A stretch of 64,000 nucleotides of DNA, from the NCBI GenBank assembly GCA_021462855.1, contig JAJTXQ010000014.1, forward strand, positions 168,042 through 232,041, given 5' to 3'. Under the pieces are notes generated by a model. The model was not told the DNA's origin, searched no databases, and worked only from the letters and a program-made list of their open reading frames with translations. Both the position numbers and the translations under genes were made by a program. How positions within the stretch are numbered: position 1 is the stretch's first letter; each line of letters begins with the position of its first letter. This document shows positions 1 to 64,000 of this stretch, one piece after another. This stretch comes from Dehalococcoidia bacterium (GTDB taxonomy: Bacteria; Chloroflexota; Dehalococcoidia; DSTF01; JACRBR01).

Positions 1-701
1 ACGATCACCTGGTGCCACACGAGCGCATCGGGCGCGAAGCCGTATCGCGCGTTCGCCCGCACGGCCCGCCAACCCAGGTCCACATCCTCCCAGTAGTCGC
101 ACGCGGGGTTGAAGCCACCGGCGGCGAGGGCAACGCTGCGACGGTACGCCGCGTTCGCCGTGGTGAACAGCCCGTCGGCGGACGCGGTCTCGATGTAATG
201 ACTGAGAAGTGGCTTGCGGTGCCACGGCGGCGCCTCGGTGCGCCCCTGGACGGCGTCGAATCCCGAGCTCAACGCGCGTTCGAACGCGGACAACCAGCCG
301 GGCGCGGGAATGCAGTCGCTATCGGTGAACGAGACGAACTCGCCGCGGGCGAGCGTCAGGCCGACGTTTCGGGCGAACGCCGGGCCACGGTTCTCCTTCA
401 TACGCACGCCGGTGAACCCGCACGATGCCCGCGGCGCGATATCCACCAGCATGGCCGCCGTGCCATCGTGCGACGCATTGTCGACGACCACGACCTCAAA
501 GCCCTGGTCGAAGTCCTGGGAGAACAGGGCCGCGATCGTCTCCATGACCATTGCGCGGCGTTCGAACGTAGGCACGATGACGGATATCCGGGGCGATGGC
601 GCCCGGTTGACAGCCACCACCACGTCGTAGTTCGACGTCGAGACATTCGACACGTGATCGGTCTCTGGCGCCGTGCTCGCCGCCGTCTTCAACATCAACA
701 T
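1..701 (-). CDS. Glycosyltransferase family 2, C-terminus off the window
   Basis: About 233 residues are visible of a GT-A fold GT2 enzyme that would transfer a nucleotide-sugar to a growing glycan at the cytoplasmic membrane. Read on the minus strand, the frame shows ISVIVPTFERR near residue 37, VVVDNASHDGT near 70, ENRGPAFARN near 101, the DxD-bearing FTDSDCIP near 120, and GGFNPACDYWEDVDLGWRA near 197. This is the normal GT2 order. The start is the ATG at 701, whose A is the last base of the upstream TGA, so the genes are translationally coupled. The gene leaves the window before its C-terminus. Acceptor and donor cannot be told from sequence. Confidence 0.85.
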   Translation of the reverse strand, partial: MLMLKTAASTAPETDHVSNVSTSNYDVVVAVNRAPSPRISVIVPTFERRAMVMETIAALFSQDFDQGFEVVVVDNASHDGTAAMLVDIAPRASCGFTGVRMKENRGPAFARNVGLTLARGEFVSFTDSDCIPAPGWLSAFERALSSGFDAVQGRTEAPPWHRKPLLSHYIETASADGLFTTANAAYRRSVALAAGGFNPACDYWEDVDLGWRAVRANARYGFAPDALVWHQVI

Positions 702-1783
702 CAGACCACCAACGACCGATTCTTGATGCTGCTTCGCAGCAACGCCAGTTCGAGAAGGATGGCGCTCTCGAAGCGCAACACGATGCGTGCCGCTGCACGC
801 CCCCAGTACTTCGGCGGCCACAGATCCTGCTTCACGAGCGGGTGCAGTGTCGTCAGCCACGGGATCCCCAACACGAGCGACCAGCGTGAGACGCTGCTGA
901 GCAGCAGTCCCACGAGCAAGAGGTCGAAGCCCGCGCTATCTCTGTGGACGAAGTAGTTTCGGTACAGGCTCATCCGCCGCAGTTCGGGGTGCGACGACAC
1001 AAGGCGCGGGATCACCTGCGCCTGCACCGCGCTGAGCAGGTACTCCGTCGGCCGGACCGGCGTCGCCTGGTGGAGGACCGCGGCCCCCCGCGCGAACGCC
1101 GACGCGTACCCTGCCCGTTTCACGCGCCAGGCGAACTCCGTGTCGTCGCCGCCGACGGGCTGTCCCCACGAGTAGGTGCGCGACGTCTCGTCGAACCCGC
1201 CGCACTCGAGGAACACATCGCGCCGGTAGAACGCGTTCGCGGTGGGGTACAGCCCTTCTTCCTGCTCAATCGCCCGCACCTGGTGGATGAAGAAGGGGTG
1301 GTCGCGCGTGATCGGAGTGGGCCGCACGGGCCCGCACACCACGCCGACTCCCGGCTGCAGGTGCGATACCGCGCTGGCGATCCACCCCGGCAAGGGAAGG
1401 CAGTCGCTGTCGGTGAAGGCGAGCACGTCCCCCCGCGCGATCTCCGCGCCGCGGTTCCGCGACGCCGCCGGGCCGTCATTCTTCTTGCGGTGGTAGCGGA
1501 CGGGGAAGTCAAACCGGGCAGCAGCGTCGGCGACGACCTCCTCGGTGCTATCGGCGGAGGAGTTGTCGACGACCACGATCTCCATGCGGTCGGACGGATA
1601 GACCTGGTACGACAGGGCGTTCAGCAACTGCCGGACGAACGGCGCACGATTCCACGTGGGCACGATCACGGAGACGAACGGCAGCTCATCCGTCCGGGCG
1701 TCGTGACGGACGTCCGTGGGCATCTCCTCGGCCACGCTTGCGCGGACGGCCTGGAGCGGCGTGCTCGAATTAGTACTCGACAA
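701..1783 (-). CDS. Glycosyltransferase family 2
   Basis: GT2 enzyme of about 360 residues with SVIVPTWNR, EIVVVDNSSAD, GPAASRN, the metal-binding FTDSDCLP, TANAFYRR and PVGGDDTEFAWR in family order. The C-terminal part is hydrophobic and ends SSIKNRSLVV. It is a close paralogue of the enzyme at 12881-13921, which shares these blocks and ends SSIKHRTVVL. I chose the TTG at 1783 because AGGAAGG lies 5 bases upstream; an ATG at 1723 just before MPTDV is the alternative. Either start lies within or just after the 3' end of the permease gene, so it is the next cistron of the same operon. Sugar specificity is unknown. Confidence 0.9.
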   Translation of the reverse strand: MSSTNSSTPLQAVRASVAEEMPTDVRHDARTDELPFVSVIVPTWNRAPFVRQLLNALSYQVYPSDRMEIVVVDNSSADSTEEVVADAAARFDFPVRYHRKKNDGPAASRNRGAEIARGDVLAFTDSDCLPLPGWIASAVSHLQPGVGVVCGPVRPTPITRDHPFFIHQVRAIEQEEGLYPTANAFYRRDVFLECGGFDETSRTYSWGQPVGGDDTEFAWRVKRAGYASAFARGAAVLHQATPVRPTEYLLSAVQAQVIPRLVSSHPELRRMSLYRNYFVHRDSAGFDLLLVGLLLSSVSRWSLVLGIPWLTTLHPLVKQDLWPPKYWGRAAARIVLRFESAILLELALLRSSIKNRSLVV

Positions 1784-2564
1784 GTGAACCTTCCTGCTTC
1801 GCCCTTCGCACTGCCCATCGGAACGCCAGGAGACCGGCCGGGAGGCATACCACGGCCAGCGCGGTGAGCACCGCCACCTGCGGCGCCACGTCGACGAGTG
1901 AGCCGCCATCAAGACCCTCGCGGATGCCGGAGAGCGCGTGCGTCAGCGGCAGAAGCAGCGCCAGCTGCTGGAGCCAGCCGGGCATCGCGTCCACGGGAAA
2001 GAACGCGCCGCCGAGGGTGAGCATCGCCACGGAGTACGCGAGGCGGATGGGGTCGCCCTGCTTGAGGAGCAGCACCGACGCCGCCGACAGTGCGCCGATG
2101 CCGAGGAACGTCAGCTGCGCCGGCACCAGCACCGCGAGGATCGACAACCCGTTGGCGGAGTCCCAGAAGCCCAGGAGGACGAATCCGAAGATCAGGAAGA
2201 CGGAAGTCCTCAACATGGAGATGCAGAACGGGAAGAGGCAGAACGAGAGCAGCAACTCGTGCTCTCTGATGGGTGGCAGCAACATCGGCTCGAGTGTGCC
2301 CGCGCGCTGGTGCTCACTCACGGACGCCGACAGCGTGCCGAGCCCGCGGAACAGCATGTCGAAAAAGGCCACGCCGGCCAGGGCGAACGCCGCGTAGCTC
2401 CCGTTCTCCTCCGGGATGGAGTTCGCGCGGTCGCCGACGGCCTCGCCGATGAAATACACGATCCCCGCGATGCCCAGCGCGCCGGCGACTTGCCAGAAGG
2501 CCGCAAGCCGATAGCTGCTCCACACGAGGAAGTCACGCCGCAGGTAGGCGACTGCCGCCGTCAC
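1770..2564 (-). CDS. ABC-2 type transporter permease
   Basis: Integral membrane half of an ABC exporter, 264 residues. About six hydrophobic segments are visible, including LAGVAFFDMLFRGLG and the stretch LTLGGAFFPVDAMPGWLQQ near residues 180-200, which is typical of ABC-2 permeases. The GTG start at 2564 overlaps the TGA of the ATPase gene (GTGA) and has GAGGAGG about 5 bases upstream. With the ATPase it should form a two-gene exporter. Its place among glycosyltransferases suggests export of a glycan or glycolipid, but the ATPase resembles drug/NatA-type exporters as much as Wzt, so the substrate is an inference. Confidence 0.88.
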   Translation of the reverse strand: MTAAVAYLRRDFLVWSSYRLAAFWQVAGALGIAGIVYFIGEAVGDRANSIPEENGSYAAFALAGVAFFDMLFRGLGTLSASVSEHQRAGTLEPMLLPPIREHELLLSFCLFPFCISMLRTSVFLIFGFVLLGFWDSANGLSILAVLVPAQLTFLGIGALSAASVLLLKQGDPIRLAYSVAMLTLGGAFFPVDAMPGWLQQLALLLPLTHALSGIREGLDGGSLVDVAPQVAVLTALAVVCLPAGLLAFRWAVRRAKQEGSLVEY

Positions 2565-3577
2565 ACGAGCACCTCCTCAGCCGCGGTTTGCCTGCCCCGC
2601 TCGACCGCCATCGCGAAGATCTCATCCATCGACAGCTGCTTTCGGCTGCACGACCAGATGTCGCCGCCCTCCTCCACGATCCGGCGCACGACCACCGGCA
2701 CCGCCGGGCCGCCCGGCGCGGTCCGCAGTTCCAGTTGGTGCTGACCCGTGTCCAGCGCGACAACCTCGATCGATGACACCAGGTCGCGCAGGAACCCGAA
2801 ACTCGAGCGTTGGAGCCCGCTCACCACGACATGGTGGATCTCATCGAGCTGAAACGCGCCGCGCAGGTCTTCCAGGTTCCCGACCATCTGGATCTTCCCG
2901 TGGCTGATGAACGCGACGCGGTCGCACAGCTGCTCCGCCTCGCCCATGTCATTCGTGGCGAGGATCACGGTGCGCCTGCTGTCGATCACGCGCTCCTTCA
3001 CGAGCGCGCGCAGCTCCATCGCCGCGAGCGGGTCCACGGTACGCGTCGGTTCGTCCATGATCAGGAGCTCGGGGTCGCTCAGCAGGCCGCGCGCGATCGC
3101 CGTCCGTTGCTTCATCCCGGAGGAGTAATGGTGCATGCGGAGGTCAGCGTGCTCCTGCAGGCCCACCAGTTCCAGGAGCTGGGAGACGCGGCGCCTCGCT
3201 TCCTTTCCGGACAGTCCGTAGAGCGACGCGTAGAACAGCAGGTTCTCGAACCCCGAGAGCCTCCAGAAGAAGGACCTCTCATCCCCGTAGACCACGCCGA
3301 TACGCCGGCGCACGGCCAGGCTGTCTTCGACGACATCGAGCCCCAGGACGCGCGCGCTCCCGCTGAACGGAATGACCAGGGTCGACAGGATTTTGACGAG
3401 CGTCGTCTTGCCCGCTCCGTTGGGACCGGCAACCCCGAAGATCTCCCCCCGGTTAATCGTCGTGTTGATGCGGTCGAGCACCACCTTCTTCGGCAGCGAC
3501 TTGAACAGCGACCGCCAGCCGCGCTGTTGCGGGTAGGCCATCACGAGGTCATCGGTTTCGACGACGAACTGCGTCAC
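2561..3577 (-). CDS. ABC transporter ATP-binding protein
   Basis: Cytoplasmic ATPase of about 338 residues. It has Walker A GPNGAGKTT near residue 50, signature YSSGMKQR near 155, Walker B LLIMDEPTRTVDP near 175 and a DrrA/NatA-like C-terminal tail, but no Wzt-type carbohydrate-binding domain. An in-frame extension upstream to 4261 exists, but it runs through the neighbouring glycosyltransferase. The GTG at 3577 fits better because it overlaps the upstream TGA (GTGA) and has GGAGG 8 bases before it. It powers the permease encoded next in the operon. Confidence 0.92.
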   Translation of the reverse strand: MTQFVVETDDLVMAYPQQRGWRSLFKSLPKKVVLDRINTTINRGEIFGVAGPNGAGKTTLVKILSTLVIPFSGSARVLGLDVVEDSLAVRRRIGVVYGDERSFFWRLSGFENLLFYASLYGLSGKEARRRVSQLLELVGLQEHADLRMHHYSSGMKQRTAIARGLLSDPELLIMDEPTRTVDPLAAMELRALVKERVIDSRRTVILATNDMGEAEQLCDRVAFISHGKIQMVGNLEDLRGAFQLDEIHHVVVSGLQRSSFGFLRDLVSSIEVVALDTGQHQLELRTAPGGPAVPVVVRRIVEEGGDIWSCSRKQLSMDEIFAMAVERGRQTAAEEVLV

Positions 3578-5382
3578 AGGATCGGCCTCCGCGTTTGCGC
3601 CGAGCCCTTGAGGAACCCCGCCAGCCACACGAGGTGCAGCGCGCCCATCTTTGCCAGCAGCCGGGCTGAATCGCGCCAGCGCCGCGGCGGCCAGAACTGG
3701 ACCCTGCTGGTCATCAGCCAGGGGATCCCGAGCAGCAACCAGCGTCGCCGGCGGCGCGACGACGCCAGCACGCCGCCAACGAGCATCACGTCGAATGTGA
3801 GCGTCCCGCGCGATGCAAAGAGCCCGCCGACGAGCCCGCGGCGCAGCTCCGGCACCTTCGCGTACAGGTCCGGCAGTTGGCCGGCTCGGTCCAGTTGGTA
3901 GCCCAGGATGAAGCGCGGCGGGCCGGGGAACCGTCGATGCGTGATCAACTCCGGCCGGAACCGCGCCTGCCAGCCCATGCGTTGCAGCCGCCAGGCAAGC
4001 TCGGTGTCCCAGCCGGCGCTTGGCCCATCGCCGCCGGTCTCGAACTGCTCGCTGAACCCGCCGGCGCCGAGCGCCGCCGACCGGCGGTACACGGCATTGC
4101 CGATGGGGTACAGGAGCTCCCCCACCGCTTTGCCATCCCAGCGGTCGGACCGCAGGCCCGGCGCCTCCAGGTAGCGCGGCTCGCTCCCGGGCAGCGGATA
4201 CACCGGTCCCGTAAGCGCTCCAGTATCGTCGTCGAGCCGGATCATGGCCGACTTGAGCCATTCCACCGGCGGGCTGCAGAGGTCATCAATGTGCGCGACG
4301 AACTCCCCGCGCGCCGAGGCCATCGCCGCATTGCGCGCTCGCGGCCCCTCCGCATTGACCAGCGACAAGCCACGCACGGCGATGCTCCCGTTCGCCTGGC
4401 AGTCCGCGATCACGCCTTCGACGTGCGTGTCCCGCCCGTCATGCAGGACGAGCACCTCCCAGCGATCACGCGGGTAGTCCTGCGCCTCCAGGGCGCGGAG
4501 TGTCTCGCGCAGCGCGTCGGCGGAGCCCGTCACCGAGACGACGACGGAAGCTTCGAGCTGGTCCGCGCCGGCCAGCTGCGCCGCCTCGCGCCGTGGCGCG
4601 ATCTCGGCGACCAGCGTGTCCCGCAGCGAGGGCATCAGCGCGCGCGTCAGCTGGGCGGCTTTCTTTGCCAGGTACGTATCAAGCGTCAGAGGCTGCAGGC
4701 CGAACAGCACGCGGTTCGCCGTCACGTATTCGCAGTGCCGCAGGTACATCTTCGCGTCGCGAGCAGCCGCCGCCAGCTCTTCGCGGTGGTACTCCCGCAC
4801 GGTCGTCATCGCCGGCCAGGCGAGGGTGATCCCGAGGTTCCGCTGCGTCAGGATGGGCCGGCCGGCCAGCGCGGCCAACCGAACCGGGCCGCGGCTCTGG
4901 TTCTGCGTGGCGATCAGGATCGAACCGGCCGGCGTCAGACCCGACCGCAGCCGCCGCAGGAAGTCAGCGGCGTTGCACGGCAGTCCCTCCAGCACCATCG
5001 GCACGACGATGAGGTCGTACGCGTCTTCCGGCGCGTCGGCTTGCAGGCTCGCGACCGTCACTTCACGCGTCACGTGGCTCGCCAGATCATCGGTGATGAA
5101 CGACTGGGAAAAGCGCCAGATGTCCAGGTCGTAGCCGTGGCGCAGCAACGCTCCACCCAGCAGCGACGTCCCGCCGACCATCAGCACTCTTCCACCGGCC
5201 GGCGTGCTCCTCAGGGCGCGATCGAGGATCGCGGCGCTAAGCGGAATGCTCTGGTCCAGGTGGTGATGCGCGCGGTCGATCAGCGGCAGCTCATCGAGGT
5301 AGTCCTCCAGGAACCGCTGCAGTTCGCCGCGAGGCACGCCAGCGCGCACGGGCACGGCAGGCGAGGTCGTTATCGGCGCCAA
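3574..5382 (-). CDS. Two-domain protein: methyltransferase-like domain fused to divergent GT2 domain
   Basis: About 602 residues. Residues roughly 65-270 resemble a Rossmann methyltransferase (GGRVLMVGGTSLLGG as motif I, YDLIVVPMVLEGLP, LTPAGSILIATQN). Residues roughly 325-520 resemble GT2 with GPRARNAAMASARGEF and GGFSEQF. Key GT2 features are degraded: the usual PTxNR is SVTGS, and the DSD metal motif seen in its paralogues is DDL (HIDDLCSPP). The C-terminus matches the paralogues again (LLLGIPWLMTS). The TTG at 5382 is chosen for GAGGAGG 7 bases upstream and overlaps the end of the GT4 gene. It may be a non-catalytic or altered-specificity GT; activity is uncertain. Confidence 0.8.
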   Translation of the reverse strand: MAPITTSPAVPVRAGVPRGELQRFLEDYLDELPLIDRAHHHLDQSIPLSAAILDRALRSTPAGGRVLMVGGTSLLGGALLRHGYDLDIWRFSQSFITDDLASHVTREVTVASLQADAPEDAYDLIVVPMVLEGLPCNAADFLRRLRSGLTPAGSILIATQNQSRGPVRLAALAGRPILTQRNLGITLAWPAMTTVREYHREELAAAARDAKMYLRHCEYVTANRVLFGLQPLTLDTYLAKKAAQLTRALMPSLRDTLVAEIAPRREAAQLAGADQLEASVVVSVTGSADALRETLRALEAQDYPRDRWEVLVLHDGRDTHVEGVIADCQANGSIAVRGLSLVNAEGPRARNAAMASARGEFVAHIDDLCSPPVEWLKSAMIRLDDDTGALTGPVYPLPGSEPRYLEAPGLRSDRWDGKAVGELLYPIGNAVYRRSAALGAGGFSEQFETGGDGPSAGWDTELAWRLQRMGWQARFRPELITHRRFPGPPRFILGYQLDRAGQLPDLYAKVPELRRGLVGGLFASRGTLTFDVMLVGGVLASSRRRRRWLLLGIPWLMTSRVQFWPPRRWRDSARLLAKMGALHLVWLAGFLKGSAQTRRPIL

Positions 5383-6581
5383 GCTACCGCCTCCTCGCGC
5401 TCGAGCTGCACGGCGGGACCGCGCGTGCCCGCCCCCTCTGCGAGCGCCGCCTCGGTGAGCAACCCGATCCGGTCGAGCCCCCAGGGCTCGGCCCACTCCC
5501 GGCAGCGCGCCGACGTCTCCGGCCGCCGCGCCAGGTCGATGCACTCGAGCACCGCCTCCGCGAGCTCGTGCGCTTTACCCTCGCTGATCACGTCCAGGTA
5601 CGACGCAATCGGCACCGTGACGCCAACATCAGGGCTGGTGACGATTTCACCCGGCCCGGCGTATGAGCTGCAGACGACGGGAGTGCCGCAGGCGAGCGAC
5701 TCGGTGACCACCATGCCGAATGCCTCCTCGTACGAAGGCAGCACCGTGACCGCCGCGCGGCTGTACTCGTAGGGCAGGCTCGCCAGCGATCCGGCGCCGA
5801 GGATCTCGATCGCGTCGCGGGCGGCCGGGGAGTGCACCAGGCTCAGGCGCTCCAGCGTGTAGACCTCAAAGCCGAGGTCGTGGCCGATGACGCCGAACGG
5901 CCCCGCGAGCACGAGCATCGCCTCGGGGCAGCGCCGGTGGATCTCGTCCCACGCCCGAAGCAGGAGCGCCCCACCCTTGCGCGGGTCGCCGAGATCGCCG
6001 GTGAAGAGGATCCTCGGCCGGCTCAGGTCCTTCCCCTCGTGCGGCCTGAAGACGCTCATGTCGACCGGCGGCGGCAGCGTGCCCACCGGCACACCGTACG
6101 TCTCCTGCGTCTCGGCGGCGCCACCGGGCGTCAACGCCACGACCTGTTCCGCGTTCCGCATGAGCTGTGCAAAGGCGTGCTTGTCGAAGCGCCCGCGCCA
6201 GTTGTGCCGGCGCAGGACCACGTGGAACAGGTACGGGATGTCCATCCACTGGCGAAAGAACGCAGCACCAAGGAGCGCCGAGTAGCTCCACAGGTGCGCC
6301 ACGTCGTACCGGCCGCGATGGACCGCCATCGTCGCCTCGATACCGAACGCATAGAGGCGCGACAGCGGGTAGTACTTCATGACGAGCGGATGCGCCTGTT
6401 GCTTCAGGTACACCACGCGCACCGGGCCGTCGTACGCGACCCTCGGGCGCCCGGGCTTGGATGTGATGATCGTGACGTCGTGTCCGCGGCTGGCGAGGAA
6501 GTTCGACAGGTCGTGGATGCAACGCTCGACGCCGCGACGCATGTACGGCCAGTACGCCGGATAGGGGTACACGATCTTCAT
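5370..6581 (-). CDS. Glycosyltransferase family 4
   Basis: GT-B fold retaining glycosyltransferase of about 403 residues. It begins MKIVYPYPAYWPYMRRG with the family's GG/RRGVER acceptor loop, followed by HDVTIITSKPG and VVALTPGG. The C-terminal donor-binding half has ILFTGDLGDPRKGGALLL, and PSYEEAFGMVVTESLACGTPVV carries the E-x7-E pair. GTG 6617 and ATG 6611 are upstream alternatives, but the ATG at 6581 gives the usual N-terminus. It is part of the minus-strand glycan operon, between the methyltransferase pair and the fused MT-GT gene. Donor and acceptor are unknown. Confidence 0.92.
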   Translation of the reverse strand: MKIVYPYPAYWPYMRRGVERCIHDLSNFLASRGHDVTIITSKPGRPRVAYDGPVRVVYLKQQAHPLVMKYYPLSRLYAFGIEATMAVHRGRYDVAHLWSYSALLGAAFFRQWMDIPYLFHVVLRRHNWRGRFDKHAFAQLMRNAEQVVALTPGGAAETQETYGVPVGTLPPPVDMSVFRPHEGKDLSRPRILFTGDLGDPRKGGALLLRAWDEIHRRCPEAMLVLAGPFGVIGHDLGFEVYTLERLSLVHSPAARDAIEILGAGSLASLPYEYSRAAVTVLPSYEEAFGMVVTESLACGTPVVCSSYAGPGEIVTSPDVGVTVPIASYLDVISEGKAHELAEAVLECIDLARRPETSARCREWAEPWGLDRIGLLTEAALAEGAGTRGPAVQLEREEAVAWRR

Positions 6582-6623
6582 TGCGCCCGCCGTCCCATTT
6601 CGCCCGCCCATTGCCACCCATGC

Positions 6624-7619
6624 CTACGGAGAGGCGTGAAACACCACCTTCGGGACTTCGCCGCGGAAGTCCGCCTGCAGCACAAAGCGGGAAACCTCTT
6701 CGATGCGCGAGAACCGCGCGAGCCGCAGCCAGGCGCGATAGCAAGCCGTGGTGGGGCGCCACCACATGTCCGAAGCGCCCGAGTGGCAGAACTCGACGAG
6801 CGCGCTGTCGCTCTTCAAGCCCTCCAGGTCGGGATGGAACACGTCGCCGAAGATCGCGACCTTGTCGGTGACCGTCCAGATCGCTTCCATCGCCGCCAGC
6901 GGGTCGCGCAGGTGGATGAGCAGGTCGCTGGTGAACACCAGGTCGAACCTGCCCAGGCGTTCCGGCCGGACGTCGTAGACGCTGCAGATCTCCTTGGTCA
7001 CCCTTGAACCCAGCAGCTCGTGGCAGATCTTGAACCCTTGCCCAAGCGGCGTCGGCGTACTCATCGTGTCGTAGGCGTCGTTCCAGTTGCGCGACTTGTC
7101 CACATCCGCCGTGGAAGCCAGGTCGATCGCAACGACCTCGGCTCCGCGTCGCTCGAATTCAAAGGCCCAGAAGCCGTCGTACGTCGCCACATCGAGCACG
7201 CGCATGCCGGTCATGTCCTCGGGAAGGCCGTAGTAGTGCAGCTGGTTGCGGTGGTCGACGCGTCCCGGCGTCACAACGCCGTGCGGCAGCTCAATCGTGT
7301 GGTACCACGAGTGCGTGGCGATCTGGTCGATGATCTTGCGCGCCTCGGGCGAGGCCGGCGCGTCGCCGTTCACCAGCGGCTTCGCCGGCAGCGGCGCGTG
7401 CCCATTACGCCCGTTCGTCGCGTTCCTGACCGCACGAAGTCCGCCCCGGACGCGGTGCACCGCGGGCCGCACGAGGTAGCGAAACGGCCTGCTGCGGCGT
7501 ATCGCCTCCACCTCGCGGGCATCGAGCGCCACGCTCAGCTCCAACGGCCCCACGCGGAGACGCTCCTCGCGCTTCAGAGTCCCCCCGGACCTTCTGGCTC
7601 GCGGCGCATTGGCTGTCAT
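6624..7619 (-). CDS. SAM-dependent methyltransferase, CmoB/DUF1698-like (copy 1)
   Basis: 331 residues. A short prefix (LRVGPLELSVALDAREVEAIRRS) is followed by a Gly/Asn-rich linker containing NGHAP, then the catalytic domain starting WYHTIELPHGVVTPGRVDHR. Motif I is LDVATYDGFWAFEFERRGAEV, and later YDVRPERLGRFDLVFTSDLLIHLRDP is present. The architecture recurs at 7621-8667 and twice at 13951-15774. DUF1698/CmoB domains methylate or carboxymethylate small groups on tRNA in other bacteria, but clustering with glycosyltransferases argues for sugar O- or C-methylation here. ATG 7619 follows the upstream TGA by one base, with GAGG just before it. Confidence 0.85.
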   Translation of the reverse strand: MTANAPRARRSGGTLKREERLRVGPLELSVALDAREVEAIRRSRPFRYLVRPAVHRVRGGLRAVRNATNGRNGHAPLPAKPLVNGDAPASPEARKIIDQIATHSWYHTIELPHGVVTPGRVDHRNQLHYYGLPEDMTGMRVLDVATYDGFWAFEFERRGAEVVAIDLASTADVDKSRNWNDAYDTMSTPTPLGQGFKICHELLGSRVTKEICSVYDVRPERLGRFDLVFTSDLLIHLRDPLAAMEAIWTVTDKVAIFGDVFHPDLEGLKSDSALVEFCHSGASDMWWRPTTACYRAWLRLARFSRIEEVSRFVLQADFRGEVPKVVFHASP

Positions 7620-7620
7620 C

Positions 7621-8667
7621 TCAACCTCGCTTCGAAGACATGAGTTCCGCGCCGTCAGTGGCAAGCGCGGCGGCGGCCTGAACGGGGGCATATCCTTTGA
7701 GGATGACCTTGTCGAACCTGCCCACGCGGTTCACCACCGGGAACCGGGCGACTTCCTCCACCGGGTCGAAGCCCGCGACCTTCATCATCTTCCGCATGGA
7801 CTTGATGCTGTGACACCACCACACACCGGCGTCGTCATCTGTGCCGTAAAACGCGCTGGCGGCACGCGGAAATGCCTCGAGGTCGGGGTCGTACGGCTCG
7901 CCGATGATCGCGATGCCGCGACACACCGAGAACATGTTCTCGATGATGGTCTGCGGGTCGCGGAGCCTCAGGAGCAGCTGGCTGATGAACACCACATCGA
8001 ACATGCCGAGCCGTTCAGGCGACAGGTCATACACGTCGAGCGATTCACGACGGGCCTTCGAGCCCAGGATCTCCGCTGCGAGACGCCAGCCGTCGCCCTG
8101 GATCTGCATCCCCACCTGCGAGAGGCGCCTGTTGTACGACGCGTGCAGGTCCTCCCGTGCGGCCTGCTCGATCAACTGCCGCTTCACCAGTCGGGGGAGA
8201 TCGTGTTCGATGGGCGAGTCGACGTCGATGCCGACGACTTCGCTCGCCCCGCGCCGCTCGAACTCGAACGACCAGAAGCCGTCGTACGTGCCGATATCGA
8301 GACACCGCATGCCCGTGAGATCGTCGGGGATGCCGAACCGGTGGACCGTCGGCCGGTTGTCGATGAAGCCGGGCGTCGCGACGCCGTGGCCGAGGTCGAT
8401 GGTGTGGTACCAGCCAAGCCGGGAGACACGCTCCCAGATCTCCGCCGCCACCGGGTCGCTGTGCACGGAGTCTGGCGGCGCCTGGGAGATCGGACTGGCG
8501 TCTGAAACTGGCGCATGTCCGTTTCGACGTCCGACCCGGCCAAGTCCCGGCTTGACGATGTAGCGGTACAGGGGGCTCTTCTTCACCCGCTCGGCGCGGT
8601 CCGCATCCATCCCGACCGAGAACTGCAGCCCGGCGAAGCTGAGTCGCTTCTCCCTCATCGGTGGCAT
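7621..8667 (-). CDS. SAM-dependent methyltransferase, CmoB/DUF1698-like (copy 2)
   Basis: About 348 residues with the same layout as its neighbour: prefix LSFAGLQFSVGMDADRAERV, linker with RRNGHAPVSDA, then WYHTIDLGHGVATPGF, motif I LDIGTYDGFWSFEFERRGA and YDLSPERLGMFDVVFISQLLLRLRDP. The insert between motif I and the later motif is longer than in copy 1 (IEHDLPRLVKRQLIEQ). ATG 8667 is preferred, with GGAGGAG directly upstream; ATG 8658 is possible. It is the first gene of the long minus-strand operon driven from the repeat-containing promoter at 8722-8754. Confidence 0.85.
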   Translation of the reverse strand: MPPMREKRLSFAGLQFSVGMDADRAERVKKSPLYRYIVKPGLGRVGRRNGHAPVSDASPISQAPPDSVHSDPVAAEIWERVSRLGWYHTIDLGHGVATPGFIDNRPTVHRFGIPDDLTGMRCLDIGTYDGFWSFEFERRGASEVVGIDVDSPIEHDLPRLVKRQLIEQAAREDLHASYNRRLSQVGMQIQGDGWRLAAEILGSKARRESLDVYDLSPERLGMFDVVFISQLLLRLRDPQTIIENMFSVCRGIAIIGEPYDPDLEAFPRAASAFYGTDDDAGVWWCHSIKSMRKMMKVAGFDPVEEVARFPVVNRVGRFDKVILKGYAPVQAAAALATDGAELMSSKRG

Positions 8668-8721
8668 AGCTCCTCCAGGCCACGCCGAAGTACGGCGCAC
8701 CCCCCGTTCCCTTGGATCGCG

Positions 8722-8754
8722 AGAGTACCGCCCGGGGAGTTAAGTCCCAGTTAA
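8722..8754 (-). promoter_or_regulatory. Putative SARP-type operator/promoter A
   Basis: Read on the minus strand: TTAACTGG (8754-8747), GAC, TTAACTCC (8743-8736), an 8-base gap, then TACTCT (8727-8722) as a -10 box. The two repeats have an 11-bp period. It lies about 55 bases before the start codon of the methyltransferase-led operon and overlaps the stop codon of the upstream kinase gene. It matches sites B, C and D in this locus. Confidence 0.7.
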
Positions 8755-9920
8755 CGGAATGCCGGCCGGCGCCGGCCGAGCCCGAAGCGCGAGCGCCAAC
8801 TGCCAGTCCCGTCACTGGCCGGAAGGAGCTCGAGCAGTTCCAGCTCATCGACCGCGGCGAACAGCCTCGTCACGGCCGTCGTGTCGCCCCCGGCGCCCAG
8901 CCCAAGCGAGCTCCAGACCACCACCTGGTTCAGTTCGTTCAGGATCTCCAGGCGATAGTCCATCCACAGCTGCTCCAGGCTATAACCTTCGACCCCACCG
9001 CCGTGCAGCGCCCGGAGGTACATGGGGAGCAGGTTGGCTTCGGCGGACCGCCGCTCGGCGGGCGTAAGGCTGTTGACAAGCAGGCACGCCACATCGACCC
9101 CGGGTCGCGCGCGCATGACCGACTGCCAGTCGACGACCGCCTCCAGCCTCGCGCCATCCTCACCGGAGAACATCATGTTGTTGATGCGCGTATCGCCGTG
9201 CACGAGCGTGAGCGGAGGGCGCGAGAGCCGCTCCAGCACACTCCGGTCACCCGCCAGCCGGCGCACCAGTTCCGCCGCTGAGGGCGATAGCCACGCCGAG
9301 TTCCGCTTGACGAAGTCCACCCATGCCCGGGCGGGCACCGCGTCGATGACCGCCTTGGTCTGCGGGTTGTTGCGAGCGGGCAGCCAGGACAGCGTGTCGA
9401 GTTCATGGTTGTCCCACCACCTGGCATGCATGGCTGCGAGGTGTTCGAGTGCCGTGCCGGCCTGTCGCAGGCTGGCGCCACGCGCCAGGTCTCCCTCCGC
9501 GGCATTGGCGATGTCCTCCAGGAGCAGAAGCGTGCGTCCGGTGTCATCGACAGCCGCAACAAACGCGCGGGGCGAGCGAATACCCGCGCGGACGGCGAGC
9601 GAACAGTAAAAGTGCACTTCCCGCTCGTACAGGCCGAAACGGGCAACGAGGTCGCGCACCGCGCCGGGCTGACCGGGGAACTTCGCGATCAGCGATGCCG
9701 GGGCGCCGCTCTCGGCTTGGCGATACTGCGGCCGCACCCGGAAGAGCGAACCGGTCTTCCCCTTGCCGACCGCGTCGAGCTCGACGGACACGACTCGGGC
9801 CTGCTCGGTCGCGCCCGCGAAGCGAAGTGCGCGCGTCAGCCACTCCGGCGTCAGTTCCTCCGGAGACTGGATGAGGCCTGGGCTGACGGCTCGCTCACCG
9901 GGGCCAGCGCCGGCCGTCAC
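8751..9920 (-). CDS. Phosphotransferase, APH/CHK-like kinase fold (copy 1)
   Basis: 389 residues with the APH/ChoK kinase fold: LLLLEDIANAAEGD as hinge, the catalytic loop LTLVHGDTRINNMMF, and VVDWQSVMRARPGVDVACLL supplying the metal-binding Asp. Such enzymes phosphorylate hydroxyls on small molecules (choline, sugars, steroids, aminoglycosides). The GTG at 9920 overlaps the upstream TGA (GTGA). An upstream GTG at 9974 would overlap the neighbour by 58 bases and is less likely. It sits in one operon with a paralogue and a secreted delta-60 repeat protein. The substrate cannot be named. Resistance is unlikely to be the role given the glycan context. Confidence 0.85.
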   Translation of the reverse strand: MTAGAGPGERAVSPGLIQSPEELTPEWLTRALRFAGATEQARVVSVELDAVGKGKTGSLFRVRPQYRQAESGAPASLIAKFPGQPGAVRDLVARFGLYEREVHFYCSLAVRAGIRSPRAFVAAVDDTGRTLLLLEDIANAAEGDLARGASLRQAGTALEHLAAMHARWWDNHELDTLSWLPARNNPQTKAVIDAVPARAWVDFVKRNSAWLSPSAAELVRRLAGDRSVLERLSRPPLTLVHGDTRINNMMFSGEDGARLEAVVDWQSVMRARPGVDVACLLVNSLTPAERRSAEANLLPMYLRALHGGGVEGYSLEQLWMDYRLEILNELNQVVVWSSLGLGAGGDTTAVTRLFAAVDELELLELLPASDGTGSWRSRFGLGRRRPAFR

Positions 9921-11092
9921 CGGGCGCCTGATGAGCTGCCGGAAGGACGGCGCGTGAAGAACCGCGACCACCATCGCCGCGACGGGGAAAGCATTTCGAC
10001 GAGGTCCAGTGCCTCGATCGCCGCGAAGACGCGCGCGCCGGTTGCGTTCGCCACGCCATGATCGAGCTTGCTGTCGACGTCGAGCAGCGAGCTCAGCAGC
10101 ACGATCTGGCTGAATTGGTCGATGAGTCCGAGCCGGTAGTCACGCCAGCACTGCTCCAGCGAGTACCCCTCGACGCCGCCGTCTTTGAGGAGCCGGCAGT
10201 ACGCCGGGAGCAACATCGCTTCTGCTCTCCTTCGCTCAGCCGGGCTAAGGCTGAAGAGAAAGAAGGCGGCCAGGTCCATCGGGCCGCGCCCCCGCATCAC
10301 GGTCTGCCAATCGACGATCGCCACGGGCGGGCCTTCCGGCGCGAACATCACGTTCGGGACCCGCAGGTCGCCGTGAATCAGCGTGCAGGGCTTTGCCGAG
10401 AGCTCTTCGAGTACACGCCGTGAGTCGCCCAGCCGTTCACCGAGCGCGACCACGTGCCGGGGCGCGCCGCCGCCGAGCTTCTTCCGGAAGATCTTCCATG
10501 CCTTGTCGGTGCTCTCCGCAGCGAGGTCCGTCGCGGCGGCATAGTTGGGCGACGGCAACCAATCGAGCGCCGCGAGCCGCGGGCCTTCCCACCACGCAGC
10601 GTGCGCCGCCGCGATCCAGCGCACCACGGCCTCCGCTTGTTCGAAGGTGCATCCGTACAGAAGGCTTCCTTCGCGTGCGGGCGACAGGTCCTCCATGACG
10701 AGCACGTAACAGCCCGGCGCCGAACTGGCGCAGTGATAGACACGCGGCGCGGGCACCGGGTAGGCGGGCGCGACCTCCGTGTAGAACCGGGCTTCCCGTT
10801 CGTAGATCCCGAGCCGCAGCGCCATGTCTAGGGTGGCACCGGGAGCCGCCGCGAGCTTTACGATCACGCACCCGGGCGCCGCCGCGGCTTCACGGTCGTA
10901 TTCAAGGGCGACCTGGACGACCCGCCCCGCCATGCCATTGCCGATCGGGCGCACGTCGATCGAGAGCACACGCGCGTCGTCGATGACGCCGGCGCCGCGC
11001 AGCGCCTGGGTGAGCCATGCCGGTGTCAGCCCACCGGGCGAGGTGGGTGCGCCTGTGCCGACGTGCCGCTGCCGCTCGCCGAGGGTAGTCAT
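9917..11092 (-). CDS. Phosphotransferase, APH/CHK-like kinase fold (copy 2)
   Basis: 391-residue paralogue of the next gene. Shared blocks are LTPAWLTQALRGAGV, YEREARFYTEVAP, VLVMEDLSPAREG, TLIHGDLRVPNVMF (catalytic Asp and Asn), AIVDWQTVMRGRGPMDLAAF and GVEGYSLEQCWRDYRL. Both copies keep all kinase residues I can see, so the pair probably has two related substrates rather than one active and one dead copy. ATG 11092 overlaps the preceding TGA (ATGA). The distinctive C-terminal GVEGYSLEQxWxDYRL block is shared only by the pair in this window. Confidence 0.85.
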   Translation of the reverse strand: MTTLGERQRHVGTGAPTSPGGLTPAWLTQALRGAGVIDDARVLSIDVRPIGNGMAGRVVQVALEYDREAAAAPGCVIVKLAAAPGATLDMALRLGIYEREARFYTEVAPAYPVPAPRVYHCASSAPGCYVLVMEDLSPAREGSLLYGCTFEQAEAVVRWIAAAHAAWWEGPRLAALDWLPSPNYAAATDLAAESTDKAWKIFRKKLGGGAPRHVVALGERLGDSRRVLEELSAKPCTLIHGDLRVPNVMFAPEGPPVAIVDWQTVMRGRGPMDLAAFFLFSLSPAERRRAEAMLLPAYCRLLKDGGVEGYSLEQCWRDYRLGLIDQFSQIVLLSSLLDVDSKLDHGVANATGARVFAAIEALDLVEMLSPSRRWWSRFFTRRPSGSSSGAR

Positions 11093-12708
11093 CCTCCGCC
11101 GAGCTTGTAGATGATCTGCTCGAGGAGCACGCGAACCTTGTACTGCGCCAGGCAGTTCACCAGCAGGTCATCGCCGTCAGGCGCCGCGCCGCACCCGTTC
11201 ATCTCGCCTCTCATCACGACGAGCTTGGCGACGGCGTCGGCCACCCCGTTCGCAGCCAGGTCCGCCTCGACCGCATCGAACTGCGCCAGCAGCACGTCTC
11301 TCGCTGTTGGGCTGCTGAAACTGGCGGCCGAGAGGCCGCTCACGACAGCCTGCGCCCAGTCAGGGTCAGCGATGAGATAGCGGGCAATCACGAAGTCATC
11401 GCTACTCGTGCCGGGGTTCAGCGCGTCGCCGGCGACCACGGCCTTGCCATCGGCCTGGAGGCTCAGGCCGTGAATCCCGTCGGGCCCGCCGAAGAAGTCC
11501 GTCGTCAGCCGCCCGTTGATTCCGAACGTCGTATCCAGCGCACCGGAGGGCAGGAACCGTATCAGCGCGAAGTCGAAACTGCGCGCGGGGTGCCGCGCGT
11601 GACCGGCGCCCAGGATCTTCCCGTCGGGCTGGATCGACAGCGCGAGGATCTGGTCATACATCCCGTGGAAGTCGACGACGGCCACGCCGGGCGCGCCGTA
11701 CGTCGCGAAGCTCGTGTCGAGCGAGCCGTCCGCGTTGTAGCGCGCGATCGCCGCGTCCTGGCTGGCGTTTTGCGGATTGTACGCGAGGCCTGCCACGACC
11801 AGCTTGCCGTCACCCTGCAATGCGACGGCGTACGCTGTGTCGTTCCCGCCGAGGAAGTCCGTGGTCCCGATGCCATCGATCCCGTCGGTCGCGAAGCTCG
11901 CGTCCAGCGTCCCGTCGCTGTTGTAGCGCCCGAACGCGAAGTCGATCCCGTTCGTGAAGGGATTGAACGCCGCGCCGGCAACCACGATCTTCCCGTCTGG
12001 CTGAAGCAGCATCCTGTTGACCGCGTCGACGCCGCCGAGGAAATCGGTGGTGACCATCCCGCCGGAGCCGAACGAAGCGTCGAGGCTGCCATCGGTGTTG
12101 TAGCGGGCAAGCGCGAAGTCTTTCGACGTTGTGGGTGCGTCGGCCACGCCTGCGGCAACCAGCTTGCCGTCCGGCTGGATCTCGAGGTCGAGGATCCCGT
12201 CCAGGCCACCGAAGAAGTCCGTCGTGACACGGCCGCCGTTTCCGAAGGACGCATCCAGGCTCCCGTTCGCATTGAGACGCGCGAGCGCGAAGTCGTTGGT
12301 CGTGGCCGGCGAATTGGCAAAGCCCCCGACGACCAGCTTGCCGTCGGACTGGGCCACCACGGCGAGCGCCTCGTCGCGGAGACCCAGGAAGTCCAGCAGC
12401 GCGATGCCGTCGCCAGAGAACGACGTGTCGCGAGCGCCGGTCTTCGTGAACTGGAGGACCGCGAAGTCGTAGTTGCCGGTGGCGGCATTCACCGCCTTCC
12501 CCGGCAGCACGAACTTCCCGTCCGGCTTCATCAGCAACGAGAAGGGCTCGTCCTCGTACGGCGGTCCGGCAATATCAACGATCGTGCGACCGCCGGCGCC
12601 GAACGAAGGGTCGAGCTTCATCGGCGTGCTCACGGCGCTGGCGCTCGCTGGCGATGACGCGACCGCCGCCATCACCAGCAGGAGCGACCCGACAACGAGC
12701 CTCTTCAC
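11089..12708 (-). CDS. Secreted delta-60 repeat protein
   Basis: 539 residues. An N-terminal signal peptide (KRLVVGSLLLVMAAVASSPASA) is followed by about seven copies of the delta-60 repeat, each around 55-60 residues, with cores such as LDASFGNGGRVTTDFFGG and QPDGKLVAAG. This should fold as a beta-propeller-like extracellular domain. The last roughly 90 residues are non-repetitive and helical, with two Cys (MNGCGAAPDGDD and LLVNCLAQYK). GTG 12708 is preferred because GGAGGGA lies 5-6 bases upstream. It heads the operon with the two kinases and has its own repeat-type promoter (site B). Its function is unknown; it may bind or scaffold the surface glycan. Confidence 0.85.
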   Translation of the reverse strand: MKRLVVGSLLLVMAAVASSPASASAVSTPMKLDPSFGAGGRTIVDIAGPPYEDEPFSLLMKPDGKFVLPGKAVNAATGNYDFAVLQFTKTGARDTSFSGDGIALLDFLGLRDEALAVVAQSDGKLVVGGFANSPATTNDFALARLNANGSLDASFGNGGRVTTDFFGGLDGILDLEIQPDGKLVAAGVADAPTTSKDFALARYNTDGSLDASFGSGGMVTTDFLGGVDAVNRMLLQPDGKIVVAGAAFNPFTNGIDFAFGRYNSDGTLDASFATDGIDGIGTTDFLGGNDTAYAVALQGDGKLVVAGLAYNPQNASQDAAIARYNADGSLDTSFATYGAPGVAVVDFHGMYDQILALSIQPDGKILGAGHARHPARSFDFALIRFLPSGALDTTFGINGRLTTDFFGGPDGIHGLSLQADGKAVVAGDALNPGTSSDDFVIARYLIADPDWAQAVVSGLSAASFSSPTARDVLLAQFDAVEADLAANGVADAVAKLVVMRGEMNGCGAAPDGDDLLVNCLAQYKVRVLLEQIIYKLGGG

Positions 12709-12763
12709 GGGCAGTCCCTCCACGACGGGGTGCGCGTGCCGCGCGCACGCCTGACGCCGACCC

Positions 12764-12795
12764 AGCCTACGCGCGGCCAGTTAATTGCCAGTTAA
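12764..12795 (-). promoter_or_regulatory. Putative SARP-type operator/promoter B
   Basis: Minus strand: TTAACTGG (12795-12788), CAA, TTAACTGG (12784-12777), a 7-base gap, then TAGGCT (12769-12764). It is the most regular of the four sites, with two identical octamers at an 11-bp period. It reads toward the delta-60/kinase operon, whose start codon is about 56 bases beyond the -10 box. Confidence 0.75.
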
Positions 12796-12818
12796 GGGCG
12801 CGCGCGGGGAGTTGCAGC

Positions 12819-12850
12819 TTAACTGGCCGTTAACCGGCGATCGTTAGCAT
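12819..12850 (+). promoter_or_regulatory. Putative SARP-type operator/promoter C
   Basis: Plus strand: TTAACTGG (12819-12826), CCG, TTAACCGG (12830-12837), a 7-base gap, then TAGCAT (12845-12850). It reads toward the GT2 gene, 30 bases before its start codon. Site B points the other way from the same short divergent region. Confidence 0.75.
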
Positions 12851-12880
12851 GCGCCGGCGACTCGGTTCGGCGGAGAGAGC

Positions 12881-13921
12881 TTGGTTACGCGCAGCCTGAC
12901 ACACGACCACGCAACTCCCGGCGGCGCCGGCGAATTGCCTACCGTCACCGTCGTCGTCCCCACCTACACCCGCGCGGGGCCCCTGGGCGACACGCTCGCG
13001 CACCTGTCGGCGCAGGATTATCCCGCCGGGCTCGTCGAGATCGTGGTCGTGGACAACTCGTCGGCGGACCACACAGAGGACGTGGTAGCGCAGGCCGCCG
13101 CAGCGTCGCCGTTCCCCATTCGTTTCTGTCGCAAGGACACCCACGGACCCGCCGCGTCCCGGAACTACGCCATCGCCCGGTCCACCGGCGACGTCATCGC
13201 GTTCACCGACAGCGACTGCACGATGGCGCCCGACTGGTTGCGGACAGGCGTCTCGCTGCTGCGCCCCGGTGTCGGCCTCGTCGCCGGCACCGTGCAGCCC
13301 ATCAACAACCCGGAGCGCGTGCCGGGGTTCTTCTACCACCAGATCTCGCACACGCGCGAGGACTACATCTACGCGACCGCGAACGCGTTCTATCGCCGCG
13401 AGGTGGTGGAAGAACTGGGCGGCTTCAACGAGGGGTTTGGCACCTATCCGTGGGGCATGCCCGTTGGCGGCGAAGACACCGACCTGGCCTGGCGCACGAA
13501 ACGAGCAGGGTACGGAGCCGTGTTTGCGCCTGAACTGGTCGTGCGCCACCAGGCCAGCAACCTGCCCCCGATCGCCTGGATGCTCGAGCCCATCCGTTCG
13601 TTCGTGTTGCCCCGCCTGGTGCGCGACGTGCCGGAGATACGCGCGGGGCTCTGGAACCGCTACTTCCTCTCGCGCGACCACGCGTTCTTCTATCCCCTGT
13701 TGGGCGCTGGCGTCGCATGGTGCACCGGGAAGAAGCGGGCGGCGCTCCTGCTCGCCTTGCCGTGGGTGATCGAGCAGCGCTCCCTCGTCAACCGCGACGT
13801 GGGCGACGCCCGGCGCTGGTGGAGGATCCCCGTCAAGTTCGCGTTGATGGCCGAGCGGCACACGGTGCTCACGCTCACGATCGTCGCGAGCAGCATCAAG
13901 CACCGGACGGTGGTCCTCTGA
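12881..13921 (+). CDS. Glycosyltransferase family 2
   Basis: 346-residue GT2 enzyme with VTVVVPTYTRAG, EIVVVDNSSADHTEDVV, GPAASRNYAIARSTGDV, AFTDSDCTMAPDW, TANAFYRREVVEELGGFNEGF and PVGGEDTDLAWRTKRAGY. It is a close paralogue of the enzyme at 701-1783 over its whole length, including the C-terminal hydrophobic tail. The TTG at 12881 is chosen because GGAGAGAG sits just upstream and no ATG precedes the catalytic domain. It is the only plus-strand gene of the glycan locus, with its own repeat promoter, and is convergent with the double methyltransferase gene. Confidence 0.9.
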   Translation: MVTRSLTHDHATPGGAGELPTVTVVVPTYTRAGPLGDTLAHLSAQDYPAGLVEIVVVDNSSADHTEDVVAQAAAASPFPIRFCRKDTHGPAASRNYAIARSTGDVIAFTDSDCTMAPDWLRTGVSLLRPGVGLVAGTVQPINNPERVPGFFYHQISHTREDYIYATANAFYRREVVEELGGFNEGFGTYPWGMPVGGEDTDLAWRTKRAGYGAVFAPELVVRHQASNLPPIAWMLEPIRSFVLPRLVRDVPEIRAGLWNRYFLSRDHAFFYPLLGAGVAWCTGKKRAALLLALPWVIEQRSLVNRDVGDARRWWRIPVKFALMAERHTVLTLTIVASSIKHRTVVL

Positions 13922-13950
13922 CTTCTGCGTGATACGCCGGGAACCCGTCG

Positions 13951-15774
13951 CTACGGACGGAAGGCGCGAAAGATCACCTTCGGCGTCGTGTGTCGCACGC
14001 CGAACTGGGCCAGCCTGCCGACTTCCTCGATCGGCTTGAAGCCGGCCACGCGGAGCATCAACGCCAGCGCGGCGCGCGACGATGTCCACCACGTGTAGTC
14101 GGCGTAGGCCACGAACTCCCGGATGGCGCGACCCTCGACGAGGTCGAAGTCGGCGTCGTACGGTTCGCCGAGGATCAGGTGACCGCCCGGGCGCAGCACC
14201 GTGTACACGGATTCCAGCGCGGCCTGGGGGTCCCGCAGGTGCTGCAGCAGGTCGCTGATGAAGACGACGTCGAACGTGCCCACCGATTCGGGCGCCAGAT
14301 CGTAGACGCTGATCTCCCTCTTCTCTACACGGGAACCCAGCAGTTCCTTTGCCAGCGCAAAACCGGTGCCGAAACGATAGTCCGGGTTGGGCATGAGCCA
14401 GCCTCGTACCCGTTCCGGCCAGTCGAGCTGGCTCATCCACGCGAGATCCGCCGCCAACACGTCCGCTCCCCTGCGCTCCATTTCGAAGGCCCAGAAGCCA
14501 TCGAACGTCGCCACATCCAGCGCCCTGAGCCCGTCCATCCGCTCGGGCAAGCCGTATCGATGCACCTCGCGGCGATGGTCCGTCTTGCCGGGCGTCACAA
14601 CCCCCGGCAGGTCCATCACGTGGTACCAGTCGATGGCGTTCACCCGTTCTTGCGTCGTCCGCGGTTGCGGGCTTTCCGGCCATGCGGTCGCCGGCGGCTT
14701 CGCCGCGGCCGCATCTGTGGCGCGCTGCGAAGGGCGAACTCCGGCGGACCCGCGCCGGCGCCGAATGCCCGCCCGGATCTCCAGTCCGCCAATGGCCAGC
14801 CGCCTCTTCAGCGCCGGCGATGGCGCGGCGCGGGCATCCGCAGACGGACGTGCGCGCAGCACGATCTTGGGCGCCGAGAGGTCGCCGGAGTGCGACAGGT
14901 CGGGTCGCGCAATCTCCTCGACCGATACGAAGCCGGCCACGTTCAGCATGCGGCTCAGCGCCGCGGTAGACGGCATCGACCACGTGTACCGGATGTTCTC
15001 GCGGAGCTCGAGAAACGGCCGCCGGAACGGCTCCAACGCGGGCTCGTAGACCTCGGCCAGCACCAGGCAACCGTCGCTCCGGACCACGCGGAACGCCGCT
15101 TCGAGCGCGCGGGCAGGATCACGAAGGTGCTGGAGCAGGTCGCTGATGAGGACGAAGTCGAACGTCCCGACGGTCTCCGGGGAAAGGTCGTAGACGCTGA
15201 CTTCGCGCCGCTCGACGCTCGAGCCGAGCAGCTCCTTCGCCAGTCTGAACCCCGCGCCGAGCGTGACATCGTGCTCCGGCGGGAGATACGCGCGCATGCG
15301 GGCCGGCCAGTCCGCCTGGCTGCCGCGCGCAAGGTCCGTAGCGATGACCTCGGCGCCGCGGCGCTCCATCTCGAAGGCGAGAAACCCATCGAACGTGGCG
15401 ACGTCGAGCGCCCGCATGCCCCGCATGTCACGGGGCAGGCCATACTGGTCGATCTCCGGTCGGAGGTCGATGCGACCCGGCGTCTGGATGCCGTGCGGCA
15501 GATCGATCACGTGGTACCAGTTCAGCGCTCCGACTCGCTCCGCGGCCTGTCGCGCCTCGGGTGACAGGAGCGGCGCACTGGCTGCTCCGGGCGCGGGCGC
15601 CCCGGCGACCGTCGGCGCATGCCCGTTTCGGCCGCGCTCCTGGTGGACACCGTTGCGCCGCCGCAGCAGCTGGTAGAGACGACTCGTCCGCACGCGCTGG
15701 ACGTGGCGCTCATCGACGGCGAGCGACAGGCCGACGCCTCCAAGGCTCAGCTCTTTGGTGCGTCGTAACGTCAC
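13951..15774 (-). CDS. Tandem double methyltransferase, CmoB/DUF1698-like
   Basis: 607 residues made of two complete copies of the methyltransferase unit seen at 6624 and 7621. The N-terminal unit (about 1-310) has the prefix LSLGGVGLSLAVDERHVQRV, a linker with RNGHAP, WYHVIDLPHGIQTPGR, LDVATFDGFLAFEMERRGAEV and LISDLLQHLRDP. The C-terminal unit (about 320-607) has a shortened prefix LAIGGLEIRAGI, WYHVMDLPGVVTPGK, LDVATFDGFWAFEMERRGADV and FISDLLQHLRDP. Both copies keep motif I, so both may be active on successive positions or two sugars. GTG 15774 is the only start upstream of the prefix. It is the last gene of the sugar-transferase operon. Confidence 0.85.
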   Translation of the reverse strand: MTLRRTKELSLGGVGLSLAVDERHVQRVRTSRLYQLLRRRNGVHQERGRNGHAPTVAGAPAPGAASAPLLSPEARQAAERVGALNWYHVIDLPHGIQTPGRIDLRPEIDQYGLPRDMRGMRALDVATFDGFLAFEMERRGAEVIATDLARGSQADWPARMRAYLPPEHDVTLGAGFRLAKELLGSSVERREVSVYDLSPETVGTFDFVLISDLLQHLRDPARALEAAFRVVRSDGCLVLAEVYEPALEPFRRPFLELRENIRYTWSMPSTAALSRMLNVAGFVSVEEIARPDLSHSGDLSAPKIVLRARPSADARAAPSPALKRRLAIGGLEIRAGIRRRRGSAGVRPSQRATDAAAAKPPATAWPESPQPRTTQERVNAIDWYHVMDLPGVVTPGKTDHRREVHRYGLPERMDGLRALDVATFDGFWAFEMERRGADVLAADLAWMSQLDWPERVRGWLMPNPDYRFGTGFALAKELLGSRVEKREISVYDLAPESVGTFDVVFISDLLQHLRDPQAALESVYTVLRPGGHLILGEPYDADFDLVEGRAIREFVAYADYTWWTSSRAALALMLRVAGFKPIEEVGRLAQFGVRHTTPKVIFRAFRP

Positions 15775-15827
15775 GGTACCCCCGGGATGACGCTGGTGGC
15801 GGCACGCCCGGCCGCTCGAGTCCGCAT

Positions 15828-16589
15828 TCAGGCGCCCTCCGCGGCAAGCTGATCCCGCGCGCCTTCAGCGATGAGATCGTGGTTTCGGGCGCCATTCAGG
15901 TACGCCGGTGCGTACTCCTGCCAGAGCGGCGTGAGCTGCTGCTGGTCTTTGTGCGTGTCCATCGACCGCCAGAACCCGGCGTGACGGTAGATGAAGAGCC
16001 GGTCGTCCTGCGCGAGCTGCGGCAGGACCTGATGCTCGAGATTCTCGCCCGTCCAGGAGTCGAGCGTGGCGCGGTCGAACACGAAGAAGCCGGCGTTGAT
16101 CCACCGGTCCCGGATGATCGGCTTCTCCTCGAAGTGCGTGACTCGCCCGTCCTCGTTGAAGCCGACGATGCCGTACTGGGACCGGAGCTGCACGGCGGTC
16201 ATGGTGGCGACGCCGTCGTGGCCGCCGTGGAACTCGACGAGCGCATCCAGGTCTACGTCACCCAGGCCGTCGCAGTACGTCGCATGGAAGGTCGGCGTCA
16301 GGTGGTCGCGCACGCCGAGGATCCTCCCGGCCGTATCCGTCTTGTCGCCGGTGTCGACGCAGGTCACGCGCCAGCCGTTCTCGCCCCTGGTGCTTGCGAA
16401 GTAGTCGATGATCTGTTCCTTCAGGTAGCCGACCGACAGCACAAAGTCCCAGTAGCCGAAGGATGCGTAGATGCGCATCACCTGCTCAACGATCGGCGCG
16501 CCGCTGACGGGCATCAGCGCCTTGGGCATGTTCATCGTGTAGGGATACGCCCGCGTGCCCTGTCCGCCGCAAAGGATCACGACCGTCAT
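15828..16589 (-). CDS. rfbF: Glucose-1-phosphate cytidylyltransferase-like nucleotidyltransferase
   Basis: About 253 residues. It would form a nucleotide-activated hexose (CDP-glucose in characterised RfbF) from CTP and glucose-1-phosphate. Visible are the pyrophosphorylase signature VVILCGGQGTRAYP, PKALMPVSGAPI, and the RfbF-like blocks WRVTCVDTGDKTDTAGRI, YCDGLGDVDLDALVEFH, EEKPIIRDRWINAGFFVF and GFWRSMDTHKD. The ATG at 16589 gives the usual N-terminus; ATG 16604, two bases after the upstream stop, is possible. The adjacent RfbG-like dehydratase supports the CDP assignment over dTDP, though nucleotide choice is inferred. Confidence 0.82.
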   Translation of the reverse strand: MTVVILCGGQGTRAYPYTMNMPKALMPVSGAPIVEQVMRIYASFGYWDFVLSVGYLKEQIIDYFASTRGENGWRVTCVDTGDKTDTAGRILGVRDHLTPTFHATYCDGLGDVDLDALVEFHGGHDGVATMTAVQLRSQYGIVGFNEDGRVTHFEEKPIIRDRWINAGFFVFDRATLDSWTGENLEHQVLPQLAQDDRLFIYRHAGFWRSMDTHKDQQQLTPLWQEYAPAYLNGARNHDLIAEGARDQLAAEGA

Positions 16590-16606
16590 GTCTCGTCGTT
16601 GCATCG

Positions 16607-17641
16607 TCACGCTCGCACTGCTACAGGCTCGGAGCCCCGGCCGGCCGGCAGCCCCAACGACGAGGCGTACCAGGCCACCGAGCGCTCGATGCCTTCCGAA
16701 AGCGGTACCCGCGGGCGCCACTGCAGGACGCGGGCGGCCTTTTCCGCGGACAGCCACTGGTGCTGGATCTCACCTTTGGCCTCGTTGAGGATCACCGGCG
16801 GGAGGTCCGTCCGGCCGGCCCCTGCGAGGATGGCGTCGACGATCTCCAGCACGGAGTGGCCCCTGCTCCAGCCGAAGTTGAACGCCTGGCCACGGACGTC
16901 ATCGCGGGCGATCTGTTCACCCAGCGTCAGGTACGCGTCGACGGCGTCATCGATGTAGAGATAATCGCGTTTCAGGGTGCCGTCGCTGCGGATCAGCGGG
17001 CGCTCGCCCTGCAGGACGGAGCGGATCGTGCCCGGGATCAGGCGCGACCAGTTGAGGTCCCCGCCGCCGTAGATGTTGGCGCACCGCAGCAGGGTAATCG
17101 GAAGGTCCCAGGTCGCCGCGTAGCTGCGGGCGAGAATGTCCGCGCAGAGCTTGGACGCATCGTACGGGTACGCCGCAACGAGCGGGCTGTCCTCCGTGTA
17201 CGGCAGGATTGCCTGGTCGCCATACACCTTGTCGGTGGACGCCAGGATGACGCCCTTCAGCAGGCTTGCGCGTCGCGCTGCCTCCAGGACCTGCCACGTC
17301 CCGCGTATGTTCGACTCAAACGTCGACGCAGGCGACCGGTTGGCGACATTGACGATCGCCTGCGCGGCGAGGTGGAAGACATACTCGACCTCATATTCGT
17401 TCAGGGCACGTTCGACGAGCCCTTCCTCGGTCAGGCAGCCGCGTACGATGCTCACACGGGCGGAGGGCGCGTGGATGTTCGCGCGCTCGGACCGCGCGTC
17501 TCGGACGATGCCGACCACGTCCGCGCCGAGCTCCGCGAGCCGCGCCGCCAGGTGCCCGCCGACGAAGCCGCCGATGCCGGTCACGAGGACCCGTCTTCCG
17601 CGCCAGGACGCGTCACGCGCAACAGGGGTTTGTCCGCTCAA
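16607..17641 (-). CDS. rfbG: NAD-dependent epimerase/dehydratase, CDP-glucose 4,6-dehydratase-like
   Basis: Extended SDR enzyme of 344 residues: WRGRRVLVTGIGGFVGGHLA (NAD-binding GxxGxxG) at residues 13-32, VFHLAAQAIVNV, STDKVYGD, the catalytic YPYDASK with the Tyr-x3-Lys pair, and CANIYGGGDLNWSRLIPG, a block typical of RfbG. With the cytidylyltransferase it would make CDP-4-keto-6-deoxyglucose, the precursor of 6-deoxy and 3,6-dideoxy sugars. The start is TTG 17641, overlapping the upstream TGA (TTGA) with AGAGGTG 4-5 bases before it. No dedicated reductase or E1-type enzyme for the next step is in the window. Confidence 0.82.
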   Translation of the reverse strand: MSGQTPVARDASWRGRRVLVTGIGGFVGGHLAARLAELGADVVGIVRDARSERANIHAPSARVSIVRGCLTEEGLVERALNEYEVEYVFHLAAQAIVNVANRSPASTFESNIRGTWQVLEAARRASLLKGVILASTDKVYGDQAILPYTEDSPLVAAYPYDASKLCADILARSYAATWDLPITLLRCANIYGGGDLNWSRLIPGTIRSVLQGERPLIRSDGTLKRDYLYIDDAVDAYLTLGEQIARDDVRGQAFNFGWSRGHSVLEIVDAILAGAGRTDLPPVILNEAKGEIQHQWLSAEKAARVLQWRPRVPLSEGIERSVAWYASSLGLPAGRGSEPVAVRA

Positions 17642-18600
17642 AATGCACCTCTACCCGAAAGCACTGCCGGCACCGTCTTCATCAGGAGGACCAGGTCGAG
17701 CCAGATCGTCCACCGCTCGATATAGGCGAGGTCGAGGTCCAGCATCTCGTCGAAGTTCAACAGGCTGCGGCCGCTGACCTGCCAGAGCCCGGTCATCCCC
17801 TGGGGTACGCTAAGCCGCCGCCAGTGCCTCGGCTCGTACGCCGCGATCTCCCGCTCCAGGGGCGGCCGCGGGCCAACAAGGCTCAGGTCGCCCTTCAGGA
17901 CGTTGAAGATCTGCGGCAGTTCGTCGATGCTCAGGCGCCTCAGCAACCGGCCGACGCGCGTCTTGCGAGGGTCACGGCGGATCTTGAAGATCGGCAGCGT
18001 GTTCTCATTCATCTCCGCCAGGGCCGGCATCAGGTCGTCGGCGTCGGCCACCATGGACCGGAACTTGTACATCGTGAACGGCCGTCCGCCCCTGCCGACA
18101 CGCGGTTGCCGGTAGATCACCGGGCCCGGCGAGTCCAGCTTGATCGCCATAGCGATGATCAGCATCGGGATGAGCAGGAACAGCAGCGCCACCGACGACA
18201 CAGTCACATCCAGGCCGCGCTTCATGGCGGCCTGCACGCGTTTCTCGCGCTCCGGTCGCGCCGCGATGCGCGCAGCCTCCTGCGTCCGGGCCGTCACTTG
18301 CGCGCGCATCGGATGCCCGTTGGCGCGGCCCGGCGCGGACGGCGCCGCGCCGGACTCGGCGAACGAGGGCTGCCGCAGGAAGTACGGCACCTCGCTGAAT
18401 CCGTGGAGCGCGGTTTCTCCGGAATCAGAGAATGTCGTCATGAAGTCCATCGCCTCGGACCACTCGTTGAACCGAAGCCGTGACCGCGACGAGACATGCA
18501 GCACCTCGCCGTGGTTGAATTGCCGGGCGTCATCCACAAAGACCCTGATGACGAACGATTGGTAACCGGAGCCGGGCCCCGAAATGACCGTCTCGACCAC
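17638..18600 (-). CDS. Polyprenyl-phosphate sugar-1-phosphate transferase
   Basis: 320 residues. The C-terminal 200 form a bacterial sugar transferase domain: one membrane anchor (VSSVALLFLLIPMLIIAMAI), then PGPVIYRQPRVGRGGRPFTMYKFRSM, LRRLSIDELPQIFNVLKGDLSLVGPRP and a Trp-rich tail. It starts glycan synthesis by moving a sugar-phosphate to undecaprenyl phosphate. The N-terminal 100 residues are not the usual multi-pass domain but a soluble segment of unknown role, followed by a linker with RANGHP, which resembles the NGHAP linker of the methyltransferases. GTG 18600 has GGAG 9 bases upstream. It is the first gene of its operon, with promoter site D. Confidence 0.88.
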   Translation of the reverse strand: MVETVISGPGSGYQSFVIRVFVDDARQFNHGEVLHVSSRSRLRFNEWSEAMDFMTTFSDSGETALHGFSEVPYFLRQPSFAESGAAPSAPGRANGHPMRAQVTARTQEAARIAARPEREKRVQAAMKRGLDVTVSSVALLFLLIPMLIIAMAIKLDSPGPVIYRQPRVGRGGRPFTMYKFRSMVADADDLMPALAEMNENTLPIFKIRRDPRKTRVGRLLRRLSIDELPQIFNVLKGDLSLVGPRPPLEREIAAYEPRHWRRLSVPQGMTGLWQVSGRSLLNFDEMLDLDLAYIERWTIWLDLVLLMKTVPAVLSGRGAF

Positions 18601-18647
18601 CTGACAGCTGCTCCTGACTGCACCCCACGGGTCTTCCAGTCGCGCAA

Positions 18648-18679
18648 AGGCTAGCCGTGCGCGGTTAAGAACCAGTTAT
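18648..18679 (-). promoter_or_regulatory. Putative SARP-type operator/promoter D
   Basis: Minus strand: ATAACTGG (18679-18672), TTC, TTAACCGC (18668-18661), a 7-base gap, then TAGCCT (18653-18648). The 11-bp period matches sites A-C. The -10 box ends about 48 bases before the sugar-transferase start codon. Confidence 0.7.
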
Positions 18680-19139
18680 GGCGCCGCTGCGAGGCGAGCA
18701 CGCGCGCGGCGGACCGCGGACGTCCGTGGCATGCGCAGCCCGCCATGCGCCGCGCCGGCCGCGCCACCGCCGGCGCGCAGCCGTCGGGGGCATTCGCTGC
18801 TCGCCAGGCGCGCGATGATTCGCGTGCGAACTGCCTACCACAGAGCCCGCGAGCCGTCCGGCGCGAGACGAGCCCGGGATAGTCCGCCGCACCCTCGCTT
18901 GCTTGACATGCGGGCATGCGTTTCCACTTGACAATAGCCGAAGCTGAATTCATCATTTGTCGCATCCCCGCACGGTGCGTTCGCATCGCACCGGAACCAA
19001 GCCTGCACATACTCCTCGAGGACGCCGGGCCTTTGAGTTGCGCGACCGTTTCCTGCTCCGGGAATGCGGAGTTACGACATCGTTCCCCCGTGTGGCGGCC
19101 GTCCGTGGCGCCCGGCCGTCACCGCACGGGAGGTGCTGC
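18680..19139 (+). promoter_or_regulatory. Non-coding region upstream of the SARP gene
   Basis: About 460 bases without a convincing gene. Two TTGACA hexamers lie at about 18903 and 18928. The second has a CATCAT-like -10 about 17 bases on, so at least one regulator promoter probably lies here, leaving a 5' leader of nearly 200 bases. I see no copy of the TTAACTGG repeat in front of the regulator itself, so autoregulation through that site is not suggested. Confidence 0.4.
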
Positions 19140-19928
19140 ATGACGTCCGCCACGCATGCCGAACGACTTGAGGTCTTCCTGCTCGGGACCTTCCGCGTCC
19201 TCCTCGACGGACAGGATGTGACCCGCCAGATTCGTCCGAAGTCGCGCGCGCTTCTGAAGGCACTCGCGGCGAACCGCAGCGCGGGCGTACCCAAAGACGC
19301 GCTCGCGGAGCTGCTCTGGCCGGACGCATTTCCTTCGTCCTCGCATCTCTCGCTCAAGGTCGAGACCCACAACCTCCGCCGGATGCTGGGTGGCAGCGGG
19401 GCGGACGGGTGGATCCTGGTCCGGGACGGGACCTACCGGCTGAACCTGGAGCGGCACATCCAGATCGATGTCGTAAGGTTCGAGGAGCGGTTTCGGCTCG
19501 GGAAACGGGCGGAAGCGGACGGCGACCTGGCTCGCGCGCGCGAGGAGTACGCGTCCGCACTCGATCTGTACTGCGGGGACTACCTGGAGGACGACCTGTA
19601 CGAGGACTCCGCGCTCGTCGTGCGCGAACGTCTCAAGGACCTTCATCTCGAGACACTGGGCAGGCTGGCGAGCCTCGCCCGGAAGGAACGCGACTATGCC
19701 GCGACGGTCGACTACTGCCACCAGATCGTGCTCGCCGACCCCTGCCGCGAGGACGCGTATCAGCAACTGATGCTCGCCCACGCGGCAATGCGGCAGTTCA
19801 GTCGCGCCGGCGCCTGGTACGCGGTGGCGCGGCACACCATCAAGCGAGAGCTGGACCGCGACGTGAGCCGGCAGACCAAAGAGGTCTTCGAGAACCTGTT
19901 CAGCAGCGAGGGGACCTCGATCGCCTGA
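19140..19928 (+). CDS. SARP-family transcriptional regulator (OmpR-like DBD + BTAD)
   Basis: 262 residues. The N-terminal winged helix (LEVFLLGTFRVLLDGQDV, PKSRALLKALAANRSAGV, LAELLWPD, LKVETHNLRRMLG) is followed by a bacterial transcriptional activator (BTAD) domain from about residue 100 (IDVVRFEERFRLGKRAE, LYCGDYLEDDLYEDSALVVRERL, VLADPCREDAYQQLMLAHA). There is no NB-ARC or TPR extension, so it is a small SARP like ActII-ORF4. ATG 19140 has GGGAGGTG 5 bases upstream; an in-frame ATG at 18957 has no ribosome-binding site. SARPs bind 11-bp-period direct repeats close to the -10 box, the pattern found at four promoters of the adjacent glycan locus. It is the likely activator of that locus. 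Confidence 0.9.
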   Translation: MTSATHAERLEVFLLGTFRVLLDGQDVTRQIRPKSRALLKALAANRSAGVPKDALAELLWPDAFPSSSHLSLKVETHNLRRMLGGSGADGWILVRDGTYRLNLERHIQIDVVRFEERFRLGKRAEADGDLARAREEYASALDLYCGDYLEDDLYEDSALVVRERLKDLHLETLGRLASLARKERDYAATVDYCHQIVLADPCREDAYQQLMLAHAAMRQFSRAGAWYAVARHTIKRELDRDVSRQTKEVFENLFSSEGTSIA

Positions 19929-20094
19929 CGGCGACGTAGGCTCCTCGAATTCCCGCAACCGGCACATGGCATGAAGGATCGAGGCGTACCCGCAAGACGG
20001 CGGGCCGCGTCGCCACGCGTTCGCGACACCGCCGACGCGTGCTCGACGAATCGAGCCGGCTCGTGGGTTCACGTAATCGCTGGCTTGCGAGATA

Positions 20095-20565
20095 ATGGGG
20101 CGGAATGGGCCGAACGGCCCTTGCGCAGGGGGGCATCTGCCGAGCGAACGACTACAACGCCAGATCGACCGCGTCCTCGATGAGGCAGAGGCTGCCCTCG
20201 GCGCGCGCGAGTGGGCGCGCGTCCACGAGTTGTCGCGTGACGCGCTCGCCCTCGATCCCGAGAACGCCGACGCCCGGGCGTTTCTTGATGCCGCACTGCG
20301 CGCGATGCAGGGATCGCCGCCGCCGCCGGATCCCCGGTCCGCAACCGACGCGACACCAACGCGGCGCCGCTTCCACTCAATCCGAGAACATCGGAATGCC
20401 AATCTCGTCCGTGAACTGCAGCGGGACAAACGGCGCGGGCTACTCGCGACGCCCTTGTGTCAGCTTTCGAGTTGGACGCCACTCCAGTTGTGCGTCGAGC
20501 CCAACCTCCACCCATGCGTGGAGGCAGCGACGAGTTACGAGACAGACGGGAGGTCGCGATGGTGA
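20095..20565 (+). pseudogene. Truncated N-terminal fragment of a multidomain signalling protein
   Basis: Residues 18-75 of this frame (LQRQIDRVLDEAEAALGARE, VHELSRDALALDPENADARA) form a TPR-like helical pair. It resembles the segment that precedes kinase or AAA/cyclase domains in some bacterial multidomain regulators; this is from memory. After about residue 85 the frame loses any recognisable pattern and runs into the start of the methyltransferase gene. No downstream kinase, AAA or cyclase domain follows. I read it as a deletion remnant, or possibly a small stand-alone helical protein. Confidence 0.4.
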
Positions 20566-21341
20566 ATCCAGTGGTAGCAGCCAAGGTTGACCGCGAACGT
20601 CTCCGGCAACAGATCACCGACAAGTACACCGATGTCGCGCTGGAGCCCGCGAAGGGCTTCCACTTCCACACGGGCCGGCCGCTCGCAGACATGCTGGGAT
20701 ACGACGGCACTGCCATCGACACGCTGCCGGCCGGGACCGTGGAGTCGTTCGCCGGCACCGGCAACCCATTCTCAATGGGAGCGCTGAAGCCGGGAGAGAC
20801 CGTCCTCGACATCGGCTGTGGTGCCGGTTTCGACACGCTGCAGGCGGCGCAACAGGTCGGCGCGGCCGGGCGCGTCGTCGGCGTCGACATGACCGGCGCG
20901 ATGCGCGAGAAGACGATCGCCGGTGCGCGAGAACTCGGTCTGGCCAACGTTGAAGTGCGGCACGGCTTCATGGAAGAGCTGCCCGTCGATGACGCCAGCA
21001 TCGACGTCGTCATCAGCAATGGCGTGATCAATCTCACGCCCGACAAGGTCGGCGTCATGCGTGAGGTTTTCCGCGTGCTCAAGCCGGGCGGGCGGTTCCA
21101 GATCGGCGACATCATCGTCCATAAGGAAGTGCCGCAGGACGCGAAAGACGACATCGACCTCTGGTCCGGTTGAATTGCCGGTGCTCTGCTGTATGCAGAG
21201 TGGAACTGGGTCTTGGACCATGTTGGCTTCCGCGACGTTCGCTGGGGTCGCGAAGTCGACGTGTTCTCCGGCTCCGGTCACGAGTCCGATGCGAAGGATT
21301 TCGACACACGGGGCGTCACGTTCACCGCACGCAAGCCATGA
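20559..21341 (+). CDS. ArsM-like SAM methyltransferase with in-frame TGA (candidate selenoprotein)
   Basis: ATG 20559 has GGGAGGT 5 bases upstream. Visible blocks are FHFHTGRPLADMLGYD, ESFAGTGNPFSMG, motif I VLDIGCGAGFDTLQAA, VGVDMTGAM, SNGVINLTPDKVGVM and FRVLKPGGRFQIGDI, as in arsenite-methyltransferase relatives. At codon 205 (21171-21173) a TGA replaces the Cys of the conserved LWxGC-I-GAL block. The same frame then continues 55 codons with IAGALLYAEWNWVLDHVGF and ends TRGVTFTARKP, the expected family C-terminus. A hairpin with SECIS geometry follows the TGA at once. Read with selenocysteine, the protein is 260 residues; terminated, 204. The other Cys usual in the SNxVINL stretch is absent. 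The substrate may be arsenite or another metalloid or thiol. Confidence 0.75.
21182..21202 (+). promoter_or_regulatory. Candidate bacterial SECIS element
   Basis: CTCTGC (21184-21189) pairs fully with GCAGAG (21195-21200) around a five-base loop TGTAT whose second base is G. Two further wobble pairs extend the stem to 8. The loop begins 16 bases after the in-frame TGA. A stem directly 3' of UGA, a small loop with an early G and about 16-37 bases of spacing are what SelB-dependent bacterial SECIS elements show. Confidence 0.65.
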
Positions 21342-21630
21342 ACGCCGAAGCGCTCAGTTTGAGCAGACGCACGCAGAGAACATGTGGACAGCCGCGATCG
21401 AACCTCGACACCGACAATTAGCAGGCCGGCCCGCCGGCGGCCATCGAGCTGGTCCTTTCGGCGAACGCCAGCCCGGTACGTTCGTCGAGTCGCGCGACGT
21501 TGAGCTCAAGGGGCTCTCCGGGCGACACGCCGTGTCGCCCGTGCTCTGGTAGTTCCGGTCAGCCTCGTCCCCGGCTGGCCGCAACCACGGCGAAGGCGAG
21601 AGCCGCATCGCGCGCTGCTGGGCGACCGCG

Positions 21631-22416
21631 CTATGCCAGGCACGATCGGAGGTACGCGCCCGCCCGCGCGACTGCGGCCTCGGCGTCTTCGGCCGCGCTG
21701 CCGTGGAACTCGAGCGAGATCGGCCCTCCGTACCCCTGCGCGCGGGCGGCGGCAATGACGCCGGCCCAGTCGACCACGCCGTCATCGATCGGCGCGAATG
21801 GCCGCACGCGCCCCTCCGGAGACGCCGATGCACGGTAGTTCTTCGCGTGCATGTACGCCGACCGGCCGATGAGCCTCGCGCATTCGCCCGGCAGCGCCGC
21901 GGCATCGCGCTCGAACATGTCATCGAGCGGCTGGTAGTTCAGCGAGCATTCGTCGCGCGCCACGGCATCGAGCAAGCTCACGACGCGCGCCTCGGTGTCG
22001 GCGAACGACCCCGCGTGCCGCTCGACCACGACCTCGATCCCGTGCACCGCGGCGGCGTCTGCCGCCTGCCGCAGGAGCGTCGCCGTACGCTGGAAGTCCT
22101 CGCCGCCCGCCCACACGCGCATCAGCCGCGCGCCCAGCGCCGCCGCAACCGCAACTTCGCGTTCGACATGCCGGCTTTCCAGCAGCGGCGCGTGACCCAG
22201 GTATGACCCGTACGCAATGAGGTCAAGCTGCGCGTCGCGCACCTGGCGCGCGATCTCCGCGGCGGCGTCCACGCCGGCGCGCGAGTCGAAGTGCGGGAGC
22301 CGCGCGGTGAGCTCAATCCCGTCGAAGCCGGCTGCCGCCGCGATGCGCAGCACATCCTCCAGCGGGCGATCCAGCAGTGCGAGGGAGCAGAGGCCGAGCC
22401 GGTTACCGCCCATCAT
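21631..22416 (-). CDS. Sugar phosphate isomerase/epimerase (AP endonuclease 2 TIM barrel)
   Basis: 261-residue TIM-barrel protein of the xylose-isomerase-like family: RLGLCSLALLDRPLEDVLRI, AAAGFDGIELTARLPHF, VHGIEVVVERHAG, SLNYQPLDDMF, YMHAKNY and GYGGPISLEFHG, whose Glu/His residues would bind a divalent metal. Such proteins isomerise or epimerise sugars, inositols or ketoacids. ATG 22416 overlaps the dehydrogenase stop (ATGA), so both are made together with the DUF2264 protein, suggesting a shared catabolic route for an unusual sugar acid. The exact substrate is unknown. Confidence 0.82.
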   Translation of the reverse strand: MMGGNRLGLCSLALLDRPLEDVLRIAAAAGFDGIELTARLPHFDSRAGVDAAAEIARQVRDAQLDLIAYGSYLGHAPLLESRHVEREVAVAAALGARLMRVWAGGEDFQRTATLLRQAADAAAVHGIEVVVERHAGSFADTEARVVSLLDAVARDECSLNYQPLDDMFERDAAALPGECARLIGRSAYMHAKNYRASASPEGRVRPFAPIDDGVVDWAGVIAAARAQGYGGPISLEFHGSAAEDAEAAVARAGAYLRSCLA

Positions 22417-23429
22417 GCGATGCGGCCGAGATCACTCAGCGCGATGCCGTAGCGCAATGGCTCACCGTTCGCGTAACGCTCAGCCTCATCCAGCGCGAGG
22501 TCCGTCAGCCGCCACGTTTCGCGGCCCATCGCGCCGGCGATGTGGGGCGTCAGGAAGACATTGGGGAGCGTGTAGAGCGGCGAGTCCGCCGGTAACACCT
22601 CCGGGTCGGTCGTGTCGATGACGGCGTAGATGCGCCCGGCCGAGACCTCCGACTCCAGCGCCGCCTGGTCGACGAGGGCGCCGCGCGCGGTGTTGATCAG
22701 CGTGGCGCCATCGCGGAGCAAGGCCAGCTCGCGAGCGCCGATCAAGTCGCGCGTCTCCGGGAGCGACGGAGCGTGCAGTGTCACGACATCGCTCTGCGCC
22801 AGCAGGTCGCCGAGCTCAGCCTTGTGCGCGTTCAGGCTCGTCGCTTCAGCTTCTGACACGAATGGATCGTAGAGCGCCACCGACATGTCGTGGACGCGCA
22901 GAAGCTCGAGCACACGCCTCCCGACCATGGATGCGCCGACGACACCGACCACGCGCCGGTAGTTCCCCAGCTCCCCGGCCTCGTCGTGCCAGTCACGGAA
23001 CGCGCGCAGCTCGCGATAGCGCTCGCGGAGCGCGAACGCCCGCTTGTTCGCGAAGAGGATTGCCGCAAGTGTGAATTCGGCCACGGGCACCGCGTTGGCC
23101 GCGGCCGCGGACGTCACCTGGATGCCGCGCTCCCAGCAGTCCGCGGACACGTGCCCCTTCACCGTCCCGGCCGCATGGATGATCGCCCGCAGCGCCGGCG
23201 CGCGGTCGAGCACGCGGGCATCGATACGCGGGCAGCCCCAGCTGGTGAGCAGGATCTCCGTCTGCCGCAGCACCTTCGCGGCCCGTTCATCCTCGAAGTC
23301 CCGGAGCGGCTCCGGGTCGAGGACCTCGCAGATCGTGGCGAGCCTCGTGCGGTGTTCATCGTTCATGATCCTGCGCGAGATGCGGCGGCTCATCGCGAGC
23401 GCGGCGCGTGGGCGCTGGCTCATGCTCAT
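22413..23429 (-). CDS. D-2-hydroxyacid dehydrogenase (NAD-dependent)
   Basis: 338 residues of the D-isomer 2-hydroxyacid dehydrogenase family: WGCPRIDARVL near the N-terminus, VAEFTLAAILFANKR, the NAD-binding VVGVVGASMVGRRVLELL, LLRDGATLINTARGALVDQAAL with the catalytic Arg, a Glu-containing YAVIDTTDPEVLP, and LPNVFLTPHIAGAMG with the catalytic His. It interconverts a 2-keto acid and a D-2-hydroxy acid with NAD(P)H. ATG 23429 overlaps the DUF2264 stop (ATGA); an upstream extension to 23549 would lie within that gene and is rejected. It is the middle gene of a three-gene operon. Confidence 0.88.
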   Translation of the reverse strand: MSMSQRPRAALAMSRRISRRIMNDEHRTRLATICEVLDPEPLRDFEDERAAKVLRQTEILLTSWGCPRIDARVLDRAPALRAIIHAAGTVKGHVSADCWERGIQVTSAAAANAVPVAEFTLAAILFANKRAFALRERYRELRAFRDWHDEAGELGNYRRVVGVVGASMVGRRVLELLRVHDMSVALYDPFVSEAEATSLNAHKAELGDLLAQSDVVTLHAPSLPETRDLIGARELALLRDGATLINTARGALVDQAALESEVSAGRIYAVIDTTDPEVLPADSPLYTLPNVFLTPHIAGAMGRETWRLTDLALDEAERYANGEPLRYGIALSDLGRIA

Positions 23430-25453
23430 AGTTCCAGCACGAACGATGTGCGGTCCGGCGACACGCGGGCGAAGCGTATGTGGCCGGCGAGCGCGATCCC
23501 CGCGAGGGTGATGCTCACGTGCTCCGCCGCCACCAGCTGCACATAGCACTCCTCGCCGTCGTCGAAGCGGATGGTGGCGGTCCGCCCTTCGACGGCCACG
23601 CGGGGCAGCTTCGCCAGCACGAGCTCGGGGTCGAGCCGCGCTGCTGTCAGGATCGAGCAGGACGCGTACACACCTTCGACGTGCACGTTCTGGGTCGACG
23701 CCAGGAAGGGAAACGCGGACTGATCGCCGAAGGCGTTCCGGCCCGATGCCGATTGCGCCTGGCTCTCGTCGAAGCCGTGCAGCCCGGCGATGAAGCTCGT
23801 CAGGCCGCTTGTGCTTCTCACCATCGCCCAGCCATCGCCGGTCAGCACGTCGACAGCGTCGCCGGCGACAGCGAACCCGGCATCGCGGACGGTGCGTCGC
23901 CCGAGCGATGCGACGTGGTGGATGCGGATTTCGGCGGCGCCCTTCGCGATCGATGCGGTCTCTATGCGGGCGGACCAGTCGGGCGCATGGACGCCCCCGA
24001 ACACGGCCGGTTCGGACGGGTGATAGTAGGAGGCCGCGAATCGGTCGGCACAGGCGATCGCGTGGATGCGGTCGCGCACGCTCGCCGCTCCCCGCGCGTC
24101 GATGAGCGAGACGCTCGCGTCGAGCGCGGTGGCGCCGTCGTCGGGCACGATCTCGGGGCCGCTGTGCGTGGAGTACGCGAGACGGCGATACACCGCCGTT
24201 GTGCTGGCGTCGCGCAGTCCGGGGCCCATGGCGCCCATCGGATAGTGGTCGCTCTTGTGGCTGTAGACGCGCACGATGCCATCTTCGGCCGTGCCGCTTG
24301 CGAGGAATCCCGGCTCGCGCATCGCAACCACGAAATCCCCTTGCTCGACGGCCGTGGGCTGCTCGCGTTCTTGCCAGACCGCGTCGTGCGGAGGCAGCAG
24401 CAGCCCCAGGAACGCCTTGCTTGCCCAGTACGGCGACGCCGGGCCGGAGTATCCCTGGGCCATGGGAAGAAACTCGCCGTGCCAGCCCATGCTCAGCACG
24501 CCGTCCGCCAGCGCACCGTGTTCGAGGAAGTGCCGCACGGACCCCGACGCGATGCGGCGCGTCTCGCCGGCATGGAGCGGCGTCGACCCGAGCAGGTGTC
24601 CCGCGAACAGCGGCGCCACCGCCGCGAACCGGTAGATGAGGGAGCGGCCCTGGTAGAGCGGCGCTCCGTCGCTCGCCCAGAGGAACCGGAACTGCTCGAG
24701 GTAACGACTCAGTCTGCGGCGGTACTCCGCCACCCGCGCCGGATCAGACTGGTCGCCGTCCATGCGGCACCAGAGCGCCGTGTACAGGTGCATGGCCCAT
24801 CCGACGTAGTGGTCGTAGTTCTGGCCAGCTCCGTCGGTGTACCAGCCGTCGGACCGGTACATCGCATCGATCCGGTCGAGGTTGACGTCGATCTCGTCCT
24901 GCCGGTACGGCGCGCCCACCGACTTCAGGAACGCGTTGACCATCACCTGGAACAGGAACCAGTTGTTCGGCACGTATCGCTGCCCGTGGGCACGGCCGAA
25001 CCACGCGATGATGCGCTCGCGCTCTGTGTCCGAAAGCCGATCCCAGATCCACGCCTTGGTCTCGTACAGCCCGATGGCGACGGACGCGGCCTCGACACGG
25101 GCCTGCCGCACCTCCACGAGGTCCGGCCAGCGTTCATTCCCGGGGTCGGCGCTGGTCCCGGCAACCATGCCGGCCGCGTAGCGCTCCGCGAGTCCACCCG
25201 GATCCACGCCGGCGGCGCCGGCCAACCGGAACGCGGCGAGCAAGAACGTCCGCGCGAATCCCTCGAACCCGTCCGAGATGTGGCCGGACATGCTCTCTCG
25301 GCCGCGCGGCAGATGATAGAGGGCGAACCGCGGCGTGGCGTGCGGCCTCACGCCATCGAGCATGAGGTCGGCGGCGCGCTCCCAATGCGCGCGCGTCCAT
25401 CCGGTATAGGGCGAGAGCCGACGATCTTCGGGGGGCAGGCCGGGCGTGCGCAT
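23426..25453 (-). CDS. DUF2264 family protein
   Basis: About 675 residues, close to the size expected for DUF2264, a family of unknown function often found with carbohydrate genes. Visible blocks are SPYTGWTRAHWERAADLML, SDGFEGFARTFLLAAFRLAG, NNWFLFQVMVNAFLKSVG, DGWYTDGAGQNYDHYVGWA and FLWASDGAPLYQGRSLIYRFA. An alpha/alpha-barrel N-terminal half is followed by a beta-rich C-terminal half, a layout like polysaccharide lyases or unsaturated glucuronyl hydrolases. No signal peptide is seen, so it is probably cytoplasmic. ATG 25453 has no Shine-Dalgarno but sits 7 bases past a TATAAC box. It heads the operon with the dehydrogenase and isomerase. Confidence 0.85.
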   Translation of the reverse strand: MRTPGLPPEDRRLSPYTGWTRAHWERAADLMLDGVRPHATPRFALYHLPRGRESMSGHISDGFEGFARTFLLAAFRLAGAAGVDPGGLAERYAAGMVAGTSADPGNERWPDLVEVRQARVEAASVAIGLYETKAWIWDRLSDTERERIIAWFGRAHGQRYVPNNWFLFQVMVNAFLKSVGAPYRQDEIDVNLDRIDAMYRSDGWYTDGAGQNYDHYVGWAMHLYTALWCRMDGDQSDPARVAEYRRRLSRYLEQFRFLWASDGAPLYQGRSLIYRFAAVAPLFAGHLLGSTPLHAGETRRIASGSVRHFLEHGALADGVLSMGWHGEFLPMAQGYSGPASPYWASKAFLGLLLPPHDAVWQEREQPTAVEQGDFVVAMREPGFLASGTAEDGIVRVYSHKSDHYPMGAMGPGLRDASTTAVYRRLAYSTHSGPEIVPDDGATALDASVSLIDARGAASVRDRIHAIACADRFAASYYHPSEPAVFGGVHAPDWSARIETASIAKGAAEIRIHHVASLGRRTVRDAGFAVAGDAVDVLTGDGWAMVRSTSGLTSFIAGLHGFDESQAQSASGRNAFGDQSAFPFLASTQNVHVEGVYASCSILTAARLDPELVLAKLPRVAVEGRTATIRFDDGEECYVQLVAAEHVSITLAGIALAGHIRFARVSPDRTSFVLEL

Positions 25454-25460
25454 GGGCACC

Positions 25461-25466
25461 GTTATA
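25461..25466 (-). promoter_or_regulatory. Putative -10 box of a leaderless promoter (DUF2264 operon)
   Basis: On the minus strand TATAAC ends 7 bases before the ATG at 25453, so transcription would begin at or beside the start codon. The lack of a Shine-Dalgarno there agrees. Confidence 0.45.
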
Positions 25467-25737
25467 GCGCGCCCGCGCCGCGCGCACACACGAGCCTTGG
25501 GTCTGCCGTACCGCGGACACCGCGCGGATCGCGATTGGTCCCGCGCTGACGAAACGCTCCACCAGCGACGATGCTGGCCGGAACCTGGTTCGCAACCTCG
25601 GTCCCGTAAGCGACTGGGGTCCGCGACGCTCACGAGCAAACCCGGCGCTACGGCTGCCCGGTTCCCCGTCCCCGTATGATGAGTGGCGCTCAAGACGCCG
25701 GCGTGCGAAGACGGACATCGACGAGGAGGCCGAACGC

Positions 25738-27246
25738 GTGACCCACGAGCGAGGCAGCGCTGCCCACACGGCGCCCGTCGCCTCGGCCCGCGCCCACCTT
25801 CGAGCCTGTGTCGCCGCGGCGATCGCGGGGGTTGTCCTGCTCGTGGGCTGTGCCGGAGACGGCGGCGGCGTCGCCGACGGCGTGCGGCTCTCGCCGCTCG
25901 CCACGGAGGGTCGCTGGTTCGTCGATGCGGAGGGCAGGGTTGTGCAGCTGAGAGGCGTCAACGAGGTGTACAAGAGCCCGCCGTATTACCCGGCGGCGGA
26001 CGGCTTCGGGCGCGACGATGCGCGGTTTCTCGCCCGTCACGGGTTCAACACCGTGCGGCTGGGCGTCACGTTCGGTGCGCTGATGCCAGAGCCGGGCAGG
26101 ATCGACTCCAGCTACATCGATGGACTCGCGACCTCCGTGGCGGACATCACGGAGGAGGGCATGTACGTGTTGTTCGACTTCCACCAGGATGGGTACGCGC
26201 CGAAGTACAACGGTAACGGCTTCCCCGACTGGATGGCCATCGATGATGGGCTGGAGAACCCGCGCGACGCCGTGTTCCCGCTGTACTACATCCAGAACCC
26301 GGCAATGCAACGCGCGTGGGAGAGCTTCTGGGCCAACCGACCGGGTCCCGGAGGCGCCGGGCTCCAGGACCGCTTCATCGCCGGACTTACGGCCGTGGTG
26401 GAACGCTTCAGCGATGAGCCGGGAGTGCTTGGCTACGAAGCGATCAACGAGCCGTTCCCCGGGGCGGACTGGGGCGCGTGCATCACCGCCGAGGGATGCG
26501 CGGAAGTCGAGCAGGAACGTTTGGCGCCCTTCGCCCGGCGCGTCGAGGCGGCGGTGCGTGAAGTCACGCCCTCGCAGGGGATCTGGGTCGAGCCGTTCGT
26601 CCTGTTCAATTTCGGCCAGGGGCCGACGTCGCTCACCGGCACGGGCGGCGATGCGCTCCTGGCCGTACACTCCTACGCGCTGGACGCCGCCGGTGAAGCA
26701 GGGGTGGTCGACAACGCGGTGGCCGCGGCCGAGCGAGACGACAAGCCGGTGCTGGTCACGGAGTTCGGTGCGAGCGCAGAGCCGGCGCTCCTCGACCGGC
26801 TTGCAGATGGACTCGACCGGGGCATGCTCCCCTGGCTCTTCTGGGCCTACAACGAGAACATCATGAGCGGCCGATCGAGCGATGCCAGCCTCCAGTTGGT
26901 GAACGACCCGGACGCGTTCCGCGCCCTCGTGCGCCCGTATCCGAAGGCCCTCGCCGGCGTCCCCCGGAGCTTCAGTTACGACGCGGACACGCGCACCTTC
27001 GATCTGCGCTACGTCACCACCCGTGCTGACGGGAAGCGCGACACGGGCGAGATGGAGAGCGTGATCTTCGTACCAGCCCTGATCTATGGTAACGGCTACG
27101 AGGCCGACGTCGCCGGGGGCCGCGTGACTTCCGGGCCATGCGCGCAGGATGTCACGATCGTCAACGACCGTGATGTCGCCGAGGTGACGGTCCGCGTGAC
27201 GCCGGCCACGGACACTGAACGCGACTGCGCTGGCGACGGCGAGTAG
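25738..27246 (+). CDS. GH5 endoglycoceramidase-like lipoprotein
   Basis: 502 residues. A signal peptide with lipobox LVGC near residue 38 anchors it outside the membrane. The (beta/alpha)8 domain has VVQLRGVNEVYKSPP, VLFDFHQDGYAPKY, GYEAINEPFPG (acid/base Glu) and KPVLVTEFGAS (nucleophile Glu). The tail with FVPALIYGNGYEADVAGG is a beta-sandwich typical of endoglycoceramidases. Such enzymes release whole glycans from glycolipid ceramides; here a bacterial or dietary glycolipid is possible. GTG 25738 has GAGGAGG 7 bases upstream. It is divergent from the DUF2264 operon and about 55 bases before the URO-D-like gene. Confidence 0.85.
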   Translation: MTHERGSAAHTAPVASARAHLRACVAAAIAGVVLLVGCAGDGGGVADGVRLSPLATEGRWFVDAEGRVVQLRGVNEVYKSPPYYPAADGFGRDDARFLARHGFNTVRLGVTFGALMPEPGRIDSSYIDGLATSVADITEEGMYVLFDFHQDGYAPKYNGNGFPDWMAIDDGLENPRDAVFPLYYIQNPAMQRAWESFWANRPGPGGAGLQDRFIAGLTAVVERFSDEPGVLGYEAINEPFPGADWGACITAEGCAEVEQERLAPFARRVEAAVREVTPSQGIWVEPFVLFNFGQGPTSLTGTGGDALLAVHSYALDAAGEAGVVDNAVAAAERDDKPVLVTEFGASAEPALLDRLADGLDRGMLPWLFWAYNENIMSGRSSDASLQLVNDPDAFRALVRPYPKALAGVPRSFSYDADTRTFDLRYVTTRADGKRDTGEMESVIFVPALIYGNGYEADVAGGRVTSGPCAQDVTIVNDRDVAEVTVRVTPATDTERDCAGDGE

Positions 27247-27300
27247 CCGCGCCGGCTGGCGCAGTCCGCGGGTCATGGCTGGAATTTGGGAGGCGCGTGC

Positions 27301-28296
27301 ATGCCCACGATGACGAAACGCGATCGCGTCCGCGCCACGATTGCAGGCGAGCCGACCGACCGGCCCCCGTTCGCGCTGTGGGGGCATGACTTTCTGCGAG
27401 AATGGTCGCCCGAAGACCTCGTCGCGCAGACGCTCGAGGCCTACCGCGCCGACGGCTGGGACATCATCAAGTTCAATCCACGCTGGACGTACTTCGCGGA
27501 ACATTGGGGAAACACGTATGAACGTCCGACCGAACAACGCATGCCGCGCCTCCGGACGGCAGTCGTCCATTCGACTCGCGATCTCGCCAACCTGGCACCC
27601 GTCGACGGACGATCAGGCGTGTTCGCGGAGCACCTGGTGGCGTTGCGGGCAATCATTGATGCGGTCGGCCAAGAGGTCGATGTTGTCCAGACGATCTTCT
27701 CGCCGCTGGCCGTTGCCGGGTTGCTCTGCGGTCCGGATGCGGGCGTGCGACAACTCGCCGCGGAGGACCCGGCTGCTGCGCACCACGCGCTCGCGGCCCT
27801 CACCGTAACACTCATCGAATACGCCCGGGCGTCGCTCGCGGCCGGCGCCAGCGGCATCTTCTACGCGCCGCTGTTCTGGGCGAGCTACGACGTCAGCGAC
27901 GATGCATTCTACGCGGAGTTTGGCCGCCGTTACGATCTCCAGGTGCTCGATGCGGTGCGCGACGCACCATGGAACATCCTGCACGTCTGCCGTGACCACA
28001 ACATGCTGTACGCGTTGTTGGACTATCCGGTGGCGGCGTTCAACTGGGCCGACCGCGGCGATGGTAATCCTACGCTTGCGGACGCGCGCAGTCGCAGCGC
28101 CAAGGCGATGATGGGCGGCATCGATCATGCTCGCCTGCACACCATGACACCGGAGGAGGTCCGCGCGCAGGCACGAGCGACCATCGCGATTGGCAGGGGC
28201 GTGTTCGTCACAGGAGGGTGTGGCGTTCCGCCACAGACGCCACAGGCGAACCGGGACGCGCTCCGGGCAGTCTGCGAGGAAGCAGCCTCGGGGTGA
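27301..28296 (+). CDS. Uroporphyrinogen decarboxylase-family (URO-D) protein
   Basis: 331 residues of the URO-D/MtaA superfamily TIM barrel: TKRDRVRATIAGEPTDRPPF at the N-terminus, DGWDIIKFNPRW, VVQTIFSPLAVAG and ILHVCRDHNMLYALLDYPVAAFNW. True HemE motifs are not clear, and members beside catabolic genes are usually corrinoid-linked methyltransferases or uncharacterised. I see no Cys/His zinc triad of MtaA type beyond HVC, so the reaction is open. ATG 27301 has GGGAGG 7 bases upstream. It ends about 220 bases before the integrated element. Confidence 0.75.
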   Translation: MPTMTKRDRVRATIAGEPTDRPPFALWGHDFLREWSPEDLVAQTLEAYRADGWDIIKFNPRWTYFAEHWGNTYERPTEQRMPRLRTAVVHSTRDLANLAPVDGRSGVFAEHLVALRAIIDAVGQEVDVVQTIFSPLAVAGLLCGPDAGVRQLAAEDPAAAHHALAALTVTLIEYARASLAAGASGIFYAPLFWASYDVSDDAFYAEFGRRYDLQVLDAVRDAPWNILHVCRDHNMLYALLDYPVAAFNWADRGDGNPTLADARSRSAKAMMGGIDHARLHTMTPEEVRAQARATIAIGRGVFVTGGCGVPPQTPQANRDALRAVCEEAASG

Positions 28297-28517
28297 TCAA
28301 CGATGGATTGGCGCCACGCCCGGACGATTCATCGCCACCGCTGCGGCGGCCGTGCGGGCTCGCCCGTGCGTGTGGAATGCGACCGCCACGAACGGCGCCG
28401 GCCGGCGCTGGGCAGCCGATCGAGAACACCGTACGGTGACGTGGCCGTATGGTGACGTGGAAGGAATCGCCGGACACAGAGCGGGCTCTCAGGGGGGCCG
28501 TTCCAGATTCAAAACAG

Positions 28518-28562
28518 TGGCACGGGTGGAGGGACTCGAACCCCCGACCGGCGGTTTTGGAG
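28518..28562 (-). repeat. attL: 45-bp direct repeat, tRNA-Trp 3' fragment
   Basis: Identical to 43605-43649. It holds the tRNA-Trp sequence from anticodon-loop position 32 to the encoded CCA, without the 5' half. About 10 bases further out, TTCCAGATTC is also shared with the right side. Confidence 0.92.
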
Positions 28563-28669
28563 CTAGGGAACGAACGGTTATCGCCGTGCATAACCGTGTT
28601 CGCGTGAGTCGTTGACACGTCGAGGCGGCGAAAGTTGGTTACGCCCGGGCATATCAAGTTATGCTAGTC

Positions 28670-28688
28670 GCTGACTCGGCTGCTGACT
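28670..28688 (+). repeat. Paired GCTGACT repeats, left end (candidate integrase arm sites)
   Basis: GCTGACT at 28670-28676 and 28682-28688, a 12-bp period. The same pair with the same spacing and orientation occurs at 43528-43546 near the other end. Confidence 0.55.
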
Positions 28689-28862
28689 GCGACAGTGGCG
28701 GCGACATCGGCCGAGTCTTCTAGTGGCAAGTCATGTACGACGAGCCACGACCATCATCCAGAGCGGACGAGAGCAACGGGCTCGAAGACTCCGCAGCAAC
28801 CGGCTCCACGGCACGGTGCTAACGCCCGCCGAGCGACAAGCTCGGAACGATGAGGAGGAACG

Positions 28863-29201
28863 ATGAACCAGTCCATTTCCGTACTGCACCCTGATTCTGC
28901 GGTATCCCGCGCCCGCGCCCTCGGTTGGGCAGTCTCGCCCGGGGAACGGCGTGGCCGTGCGCGTCTGCCACGCGGCAAGGAACTAATCGACCGTTACCCG
29001 AGCCTGTACGGCCCGCTGGCCGAGGTGTGCCTATGCGACGAGGACGACTGCACCACAGTTCGGAGTTTCGATGGTCACCTTTGCGGAGATTGCGGTCAGG
29101 GCTTCGACGACCAGCGGAACTGCTACGGCTGCGACTACGACGAAGACGACGACGGCAACCTGTCGCTCCGCGACGACGACGGCCACGGGTTGCACGGGTA
29201 G
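28863..29201 (+). CDS. Small Cys-rich hypothetical protein
   Basis: 112 residues, not recognised. The middle is Cys-rich (CLCDEDDC, CGDCGQGF, CYGCDYDE), suggesting two zinc knuckles, and the C-terminus is very acidic (YDEDDDGN, LRDDDGHG). ATG 28863 has AGGAGG 5 bases upstream, a strong start. It is the first gene inside the element's left end. The acidic tail could be a DNA mimic, but this is only a guess. Confidence 0.65.
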   Translation: MNQSISVLHPDSAVSRARALGWAVSPGERRGRARLPRGKELIDRYPSLYGPLAEVCLCDEDDCTTVRSFDGHLCGDCGQGFDDQRNCYGCDYDEDDDGNLSLRDDDGHGLHG

Positions 29202-29284
29202 CTTCCCACATGCGTCAGACAATAGTTGTGGCCCCCGACTCGGTCTGGACGAATCCACACGACCCTGCACAGGAGCGCACGAAC

Positions 29285-29509
29285 ATGCACTACGCGAAGA
29301 CGGGCACCGTATGGGACTTCGTCGATGCGGGCACAGTCGTGGTCGTCTTCATTGACACAGGCGACGGGCTCGAAGTCGTCCATGCTGATGGCAACCTGTG
29401 GAGAAGGGCCATCGAACTATGTGGGCCGCTGCGCTCCGTGACCATCGAGTACGAGGCCACGGATTGGGGCGGGCTCGCTCGATTTACGCCGCTCGACGGT
29501 TCCTGCTAA
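29285..29509 (+). CDS. Small hypothetical protein
   Basis: 74 residues beginning MHYAKTGTVWDFVDAGTVVVVF, a compact beta-rich sequence (HADGNLWRRAIELCGPL). ATG 29285 has CAGGAG 9 bases upstream; an in-frame ATG near 29210 has none. No family recognised. It is probably co-transcribed with the Cys-rich gene before it. Confidence 0.5.
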   Translation: MHYAKTGTVWDFVDAGTVVVVFIDTGDGLEVVHADGNLWRRAIELCGPLRSVTIEYEATDWGGLARFTPLDGSC

Positions 29510-29603
29510 CCCCCGTGGTGCCGCACGGCGTACCTTTCCGCGATGTCCGTTCCGCACGTTGAAGCTGCGAGGCGTGTCCAGTTCTCTCTACACTGAAGGC
29601 ACG

Positions 29604-30020
29604 ATGATTGACGTACAGAGCATAGATTGGGCGAATGTGCCCCGACGTTGGCGTAAGCCGACCACCCAATGGGCGCGGTCGGTTCGTCGTCGCTGGCACC
29701 ACGAGCCACTGACAACCAGCCGCTGCACCTGTGGCGACGAGTTCACGAGCCCCGACGACCACCTGAAGCATCAGCGGGGGTTCGGGAGAGTCTGGGGCCG
29801 CGTCCGCTTCAGTACCCGGGAGGATGGCGAGAAGGTCGCCGTTCCGCTCGCCGGTCACGTCCTGCGGCACACGCCGTCGAAGGAGCGCGGCTGGTCGGCG
29901 GTGCGATGTCGGTGCGGCTGGTCGTCGGTGTCTAAACGACTTCGCCGACCCGGGCCCGCTGCGAGAGAACATGTGAGAGCGGTTGTGCGGCAGCGCGTCG
30001 GGCTCGACGCCGCTACTTGA
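29604..30020 (+). CDS. Hypothetical zinc-finger-like protein
   Basis: 138 residues beginning MIDVQSIDWANVPRRW. A CTCGDEFTSPDDHLKHQRG segment near residue 41 has the spacing of a Cys2His2 finger, and a second CRCGWSS motif lies near residue 103. The protein is strongly basic, which fits nucleic-acid binding. ATG 29604 has GAAGG upstream; an earlier ATG at 29559 lacks one. It is convergent with the RepA-like gene across a repeat-rich stretch. Function unknown. Confidence 0.6.
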   Translation: MIDVQSIDWANVPRRWRKPTTQWARSVRRRWHHEPLTTSRCTCGDEFTSPDDHLKHQRGFGRVWGRVRFSTREDGEKVAVPLAGHVLRHTPSKERGWSAVRCRCGWSSVSKRLRRPGPAAREHVRAVVRQRVGLDAAT

Positions 30021-30099
30021 TGACGCGCCCCGGGGAGAGGGGCGGGGGGCCAGCACTCGACGCTTCGCCGACAGACACAGCACTCGGTAGGTTCGCGAA

Positions 30100-30275
30100 A
30101 TATTTTCTGATTTCGATTCCGAGTGGGATAGAACTAATTAGAACGTCGAATGACCTTCGATTGTCCCTCCGCACCACACTTCACTGCTCCACCCCTAGAG
30201 GGGTGTGGAGCGAAGTGAAGCAATGTGGCGAATTACTCCAACGCTTCATGGAGTGCTCTGAAGTGATTGGAGTAA
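30100..30275. repeat. AT-rich inverted-repeat cluster between convergent genes
   Basis: GCTCCAC (30186-30192) pairs with GTGGAGC (30205-30211), with CCCC/GGGG inside. TTACTCCAA (30233-30241) pairs with TTGGAGTAA (30267-30275). Related words (GAAGTGA, GGAGTG, GGAGC) recur four or more times. The region is markedly AT-richer than its surroundings. It may serve as a bidirectional terminator, an origin or an operator for the RepA-like ATPase gene, whose 3' end it overlaps. Confidence 0.5.
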
Positions 30276-31700
30276 CCCGGCACCTGTCATCGAGACCGTG
30301 TAGCGCGGTCGTGACTGCGAACCATCCGCCTCGACATGTCCATGCTCGACGAGTCGCGCTCGGGCCCGGTTGAACGCGCTCTCGCTCATGCCGTTACGCT
30401 GCTGAACCTTCTCCTTCCATTCGCCGTTGGTGGCCCCTGAGCCGCCGAACTCGTCAGACAGCGCGGCAAGCACTGCCGTCTCTAGCGGCGTCAGTCCACC
30501 AGCTTGTACTGTCGGTGAAGCGAGGTCGAACACCATCGACGAACCACCGGAGGGAGTTGAGACCTCGCGAGGTGTCAGGTGAATGTCGTCGAACTCCGCT
30601 GCATCCTTCTGTTTGTCGCATGAAAGAACGACCAACTCGCCCGACTCCTTCAAGTGCAGAACTGTGGATGCAGCACCTTCGATGGACGACGACCCACGGA
30701 TGCCCTTCGTACCTTTCGTCTCGTGGTGAAGAACCATGACCGTCGCGCTCGTGTACGTTCGGAGCGTCTCCAACGTCTGGATGAACTGCCCCATGTCCTT
30801 CGCGCTGTTCTCCTCGCCGCCAACCGTTGTCCGATGGAGCGTGTCTACGACGATGAGCCTGACCGGGACAGGTAACGCCAACGCGCCTTCTAGGAGCCCC
30901 ATGCCGCCTTCGGCGTTCAGGAGTTGAATGGCCCCTCCGTGACGGAACCGTCCGTTCTCGGCTGACGACAGGTTTCTGTCTGCCTTCCACGCAGCCACGC
31001 GCTGCCCGAATGGCGCACCACCACCCTCGGCGGCGATGTATGCGACGACGCCGGGTTTGACCTCCCTCCCCATCCACTGTGTCCCGTAGGCAATGCTCAA
31101 TGCGAAGTCGAGGGCGACGAACGACTTGCCGACACCCGGTGCGCCGTACAGGACGACGAGGCTGTCCTCGGGAACGATGCCTTCGATGAGCCATTCCTGC
31201 GGCGGAAGGTTCATCAGCGTTGACTCGTCCGCGAAACGGTAGTGTTTTCGTCGTGGCTCGCCGTCCATGCGAACGGCGGCGTCGCGCAGCATCTTCAGCC
31301 GAAGCTCGCCGACATCGATGCCGATGCCCTGCAACCCTTCCAGCGCGTTCGCGTACCGCGTTCTGTCCGTTGCTGCTGACTCTCGGAGCATCGAGAGGTT
31401 GTCGGGATGTTCCATGAGCGCGGTGAAGTACACGTTCTCCGACAGGTCGCCGCGCTGTAACGCCGGGACAAGCTCGGCGGCGTAGGCGACCGCGCCCTGC
31501 GGATACGAGAGTTCGAGGCGTCGCTTCTCGATGCGATTGCGGAGAAGACGGCCACGCGTCGCGTCAGACCGCTCGTAGTTCCGCATGAAGCCTTCGGCAT
31601 GGTCGAGTGGCATCGTGGCGACGGACTCGATGCTCTCGACGCTCTCCCATGCCTCCCAGATGTCGAAGGGTCTTGTCACTAACGCTGTCTGCTCGTCCAT
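30246..31700 (-). CDS. RepA-like AAA (RecA-fold) ATPase with C-terminal winged helix
   Basis: 484 residues. The first 150 are helical and of unknown role. The ATPase core has WLIEGIVPEDSLVVLYGAPG with Walker A GAPGVGKS, VAYIAAEGGG, Walker B RLIVVDTLHRT, TVMVLHHETKGTKGIRGSSS and VLSCDKQKDA, as in RSF1010-RepA/AAA_25 proteins that unwind plasmid or phage DNA. The last 80 residues look like a winged helix (SESAFNRARARLVEHGHVE). ATG 31700 has GAGGAGG 5 bases upstream. It probably supports replication of the excised element. Confidence 0.82.
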   Translation of the reverse strand: MDEQTALVTRPFDIWEAWESVESIESVATMPLDHAEGFMRNYERSDATRGRLLRNRIEKRRLELSYPQGAVAYAAELVPALQRGDLSENVYFTALMEHPDNLSMLRESAATDRTRYANALEGLQGIGIDVGELRLKMLRDAAVRMDGEPRRKHYRFADESTLMNLPPQEWLIEGIVPEDSLVVLYGAPGVGKSFVALDFALSIAYGTQWMGREVKPGVVAYIAAEGGGAPFGQRVAAWKADRNLSSAENGRFRHGGAIQLLNAEGGMGLLEGALALPVPVRLIVVDTLHRTTVGGEENSAKDMGQFIQTLETLRTYTSATVMVLHHETKGTKGIRGSSSIEGAASTVLHLKESGELVVLSCDKQKDAAEFDDIHLTPREVSTPSGGSSMVFDLASPTVQAGGLTPLETAVLAALSDEFGGSGATNGEWKEKVQQRNGMSESAFNRARARLVEHGHVEADGSQSRPRYTVSMTGAGLLQSLQSTP

Positions 31701-31843
31701 CTTGTCCTCCTCGTCGCGTATAAACGCGACCTGAAAGTTCAAGAGCCCCTCCGTTACCTAAGGGGCTCTCACCTACCGATTTTCTTGCCCGGTGTGCCCG
31801 GGCTGGCCACTGTCCTGCATTTCCGCCTAGCATCGTTCAACCA

Positions 31844-32968
31844 TCAACCTTCCGCGAGCAACCTGTCGATGGCCTCGGTTGCTTGCTGCTGCATGTCCGG
31901 GAAGGCGTGTAGGTAGGTGTCGAGTGTCGTCGATGCGCGGCTGTGGCCGAGCATGGTCTGGATGACCTTCACATGGACGTTCTGCGCGGCCATGAGAGAC
32001 GCAGCCGTGTGCCGAAGGTCATGGAACCGAATCCGGCTCAGTCCTGCCCGTTTGAGCAGCGGGTAGTAGTGGCGGTTCCGAAGATTGTCCGAGTCGATGG
32101 GCCCGCCCTTCGGGGTCACGAAGACGAAGCCCGAGTCTTCCCATGCTGGCCCGAGTCGGAGGCGTTCCGTTGCCTGTGCGACCTTGTGTCGTCGTAACGC
32201 GGCAATGGCGACTGCCGTGATGGAGACCTTGCGCCGCGAACCACTCGTCTTCGGTTCCGCGACGACGAGCCCTTCTGGTGTCTGCTGTAACGTCCCTCGC
32301 ACCATCACCGTGCCGCCTTCGAGGTCAACGTCCTGCCATTTCAGCGCAAGCAGTTCGCCCTGCCGCATCCCGGTCGTGATGGCGAGGACGTAGACGCTCT
32401 CCAACCGGTCACCAGACACCGCCGCTATGAACTCCCGCGCCTCCTCCGGGGTGAAAGTCTGCATTTCGCGGCGGGCGATACGCGGTGCATCCACGAGGTC
32501 GGTGACGTTCCTGCCGACGAGCGACCAGCGAAGTGCTTGCTTCAGCGCCTTGTGCAGACAGGCGTGGATGTGATGCACGGTCGTCGGCGACAACCCGGCG
32601 GCATGACGGTCGGCGTATAAACGCTGGACGTGCTGCGGCGTCAGATGTGCGAGGCGGATGCGCCCGAGCATCGGCACGATGTGCCGGTTCACGTAAGACT
32701 CGTAACGGTCGTAGGTGTTCGGGCGCACTGACTGCTTGATGGTGGCGAGCCACTCCGCGAGGTAGCGCCCGACTGTGATGCGCTCGTCAGCCAGAGGCAA
32801 GCCCTCACGGGACTTCTTCAGGACTTCGAGGAGCTTGTCGCCTGCCTCCTTCCGAGTCCGGTGGGTGGACGTTCGTCGTCTGCCATCCGGGAGCATGATG
32901 ACGGCGCACCACTGGCCGTCCTGCTTCCGTTGAAAGATGGAACCTTCACCGTTTCCGCGCTTCCCCAT
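31844..32968 (-). CDS. int: Tyrosine recombinase / site-specific integrase
   Basis: 374 residues. The N-terminal arm-binding domain (MGKRGNGEGSIFQRKQDGQW) is followed by a SAM-like core-binding domain (TVGRYLAEWLATIKQSVRP) and the catalytic domain: Arg in ITTGMRQGELLALKW, Lys in EPKTSGSRRKVS, HDLRHTAAS, MLGHSRASTTLDTY with the nucleophile Tyr. All catalytic residues are present. ATG 32968 has GAGGAGG upstream. It would catalyse integration and excision at the tRNA-Trp repeats. Its N-terminal domain would use the GCTGACT pairs if those are arm sites. Confidence 0.95.
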   Translation of the reverse strand: MGKRGNGEGSIFQRKQDGQWCAVIMLPDGRRRTSTHRTRKEAGDKLLEVLKKSREGLPLADERITVGRYLAEWLATIKQSVRPNTYDRYESYVNRHIVPMLGRIRLAHLTPQHVQRLYADRHAAGLSPTTVHHIHACLHKALKQALRWSLVGRNVTDLVDAPRIARREMQTFTPEEAREFIAAVSGDRLESVYVLAITTGMRQGELLALKWQDVDLEGGTVMVRGTLQQTPEGLVVAEPKTSGSRRKVSITAVAIAALRRHKVAQATERLRLGPAWEDSGFVFVTPKGGPIDSDNLRNRHYYPLLKRAGLSRIRFHDLRHTAASLMAAQNVHVKVIQTMLGHSRASTTLDTYLHAFPDMQQQATEAIDRLLAEG

Positions 32969-33860
32969 GAGTACCTCCTCGGGGTCGCGCATCCCTGCGT
33001 CGTGCTAACCGCTCCTTCTTCCGTCTGTACGTATCTGAAGCTCGCGCCTGTGCGCCGAATTTCCGGCAAGACTCCTTGTTGCAGTAGTTCCGCTCTCCGG
33101 CGCGAGGCTTGCGAGGTGGAACGTAGGGAGAGCCGCAGTGCGAGCAGACCGCGAGTTCCTGTCCGCTGACGGTAGACATGAGTTGAACGGCAATCGCAGC
33201 GAACAACCCTGCGGCGGGAAACGTCGTGATGCCGAGGGAGATGTCTGGCTCCGACTGCCACCACCTGAATCGAATCCCAACGCCGCCCACAGCCAGCCAA
33301 CGCTCGATGACCAGTGCGAGTTCGCTCCTGCCTATTCCAACCCAATCCGTGCCATCAGCCGAAAGCGAGCGCCGGTCGGACTCGGCGAGTCGCCGCAGGG
33401 TGAAAGGTTGCGACTCGGAGAACTTGTAGAGGGAGCGCCAGTTGGAGGCGTCGCCCACGTCGCCGCGCCGGAGCGCATCTGCGAGAAGCAGCGTCGCTCG
33501 TGCGACCTCCGCGTATCGCCGCCACACCGCAACGGGACTGCGAACGTGGCCTGTGCCGAATCCGAGCGGGTCGCAGATTCCCTTCCCGCTTTGGACGAGG
33601 TGCAGCGTCGGCTCGCGATGCTTGCACACCAGCAGCAACCCGTGGCTCGTCGCGTAGTCGGCGATGGCGGCATCGTCGGCGTCGGCGAGTCGGATGAAGT
33701 CATCGAGCAACCCTTCGCGCTCGTCCTGAAGTGTCCGCAAGTCCGCGTCTCGACAGACCAATTCGCGGTTCCGAACCACGACCTGCGAGGCGACATACCA
33801 GCCTCCCGAGTCGGTCGGGACGGGGAGCGAAGTCCTTGACGAAGGCTTCCGGGCTGTCAT
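32946..33860 (-). CDS. Hypothetical protein with C-terminal C4 zinc finger
   Basis: 304 residues, no confident family. The N-terminal 220 residues are mixed alpha/beta (WRRYAEVARATLLLADALR). The C-terminal part has CSHCGSPYVPP and NYCNKESC, a four-Cys zinc finger, then a basic tail (RRKKERLARRR). The finger resembles the CGNR/ABATE type by spacing only. The gene overlaps the integrase start by 23 bases, so the two are co-expressed, suggesting a regulator or helper of integration. It lies divergent from the excisionase-like gene. Confidence 0.65.
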   Translation of the reverse strand: MTARKPSSRTSLPVPTDSGGWYVASQVVVRNRELVCRDADLRTLQDEREGLLDDFIRLADADDAAIADYATSHGLLLVCKHREPTLHLVQSGKGICDPLGFGTGHVRSPVAVWRRYAEVARATLLLADALRRGDVGDASNWRSLYKFSESQPFTLRRLAESDRRSLSADGTDWVGIGRSELALVIERWLAVGGVGIRFRWWQSEPDISLGITTFPAAGLFAAIAVQLMSTVSGQELAVCSHCGSPYVPPRKPRAGERNYCNKESCRKFGAQARASDTYRRKKERLARRRDARPRGGTHGEARKR

Positions 33861-33958
33861 CGCTCAAATCATACTCAACTGGTACACTGCGGTGCAAGGG
33901 CGGGCAAGTACGCCCACGACGAGGACGGAAGGAGTTCATGAGGAAGGAGGTGATGTAC

Positions 33959-34159
33959 ATGGCAGATGAACTTCTCCTGACGGTGGGCGAGTGCGCCCGG
34001 CGACTAGGCTTCGGCAAGTCGCTGGTGTACCGCTTCATCCGGCGAGGCGAGCTTCGCTCGCTCCGCATCGGAGGCGCGAGACGGGTGCTGGTCGCGGAAC
34101 TCGACGAGTTCGTGACGCGGCTCCGCGAGCGCCGGGACGAGGAAGCCGTCGTCGTCTGA
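33959..34159 (+). CDS. xis: Excisionase-like helix-turn-helix DNA-binding protein
   Basis: 66 residues matching the excisionase/MerR-type winged helix: LLLTVGECARRLGFGKSLVYRFIRRGELRSLRIG, then RRVLVAELDEFVTRL. Preceded by AAGGAGGTGAT, a near-perfect anti-16S match, 8 bases before ATG 33959; an in-frame ATG at 33953 is too close to it. TACACT at about 33882 may be its -10 box. Divergent from the integrase pair, as expected for a direction-control protein. Xis is inferred from fold, size and context. Confidence 0.75.
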   Translation: MADELLLTVGECARRLGFGKSLVYRFIRRGELRSLRIGGARRVLVAELDEFVTRLRERRDEEAVVV

Positions 34160-34188
34160 CGGTCGGCACTAGACGGAAGGAACCGCAC

Positions 34189-34587
34189 ATGGCAATCAAG
34201 GATGAAACCGCCACAACGACACACGATGGAGCGCCGTCCGGGTTGGACGACAATCTTCACGGCCCCATCACCATCACCTACTCCCCCGAGCAACTCGAAG
34301 AACTACGTCGCCTCGATGACGAGCGCGCCCTCTGGGCCGACGCAATCGATGCCGAGGAGATGAATCAACTCCACGCGCCGGAGACGTTCAATCCGCTGCG
34401 CCTGCGCTACTGCATAGAGCGACTCGCGGAAGTGATGTCACGCCACTGGTACGCCACGGCGTCGCCTATCAGGATGGCGACGATGGCGGCGGCGCGAGAC
34501 GAGTACGTCCGCATGGCGGAACTGTCGCGGCAGCGGAGCCTCGCGAGGGATGAACGCTACACGCGACGTGGTGCGGGCCCGCTGTAG
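34189..34587 (+). CDS. Hypothetical protein
   Basis: 132 residues, largely helical and charged, beginning MAIKDETATTTHDG and containing YSPEQLEELRRLDDERALW. ATG 34189 has GGAAGGA 7-8 bases upstream. It follows the excisionase-like gene by 29 bases on the same strand. No family recognised and no Cys motif or membrane segment seen. Confidence 0.6.
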   Translation: MAIKDETATTTHDGAPSGLDDNLHGPITITYSPEQLEELRRLDDERALWADAIDAEEMNQLHAPETFNPLRLRYCIERLAEVMSRHWYATASPIRMATMAAARDEYVRMAELSRQRSLARDERYTRRGAGPL

Positions 34588-34599
34588 CTGCTTACGTCC

Positions 34600-35220
34600 C
34601 TACAGCCCATCCGGCTTGAACTTCTGGATGCAGTACTCGATGGAGTCCGGAATCGCGTCAGCCGCTGCCTCGATGCCCATCTGCGAAATCTCGGCCAGCG
34701 AGAACGTAGCCAGCATTTCGTCCGCGATGCAGTGCGCTTCACCCGCGCCGCCAAAGTAGGCGACGATGTCATCGCGAGTGATGGTCGGTGCGGGCGGCGG
34801 CGGCACCGTTGGCGGTGGCGGCGGTGGGCTCGTCGGCGCTGCCACTGGTGGTGCCGGTGGTTGGGCAACTGTTGGTGCCGCTGGCGGCGGTGGGGGCGGA
34901 GCAGCCGGTGCCGGTGGTGGCGCGGCAGGCGCGACCGGGGCCGACTGCTGCGGGGCACCGGCCTGCGCGGGCGGTGCTGGCGGTGGTGGCGCGGCGTTCG
35001 CAGCCTCGGCCTCCTGCGTGGCGACGGCGGCTATGTACGCAGCAGCCTGCTGCATCGCGACGGCTTGAACGTAGGCTTGTTCTTCGGGCGTCAGCGGCTT
35101 ATCGCCGCGAGCGTTCGCCCATCGCACGGCGAACACAGCGACGCCGATGACGACTGCTCCGGCTACCAGCCACATGCCGATTTCAACGATGCCTTGTCCG
35201 CGTTCGCTCGTTCGTCTCAT
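34600..35220 (-). CDS. Pilin-like membrane protein with proline-rich stalk
   Basis: 206 residues. The N-terminus (RGQGIVEIGMW followed by LVAGAVVIGVAVFAVRW) has the Gly-Gln-Gly-x-Val-Glu plus hydrophobic helix of TadE/Flp-type pseudopilins. Residues about 65-140 are a Pro/Ala stalk (APPPPPPAAP type), followed by a globular 60-residue C-terminus with two Cys (EAHCIADE, EYCIQKF). ATG 35220 follows the lipoprotein stop by two bases, so the two are coupled. A surface role in the element, such as adhesion or an entry barrier, is possible but unproven. Confidence 0.65.
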   Translation of the reverse strand: MRRTSERGQGIVEIGMWLVAGAVVIGVAVFAVRWANARGDKPLTPEEQAYVQAVAMQQAAAYIAAVATQEAEAANAAPPPPAPPAQAGAPQQSAPVAPAAPPPAPAAPPPPPPAAPTVAQPPAPPVAAPTSPPPPPPTVPPPPAPTITRDDIVAYFGGAGEAHCIADEMLATFSLAEISQMGIEAAADAIPDSIEYCIQKFKPDGL

Positions 35221-35222
35221 GG

Positions 35223-35798
35223 TCAACATGCTCCCGCAATGAAAGCGTTCAACTCCGCGAGTAACGCCCGGGCTGAAGGGATGTCGGTTCCTGACGCAGC
35301 GGCAGCGTTGAGACCCATGTAATTCATGCTCGCTATTTCGCGCACCGTCGAGCAGGAAGCTGATGCCCCGGGTTCGGCAGCGGCGACACCTCCAACGCCA
35401 GCGCAGCCGCTCAACTCGCCGTACCTCGCTTGAAGCTCGCTGCGGATGTACGGGTCGTTGATGCCTGCAACCGCCTGCGCTGCGAGCGTCACTTCGAGTT
35501 TCGCCGCGTTGTCCCAACCTTTGATGCAGGCGGCGAACACTTCCATCATCGACGTGCCGGTATCGACAGGCTGCGAGACTGGCTCCGCTGCGGCTGCTGG
35601 CGGGGGAGCAGCAGGGACGGGCGTAGCGGGCACGGGCGTCGCGGTAGGCGGCACCGCCGTTGCGGTGGGCAGTATCGGTGTAGCGGTCGCCGGTATCGGC
35701 GTCGCGACGACGACGACCTCGCGGATGACTTCCTTGCCGCACCCGACGAGCAACATCGCGACTAACGCAACAACAGCGATGGACGTGCGAAGCCTCAT
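35223..35798 (-). CDS. Lipoprotein with Thr/Pro-rich linker
   Basis: 191 residues: signal peptide with lipobox LLVGC at about residue 20, a linker of ATATP/TPVPATP repeats to about residue 70, then a helical domain with four Cys (FAACIKGW, LSGCAGV, SASCSTV, IAGAC) likely joined in disulfides. The linker style matches chromosomal surface proteins in this window, so the element's donor was probably a relative. Coupled to the pilin-like gene. No enzymatic motif is visible. Confidence 0.7.
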   Translation of the reverse strand: MRLRTSIAVVALVAMLLVGCGKEVIREVVVVATPIPATATPILPTATAVPPTATPVPATPVPAAPPPAAAAEPVSQPVDTGTSMMEVFAACIKGWDNAAKLEVTLAAQAVAGINDPYIRSELQARYGELSGCAGVGGVAAAEPGASASCSTVREIASMNYMGLNAAAASGTDIPSARALLAELNAFIAGAC

Positions 35799-35838
35799 AG
35801 GTGATGTTCGACGCCTCCTTACGGGAATCTGTTAGGTG

Positions 35839-35868
35839 TTGACACCCAGACGGCAACGAACCGATAAA
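35839..35868 (+). promoter_or_regulatory. Putative promoter of the restriction operon
   Basis: TTGACA (35839-35844), an 18-base spacer, then GATAAA (35863-35868). The -35 box lies inside the short dyad GGTGT-TG-ACACC (35835-35846), which could be an operator controlling expression of the methylase-led operon. Confidence 0.5.
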
Positions 35869-35904
35869 CTCCGGGCACACGACACTTCCTGGTAGGAGGG
35901 CTCG

Positions 35905-37485
35905 ATGGCGAAGGGGGAGGGCGTCCGCGCCACGCGGGCGTCGAAGCGTAACGGCACCAACGGCAAGAACGGCGGCGACCTCGGCTTCGAGGCGACGTTG
36001 TGGCAAGCCGCCGACAAGCTGCGCGGCAACCTCGACAGCGCCGAGTACAAGCATGTCGTCCTCGGGCTCATCTTCCTGAAGTACATCTCGGACGCCTTCG
36101 AGGAGCGCCGCCTCGCGCTCGCCGACGAACCCGGTGCTGACCCCGAAGACCGCGACGAGTACATCGCCGTCAATGTGTTCTGGGTGCCGCCCGAGGCGCG
36201 ATGGGAGACGTTGCAGGCCGAGGCGAAGCAGCCGACCATCGGCAAGGCGCTCGACGACGCGATGACGGCCATCGAGCGCGACAATCCGCGCCTGCGCGGC
36301 GTGCTGCCGAAGAACTACGGGCGCGAGGCGCTCGACAAGCGCCGCCTCGGCGAACTCATCGACCTCATCGGCACCATCGGTCTCGGCGACAAGGACAACC
36401 GCTCGAAGGACATCCTCGGTCGCGTGTACGAGTACTTCCTCTCGCAGTTCGCGTCAGCGGAGGGCAAGAAGGGCGGCGAGTTCTTCACGCCGCGCCACGT
36501 CGTCCGCCTGCTCGTCTCGATGCTCGCGCCGCACGAGGACTCCCGAATCTTCGACCCGTGCTGCGGCAGCGGCGGCATGTTTATACAGTCGGAGTGGTTC
36601 ATCGACACGCACGGCGGCAGGCGCGGCCACGTCGCCATCTACGGCGAGGAGTTGAACGACAACACGCGCAAGATGTGCATGATGAACCTCGCCATCCGGG
36701 GCATCGAGGGACACATCGAGCAGGGCGACTCGTTCCACGCTGACAAGTTCAAGGACTTGAAGGCCGACTACGTCCTCGCCAATCCGCCGTTCAACTCGTC
36801 CGATTGGGGCGGCGCGACGCTGCGCGAGGATGTGCGCTGGAAGTTCGGCGTCCCACCCGTGGGCAACGCGAACTTCGGTTGGATTCAGCACTTCGTCCAC
36901 CACCTCGCGCCGACCGGCACGGCGGGCTTCGTGATGGCGAACGGCTCGATGTCCGCGAGCGGCAACGAGGGTGACATCCGTAGGCGCATCGTCGATGCCG
37001 ACCTCGTGGACTGCATCGTCGCGCTGCCCCCGCAGTTGTTCTACACGACGCAGATTCCCGTGTGCCTGTGGTTCCTCGCTCGCGACAAGCGGAACGGCTC
37101 GTTCCGCAATCGCCAGCGTGAGACGCTGTTCATCGACGCCCGCAAGCTCGGGTTCATGGCCGACCGGACGCACCGTGAACTATCCGACGACGACATCAGG
37201 CTGGTGTCCGACACGTACCACGCATGGCGCGGTGACCGACACGCCACTGACGAGTACGCCGACGTGCCGGGGTTCTGCAACGCGGCGACGACCGACGACA
37301 TCGGTTCGCACGGCTACGTGCTGACCCCCGGGCGCTACGTCGGCGCGGAAGATGCGGAGGACGATGACGAGCCCTTCGACGAAAAGATGCAACGGCTCGT
37401 TGCGCGGTTGGAGGAACAGTTCGTGGAAAATGATGCCTTGCAAGCCACCTTACGCGATGCGATGCGTGGACTCGGCGATGGGTGA
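35905..37485 (+). CDS. hsdM: Type I restriction-modification DNA methyltransferase subunit
   Basis: 526 residues. N-terminal HsdM domain ([19 protein letters not shown]) followed by the N6-adenine methylase: [19 protein letters not shown] motif [11 protein letters not shown], and catalytic motif IV NPPF in [15 protein letters not shown]. It methylates adenine in the site read by HsdS and is also part of the restriction complex. ATG 35905 has AGGAGGG 5 bases upstream. Full length for the family. First gene of a four-gene operon with coupled starts. Confidence 0.95.
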
Positions 37486-38695
37486 GTGGCGTAATTGCAC
37501 GCTGGGTGATTTCGTGACCCTTCAGAGGGGTCATGACCTCCCGGAACACCAGCGGGTGGACGGGGACGTACCGGTTATCGGTTCGTTCGGTATCACCGGC
37601 AAGCACAGCACTGCTCGTACAAGGGGCCCGGGTGTAACGGTTGGACGCAGCGGCGCATCGTTCGGCGTCGTCACATACTCACCTGTGGACTTCTGGCCCC
37701 TGAACACCGCACTCTACGTCATCAACTTCCACGGCAACGACGAGCGGTTCGCGTACTACCTGTTGAAGAATCTCGACTTCTCGCGCTTCAACTCTGGAAG
37801 CGCACAGCCGTCACTAAACCGAAACTTCATCCCCCCGATGCCGATTCATGTTCCGCCTATCGAAGAACAACGCGCCATCGCGTCCGTCCTCGGTGCGCTC
37901 GACGACAAGATTGACCTGAACCGGCGCATGAACGAGACGCTCGAAGCGATGGCGCGGTCGTTGTTCAAGTCGTGGTTCGTGGACTACGACCCGGCGCGGG
38001 CGAAGGCGGGCGGCGAGCAGCCGTGGGGCATGGACGCCGCCACCGCCGCGCTGTTCCCGGACGCCTTCGAGGACAGCGACCTCGGCGAGATTCCGCAGGG
38101 GTGGCGGGCAGGAAGTATCGCTGACATCGCGGCGAATCGGCGCGAAGGCGCGAACCCCGATGAACTCGACCGTGATACGCCCTACATCGGACTGGAACAC
38201 ATGCCGCGAGGCTCCATCGCCTTGCACGAGTGGGAGACAGTCGAGAAGGTTGGAAGCACGAAGCTCGTCTTCAGCGCAGGCGACATCCTGTTCGGCAAGC
38301 TGCGCCCGTACTTCAAGAAGGTTGGTGTCGCGGTGGTCGATGGCGTCTGTTCGTCGGACATCCTCGTGGTGCAGCCGAGGTTACCCGAGTGGTTCAGCCT
38401 GACCGTGATGCAGTTGTCGGCGCAGGAGTTCATCGACTACACGGACTCGATGTCGAGCGGGACGAAGATGCCGCGAGTGAACTGGCAAGACATCGCCCGC
38501 TATAAGTTGCCGCTTCCGGGTGAGGACATCGCCCTCGCGTTCGATGGCCTCGTGCGCCCGTCCATCGAGCGGATACGTGCGAACATCATGGAGTCACGAA
38601 CGCTCGTTGAACTGCGTGACACGTTGCTCCCGAAGCTCTTGTCGGGCGAGGTGCGTGTCGGCACTGCGGAGAAGATGGTGGAGGCTGCGACTTGA
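37478..38695 (+). CDS. hsdS: Type I restriction specificity subunit
   Basis: 405 residues with two target-recognition domains. The first (about 1-130) is followed by the conserved helix [48 protein letters not shown]. The second begins at [17 protein letters not shown] and ends with LPLPGEDIA and [22 protein letters not shown]. The two TRDs give a bipartite DNA target that cannot be predicted here. ATG 37478 overlaps the hsdM stop by 8 bases. No truncation or inverted repeat suggesting phase variation is seen. Confidence 0.93.
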
Positions 38696-40394
38696 AAGCT
38701 GACGATTACGACCTTCGCAAGCTGTTGCACGGCGGCGACCAGTTCGTCGTACCTGTGTTCCAACGGTACTACGTCTGGGAACGCGGCGACTGGCAAAGGC
38801 TATGGGACGACATTCTCAACCTGTTGGAACCTGACGCCCCGGATGAACACTTCATGGGGTCACTCGTCTGCGTTCAGGGGCAGCATCAGCCCGGGCGAGT
38901 CCCGCACTACATCGTCATCGACGGTCAGCAGCGGCTGACCACATTCGGGATTCTGCTCTCTGCGCTCCGTGACGAAGCGACTGACTCGGGGCTCGACGAC
39001 ATCGCTGGTGAAATCGCCGATGGCTACCTGACTCAACCTCGACGAAAGGGACTCGAACGCTACCGAGTGGTGCTGCGGACTCGCGACCGTCAAACGCTGT
39101 TCGACCTGTTGGATGGGGAGAAGAACCCGGACAAGCTCACGCGAATCGGCGAGGCGTACCACTTCTTCCGCCGCGAGGTAGCGAAGTACAAGTCGAGCGA
39201 TGGGGCCGACTTCACGCATCTGTATGCCACCGTAACGAGTCGGTTGCCGCTGGTGATGATAATCCTCACGAGTGAGAACCCGTTCAACATCTTCGAGACG
39301 CTCAACGGCACCGGGCAAGACTTGAAGGAGTCCGACCTCGTCCGCAACTTCGTGTTCATGAACATCCCCATCGAGGAACAAGACGAGTTCGACGCTACGC
39401 AGTGGGAACCGATGGAGCGGTCGCTCGATGCAGTCGATGGTCATGCTGCGCTGTCCTTGACGGACTTCTACCGCGATTACCTCATGCGGGAAGGACGATA
39501 CGTTCCGTTGAGTCAGGTTTACGTCGCGTTTCGGCGTGAGTATGGAGAGAAGAAGACTACGCCCTCCGACCTCTGCGTGAGCCTGTCACGTCACGCGCAG
39601 CACTACAAGAACATCTGGCGTTCCGTTGAGGTGAAGGAGCCTGAACTGCGGCGCGAACTGAGTTATCTGGCGAGACTCGGAGTTACGACTGCATACCCTC
39701 TCGTGTTGCATCTGTTGGAAGAACACCATCAACAGCGGTTGGATACGCACGAACTCGCTCGCTGCTTACGGGCGTTGCAGAGCTTCGCCATCAGGCGTTC
39801 GATTACAGGGGAGTCCACGCGACGATACGGACGCCTGTTTCCAGCGGCGATTCGCGAACTCTGGCCCGGTGAGATTCTGGCGACGTTGGTGAAGTACCTC
39901 GACGCGCAGGGTTGGCCCGCTGACGACCGATTCGTTCCTGACCTAGTCAGGTTTCGCCTTTACACACGCGAGGGGTTCATCACGCGCCTCATGCTACGTG
40001 CGCTCGAAGAAGACATCGGCCACAAGGAACAGGTCGATGTTGATGGTCTGTTGCAGCAGAACAAGTTGCAGATTGAGCATGTGATGCCACAGGGCATCGG
40101 CGAGGACGCAGACGGTGACGCATGGCGAGCCATGCTCGGTGCAGAGTGGGACACGGTACATCAAACGTACCTCCACACTCTCGGCAACCTGACGCTGACC
40201 GGCTACAACCCTGAACTGTCGAACCATGCTTACGAACGAAAGCGGGAGGAGTTCGCGCACAGCCATCTTGAACTTACGCGGCAGTTCGTGGAGTGGGAAG
40301 TCTGGGACGAGGCGGCGATTGTGAAGCGAGCAGACTCGCTGGCGAAGCGCGTGGTGGCCCTCTGGCCGACATCAAGCGGGTTCGAGGTCAACGC

Positions 40395-40398
<4 letters not shown>
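38692..40398 (+). CDS. GmrSD-type DUF262-DUF1524 fusion protein
   Basis: 568 residues. The N-terminal DUF262 domain has [17 protein letters not shown] and the ParB-like nucleotide-binding core [15 protein letters not shown]. The C-terminal DUF1524 domain has the His-Me nuclease pattern QIEHVMPQG followed by [19 protein letters not shown]. Fused GmrSD proteins are type IV restriction enzymes that use NTP hydrolysis to cut glucosylated or otherwise modified phage DNA. It starts at TTG 38692, overlapping the hsdS stop (TTGA), and ends coupled to hsdR, so it is built into the type I operon. It probably guards against phages whose modified DNA resists the type I enzyme. Confidence 0.9.
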
Positions 40399-43490
<3,092 letters not shown>

Positions 43491-43527
43491 TCCTCCGAGT
43501 GCCGCCGAGGTCAATCCCTGTCTGGTT

Positions 43528-43546
43528 GCTGACTGCGTTGCTGACT
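43528..43546 (+). repeat. Paired GCTGACT repeats, right end (candidate integrase arm sites)
   Basis: GCTGACT at 43528-43534 and 43540-43546, a 12-bp period. The first copy extends to TGCTGACTGCG, identical to the second copy of the left pair. It lies 58 bases inside the right att repeat. Confidence 0.55.
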
Positions 43547-43564
43547 AACGCCCGCAAGAAGCAC

Positions 43565-43590
43565 GAAACGGCCCGTCACAGGGCCGTTTC
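43565..43590. terminator. Hairpin terminator between hsdR and tRNA-Trp
   Basis: GAAACGGCCC (43565-43574) and GGGCCGTTTC (43581-43590) form a perfect 10-bp stem with a six-base loop. It can end both hsdR (plus) and tRNA-Trp (minus) transcripts. A half-copy of this sequence survives beside attL. Confidence 0.7.
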
Positions 43591-43604
43591 CAGATTCGTT
43601 TCGA

Positions 43605-43649
43605 TGGCACGGGTGGAGGGACTCGAACCCCCGACCGGCGGTTTTGGAG
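43605..43649 (-). repeat. attR: 45-bp direct repeat within tRNA-Trp
   Basis: Identical to 28518-28562. Because the 5' half of the tRNA continues intact to 43680, insertion kept a working tRNA at this end. Confidence 0.92.
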
Positions 43650-43680
43650 ACCGCTGCTCTCCCAGCTGAGCTACACCCGT
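43605..43680 (-). tRNA. tRNA-Trp (anticodon CCA)
   Basis: A full 76-base cloverleaf: acceptor ACGGGTG pairs with CACCCGT; D arm GCTC...GAGC; anticodon stem GCGGT/ACCGC with loop CTCCAAA, giving anticodon CCA; T loop TTCGAGT; discriminator G and an encoded CCA. The 3' 45 bases double as the right att repeat of the integrated element. Confidence 0.95.
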
Positions 43681-43784
43681 GCGCGCAGCCAGTATACGGG
43701 AGCGCCGGGGAACGCGGCGAATCCCGCGCAACGCGACGGCGGCGCTTCGTCCCCGTGCAGCGGGCCGCGACGGCGTGCCGCCCT

Positions 43785-44525
43785 CTAATGGCTGGCCGCG
43801 CGCTCGGCGACGACGCTCTTGACGATGTCCGGGAAGTTGCTGCAGATGCTGTCGACGCCGGCGTCGCACACCTTCCGGATGTCCGCCTCGTCGTCGACGG
43901 TCCATGTCAGGAACGTCAGACCGCGCAGTTGCCCGGCACGCACGCGCGCGGGCGTGGCCCAGGCGTAGTACACGCTGATGCCCTGCGCGTTGAGCGACAG
44001 CGCAAACCCGAAGAAATCCTGCCACTCGACGACGCGCCGCCCGTCGGTGAGCAGCGCAGCCGCCATGCGCGGCTCCACCTCGCGCATCCGCTGCACGATC
44101 TGCGGCCAGAACGAGTGCGTCTCGCAGTCGTTGATCGCGTCCGCCTCGCGCACGGCCCGCGCGACCTCTTCCTCGATGCCGGCCTGCTTGATCTCGATCT
44201 GCAGCAACGCCTTGCCCTTCGTGAGGTCGATGACCTCAGCGAGGGGGGGGATGCGCTGGCCCTGGAACTGCGGCACGAACTGCCGCGCACCAGCGTCCAG
44301 CGCGCGGACGTCATCGAACGACATCTCGTGCACAATGCCGGCGCCGTCGGTCGTGCGGTCGACGGTGTCATCGTGCAGCAGCACGGGCACGCGGTCGGCG
44401 GTGCAGTGCACGTCGATCTCGATCGCCTCCGCGCCGATGCGCAGCGCGGCTTCGATGCCGGCGAGGGTGTTTTCCGGCGCATGGCCCTTGCAGGCGGCGT
44501 GCGACGTGATGAGCGGCAGTCTCAT
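43785..44525 (-). CDS. Glycerophosphodiester phosphodiesterase
   Basis: 246-residue GDPD TIM barrel: ITSHAACKGHAPENTLAGI, AIEIDVHCTADRVPVLLHDDTVDRTTDG, the IPPLAEVIDL loop, LLQIEIKQ and FLTWTVDDEADIRKVCDAGVDSICSNFP. The usual HRG at the N-terminus is HAACKG, so the first catalytic His is kept with an altered loop. It hydrolyses glycerophosphodiesters to glycerol-3-phosphate and an alcohol. No signal peptide, so cytoplasmic. ATG 44525 overlaps the ceramidase-like stop (ATGA). An upstream extension to 45233 would lie inside that gene and is rejected. Confidence 0.9.
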   Translation of the reverse strand: MRLPLITSHAACKGHAPENTLAGIEAALRIGAEAIEIDVHCTADRVPVLLHDDTVDRTTDGAGIVHEMSFDDVRALDAGARQFVPQFQGQRIPPLAEVIDLTKGKALLQIEIKQAGIEEEVARAVREADAINDCETHSFWPQIVQRMREVEPRMAAALLTDGRRVVEWQDFFGFALSLNAQGISVYYAWATPARVRAGQLRGLTFLTWTVDDEADIRKVCDAGVDSICSNFPDIVKSVVAERAASH

Positions 44526-45871
44526 GGCCTTACTCCGTGGTGCGGGACCAGTTGCAGCAGGGCGTCGGCAAGCTCGGCGCCGGCGTGACGTCCCGGTGAC
44601 ACCGACTCCTCGTAGTTGTTGTTGCGCCCCGTCATCCACTCGTCCTCGGGGATGAAGTAGCCAAGCGTATCGTGCGCCAGCCCGAAGAACATGCGATGGC
44701 GCGAGCCCATCGATGCGCGGAGCGGAAGCGCGAGCCGCGTCAGCACCTCGCCCGGCGCGCACAGCGCCTCGAAGTCGTCGCCGAGCGCGATGACGCCAGC
44801 GTGTGCCGGCACGTACGTCCGCCCGTCGCGGTGCACGAGGCGCCGCTCGGACATCATCCGCAGCGCCGCGACGATCTGCGCGAGGTCGGGCCGCCCCGCC
44901 GCGTGGAGCGCCAGCGCCGCTGCCCCGAGCCCGCCCGACTTCGCGAGCGCCGACAGCGCGAATCCCGCACGGCCGATCGCCGCCTGCACGCCCTGGGACA
45001 GCCGCTCGAAGTTGAGCGTGACTTCGTGCGGGCGCACGTCGACGCGCAACCGCCCGCCGGCGCCGGTGGCCGAATCGAGCGACGCGAGCGCGGCCGCGGC
45101 GACGGCTTCGCCAAGCGCGCGCGCGTGCTCCATCGCACCGTCGCGCGCGGGGTTGACGTCGCCGATGGCGCCGTTCACGTACACGGCGACGCCGCCACCG
45201 GCGCGCTCGACCTCGTCGACGGCAACACCACACCAGTCGCGCGAGACCTCGACGTTCGCCGGGCCGCTGGCGGTCGGATGGCAGGCGTAGTTCACCAGCG
45301 TCGCGACCGGCTGGCCGCTGGCAGCGTCGAGCCGCATGGTGGTCAGCGTCTCATCGGTCTCGGGCCAGCCGCGGCGGTTGCGCACGACGCCGCCGAGCCA
45401 TGTAGTGGCGACGCGCGCGTTGGCGGGCGCCATGTTCTGCCATGCTTCCCAGATCGCGCTCGCGGCGCGGTGGGCGACGTGCTCCTCGTACGCGGCGGGC
45501 ACGCCGCCCCACAACCCCTGCGTATCGGGGCTTGCGTGGCTGTGCGTGCAGGCGACGACGATCGCCTCCGGCCTCACGCCCGTGAGGCGCGCCGCGTCTC
45601 GCCGGATGCGGTCGAGCAGCGGCCCGCCCGCGCCGACGAGGTCGACCGCAGCGACGATCAGCGTGCTCACGCCGTCGCCGAGCGCGATGACGCGGCATTG
45701 CGGTTCATCGTGCACGCCGGTCGCGCGGCGGGCGCGGTAGGCGCCAACCCCGCCGAGGTACACGCCCGCGCGGAGGTCGTCGCGCCGCGGGGCGATCGAT
45801 GCGCGCGCGGCGCCGGCGAGCAGCGCGCTCACTCCAGCGCCAGCGCGTGGTGCGACAACCGGCCCGCACAC
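44522..45871 (-). CDS. Neutral/alkaline ceramidase N-terminal-domain-like protein
   Basis: 449 residues resembling the neutral/alkaline ceramidase family (PF04734): VIALGDGVSTLIVAAVDLVG, VVACTHSHASPDTQGLW with metal-binding His residues, VNYACHPTASG, and VYVNGAIGDVNPARDG. Relatives without the C-terminal Ig-like domain are common and their substrates uncertain. A short hydrophobic stretch near the start (ALLAGAARAS) is not a clear signal peptide. The start may be GTG 45871 or GTG 45832. Coupled to a glycerophosphodiesterase, which suggests a lipid or lipid-like ester substrate. Confidence 0.75.
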   Translation of the reverse strand: MCGPVVAPRAGAGVSALLAGAARASIAPRRDDLRAGVYLGGVGAYRARRATGVHDEPQCRVIALGDGVSTLIVAAVDLVGAGGPLLDRIRRDAARLTGVRPEAIVVACTHSHASPDTQGLWGGVPAAYEEHVAHRAASAIWEAWQNMAPANARVATTWLGGVVRNRRGWPETDETLTTMRLDAASGQPVATLVNYACHPTASGPANVEVSRDWCGVAVDEVERAGGGVAVYVNGAIGDVNPARDGAMEHARALGEAVAAAALASLDSATGAGGRLRVDVRPHEVTLNFERLSQGVQAAIGRAGFALSALAKSGGLGAAALALHAAGRPDLAQIVAALRMMSERRLVHRDGRTYVPAHAGVIALGDDFEALCAPGEVLTRLALPLRASMGSRHRMFFGLAHDTLGYFIPEDEWMTGRNNNYEESVSPGRHAGAELADALLQLVPHHGVRP

Positions 45872-46005
45872 AACGGCACGATCGCCCCCGCCCGTAGGGC
45901 GGGGCCGCGCAGCATGCGCAAGAGCAGCACGGACGTCGCGCGCCAGGGAAGCGCAGCGATGTGACGGCCAGGATCGCGCTTCACACGGCGATTATAGGCG
46001 TGGCC

Positions 46006-46641
46006 TCAGGCGGCGGCCAACGAGCGCATCATCCGCAAGACACCGGCTTCGATGCGGGTGAACTCGCGCGTGCGCGCCGCGTCGCCCGGCGCATCGGTCA
46101 GCGCGGCGGCGTCGTCCCACGCACGGCCGGCGGCATCGCGCACGACGCGCGAGGGCGCCCCGGGCCATGCGACGCCCGCGAGCGCATCGCACGCGGCGCG
46201 GTTCACGGCGGCGGCGGCGCCGCAGCGGGCGATGACGAGCGGCAGGTCGAACGACAGGTGCGCCGCCAGCGATGCGGCGAGCGCGCGGTCCTCGCGGACG
46301 CCGGGGTGCCTCGCGAGCGCGAAGGCGGCGCGCCATGCCTCGGGAGTCGTCGACATGTCGCCGCGGTCCCATCCGGAGAGCGCGGCGAGGTACCGCCGCA
46401 CAAGCGCGACGGCGATGCGCTCCATCCACGCCGCGTTGGCGCCTGCATCGCCGAGCGCGCGGCGGACGAGCGGGATGTGCGCCGCATACGCGCGACAGAA
46501 CGCCGCACGGCGGTCGTGCGCACACTCGAGCACGCGCAGCCGCTCTCGGAGCGCCTCGCCGGCGGCGTCGAGCGTGTCCGGGCTGGAAAACCAGCGCGTC
46601 GGTTGGATCCGGAATGTGCGGGCGGGGGCGGTGGCAATCAT
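46006..46641 (-). CDS. Hypothetical protein, DUF5995-like
   Basis: 211 residues, mostly helical and rich in Ala and Arg. Blocks such as FCRAYAAHIPLVRRAL, TTPEAWRAAFALAR and LAASLAAHLSFDLPLVIA recall DUF5995 proteins of unknown function. There is no signal peptide or metal motif. ATG 46641 is the likely start. It stands alone on its strand between the ceramidase-like and RIO kinase genes. Assignment is by remembered pattern only. Confidence 0.55.
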   Translation of the reverse strand: MIATAPARTFRIQPTRWFSSPDTLDAAGEALRERLRVLECAHDRRAAFCRAYAAHIPLVRRALGDAGANAAWMERIAVALVRRYLAALSGWDRGDMSTTPEAWRAAFALARHPGVREDRALAASLAAHLSFDLPLVIARCGAAAAVNRAACDALAGVAWPGAPSRVVRDAAGRAWDDAAALTDAPGDAARTREFTRIEAGVLRMMRSLAAA

Positions 46642-46757
46642 CGGGGGCCTCTTGACATGCAGCTACAGATCGCCGGCGCGGAGCCGATGATCGGGGTAGC
46701 GGCGGATCGCTTTGCAGGGGCGGTCAACCGGCTACCTCCTTCCTCTGCCTGTGACGG

Positions 46758-46782
46758 GGCCTCGCCTTTGGGCGAGGCCTTT
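46758..46782. terminator. Hairpin terminator
   Basis: GGCCTCGCC (46758-46766), loop TTTG, GGCGAGGCC (46771-46779), then TTTGT. A perfect 9-bp stem that could terminate the RIO kinase transcript (minus strand). Confidence 0.65.
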
Positions 46783-46839
46783 GTCCGTCCAGATCCAAAC
46801 GCGCGCTGTGCCGTGCCTGTTGCACGCCCGGGCGCGCGG

Positions 46840-47574
46840 TCACAGCTCCGCGCGGATGTAGCGAGACCAGAGGTCGCGGGAGATGCGGGCGGCGTCCGCT
46901 TCGACGCCGTCGCGCGAGAAGTAGGCGCAGATGTTGCCCACGTCGCGTTCCAGCAGCGTGCGGGCGTTCGAGTTGAAGCGCGCGTCGACGGCCTGGGGGA
47001 AGTCGATGAGCCGCACGCGCCCGTCCCAGTAAAGCACGTTGAACGGCGAGAGGTCGCCGTGCACGCGGTCGCACGCCAGCGCCAGCTCGATGTTCCGCAG
47101 GATCGCGGAGAACGCATCGCGCGCCTCCGGCTCATCGAGCCGGAGCGCTCCGAGCGGCGGCGCCGGCTCGCCCTCATCACCGATGTACTCCATGACGATG
47201 ACGTTGTCCTGGAGCGCGACCGGCTCCGGCACGTCGGCGCCGGCGCGGTGCAGCACGCCGAGCGTCTCGTACTCGTCGTGCACCCAGGCGCCGAACGCGA
47301 ACTCGCGCCCTTTGCGCGTCTTCGTCTCGATGGCGCGGCTGAAGCGTGTCTTCCGGCGCAGGCGCCCCTCACGATACGAGGCGTCGTTCGCGAAGCGACG
47401 GACGTCGGCGCCGCGGTACACCTTCGCCGCCACGAGCGCGCCGGTCGCGCGCAGCGTGCAGCAGTAGACGGTCGCCTCCTTGCCGCTCTTGACCACGCCG
47501 AGGACGTCCTCGATCAGGCCCTGGCCGGCGAGTTGATCGAGCAGGTCGAGCTGCTCTTGTTGCTTGTTCTTGCC
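46840..47574 (-). CDS. RIO-family serine kinase
   Basis: 244 residues of a RIO1-type atypical kinase: VVKSGKEATVYCC as the P-loop, VAAKVYRG with the ATP-binding Lys, NVIVMEYIGDEG as hinge, catalytic HGDLSPFNVLYW, and the DFG-equivalent VRLIDFPQAVD. Bacterial RIO proteins are poorly understood. GTG 47574 (VGKNKQQEQ) has GAGGAG 6 bases upstream and is preferred. A GTG at 47652 is possible but lacks a ribosome-binding site. An 18-codon reading frame and two hairpins lie upstream. Confidence 0.85.
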   Translation of the reverse strand, partial: GKNKQQEQLDLLDQLAGQGLIEDVLGVVKSGKEATVYCCTLRATGALVAAKVYRGADVRRFANDASYREGRLRRKTRFSRAIETKTRKGREFAFGAWVHDEYETLGVLHRAGADVPEPVALQDNVIVMEYIGDEGEPAPPLGALRLDEPEARDAFSAILRNIELALACDRVHGDLSPFNVLYWDGRVRLIDFPQAVDARFNSNARTLLERDVGNICAYFSRDGVEADAARISRDLWSRYIRAEL

Positions 47575-47748
47575 CACGTCTTGCTCCTCGTGGCGTAGCG
47601 CTGCTGGCCGGTCGATGCATACGGGGACGTGTGCATACGGCACCTCCTTCACGCGGATGGCGCGTCGATATCGGGGTCAAGGATCCGTGCGAACTACGAA
47701 GGCCGCCCGGAGGGCGGCCGCTGCGTGGCGCCGGCTTGCTGGCGCCGG

Positions 47749-47805
47749 TTAGCGGGCGGTTCCCCGGGAGCGCGCGGAGTCGCGGCGGTCATTGCGAGCA
47801 GCCAT
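47749..47805 (-). CDS. Very small basic peptide (18 residues), possible leader
   Basis: Frame [18 protein letters not shown] with stop TAA. GGGAGG lies 6 bases before ATG 47805, a strong ribosome-binding site for so short a frame. It is followed on the same strand by two hairpins (GGCGCC and GGCCGCCC stems, the second at 47701-47719) and then the RIO kinase gene. It could be a leader peptide controlling that gene, or a small basic protein. Confidence 0.4.
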   Translation of the reverse strand: MAARNDRRDSARSRGTAR

Positions 47806-47932
47806 GGTGCGCCTCCCTTCGTTTTGTGGCCGCGGGCGCGGCCGGTGAAGCATCGTACGCCGGCGATACGACGCCTGTCAACCGCACGTCCGGCGGTTCA
47901 TCGTGCGCTCACGCTCGTGTACGATGCGCGGC

Positions 47933-49282
47933 ATGACGGCGCCACGCGTCATCGTTGTCGGCGGCGGGATCGCCGGGCTCACCGCGGCCTACACGCTGCG
48001 GAAGGGCGGCTTCGACGTCCAGGTGCTGGAACGCGAGGAAGTCCCGGGCGGACGGATGCGCAGCGAGCGGCACGGCGACTTCGTGGTCGACCGCGGCGCG
48101 CAGTTCATCGCCAGCAGCTATCGCAACATGCGCGCGCTGGTCGATGAGTTGGGGCTGCGGCCGTACGTGCGGCGGCTGCGCACCGGGCGCGGCGCGACCC
48201 TCCGCGATGGCAAGTTCGCCTCGTCTGACTACAACGGCGTGCGGGCGATCCTGCGGGCGCGGGACATCGGCTGGCGCAGCAAGCTGCGGCTGCCGCTCAT
48301 CATCAACGACTTGCGGCGGGCGCGGTCGATGCTCGACTTCTACGCCATCGAGAAGGCGGCGCCCCTCGACGACATCTCGGCGCACGACTGGGCGCTGCGC
48401 CGCTTTGGCCGCGAGGTGCTCGACTACGTGATCGAGCCGCCGTTCGCATCGACATTCACGGTGCTTCCCGAAAACCTGTCGCGCGCGTTCGTGCTTGCGA
48501 CGATCTCCTACATGTTCTCGGGATTCCGGCTGCACGCGTTCGAGGGCGGCAACGGCCTGCTCACGAGCACGCTCGCCGCGCGCGTCCCCGTGCGCACCGG
48601 CATCGACGTGCGGCGCGTATCGCAGACGCACGACGGCGCGACGGTGCAGCTCGCGGACGGCGAACAGCTGCACGCCGATGCGGCGATCATCGCCACGCCC
48701 GGTAACCGCGTCGCCGCGCTGTGCGACACGCTGACGGATGGCGAGCGCGCGTTCTTCGGTGGCGTACGCTACGCGTCGAGCATCATCGTCTTCGTCATGA
48801 CGTCGACGACGGAGGCGGACCCGGGCGTGTACGGCGTCGGCATCGGCCGGCGGGAGGGTGTGCGGCTCTACGGGCTGGCGATGGAGACGCCGAAGGAAGG
48901 CGCGGTGCCGCCGGGAAAGATGCTGTTCAACTGCGCGTTCAGCGAGGAGTACGCCGCCGAGCTCATCTCCCGCGGCGATGATGACATCATCGCGGCGCTG
49001 CACGGCGAGCTGCGCAAGCTGCCGATGCGCGGGCTCGACAAGACGGAAGGCCACGTCGTGCATCGATGGCCGGAGCTGGTGCCGCAGTTCTACCCGGGCT
49101 ACATCCGCTCCCTCGCGCGGTTCGGCGAGCGGAGCGCGCGCTCGGACCGCGTGTTCTTCGCCGGTGACTACCTCGTCGGGCCGTACACCGAGGGCGCGCT
49201 GACGTCGGGCCTGCGCGCCGCCGCCGCGGTGCGCGCGCGGTTCAGCGGCGCGCCGGTCGCCGCCGGGACGCCTCTCGCGTAG
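47933..49282 (+). CDS. FAD-dependent protoporphyrinogen oxidase-like amine oxidase
   Basis: 449 residues. N-terminal dinucleotide site RVIVVGGGIAGLTAAYTL and LEREEVPGGRMRSE, then DFVVDRGAQFI, EGGNGLLTSTLA, and the C-terminal FAD motif RVFFAGDYLVGPYTEGALTSGLRAA. This fits HemY/phytoene-desaturase-like flavoproteins; the substrate is uncertain and there is no haem gene cluster here. TACGAT ends a few bases before ATG 47933 and there is no Shine-Dalgarno, which suggests leaderless translation. It is convergent with the small secreted-protein pair. Confidence 0.82.
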   Translation: MTAPRVIVVGGGIAGLTAAYTLRKGGFDVQVLEREEVPGGRMRSERHGDFVVDRGAQFIASSYRNMRALVDELGLRPYVRRLRTGRGATLRDGKFASSDYNGVRAILRARDIGWRSKLRLPLIINDLRRARSMLDFYAIEKAAPLDDISAHDWALRRFGREVLDYVIEPPFASTFTVLPENLSRAFVLATISYMFSGFRLHAFEGGNGLLTSTLAARVPVRTGIDVRRVSQTHDGATVQLADGEQLHADAAIIATPGNRVAALCDTLTDGERAFFGGVRYASSIIVFVMTSTTEADPGVYGVGIGRREGVRLYGLAMETPKEGAVPPGKMLFNCAFSEEYAAELISRGDDDIIAALHGELRKLPMRGLDKTEGHVVHRWPELVPQFYPGYIRSLARFGERSARSDRVFFAGDYLVGPYTEGALTSGLRAAAAVRARFSGAPVAAGTPLA

Positions 49283-49286
49283 CCGG

Positions 49287-49853
49287 TCAGGGTGTGCCGG
49301 TGATCGTCGCCTGCCCCTCGCGCACGTCGACGGCGAGGCGATAGTCGAGCGTGATGCGCTCGAGCTGGTCATCGGCGATGCGCTCGATGATGCCGTGGAA
49401 CGGGCGCGTCACGAACGACGGCAGCGCGCCGAGCCGGATCGAGTCGATGTCGGCGCGCGGGTGCGCTCCCGTGAGGTCCGCCGTGCCCCTCACGCGTACA
49501 TCGATGTCGGGGCCGACCGGCGTATCGAGCGTCGCGTTGACGTCGCCGCCGCCGTCGACGAAACAGATCCGCACGTCGTCGATCGGCGCGGCGGCATCGA
49601 TGAAGAAGCGCGCGCGGGACGTCGCCTCGCTATCGGTGATCGTGAGCGTCGCGGGGTTGCCGTACAGGAGCTCGGTGTTGAACGCCAGCCACCGGTCGTC
49701 GTAGGCGAACGCGAGCGCGGGATCGAACGTGATCGCGCGCCCGCCCCCGCACGAGCCGGGGCTGCCCGCGAACAGCGCGAGCGCGGCGCCGGCGACAAGC
49801 ACGACCGGCGCGACGACGATCAGCAGCGGCACCAGCGCGAGGGCGCGGATCAC
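49287..49853 (-). CDS. Hypothetical membrane-anchored protein
   Basis: 188 residues: an N-terminal hydrophobic segment (ALVPLLIVVAPVVLVAGAALALF), then an extracytoplasmic beta-rich domain (VDGGGDVNATLDTPVGPDIDVRVRG and ITLDYRLAVDVREGQATITG). The alternating pattern recalls lipid-binding LmeA/DUF2993-type domains, but I cannot confirm it. ATG 49853 overlaps the preceding lipoprotein stop (ATGA), so the two work together. Confidence 0.6.
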   Translation of the reverse strand: MIRALALVPLLIVVAPVVLVAGAALALFAGSPGSCGGGRAITFDPALAFAYDDRWLAFNTELLYGNPATLTITDSEATSRARFFIDAAAPIDDVRICFVDGGGDVNATLDTPVGPDIDVRVRGTADLTGAHPRADIDSIRLGALPSFVTRPFHGIIERIADDQLERITLDYRLAVDVREGQATITGTP

Positions 49854-50302
49854 TGGCCGAGCTCGGCTGCGCCGAGCGTTGGCGTCGGCGCGACCTCCGC
49901 CGGCGGCGCGATGGTGATCTTCTCGATGATGTAGTTGTCTTCGTCGTCAGGCGTCAGGCATTCGACGCGATACTGGCCGGGCTGGTCAACGACGAAGTCG
50001 AAGATGAAGTTCCCGGGAAATGGCTCGGCGTCGGGGCTGCCCTGCGGGTGCTCGGGCGCCTGCGCCGTGCCGATGACCTTCACCAGCTCCTTCCCCTGCC
50101 GCAGCTCGCATTGCATGTAGACCGTCATCGGGTACTTCTGCTGGTACTGGAGGTTCATCGAGATGCGGGCGCCGGCGCGCATGTCGCCGGTGACATCGAG
50201 TCCGGTGAAGAAGTCGTCCGTCACTTTCGCGGACGAGAATTCAATGCCACACCCGGTGAGCAGCGCGAGGCCGAGGAGCGCGAGCGCGAGGATTCGTTTC
50301 AC
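49850..50302 (-). CDS. Hypothetical lipoprotein
   Basis: 150 residues: MKRILALALLGLALLTGC with lipobox LLTGC, then a beta-sandwich-like domain with two Cys (MQCELRQG, RVECLTPDDED), probably disulfide-bonded, ending in a short Pro/Thr tail. No enzyme motif. First gene of a two-gene operon and divergent from the endonuclease V fusion. Confidence 0.65.
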   Translation of the reverse strand: MKRILALALLGLALLTGCGIEFSSAKVTDDFFTGLDVTGDMRAGARISMNLQYQQKYPMTVYMQCELRQGKELVKVIGTAQAPEHPQGSPDAEPFPGNFIFDFVVDQPGQYRVECLTPDDEDNYIIEKITIAPPAEVAPTPTLGAAELGQ

Positions 50303-50352
50303 GTCGGTGCATGCTACGGGCGCGGCGAGGCGCGGACAAGCGCGCCGGCGCG

Positions 50353-50358
50353 TACAAT
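50353..50358 (+). promoter_or_regulatory. Putative -10 box of a leaderless promoter (endonuclease V fusion)
   Basis: TACAAT ends 6 bases before the GTG at 50365, with no Shine-Dalgarno between them, so the transcript probably begins at or next to the start codon. Confidence 0.45.
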
Positions 50359-50364
50359 CCGCGC

Positions 50365-51459
50365 GTGGAGATCGCGCCGCTGCACCCGTGGGACCTGACG
50401 CCGCGCGAGGCGATGCGCCTGCAGACGGAGCTCGCGTCCCGCGTCATCCGCACCGGCGCCCCCGACAACGCGTCGATGCGCACCGTGCTCGGATGCGACG
50501 TGGCGTTTGACCGCCGGCACGGGCGCGGCGTCGCGGCGATCGTCGCGCTTGCATGGCCCTCGCTCGAGGTCGTCGAGGAGGTGACCGCGGAGGCGCCGGT
50601 GCGATTTCCGTACGTGCCGGGGCTGCTCTCGTTTCGCGAAACACCGGTGTTGCTCGCCGCCTTCGAGCGGCTGCATGCGCGGCCGGACCTGGTGATGATC
50701 GACGGGCATGGCTTCGCCCACCCGCGGCGATTCGGCTTCGCCTGTCACGTCGGCCTGCTGCTCGATGCCCCGACGCTGGGCATCGCCAAGTCGCGGCTGA
50801 CCGGCGCCAGCGGCCCGTTGCGGAGCGAGCGAGGCGCGCGCACGGACCTCATCGACAACGGCGAGGTGATCGGCGCGGTCGTGCGGACGCGGCAGGGCGT
50901 GCGGCCGATCTTCGTGTCGGTTGGGCACCGCGTGTCGCTCGCCGCGGCCGAGCGGCTGGCGCTCGAAGCGACGCGCGGCTATCGGCTGCCCGAGCCGGCG
51001 CGGCTTGCGGACGCGCTCTCGCGGCGCGCGCGGCAGCGGATGTTGGACGCGACGGCCGCGATGGTCGTCGAACAGCGCGCCGGCGAGCCCGGCCGCTGGG
51101 AGTGGAGCGCCTGCGAGGACGAGGTCGTGTACCGCGGCCAACGCGAGGCGATGCCGCTGCATTACGGCGCCATCGTCGATGCTCTCAACCCGGCCGACGG
51201 CGAGCCGCTCGACGTCATGCTCGTCGCTTCCGGTGAACCGGCGCGCGGCGAACGCATCGACGTGCGCGTGATCGACGTGCTGCTCCGCGCCGACGGCGAC
51301 CACAAGCTGCTCGCAATCCCCGCATCGCACCCGGACGAGCGCGTGGGCGATGCGCGTGACCGCGCCTGGCGCTGGAGCCTCGCGCTCGAACGGCCCGTCA
51401 CATCGTGGGGCGGCGAAGATGCGGCGATCGCGCTGCTGAAGGAGTGCCGGGAGGCGTAG
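50365..51459 (+). CDS. nfi: Endonuclease V fused to an inorganic-pyrophosphatase-like domain
   Basis: 364 residues. Residues 1-225 are endonuclease V: LGCDVAFD (Asp45), PYVPGLLSFRETP (Glu92), MIDGHGFAHPRRFG (Asp113). These are the metal ligands that cut next to deaminated bases such as inosine. Residues about 235-364 match class A pyrophosphatase: MPLHYGAI (Tyr), ADGEPLDVML (Asp278, Asp283; the middle Asp is Glu280), ADGDHKLLAIP (Asp312, Lys314), and a C-terminal helix ALLKECREA. Most catalytic positions are present. The two domains share one frame with no stop between them. I know of no common fusion of this kind. GTG 50365 lies just past TACAAT. Confidence 0.85.
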   Translation: MEIAPLHPWDLTPREAMRLQTELASRVIRTGAPDNASMRTVLGCDVAFDRRHGRGVAAIVALAWPSLEVVEEVTAEAPVRFPYVPGLLSFRETPVLLAAFERLHARPDLVMIDGHGFAHPRRFGFACHVGLLLDAPTLGIAKSRLTGASGPLRSERGARTDLIDNGEVIGAVVRTRQGVRPIFVSVGHRVSLAAAERLALEATRGYRLPEPARLADALSRRARQRMLDATAAMVVEQRAGEPGRWEWSACEDEVVYRGQREAMPLHYGAIVDALNPADGEPLDVMLVASGEPARGERIDVRVIDVLLRADGDHKLLAIPASHPDERVGDARDRAWRWSLALERPVTSWGGEDAAIALLKECREA

Positions 51460-51505
51460 CGTGCGCGTCGCGGCCACACGCGGTACCGCCGGCGGGCGGC
51501 GCCGG

Positions 51506-52810
51506 TTACAGCCGGCGGCGCGCGACCGATGCGAGCGCGGCAACGGCGCCGAGCGCCGCCACGGCGAGGGCGGCGATCGCCGCGACCGTCATCCAGGCAA
51601 TGCCGTCGTCATCGCCAGTGTCAGCGGTCGCGCCGCCATCGCCGTCGCCGCCGCCGCCCGGGGCGGGGGTGCCGCTGGTCGCCGGGTCGCCGTCGTCCGC
51701 CGTCGCGGGCGGCGGCGCGGTGCGGCGCGGCAGCCCCACGGACTCGCGCCACGCGTTCTCGAGCCCGAACTCGTCGAACCCGTACACGGCTTGGTACGCC
51801 TTGTCGTTCGTCGAACCGTCGCGGAACGTGCGGACGAGTTCGGCGAACTTGTCTGCGCCGTACGTGTCGACGAGGAACCCGACGATCGAGCCGGCCTGCC
51901 CGTAGTACAGCCCGACCGTCCGCGCCACGCCGCCGGTCGCCGACGAGTTCAGCTCATTCATCGACAGCACGCGGTCATCCTCGATCGCCGCCTGCAGCGC
52001 GGCGCCATGGCCACTCAGCGGATCGCGCTGCGAGAACACCGAGATGCCCTCGTTCATCCAGTCCGGCACGCCGTACGGCCCCTTGCTCGCTTCGCGCGTG
52101 ACGATGTGCGCGATCTCGTGACGCGTGATGTCCAGCACATCGACATCGGCCGAGACCATCGCGGTGTCGCTGTAGACGACTTCGCCCAGCACCTGCACGC
52201 CGCGGCCGCCGCTGGGCGCGATCGCCGGCTGCATCTCATCCGATGTGCGGTACAGGAACACTTTGATGGGAAAGCCGACCTGCGTCTGCATCAGCGCGCC
52301 GGCGCTCGCCAGCGTCTCGGACGCCGCGACGACGACGGCGTCGGCGTGCGTCTCAGTCGCGGAGTGGAAGTACACCGTGACGTTGCCATCCACGATCGTC
52401 CTGAAGTCGAAGCGCGTGTCCTCGTGGACGTAGAGTTGCTCGGGCGAGGACGCGCGATTGCCCGCCTCGTCGGTCACCTCCCACTGCCACGTGATCTCGG
52501 CTCCGGGGATGATGAAGATGTTCCGGCCGCTCGTCAGCGTGTACGCGCAGTTCGTCGTCGCGCCGGTGTTGCACTCGGCGACGGCCGTGGCGCCGGTGCC
52601 GTCGGGCGCGAGCTCGTACTTCAGGCGCGCCTCCTTCACCGGCGAGTCCGAACGCACCGAGAGGGCGAACGTCACACCGGCCAGGAAGTCATTGCGCGTC
52701 TCCGTCGCGACAAACGTGATCGGCTCCTGCGCCGACGCATCCGGCGCCGAAGCAGCGGCAAGCGCCACGAGCATCGCCGCCGCCATGAGCATCATCGCGC
52801 TACGCAACAT
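51506..52810 (-). CDS. Secreted MA-family (gluzincin) metallopeptidase, membrane-anchored
   Basis: 434 residues. Signal peptide (MMLMAAAMLVALAAASAPDASA), a beta-rich N-terminal domain (IPGAEITWQWEVTDEAGN), then the peptidase with HExxH in DITRHEIAHIVT and the third ligand in VPDWMNEGISVF. A Gly/Asp/Pro-rich stalk leads to a C-terminal membrane helix (WMTVAAIAALAVAALGAVAA) and basic tail, so the enzyme faces outward. ATG 52810 overlaps the prfB stop by 11 bases. The target is unknown. Confidence 0.85.
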   Translation of the reverse strand: MLRSAMMLMAAAMLVALAAASAPDASAQEPITFVATETRNDFLAGVTFALSVRSDSPVKEARLKYELAPDGTGATAVAECNTGATTNCAYTLTSGRNIFIIPGAEITWQWEVTDEAGNRASSPEQLYVHEDTRFDFRTIVDGNVTVYFHSATETHADAVVVAASETLASAGALMQTQVGFPIKVFLYRTSDEMQPAIAPSGGRGVQVLGEVVYSDTAMVSADVDVLDITRHEIAHIVTREASKGPYGVPDWMNEGISVFSQRDPLSGHGAALQAAIEDDRVLSMNELNSSATGGVARTVGLYYGQAGSIVGFLVDTYGADKFAELVRTFRDGSTNDKAYQAVYGFDEFGLENAWRESVGLPRRTAPPPATADDGDPATSGTPAPGGGGDGDGGATADTGDDDGIAWMTVAAIAALAVAALGAVAALASVARRRL

Positions 52811-53907
52811 CCGCGCCCACCGTCGATGTGAGGTACGCCTTCATCGCCCCGTCGAGATCTCCATCGAGCACGCCCGTCGCGTCACTCGTCTCGAATCCGG
52901 TGCGGTGGTCCTTCACCATCTTGTACGGGTGCAGCACGTAGCTGCGGATCTGGTTGCTCCAGCCCGCGCTCACGTGCTCGCCCTTGATCTTCGCCTGCTC
53001 TTCGGCGTGCTTCGTCAGCTCTATTTCGATGAGCCGCGCCTCGAGGACGCGCATCGCGAGCTCGCGGTTGCGGTGCTGCGAGCGCTCGTTCTGGCAGGTC
53101 ACGACGGTGCCCGTAGGGATGTGCGTGATGCGGATCGCCGTCGAGTTCTTCTGGACGTTCTGGCCGCCGTGCCCGCTCGCGCGGAAGACGTCGACGCGCA
53201 GGTCATCCGGGCTGATCTTCACCTCCGCGGCGTCCGTCGCTTCGGGCAGCACTTCGACCAGCGCGAACGACGTGTGACGGCGCTGCTCGGAGTCGAACGG
53301 AGAGATGCGCACGAGACGGTGCACGCCACGCTCGCTCTTGAGGTAGCCGTAGGCGTGCGGGCCCGTGACCTCGAGCTGCGCGCGCTTGATGCCGGCCTCT
53401 TCGCCCGGCATCAGGTCGATGATCTCAGCGCCGAATCCGCGCCGTTCGCACCAGCGGACGTACATGCGCAGCAGCATCTCGGCCCAATCTTGCGACTCCG
53501 TGCCGCCCGCCCCCGCGTGCACCGCGACGATCGCGCTGCGGTCATCGTACGGGCCCGAGAACGTGAGGTTGAACTCCAGTTCCTCGAGTTGCGCCTCGAT
53601 CGCCGCCGCGTCGCGCTCGATGTCGGCGGCCGTCGCGGCGTCGTCCTCCGCCGCCGCCAGTTCGACGAGCTCACGCAGGTCGCCGACGCGGCGCTCCAGC
53701 CCGCGCCATGTGTCGATGCGCGCGCGCATGCTGGCGATGCGCTTCATCGTTTCCTGTGCCGACTGGGGGTCGTCCCAGAAGTCCGGCGCCGCCGAGCGTC
53801 CCTCGAGCGCGGCCGCTTCCTGCTCTACGCGGGGGATGTCAAAGACGCACCAGGACGTGCTGGATACGAGCGTGTTGCGCCTCGATGCGTTCACGGAGTT
53901 CCTGCAT
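52800..53907 (-). CDS. prfB: Peptide chain release factor 2, with programmed +1 frameshift
   Basis: RF2 of about 368 residues. The body has SEQRRHTSFALVEVLPE, the GGQ loop ASGHGGQNVQKNSTAIRI and DHRTGFETSDATGVLDG, and frees peptides at UGA and UAA codons. The N-terminus (MQELRERIEAQHARIQHVLVRL from ATG 53907) lies in the zero frame and stops at TGA 53841-53839 in the context CTT TGA C. A +1 slip joins it to DIPRVEQEAAALEG and PDFWDDP. This is the classic autoregulatory frameshift. A GGTG three bases before CTT may act as the internal Shine-Dalgarno. SPF-type specificity residues are not clearly readable. Confidence 0.93.
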
Positions 53908-53972
53908 AGCCGTCCGGTGCGTCCTTTCGTGCGTGATCATGAGCATGGTAGCGGATTTCCCGGACGATCTGA

Positions 53973-54158
53973 TCACACCTCCGCGGTGAAGCAGCCGGTG
54001 TCCTTCGGGACGCGGAACACACCCTCTCGCGCGATGATCCGCTCGATGATCTCGCGGGCTGCGTCCAGCATCGGCGCGCGGTGGCTGTTGTCGTAGCGAA
54101 GCGCAGGTTCTGATTCGAGCGGATCGCTTTCGACGAGAAGCTTCGGCGCACGCGTCAC
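53973..54158 (-). CDS. Small hypothetical protein
   Basis: 61 residues beginning at GTG 54158, 11 bases after the stop of the membrane glycosyltransferase gene and about 65 bases before prfB. The C-terminal half (AAREIIERIIAREGVFRVP) is helical; the end DTGCFTAEV has one Cys. No family recognised. The tight spacing on both sides suggests it is a real cistron. Confidence 0.5.
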   Translation of the reverse strand: MTRAPKLLVESDPLESEPALRYDNSHRAPMLDAAREIIERIIAREGVFRVPKDTGCFTAEV

Positions 54159-54169
54159 GGCCGCCGCAC

Positions 54170-55681
54170 CTACCGGTCCGTGCGGGCGGCGCCGGAGCCG
54201 CCGGACGGGCCGCGGCCGAGGTCGATCGGCTCCGCGCCGTACAGCCCCGGGCGGTAGTCGTACAGCGCGTTCGTGCTGCGGCCGGCGTCGAGCGTGTAGC
54301 GGAAGCCGTAGCCGAGTTCGCGGTAACGCTTGAAGTCGTCGTAGTCGAGCAGCCAGACGTACACGACGCGGCGCTCCTTGTCCTCGGCCTTGCCCTTGTC
54401 CGAGAGCTGGCTGATCGCGTCGTGGTCCTTCTCGAGGATGCCGAGATCAAGGTCGTCGCGGTTCAGCACCGCGAATTGGGGGTAGATGAACCCGAGCGAG
54501 ACGACCGTCGTGTCCGCGATCTCGAGCGCCTCGATGTCGTGCACGAAGTCGATTTGCGCCTGCATGGTGTCGCGGTTCGAGAGGAGCAGTCCCTTGCCGA
54601 GCTGCGCGTTGGTGAATGCCTCGCTGTTGATCTCGTCGCCGGGCGACGTGAGGTCGATGAACCCCGCGCCGACGATGACGGCGATGACGCCGGCGAGCGC
54701 CCACCGGTGGAAGTACTTGCCCATGACGAAGAACCCGAATGGGTACATCGGGATCAGGTACGCCGCCTCGTGCGGCAGGCGCGCGAACGCGACCAGCGTG
54801 ACGGCGATCGCGAGCAGCCAGAAGCCGACGTCGCGGTCGTCCCAGGCGTCGCGCGGGAGCCGCCGCAGTCGCGGGAGCGAGATCGCGGCCCCGGCGAGCA
54901 CCGCCATCGAGCCAAGCAGCCCGAGGCAGTCCTTGCCGAGCAGCCGCAGCACGGACAGGTAGCCGACCTTGCTGTCGTAGAAGTTCAGGAATCGCACGCC
55001 GTAATCCCAGTAGATCGGCAGCCAGGCGACGATCGCCACCATGACCACCGTGACGACGAACGGCCGGACCTCGCCCGCGCGCCGGTCGCGCCACAGGTAG
55101 TACAGCGCGGGGGCGAGGAACAGAGCCGACGTCGAGCGCGAGGCGACCGCGAGCCCGAGCATCAGCGCGGCGGCGAATCCGTTGCCGCCGAGCAGGAAGT
55201 AGTAGCACGCAAGGATGAAGGTCAGCGCCCACATGTAGTCCATCGTCGTCATGCTGTTGATCCACAGCAGCGGCGTGAAGGCGAAGCCGGCGACGAGCAG
55301 CGCGCGATGCGGCAGCGCGAGGCGCCGCACGATCGCGGCGAAGAACCAGACACCCGCCAGCGAGACCAGCATCGTCAGCGAGTTCGTCGCGAGCCAGCCT
55401 CCCTTGATGACCAGCGTGCTCGCGTACTCCGGCAGCGGGTAGCCAGGCAGCCGCGAGGGGTAGAACTCGCCGTGCTCCCAGAACCAGTAGCCCGTGAGCG
55501 CGATGCGCCAGGCGTCGGGGTCCGTGCCGTAGCCGATGTTGATGAACGGCGCGCGGCTCAGCACATAGACGAACGCGAGCGCCGCGAACGCGACGGGCTG
55601 CGCAAGGTCGTACTCGAGCCAGCGCGCGACCGTATCGGCGAGCGACGTGCGGCGCGTGCCGTTGATGTAGGCAGCCGTCAT
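54170..55681 (-). CDS. Multi-pass membrane glycosyltransferase, ArnT/PMT-like (GT-C)
   Basis: 503 residues with about 10-11 hydrophobic segments. The first extracytoplasmic loop has GYGTDPDAWRIALTGY, whose acidic residues match the catalytic loop of GT-C enzymes using polyprenyl-phosphate sugars. Further segments include TTMDYMWALTFILACYYFL and HEAAYLIPMYPFGFFVM. The C-terminal 130 residues are soluble. It would glycosylate lipids or proteins outside the membrane. The neighbouring CDP-alcohol phosphatidyltransferase hints at a phospholipid-linked acceptor. Confidence 0.78.
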   Translation of the reverse strand: MTAAYINGTRRTSLADTVARWLEYDLAQPVAFAALAFVYVLSRAPFINIGYGTDPDAWRIALTGYWFWEHGEFYPSRLPGYPLPEYASTLVIKGGWLATNSLTMLVSLAGVWFFAAIVRRLALPHRALLVAGFAFTPLLWINSMTTMDYMWALTFILACYYFLLGGNGFAAALMLGLAVASRSTSALFLAPALYYLWRDRRAGEVRPFVVTVVMVAIVAWLPIYWDYGVRFLNFYDSKVGYLSVLRLLGKDCLGLLGSMAVLAGAAISLPRLRRLPRDAWDDRDVGFWLLAIAVTLVAFARLPHEAAYLIPMYPFGFFVMGKYFHRWALAGVIAVIVGAGFIDLTSPGDEINSEAFTNAQLGKGLLLSNRDTMQAQIDFVHDIEALEIADTTVVSLGFIYPQFAVLNRDDLDLGILEKDHDAISQLSDKGKAEDKERRVVYVWLLDYDDFKRYRELGYGFRYTLDAGRSTNALYDYRPGLYGAEPIDLGRGPSGGSGAARTDR

Positions 55682-55714
55682 GAGGCCAGCCGCGCCGCAG
55701 CGTTGGCACGCGCA

Positions 55715-56320
55715 CTAGTCATCGGCATGCAGTTTCCGCCAGACGGTGTATACGCGCTGGATGACGGTGGCGTGGGACAGGACAGCGAGCGCCCACAGCG
55801 CCCACGGTACGGCAACCGACCCGACGATCAGGGCGGCGGCGAGCAGGATCACCCGCTCGGCGCGCGTGAACAGCCCCTCCCGCAGTTCGAGCCCGAGACC
55901 CTCGGCGCGGGCGCGGACGTAGCTCACGATGATCGAGCCGACGACCGCGGCGTAGATGACGGCGACCTCCATCGTGTGGCCGCCGCGTTCGCTGTAGTGG
56001 AAGAGCAGGCCAGCGAGGACGGCGGCCTCGGACAGGCGGTCGAGCACCGAGTCGAACAGCGCGCCGAAGCGCGTTACCGTGCCGGTCTTCCGTGCGAGCG
56101 CGCCATCGAGCAGGTCGAGCGCGCTCGCGATGAGCATCACGAGGCCGGCGGCGCGGAACTGCCCGCCCGCCGCGAGGCACGCGGCCGCGACGTTTCCGCC
56201 GAATCCCGTGATGGAGATCATGTTCGGCGTCACGCCGACCGTCGCCAGCGGCGCGACGATTGGGTCGGTGAAGCGCGTCGAGACCTTGTGCGGGACGATG
56301 CTGAAGGACGGCACGCGCAC
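55715..56320 (-). CDS. CDP-alcohol phosphatidyltransferase
   Basis: 201 residues with the family signature D-G-x2-A-R-x8-G-x3-D-x3-D in LLDGALARKTGTVTRFG followed by ALFDSVLDR, plus several membrane helices. It transfers a phosphatidyl group from CDP-diacylglycerol to an alcohol such as inositol phosphate or glycerol phosphate. Length and the N-terminal VTPNMISITG suggest the phosphatidylinositol-phosphate synthase/PgsA-like group. It sits just upstream of the GT-C enzyme on the same strand. Confidence 0.88.
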   Translation of the reverse strand: MRVPSFSIVPHKVSTRFTDPIVAPLATVGVTPNMISITGFGGNVAAACLAAGGQFRAAGLVMLIASALDLLDGALARKTGTVTRFGALFDSVLDRLSEAAVLAGLLFHYSERGGHTMEVAVIYAAVVGSIIVSYVRARAEGLGLELREGLFTRAERVILLAAALIVGSVAVPWALWALAVLSHATVIQRVYTVWRKLHADD

Positions 56321-56400
56321 CCCGGGTTCCAGCCGAACGCTATGTCCCGGAGCCTACAGCCGCGGGGATCCGCGGGCAAGACGCGGGCGCACGCGGGGCG

Positions 56401-57006
56401 CTACGAGTAGCGCTCCTCCGTCCACGGGTCGCCGTGGATGTGGTAGCCGTACATCTCCCAGAACCCCGGCTTCTCGTCGTCCATGAAGACGAGACCGCGC
56501 ACCCACTTCGCGCTCTTCCAGAAGTACAGCTTCGGGACGACGAGACGGAGCGGATAGCCATGGTCCGGCGTCAGTGGCTGGCCGTTGTGCGTGTGCGCGA
56601 AGAGCACGTCGTCGCCGAGCAGCTCGCCGAGCGGGATATTCGTGGTGTATCCGCCGTAGCTGTGCACCATCACGTGTTTCGCCGATGCGAGCGGCGTCAC
56701 GCGCTTCATGAGCTCTCCGATGGTCACGCCGGTCCACTCGTTATCGAACTTGCTCCAGTGCGTCACGCAGTGGATGTCGTTCCTGAGCGTGGTCTGCGGC
56801 AGCGCCATGAACTCGTCCCACGTGAAGTGCGCTTCTTCCTCGACCTGACCGACGGCCGAGAACTTCCACGATGTGAGGTCGATCGACGGGATGCCACCGT
56901 AGTGGAGGACCGGCCAGCCCTCGGTAAGCTTCTGGCCGGGGGGCAGGCGGTCGCCGTGGCGTTCGCGGTCTTCCTTCGAACGGCGGTTGAACAGGTCGAG
57001 GGCCAT
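56401..57006 (-). CDS. Sulfite-oxidase-family molybdopterin oxidoreductase
   Basis: 201 residues of the oxidoreductase molybdopterin-binding domain: WKFSAVGQVEEEAHFTWDEF, NDIHCVTHWSKFDNEWTG where the Cys would ligate molybdenum, and LTPDHGYPLRLVVPKLYFWKSAKWV. There is no twin-arginine signal, haem domain or dimerisation domain, so it is the short cytoplasmic form. The electron partner and substrate are unknown; no molybdopterin synthesis gene lies nearby. Confidence 0.88.
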   Translation of the reverse strand: MALDLFNRRSKEDRERHGDRLPPGQKLTEGWPVLHYGGIPSIDLTSWKFSAVGQVEEEAHFTWDEFMALPQTTLRNDIHCVTHWSKFDNEWTGVTIGELMKRVTPLASAKHVMVHSYGGYTTNIPLGELLGDDVLFAHTHNGQPLTPDHGYPLRLVVPKLYFWKSAKWVRGLVFMDDEKPGFWEMYGYHIHGDPWTEERYS

Positions 57007-57108
57007 GCTCGGCGTCCCCTTTCGGTGCGGTGGTTCAGGATATCACGGCGACCGCGCGCGGACGCTTCGCGCGCGTATCAGTACCGTGACCGCGGCCTCC
57101 CGGTCGTT

Positions 57109-57693
57109 TCAGGGCAGGTCGGCGCAGACGATGCTCGGCTTGTCCTCGAAGTCGATGTAGTCGGTATCGCAGCGCTGCTCCGGCGGGATCTCGCGCTCGT
57201 AGTTGACGAAGATGCGGGCGTTCGTGCCGTCGGACTGGTACCAGTAGCCCTCCGAGTTGCCGAGAGGGTCCATCGGCACGTCGCGTCCGAGGATGTCCTT
57301 GAGCGCGCAGCCCTTGTCGTCTTCTTTGTACGCGCACAGCGTCTGGATCTGGTCGTTCGTCGTGATGTACGACCCGTGCTGCGCCTTCCACTCCTGGAGC
57401 GCGCCGATGATCAGCACGGTATCGACCTCGCGCGCGCCGTCGCGCTGCCTGGCGGAGCCGGTGAGCGGGCCGCTGGTGGGCCGCGGGCGCGGGGTGCGCT
57501 CGGCGCCGGGCGGCGTCGCCGTCGGCGGCACATAGGTGCCGCGGACGGGGGTGCCGATCGCGCCGAGGTACGGCTCGGGCCTCGCTTCGCCGCCGGTCGT
57601 CGCGTCGAGCCAGGCGACCGCGGCGAGCGCGGCCGCCAACAGCAGCACCGGCGCGGCGACGGTCAAGCGCTTATTGTCAAGAAATCGGCGCAT
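57109..57693 (-). CDS. Membrane-anchored protein with pseudopilin-G-like C-terminus
   Basis: 194 residues: basic N-terminus, one membrane helix (VAAPVLLLAAALAAVAWL), a Pro/Thr linker, then a domain with ALQEWKAQHGSYITTNDQIQ, DILGRDVPMDPLGNSEGYWYQSD and four Cys. DPLGNxxGYWYQS recalls GspG-type pseudopilin C-termini, but there is no prepilin cleavage site. ATG 57693 has GAGAGGGA upstream; a GTG upstream at 57768 lacks one. Confidence 0.65.
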   Translation of the reverse strand: MRRFLDNKRLTVAAPVLLLAAALAAVAWLDATTGGEARPEPYLGAIGTPVRGTYVPPTATPPGAERTPRPRPTSGPLTGSARQRDGAREVDTVLIIGALQEWKAQHGSYITTNDQIQTLCAYKEDDKGCALKDILGRDVPMDPLGNSEGYWYQSDGTNARIFVNYEREIPPEQRCDTDYIDFEDKPSIVCADLP

Positions 57694-57930
57694 CGTCCCT
57701 CTCGTGCGGGCACCACTATAACAACATCGCCGCGGCCCGACCGTGTCCGTCGGAGTGCGCCCGGCCATGCCGGGACGCCCTGGCCCGAGGGCGTCCGCTT
57801 GTCAAGCGGATTCTTTCGCGAAACAGGCGCTTGACGTAGCAACATCAGCGGGCGCTGTCCCGTTAGAATCGATGCAGGCCGGTGCGAGGCGCCCGGCTCA
57901 CCACCCGCGGCAACCGATGGGGGAAGAACG

Positions 57931-58782
57931 ATGCGAATCAAGATCAACCAGGTGTGGAGGGTCGCGACGGTCGGCGGGCTGCTCGCGGTGGCGATGCTCG
58001 CAGGCAGCATTGCCGGGCGCGGACCGGCGGCGCATGCCGGCAGCCCGCAGGACTGCTACATGTACGACTTGGCCGTCCAGGAGGAGCCGAACGAGCCGTG
58101 CCTGATTACGCTGACCAAGGAACTGATGAGCGACAGCACCGCCGAAGTCGGCGACACGGTGACCTTCCGGATTACCGTGACAAACGACGGCTGGGTCCCG
58201 CTCGATGGCATGGTCGTCGTCGACACGTTCGACAGCTCGAAGCTGGAGTTCACCAGCGCCGACCCGGCGCCGACCGGCGTCGACGACGGGATGCTGTACT
58301 GGGAACTGCCTGACCCGGACGACGATGAGGATCCGGTGTGGGAGTATGGCGACTCCCAGACGATCACCGTCCGCTTCGAGGCGTCGGATGAGACCGAGGG
58401 CACGCAGAACTGCGCCGTCGCCGGCGCCGTCGTCGCGCAGGAGCAGCCGGAGGGCGATATCTCCGCCGCGCAGGAGTTCGAAATCGACGTCGAGAGCGAA
58501 GAGGACTGCGCCCGCCTGCAGATCGACGAGCGCAAGCGCCGCGACCGCGACCCCACCGCCACGCCGACCGAGCAGCCGGACACGCCCGAGCCGACGGCCT
58601 CGCCGGTGGTGACGGTGCTGCCCGCGACCGTCGTGCCGACGCCGCCCGCCGGCGTGGTGCTGCCGGACACGGGCACCGGCCCCGGCAACGACTCCGGCGC
58701 GAACAACGGGCTCGTCATCCTTGCCGCGGTCGGCTCGGCGATCATCGCCGGCAGCGCCCTGCGGCTCCGGAAGTCGCGCTAG
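57931..58782 (+). CDS. Surface protein with DUF11-like domain and LPDTG sorting-type signal
   Basis: 283 residues: signal peptide (GLLAVAMLAGSIAG to AHA), a DUF11-like beta-sandwich (AEVGDTVTFRITVTNDGWVPLDGMVVVD), an acidic stretch, a linker of PTATP/PEPTASP, then VVLPDTGTGPG followed by a hydrophobic helix (ILAAVGSAIIAGSALRL) and a basic tail. The last three parts form a sortase-type signal. A strong terminator follows. No sortase gene is in the window. Confidence 0.78.
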   Translation: MRIKINQVWRVATVGGLLAVAMLAGSIAGRGPAAHAGSPQDCYMYDLAVQEEPNEPCLITLTKELMSDSTAEVGDTVTFRITVTNDGWVPLDGMVVVDTFDSSKLEFTSADPAPTGVDDGMLYWELPDPDDDEDPVWEYGDSQTITVRFEASDETEGTQNCAVAGAVVAQEQPEGDISAAQEFEIDVESEEDCARLQIDERKRRDRDPTATPTEQPDTPEPTASPVVTVLPATVVPTPPAGVVLPDTGTGPGNDSGANNGLVILAAVGSAIIAGSALRLRKSR

Positions 58783-58806
58783 CCCGCGAACCACGAGCAA
58801 TTGAGC

Positions 58807-58834
58807 GAGAGCGGGGCTGTGCAGCCCCGCTCTC
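58807..58834 (+). terminator. Rho-independent-like terminator
   Basis: GAGAGCGGGGCTG (58807-58819) pairs perfectly with CAGCCCCGCTCTC (58822-58834), then GTTTGT. It ends the LPDTG-protein transcript. Confidence 0.8.
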
Positions 58835-58910
58835 CGTTTGTCGCCGGGGTGGTGCGTGCTACCGTAGGACATCGCAGGCACCGCTCGCTCGGCCGGAGGG
58901 ATGAGGGCGC

Positions 58911-59903
58911 ATGGCACGCAAGATCTTCGACATCCACATGCACTTCCCGCGCAACTGGGAGCAGCCCGACGCACCGGCGCGGCCGCTCGTCGAGAACCTG
59001 TACGCGCGCGCGAAGGAGGCCGGCCTCACGAAGGCGAACCTGCTGTGCGGCGGGCGCTTCGGCATCCCGCACGAGGACGCGATCAAGCACGCGCTCCGGC
59101 ACGAGGACCTGTTCATCCCGACGGCCATGATCGACCCCGAGACGACGACGCCGGCGCGCCTCCACGAACTGCGCGACATGGGCTACCGCGGGCTGAAGAT
59201 GATCGGCGTGCGCCGCGAATACGACTGCGAGGACTACTGGCCCGTGTACCAGGCCGCGCAGGAGTTCGACTGGCCGATCCTGCTGCACATGGGCGTGATC
59301 GGCGGCGGGCTCGATTATTCGCTCACGCACCCGCGCCGCGACCCGGCGGCCGCGCAGGCATACGTCCGCTGGATGGACGCGAAGTTCTCGTACAACGTCT
59401 CGGCGATGCGCATGCGGCCGTTCCATCTCGACACGATCGCCAACAACTTCCCGCGCCTGAAGCTGATCGGCGCGCACCTCGGCGGCACGGGCAACTACGA
59501 CGAGGCGGCGTCCGTCGCGCGCTGGCGGCACAACGTGTACTTCGACTTCAGCGGCGGCACCACGATCGAGCGGCACGCCGTCGAGCGGCGCCTGATCGGC
59601 CACGAGATCGGCTACGAGAAGCTGATCTTTGGCTCGGACACGCAGCCGGACCGCATCGCCGACCACATCCGCCGCTGGGACACGATCTTCGACCTGCTCG
59701 ATGTGCCGGACGACGCCCGCGACCGGCTGTGGTGGTCGAACGGCGCCGAGTTGTACGGCTACGAACCGCGTCCGTGGCTCCCCGAGCCGGCAAAGGCGCG
59801 CGCCCGCGCCATCCGCGTCAGCGCGAACGGCAAGAACCCCGCGCAGACCGCCCGGCGAAAGCCGGGAACCCGGACGTCCGCGGGCAAGCCTCGCAAGCGC
59901 TAG
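58911..59903 (+). CDS. Amidohydrolase family 2 (TIM-barrel metal hydrolase)
   Basis: 330 residues: metal-binding IFDIHMHFPRNW at the N-terminus, ILLHMGVIGGG, KLIGAHLGGTGNY (His) and KLIFGSDTQPDR (Asp). These are the markers of amidohydrolase-related decarboxylases and hydrolases. The C-terminal 45 residues are a basic, disordered tail (ARAIRVSANGKNPAQTA) not usual for the family. ATG 58911 has GGAGGGATGAGGG upstream. Single gene between two terminators; substrate unknown. Confidence 0.85.
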   Translation: MARKIFDIHMHFPRNWEQPDAPARPLVENLYARAKEAGLTKANLLCGGRFGIPHEDAIKHALRHEDLFIPTAMIDPETTTPARLHELRDMGYRGLKMIGVRREYDCEDYWPVYQAAQEFDWPILLHMGVIGGGLDYSLTHPRRDPAAAQAYVRWMDAKFSYNVSAMRMRPFHLDTIANNFPRLKLIGAHLGGTGNYDEAASVARWRHNVYFDFSGGTTIERHAVERRLIGHEIGYEKLIFGSDTQPDRIADHIRRWDTIFDLLDVPDDARDRLWWSNGAELYGYEPRPWLPEPAKARARAIRVSANGKNPAQTARRKPGTRTSAGKPRKR

Positions 59904-59996
59904 GCAGCTTCACATCCAGATTCGCGGGACATCCCGCAATTGACACCCCCGGAAATGCGCCGGTAAGATCGGCACGTCCTTAGTGGACAACGCTCA

Positions 59997-60014
59997 CGCC
60001 CCGGATACGGGGCG
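59997..60014 (+). terminator. Short hairpin terminator
   Basis: CGCCCC (59997-60002), loop GGATAC, GGGGCG (60009-60014), then TTCGTGTTGTT. Probably ends the amidohydrolase transcript. Confidence 0.5.
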
Positions 60015-60038
60015 TTCGTGTTGTTCCGGACGGTACGC

Positions 60039-60869
60039 ATGGCCACATCATCGACGCTTGAACGCAGCGCCGCACCCGCGGGCGATGCGCCGGTCGCGGC
60101 GCCCGGTGCGCCGCGCATCTCTCGCGCCGGCCGCATCCCGCTGCTCGCGCTCGTCTTCTGCCTCGGCCTGGCGTTCTTCATCTCGATCGACCAGCCATGG
60201 CTGCTGCTCGCGCTGACCGTGCTCATGGCGCTCGGCGCCGACGGCATCATCCGCTCGCACCCCGGCGGCGACTTCCGGACGCCGGCCGACACGTCGCCGT
60301 ACCTGTTCGTGCCGGTGCTGTTCACCATCTCCGCCGGCCTGTTCCTGGAGGACGTGATCCTCGGCTACTGGGCGGTGCCCGCCGTGGCCGGCGCCGGCGT
60401 GCTGATGGGCGCGGCGCTGTACGCCGAGCACGTCTCCGTCGAGCCGGCGAGCCCGTCGTTCCCGCTCGCCCGGTTCGTGCTGAACGTCATCACGTACCTC
60501 ACGGCATTCGGCTTCTACGCCGTGGTGTACGGCTTCGATGTCGACCTCGCGCCTGCGGCGATCTCCGTGGGCCTGGTCAGCATGCTGCTGGCGATCGAGA
60601 TCTTCCGCGAAGCGGAGGCCGACCCCGTGCGCGCGCTCGTCTTCGCCGCGGTCATCGGGGTGATCGTCGGGGAAGCACGCTGGGTGTTGTACTTCATCCC
60701 GCTCGATGGTTTCCTCGCGGGCGTCTTCCTGCTGCTCGCGTTTTACCTGACCACGGGCATCATCTCCCACTACCTGACGGACCACCTCGACCGCGCCGTG
60801 ATCGCGGAATTCACGCTCGTGACGGCCGCGGGGCTGGCGATCGTCGTTGGCGGTCGCATCCTGGGCTGA
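60039..60869 (+). CDS. Hypothetical multi-pass membrane protein
   Basis: 276 residues with about eight hydrophobic segments (LLALVFCLGLAFFISI, LLALTVLMALGADGII, LFVPVLFTISAGLFLE, VLNVITYLTAFGFYAVVYG and others). It recalls the DUF5656 family of Chloroflexota, an uncertain memory-based match. No catalytic motif is visible. ATG 60039 is preferred over a GTG/TTG at about 60015-60018. Followed two bases later by the DUF429-like gene, so the two are probably co-transcribed. Confidence 0.65.
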   Translation: MATSSTLERSAAPAGDAPVAAPGAPRISRAGRIPLLALVFCLGLAFFISIDQPWLLLALTVLMALGADGIIRSHPGGDFRTPADTSPYLFVPVLFTISAGLFLEDVILGYWAVPAVAGAGVLMGAALYAEHVSVEPASPSFPLARFVLNVITYLTAFGFYAVVYGFDVDLAPAAISVGLVSMLLAIEIFREAEADPVRALVFAAVIGVIVGEARWVLYFIPLDGFLAGVFLLLAFYLTTGIISHYLTDHLDRAVIAEFTLVTAAGLAIVVGGRILG

Positions 60870-60871
60870 CC

Positions 60872-61528
60872 GTGCCCCGGTACCTCGGCATCGACCTCGC
60901 GGGCGACGGGCGGGCATCGGGCTATGCGGTGCTCGACGAGCAGGCGCGCGTGATCGCGTGCGGCGCTGCACCGGACGACGCGGCGATCGTCGCGCTCGCC
61001 GCACGGCATGGCGCGACGACCGTCGCAATCGACTGCCCGCTGGGCCTGCCGGAAGGGCTGTGCTGCCTTGACCCGGCGTGCGGGTGCGCGCCAGCGAACG
61101 CGCCCGGCATACGCCAAAGCGAACTCGCCGTCCGCGCGCTCGGCTACGGCCTGTACCACACGACGAAGCGCACGATCATTCGCGGGCTCGTCGAGCGCGG
61201 GATGCGCCTGCGCCCGCTGATCGAGGCGCAGGGTGCGCTGGTGATCGAGGTCTATCCCTATGCGACAAAGGCGATGCTCTTCGGCCGGCGGATGCCGAAG
61301 AAGACGACGCCCGAGGGGCGCCGCTGGCTGCTTGCGCGGCTATCGGCGGGCCTGCGCGGGCTCGACATGGCACGCGCGTACTCGCACGACGAACTGGATG
61401 CGCTCGCCGCGGCGTGGACCGCGCTGATGTACGCGCGCGGCGACGCGGTCGCCCTCGGCGACGCGCGCGAGGGGGAGATCATCGTGCCTCGCGTGTCACG
61501 TGCGCCGGCGCTACCGCCGGCCGGCTAA
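60872..61528 (+). CDS. DUF429 family protein (RNase H-like fold, predicted nuclease)
   Basis: 218 residues: RYLGIDLAGDGRASGYAVL with the first acidic residue of an RNase H-like site, VAIDCPLGLPEG as the second acidic block, VIEVYPYATKAMLFGR and YSHDELDALAAAWTALMYARG as the third. This is the DUF429 pattern; its biochemical role is not established. GTG 60872 follows the preceding stop by two bases. Its 3' end overlaps that of the convergent DUF4342-like gene by 18 bases. Confidence 0.82.
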   Translation: MPRYLGIDLAGDGRASGYAVLDEQARVIACGAAPDDAAIVALAARHGATTVAIDCPLGLPEGLCCLDPACGCAPANAPGIRQSELAVRALGYGLYHTTKRTIIRGLVERGMRLRPLIEAQGALVIEVYPYATKAMLFGRRMPKKTTPEGRRWLLARLSAGLRGLDMARAYSHDELDALAAAWTALMYARGDAVALGDAREGEIIVPRVSRAPALPPAG

Positions 61529-61765
61529 CGCCATCTCCGGCCGCTCAACCTCGACCGTGCAGTGCGCAAGGAGCGCGGCGAGCGCGCCGATCGCCGCGAG
61601 CACCGGCGCGGAACCGTGGCTGATGGCGCCCGGCGTAAGCGGGAACTCCGCCACCGTGCGCCCCTCGCTCCGGATGATGATGCGGCGAGCGTGCCCTTCG
61701 TGGATGATGCACTTGACGCGATCCAGCACCTGCGAGCCTTCGAGTTCGAACGATTCGTACCGCAT
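61511..61765 (-). CDS. DUF4342-like small protein
   Basis: 84 residues: QVLDRVKCIIHEGHARRIII, GRTVAEFPLTPG, PVLAAIGALAALLAHCTVEVER. These match the DUF4342 pattern of an amphipathic N-terminus with a hydrophobic C-terminal helix. Function unknown. ATG 61765 has GGGAGG 7 bases upstream. Convergent with the DUF429-like gene. Confidence 0.75.
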   Translation of the reverse strand: MRYESFELEGSQVLDRVKCIIHEGHARRIIIRSEGRTVAEFPLTPGAISHGSAPVLAAIGALAALLAHCTVEVERPEMALAGRR

Positions 61766-61896
61766 CGCCGTTCCTCCCGGCGCTCCCCCGTGGGGTCCGC
61801 GCGCTGCCGTCGCGCGTTGCCTCCGCATCTTCATGCTACGTCCGCTGCGGGGCCGATGTACGTGCCGTTGGATGTGTTTCAGATCCGTATCGATTG

Positions 61897-63558
61897 TCAA
61901 TGCCGCCGCGGTCGATCGAGGATCAGGAGACGCACGCCGATGACGAGCAGCGCGATCATCCCGGCCGCGAACCATGCCGGCGCGATGATGTGCCAGCCTG
62001 GCGGCTCCCACGCGGCGAGCACGACCGGCAGCCCCATGATGAAGGCCGCCGCGATGATCGCCAGCGCCAGCCGCGTGATCATGCGGTTCGTGCGCTCCAG
62101 CGCCTCGTGCAGGTCGCGGTGGCGCAGCGCCACCTCGAACTCGCCGCGGTCGAGCCGCGCGGCGATGCGCCGCACCTGCCCGGGCAGGGATGCGCCGAGC
62201 TCGACCGTGTCGCCTGCGGCGCGGATCGCGCGGCGGCCCCACTTCCGCGGGTTGAGCATCGCCGACGCCGCGCGCTCCACGAACGGCTCGGCGACGGCCG
62301 CGGCATTGAACGAGGGATCGAGGTGGCGCCACAGCCCCTCGCTCATGCCGACGGTCTTGAGCACGAGCGCAAGCTCGGCCGGCAGCTGCAGGCGGTGGCG
62401 ATGCACGATCGCCATCACATCATTGATGTACTCGGTGAGACTGAACTGGTCGACCGGCAGCCCGTAGTAGCGGTCGAGGACGTGCTGCACGTCGCGGCGC
62501 ACCGCCTCGCGCGCGCCGGGTGATCGCAGGATGCCGAGCTGCTCCATCTCGTCGGTGATGGCGGTGGCGTCCCGGGCGATCGTCGCGACGAAGAGCGCGA
62601 GGAGCGCGTGGCGCAGCTCGTCATTCATCAGCCCCGTCATGCCGAAGTCGAGCATGCCGATGCGGCCGTCGGCCAGGACGAGGAAGTTCCCGGCGTGCGG
62701 GTCAGCGTGGTAGAAACCCTCCTCGAACACCTGCTTCATCAGCACCTCGGCCATCGTGCGGGCGAGCGCGCGGCGATCCACGCCGGCGGCATCGAGCGCG
62801 GCGACATCGGCGATGCTGATGCCGTCGATGCGGTCCATCACCAGCACTGCGGGCGTCGTCACATCCCAGAAGACGCGCGGGATGAGCACGCGCGGTTCCT
62901 CGGCGAGGATCGTGCGCAGGCGGTCGGCATTGCGCCCCTCGCGCACATAGTCGAGCTCCGCGCGCAGGGTCCAGGAGAACTCGTCCACGAGCGCGACGAT
63001 GTCGTATGCGGGGTCGAGCAGCTCGGTCTTCGCGGCGCGCCGGGCCAGGTCGGCGAGGATCGCGAGGTCGAGCGTCACCTGCTCCAGCACTCCGGGCTTG
63101 CGCACCTTCACGGCGACGCGGGTGCCGTCGGGCAGCGTCGCGGCGTGCACCTGGCCGATCGACGCTCCCGCCAGCGGTGTCTCATCGAACGTGGCGAAGA
63201 CCTCGGAGCACGGCCGCCCGAGCTCCGCTTCGATGATGGCGACGACCGCCGGTGTCTCGACCGGCGGCACGCGGTCGCGCAGCTTCTCGAGCTCGGCGAT
63301 GTACTCCGGCGGGACCAAGTCGGGACGGGTGCTGAGGATCTGGCCGAGCTTGATCGCCGCGGCGCCGAGCTCCTCGAGGGCGAGGCGCAGGTGGACCGCC
63401 GGCGTCGCCGCGCCGGCCGGCGAAGGGTCGCCGCGCCGCAGCGGGTTGATGCGGTCGAGCCCGAGCCGCGCGGCGATCGCGCCCATCCCGTGGCGGGTGA
63501 GCGTCGTCGCGACCTCGCGGTAGCGGTGGCGGCGGTCAGACGCGGGCAGGCCGATCAC
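61897..63558 (-). CDS. ABC1/UbiB-family atypical kinase
   Basis: 553 residues: the KxGQ motif in AAAIKLGQILSTRPDLVP, an Ala-rich nucleotide loop (LAGASIGQVHAATL), VAVKVRKPG, catalytic YHADPHAGNFLVL and GMLDFGMTG. Two membrane helices close the C-terminus (LALAIIAAAFIMGLPVVLAA and IAPAWFAAGMIALLVIG), as in UbiB. Family members support isoprenoid-quinone synthesis or lipid handling rather than classic protein phosphorylation. The start is ATG 63558. Family markers are intact. Confidence 0.92.
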   Translation of the reverse strand: MIGLPASDRRHRYREVATTLTRHGMGAIAARLGLDRINPLRRGDPSPAGAATPAVHLRLALEELGAAAIKLGQILSTRPDLVPPEYIAELEKLRDRVPPVETPAVVAIIEAELGRPCSEVFATFDETPLAGASIGQVHAATLPDGTRVAVKVRKPGVLEQVTLDLAILADLARRAAKTELLDPAYDIVALVDEFSWTLRAELDYVREGRNADRLRTILAEEPRVLIPRVFWDVTTPAVLVMDRIDGISIADVAALDAAGVDRRALARTMAEVLMKQVFEEGFYHADPHAGNFLVLADGRIGMLDFGMTGLMNDELRHALLALFVATIARDATAITDEMEQLGILRSPGAREAVRRDVQHVLDRYYGLPVDQFSLTEYINDVMAIVHRHRLQLPAELALVLKTVGMSEGLWRHLDPSFNAAAVAEPFVERAASAMLNPRKWGRRAIRAAGDTVELGASLPGQVRRIAARLDRGEFEVALRHRDLHEALERTNRMITRLALAIIAAAFIMGLPVVLAAWEPPGWHIIAPAWFAAGMIALLVIGVRLLILDRPRRH

Positions 63559-63610
63559 GGGCGGCGCCTCCGCTGCCAGTATGGTGCGCCGTCCGCGGGA
63601 AGGGGTAGGG

Positions 63611-64000
63611 CTACCCCGACAGCGCGCGGCGCCTGGTTTCCTGCGCGCGTTCGGCGGCGAGACGCTCGAGCCCTTCCTGCTCGCCGCCGACGAACGTCAT
63701 CGCCGCGGCGATGGCATGGTGGCCGGCCTCGTCGGCGATCAGGCGGTGCATCTCCCGGCCAACCCAGCGATAGGCGGCGTGACCCTGGGGCGTCGTGCGC
63801 AGCTCGATGAGGTGCATCGCCTCGCGCGCGTTCATGTGCATGTAGAAGCGGATGCGGTGGGCCATCGGCACGGCGTACGGCGCGATCTCGCGCAGGCCGC
63901 CGCCGGCGAGCGCGCGGTACAGCGATGCGCCGCGCTCCATGACCTCGTCCCAGCGCGCCGCGCCGCCGCAGGCGGCCACTTCCTCCGGCACGTCGTAGCC
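63611..64000 (-). CDS. thyX: Flavin-dependent thymidylate synthase-like protein, partial
   Basis: About 130 C-terminal residues are visible, and the frame continues past the right edge. PMAHRIRFYMHMNAREAMHLIELRTTPQGHAAYRWV resembles the ThyX region where His/Arg residues hold FAD and dUMP. The catalytic RHRxxS motif would lie outside the window if this is one of two ThyX-like domains. ThyX methylates dUMP to dTMP using methylene-tetrahydrofolate and FAD. The call rests on one block, so it is moderate. Confidence 0.6.
   Translation of the reverse strand, partial: GYDVPEEVAACGGAARWDEVMERGASLYRALAGGGLREIAPYAVPMAHRIRFYMHMNAREAMHLIELRTTPQGHAAYRWVGREMHRLIADEAGHHAIAAAMTFVGGEQEGLERLAAERAQETRRRALSG

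Follow-up and report, generated by a model that had tools for sequence, protein, structure and literature searches.

The DNA analysed here, a 64,000-nucleotide stretch from a Dehalococcoidia bacterium (the window), carries at 20559-21341 a gene whose product we regard, with high confidence from its sequence and structure model, as a selenocysteine (Sec)-decoded methyltransferase of the ArsM fold. Codon 205 of this gene, a UGA, is almost certainly a Sec codon, to judge from the comparison of sequences. The enzyme is most likely a Sec-dependent methyltransferase whose substrate, a soft metalloid or chalcogen, is bound by this one Sec, perhaps together with histidine. Sec decoding, the ArsM fold and the position of the Sec are the parts of this reading established by computation; the substrate, which we infer, is far less sure than the decoding. 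The features on which the argument turns are these:

20548..20553, + strand: Shine-Dalgarno-like GGGAGG, 5 nt upstream of the ATG (read from the sequence)
20559..21341, + strand: candidate selenoprotein gene encoding a 260-residue ArsM-like SAM-dependent methyltransferase with Sec at residue 205 (sequence, profiles and structure model)
20661..20675, + strand: codons of the H35-F-H-T-G39 motif (family alignments)
20757..20759, + strand: codon of Thr67, which aligns with CmArsM Cys72; the motif reads GTGNP here and GCGNP in canonical ArsM (alignments)
21021..21023, + strand: codon of Gly155, which aligns with CmArsM Cys174; the motif reads SNGVINL here and SNCVINL in canonical ArsM (alignments)
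21171..21173, + strand: Sec-UGA codon 205 within a UxxG motif (UIAG), at the position of CmArsM Cys224 and human AS3MT Cys206 (alignments)
21184..21200, + strand: candidate bacterial SECIS hairpin with stem CTCTGC/GCAGAG and loop UGUAU (folding and covariation)

The reading frame starts with ATG at 20559, contains one internal in-frame TGA (21171-21173) and continues for 55 further codons to a TGA stop at 21339-21341, as an earlier note made from the sequence had described. Downstream of codon 205, past the SECIS, divergence at the three codon positions is 0.23/0.17/0.52, against 0.20/0.16/0.47 upstream. Because the two patterns are alike, the part of the gene 3' of the TGA is under selection at the protein level.

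Ten bases separate the TGA from the hairpin, whose arms (21184-21189 and 21195-21200) form a perfect 6-bp stem closing the loop TGTAT (21190-21194), 16 nt past the TGA. The fold of the 42-nt stretch has an energy of -17.2 kcal/mol, with a z of -3.1 relative to dinucleotide shuffles. The bSECIS model describes a loop of 3-9 nt with a G within loop positions 1-2, a stem of 4-16 bp, an MFE <= -7.5 and a distance of 16-37 nt from the UGA (PMC13188914), and the hairpin after codon 205 agrees with it throughout (6 bp, 5-nt loop, G at loop position 2, 16 nt). The earlier note had pointed to this stem and its G-containing five-base loop at +16; both are present, and dozens of homologues repeat the hairpin, with compensatory changes.

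The gene has TGA at this codon in 18 of 99 related genomes, counting the window's own, and TGC in two. A sample of 400 genomes from the phylum gave matches in 30, and the new loci that a motif script could place comprise 21 with TGA and the SNG motif and one with TGT. TGA also occupies this position in three genomes of other phyla, which are Alphaproteobacteria, Actinomycetota and Bryobacterales MAGs, and in a more distant relative from Planctomycetota; Cys stands there instead in one Proteobacteria MAG and in Aromatoleum tolulyticum. The 18, 21 and 3 loci from related genomes, phylum sample and other phyla together make up 42 homologous TGA loci. Random stops in close relatives, which the earlier note had named as the mark of an ordinary pseudogene, were not what we found: the TGA copies inspected have their TGA at codon 205, and the rest have Cys. 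The Aromatoleum gene (L064:6001-6714; SNGVLNL, WAECVVGA) provides a Cys relative of the clade in a cultured organism.

Across the 42 loci, which represent 40 distinct TGA sequences, the stem columns are paired in 94% of cells and 18 cells carry compensatory double changes; neither figure was matched in any of 2000 column shuffles. In the Cys genes the same columns are paired in 40% of cells, not above shuffles, and the hairpin is absent. Covariation among TGA genes and loss of the hairpin in Cys homologues thus support a SECIS function, as far as comparative sequence analysis can address it.

The earlier note had proposed a search for Sec machinery, whose absence would have spoken against its claim, and the window's own genome (3.0 Mb, 97.5% complete) contains all four components sought: SelA (518 bits), SelB (310 bits, above cut-off), SelD (360 bits, above cut-off) and tRNA-Sec (71 bits, anticodon TCA by ARAGORN). 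It follows from this set that UGA is very probably read as Sec in this organism. The selD gene of this genome (contig C35; L055:1531-1533) itself has an in-frame TGA, in a CAGU motif that we take to be the usual catalytic Cys/Sec site, and its product is, on its sequence, probably a selenoprotein.

Full-length SelA was found in 14 of the 18 related genomes with a TGA gene. Two others retain parts of the machinery, a SelA fragment and tRNA-Sec in G013 and tRNA-Sec in G057, and in the MAGs G011 and G015 neither SelA nor tRNA-Sec scored over cut-off, perhaps because these draft assemblies are incomplete. SelA was undetected in both genomes of the family with a Cys version of the gene, G003, whose best tRNA-Sec match of 47.4 bits lies just over the cut-off of 47 with background at 45-46, and G005, which is only 72% complete, and also in G002, which shares its genus with G005. 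In the tree, the two Cys genes (L028 and L031) are nested within the TGA clade next to the window's gene. This suggests that Sec was exchanged for Cys after loss of the pathway, a direction of change that is inferred from the nesting.

By itself, a single internal stop seen in one assembly would normally point to a pseudogene, and a sequencing error at codon 205 is a further possible origin. Recurrence of the codon in 42 loci, the covarying SECIS, constraint downstream and a full Sec machinery make either origin extremely improbable. Scarcely more credible is decoding of the TGA as another amino acid, or read-through that inserts no Sec. Read-through stops exist, but nothing specific points to one here, and the sister genes have Cys at the site, the SECIS covaries, SelA, SelB and tRNA-Sec are present and the gene's own terminal stop is also TGA.

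The predicted protein belongs to the class I SAM-dependent methyltransferases by both Pfam domain and Rossmann-type fold, with matches above cut-off to PF13847 (113 bits) and PF08241 (73.5 bits). The nearest solved structures by sequence (phmmer) are the ArsM/AS3MT entries 5evj, 5eg5, 4kw7 and 4fr0. An AF2 model of the product has a pLDDT of 94.7, and its nearest structure in Foldseek is 4fr0 (CmArsM), which is also the best PDB match in structural alignment (VIA), with Z 27.5 compared with about 21-22 for non-ArsM methyltransferases. Fold and motif together predict that the protein transfers methyl groups from SAM.

Conserved ArsM cysteines include CmArsM residues 72, 174 and 224, and residue 44 is one of four conserved Cys positions (PMC5552862). 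At the first three of these the window protein has Thr67, Gly155 and Sec205, and replacement of Cys72 and Cys174 by Thr and Gly holds family-wide. Alignment of Sec205 with CmArsM Cys224 (human AS3MT Cys206) bears out the earlier note's placement of codon 205 at a Cys position of ArsM relatives, and Gly155 accounts for the Cys that it had found missing from SNCVINL. Its suggestion that substrate or chemistry may differ is strengthened, the Cys72 equivalent being gone besides that of Cys174. An HxHTG motif (H35-F-H-T-G39) hardly varies across the single-chalcogen Sec/Cys clade, and the canonical ArsM proteins in the set compared lack it. Its conserved histidines, H35 and H37, border the aligned stretch around CmArsM Cys44, in which model residue 35 or 36 falls on chain residue 44 (4rsr, 4kw7).

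The arsenite methyltransferase model NF008823 scores the window protein at 224.2 bits, under its cut-off of 263, and passes a canonical ArsM paralogue from the same genome at 287.5 bits. Canonical ArsM proteins, this paralogue included, form a separate group in the tree with support 100/98. The paralogue (L160; G000:C76:19126-19650) is a Cys protein with the motifs GCGNP, SNCVINL and AGCAAGA.

On our reading, SelB and tRNA-Sec decode UGA205 as Sec, directed by the hairpin immediately 3' of it. In this lineage the ligands Cys72 and Cys174 have been lost, and a single chalcogen, Sec or in some relatives Cys, is kept at the Cys224 site; the sequences suggest that Sec here replaces the sole chalcogen ligand retained by the clade's ArsM-fold enzymes. 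The Sec selenolate, possibly with His35 and His37, may bind the substrate, a soft metalloid or chalcogen for which trivalent arsenic, a methylated arsenical or a selenium or sulfur species are candidates. The bound substrate would then be presented to SAM, and its methylation may serve to detoxify it.

Arsenicals and sulfur/selenium species are rated about equally as substrates, and each assignment is tentative. The protein may be an arsenic methyltransferase of a single-chalcogen type, in which Sec and His stand in for three Cys and which is perhaps specialized for methylated arsenicals. Its fold and best matches are those of ArsM, the Sec occupies the Cys224 site and the conserved H35/H37 are close to the region around Cys44. 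Human AS3MT mutants without Cys156 or without Cys206 are inactive (PMC3877260); the enzyme needs both, and the equivalent of Cys156 is absent here, which argues against ordinary arsenite methylation. Thermus TtArsM, however, methylates arsenite with one Cys plus two His (PMC8649762), so arsenic chemistry is possible despite the loss of two Cys, and the same precedent weighs against a substrate other than arsenic. The lack of an ars operon near the gene and the ArsM score under cut-off count against an arsenic enzyme, and we consider arsenic chemistry of the window protein doubtful.

The selenoprotein may, with a comparable chance that also falls short of even, methylate a reactive form of sulfur or selenium (persulfide, sulfide or selenide) or some other soft electrophile. 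Loss of two of the three arsenic-binding Cys and the presence of a separate canonical ArsM, above the NCBI cut-off, in the same genome favor such a substrate, as does gene context in relatives, whose recurrent neighbors are an ArsR-rhodanese regulator, an MBL-rhodanese protein, DUF4395, an MFS transporter, DsrE and OsmC. At least one sulfur-linked neighbor (ArsR-rhodanese, MBL-rhodanese, DsrE, DUF4395 or OsmC) occurs in 11 of 25 clade loci and in none of 20 loci with canonical ArsM, most of which come from the same genomes. This contrast is indicative only and biased towards the clade because the neighbor probes were chosen from the clade's own loci. The window gene itself is flanked by a BTAD-type regulator and sugar- or polysaccharide-related genes; no rhodanese, DsrE, MBL-rhodanese or OsmC gene lies near it, and a search of its genome for the ArsR-rhodanese regulator gave no match, both of which tell against a non-arsenic substrate. 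A fuller proposal holds that these proteins form a stand-alone, widespread Sec methyltransferase family, which diverged from ArsM by losing two of the three arsenic-binding Cys, with the one Sec as substrate-binding residue and a role in reactive sulfur/selenium (persulfide) metabolism, not arsenic detoxification; taken jointly, these elements are rather unlikely. Six relatives (L142, L143, L146, L149, L151 and L155) have a cluster of ArsR-rhodanese, DUF4395, MFS transporter and MBL-rhodanese genes beside the methyltransferase, with not every member at each locus.

Sec in an ArsM-type methyltransferase is an already known kind of protein. A Sec arsenite methyltransferase with UxxG (PRK11873/NF008823) is on record, credited by PMC13188914 to Fomenko et al. 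2007, and one is listed in the GOS selenoproteome (PMC2398784); the deep-Sep paper (PMC12013277) does not mention methyltransferases. Like the catalogued form, the window protein is an ArsM-like methyltransferase with Sec in UxxG (here UIAG), but it scores 224 bits against that family's cut-off of 263 and lacks Cys72 and Cys174. NF041537 (ArsM_AhpD_UU), NF041536 (ArsM_DUF2284_UU) and NF047649 (MTase_UXPK_star) are described as double selenoproteins (Haft and Tolstoy 2025, cited in PMC13188914) and have the same UxxG Sec site. The best NCBIfam matches of the window protein are to the N-terminal methyltransferase halves of NF041537 (236.5 bits) and NF041536 (229 bits). Unlike these fusions, its methyltransferase stands alone with one Sec and scores far under the model cut-offs: NF041537, with its fused AhpD, requires >510 bits and its alignment to the window protein extends to position 249 of the model's 345, and NF047649 gives 213.7 bits against a cut-off of 460. 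No ArsM_AhpD fusion (NF041537) exceeded the cut-off in the 400 genomes of the phylum sample.

CmArsM and human AS3MT resemble the window protein in fold (Z 27.5 and 20.6) and in the Cys224/Cys206 position, but the window protein has Sec for Cys, a shorter C-terminus and neither of the other two As-binding Cys. With TtArsM it shares a single chalcogen residue and candidate His ligands; that likeness is drawn by description only, and TtArsM is a cysteine protein whose one Cys, residue 77, lies in the N-terminal part (PMC8649762). The variant is thus set apart by loss of the other As ligands, its stand-alone form and the association with sulfur genes in relatives, the published Sec forms having been compared by description only.

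Annotation that takes TGA as a stop cuts such genes at residue 204, and the rest could be called ArsM; the clade may also give rise to false arsM calls when arsenic cycling is surveyed. The window gene and its counterparts in G003 and G005 are natural Sec/Cys pairs in close genomes, offering a test of the benefit of selenium to a methyltransferase.

Another methyltransferase match with a TGA in the same genome (G000:C13:12440-12709) was rejected as a selenoprotein because several stops follow the TGA; it has the look of a normal gene end or of an extension in the wrong frame. One relative (L156; G041:C15:26969-27733 and 27789-28403) has a tandem pair of TGA-containing methyltransferases, the second of which reads VNGIFNL and lacks the HxHTG motif. 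L050 and L072 are likewise of this VNG/CNG type, and the sequences of the three hint at a further Sec subfamily.
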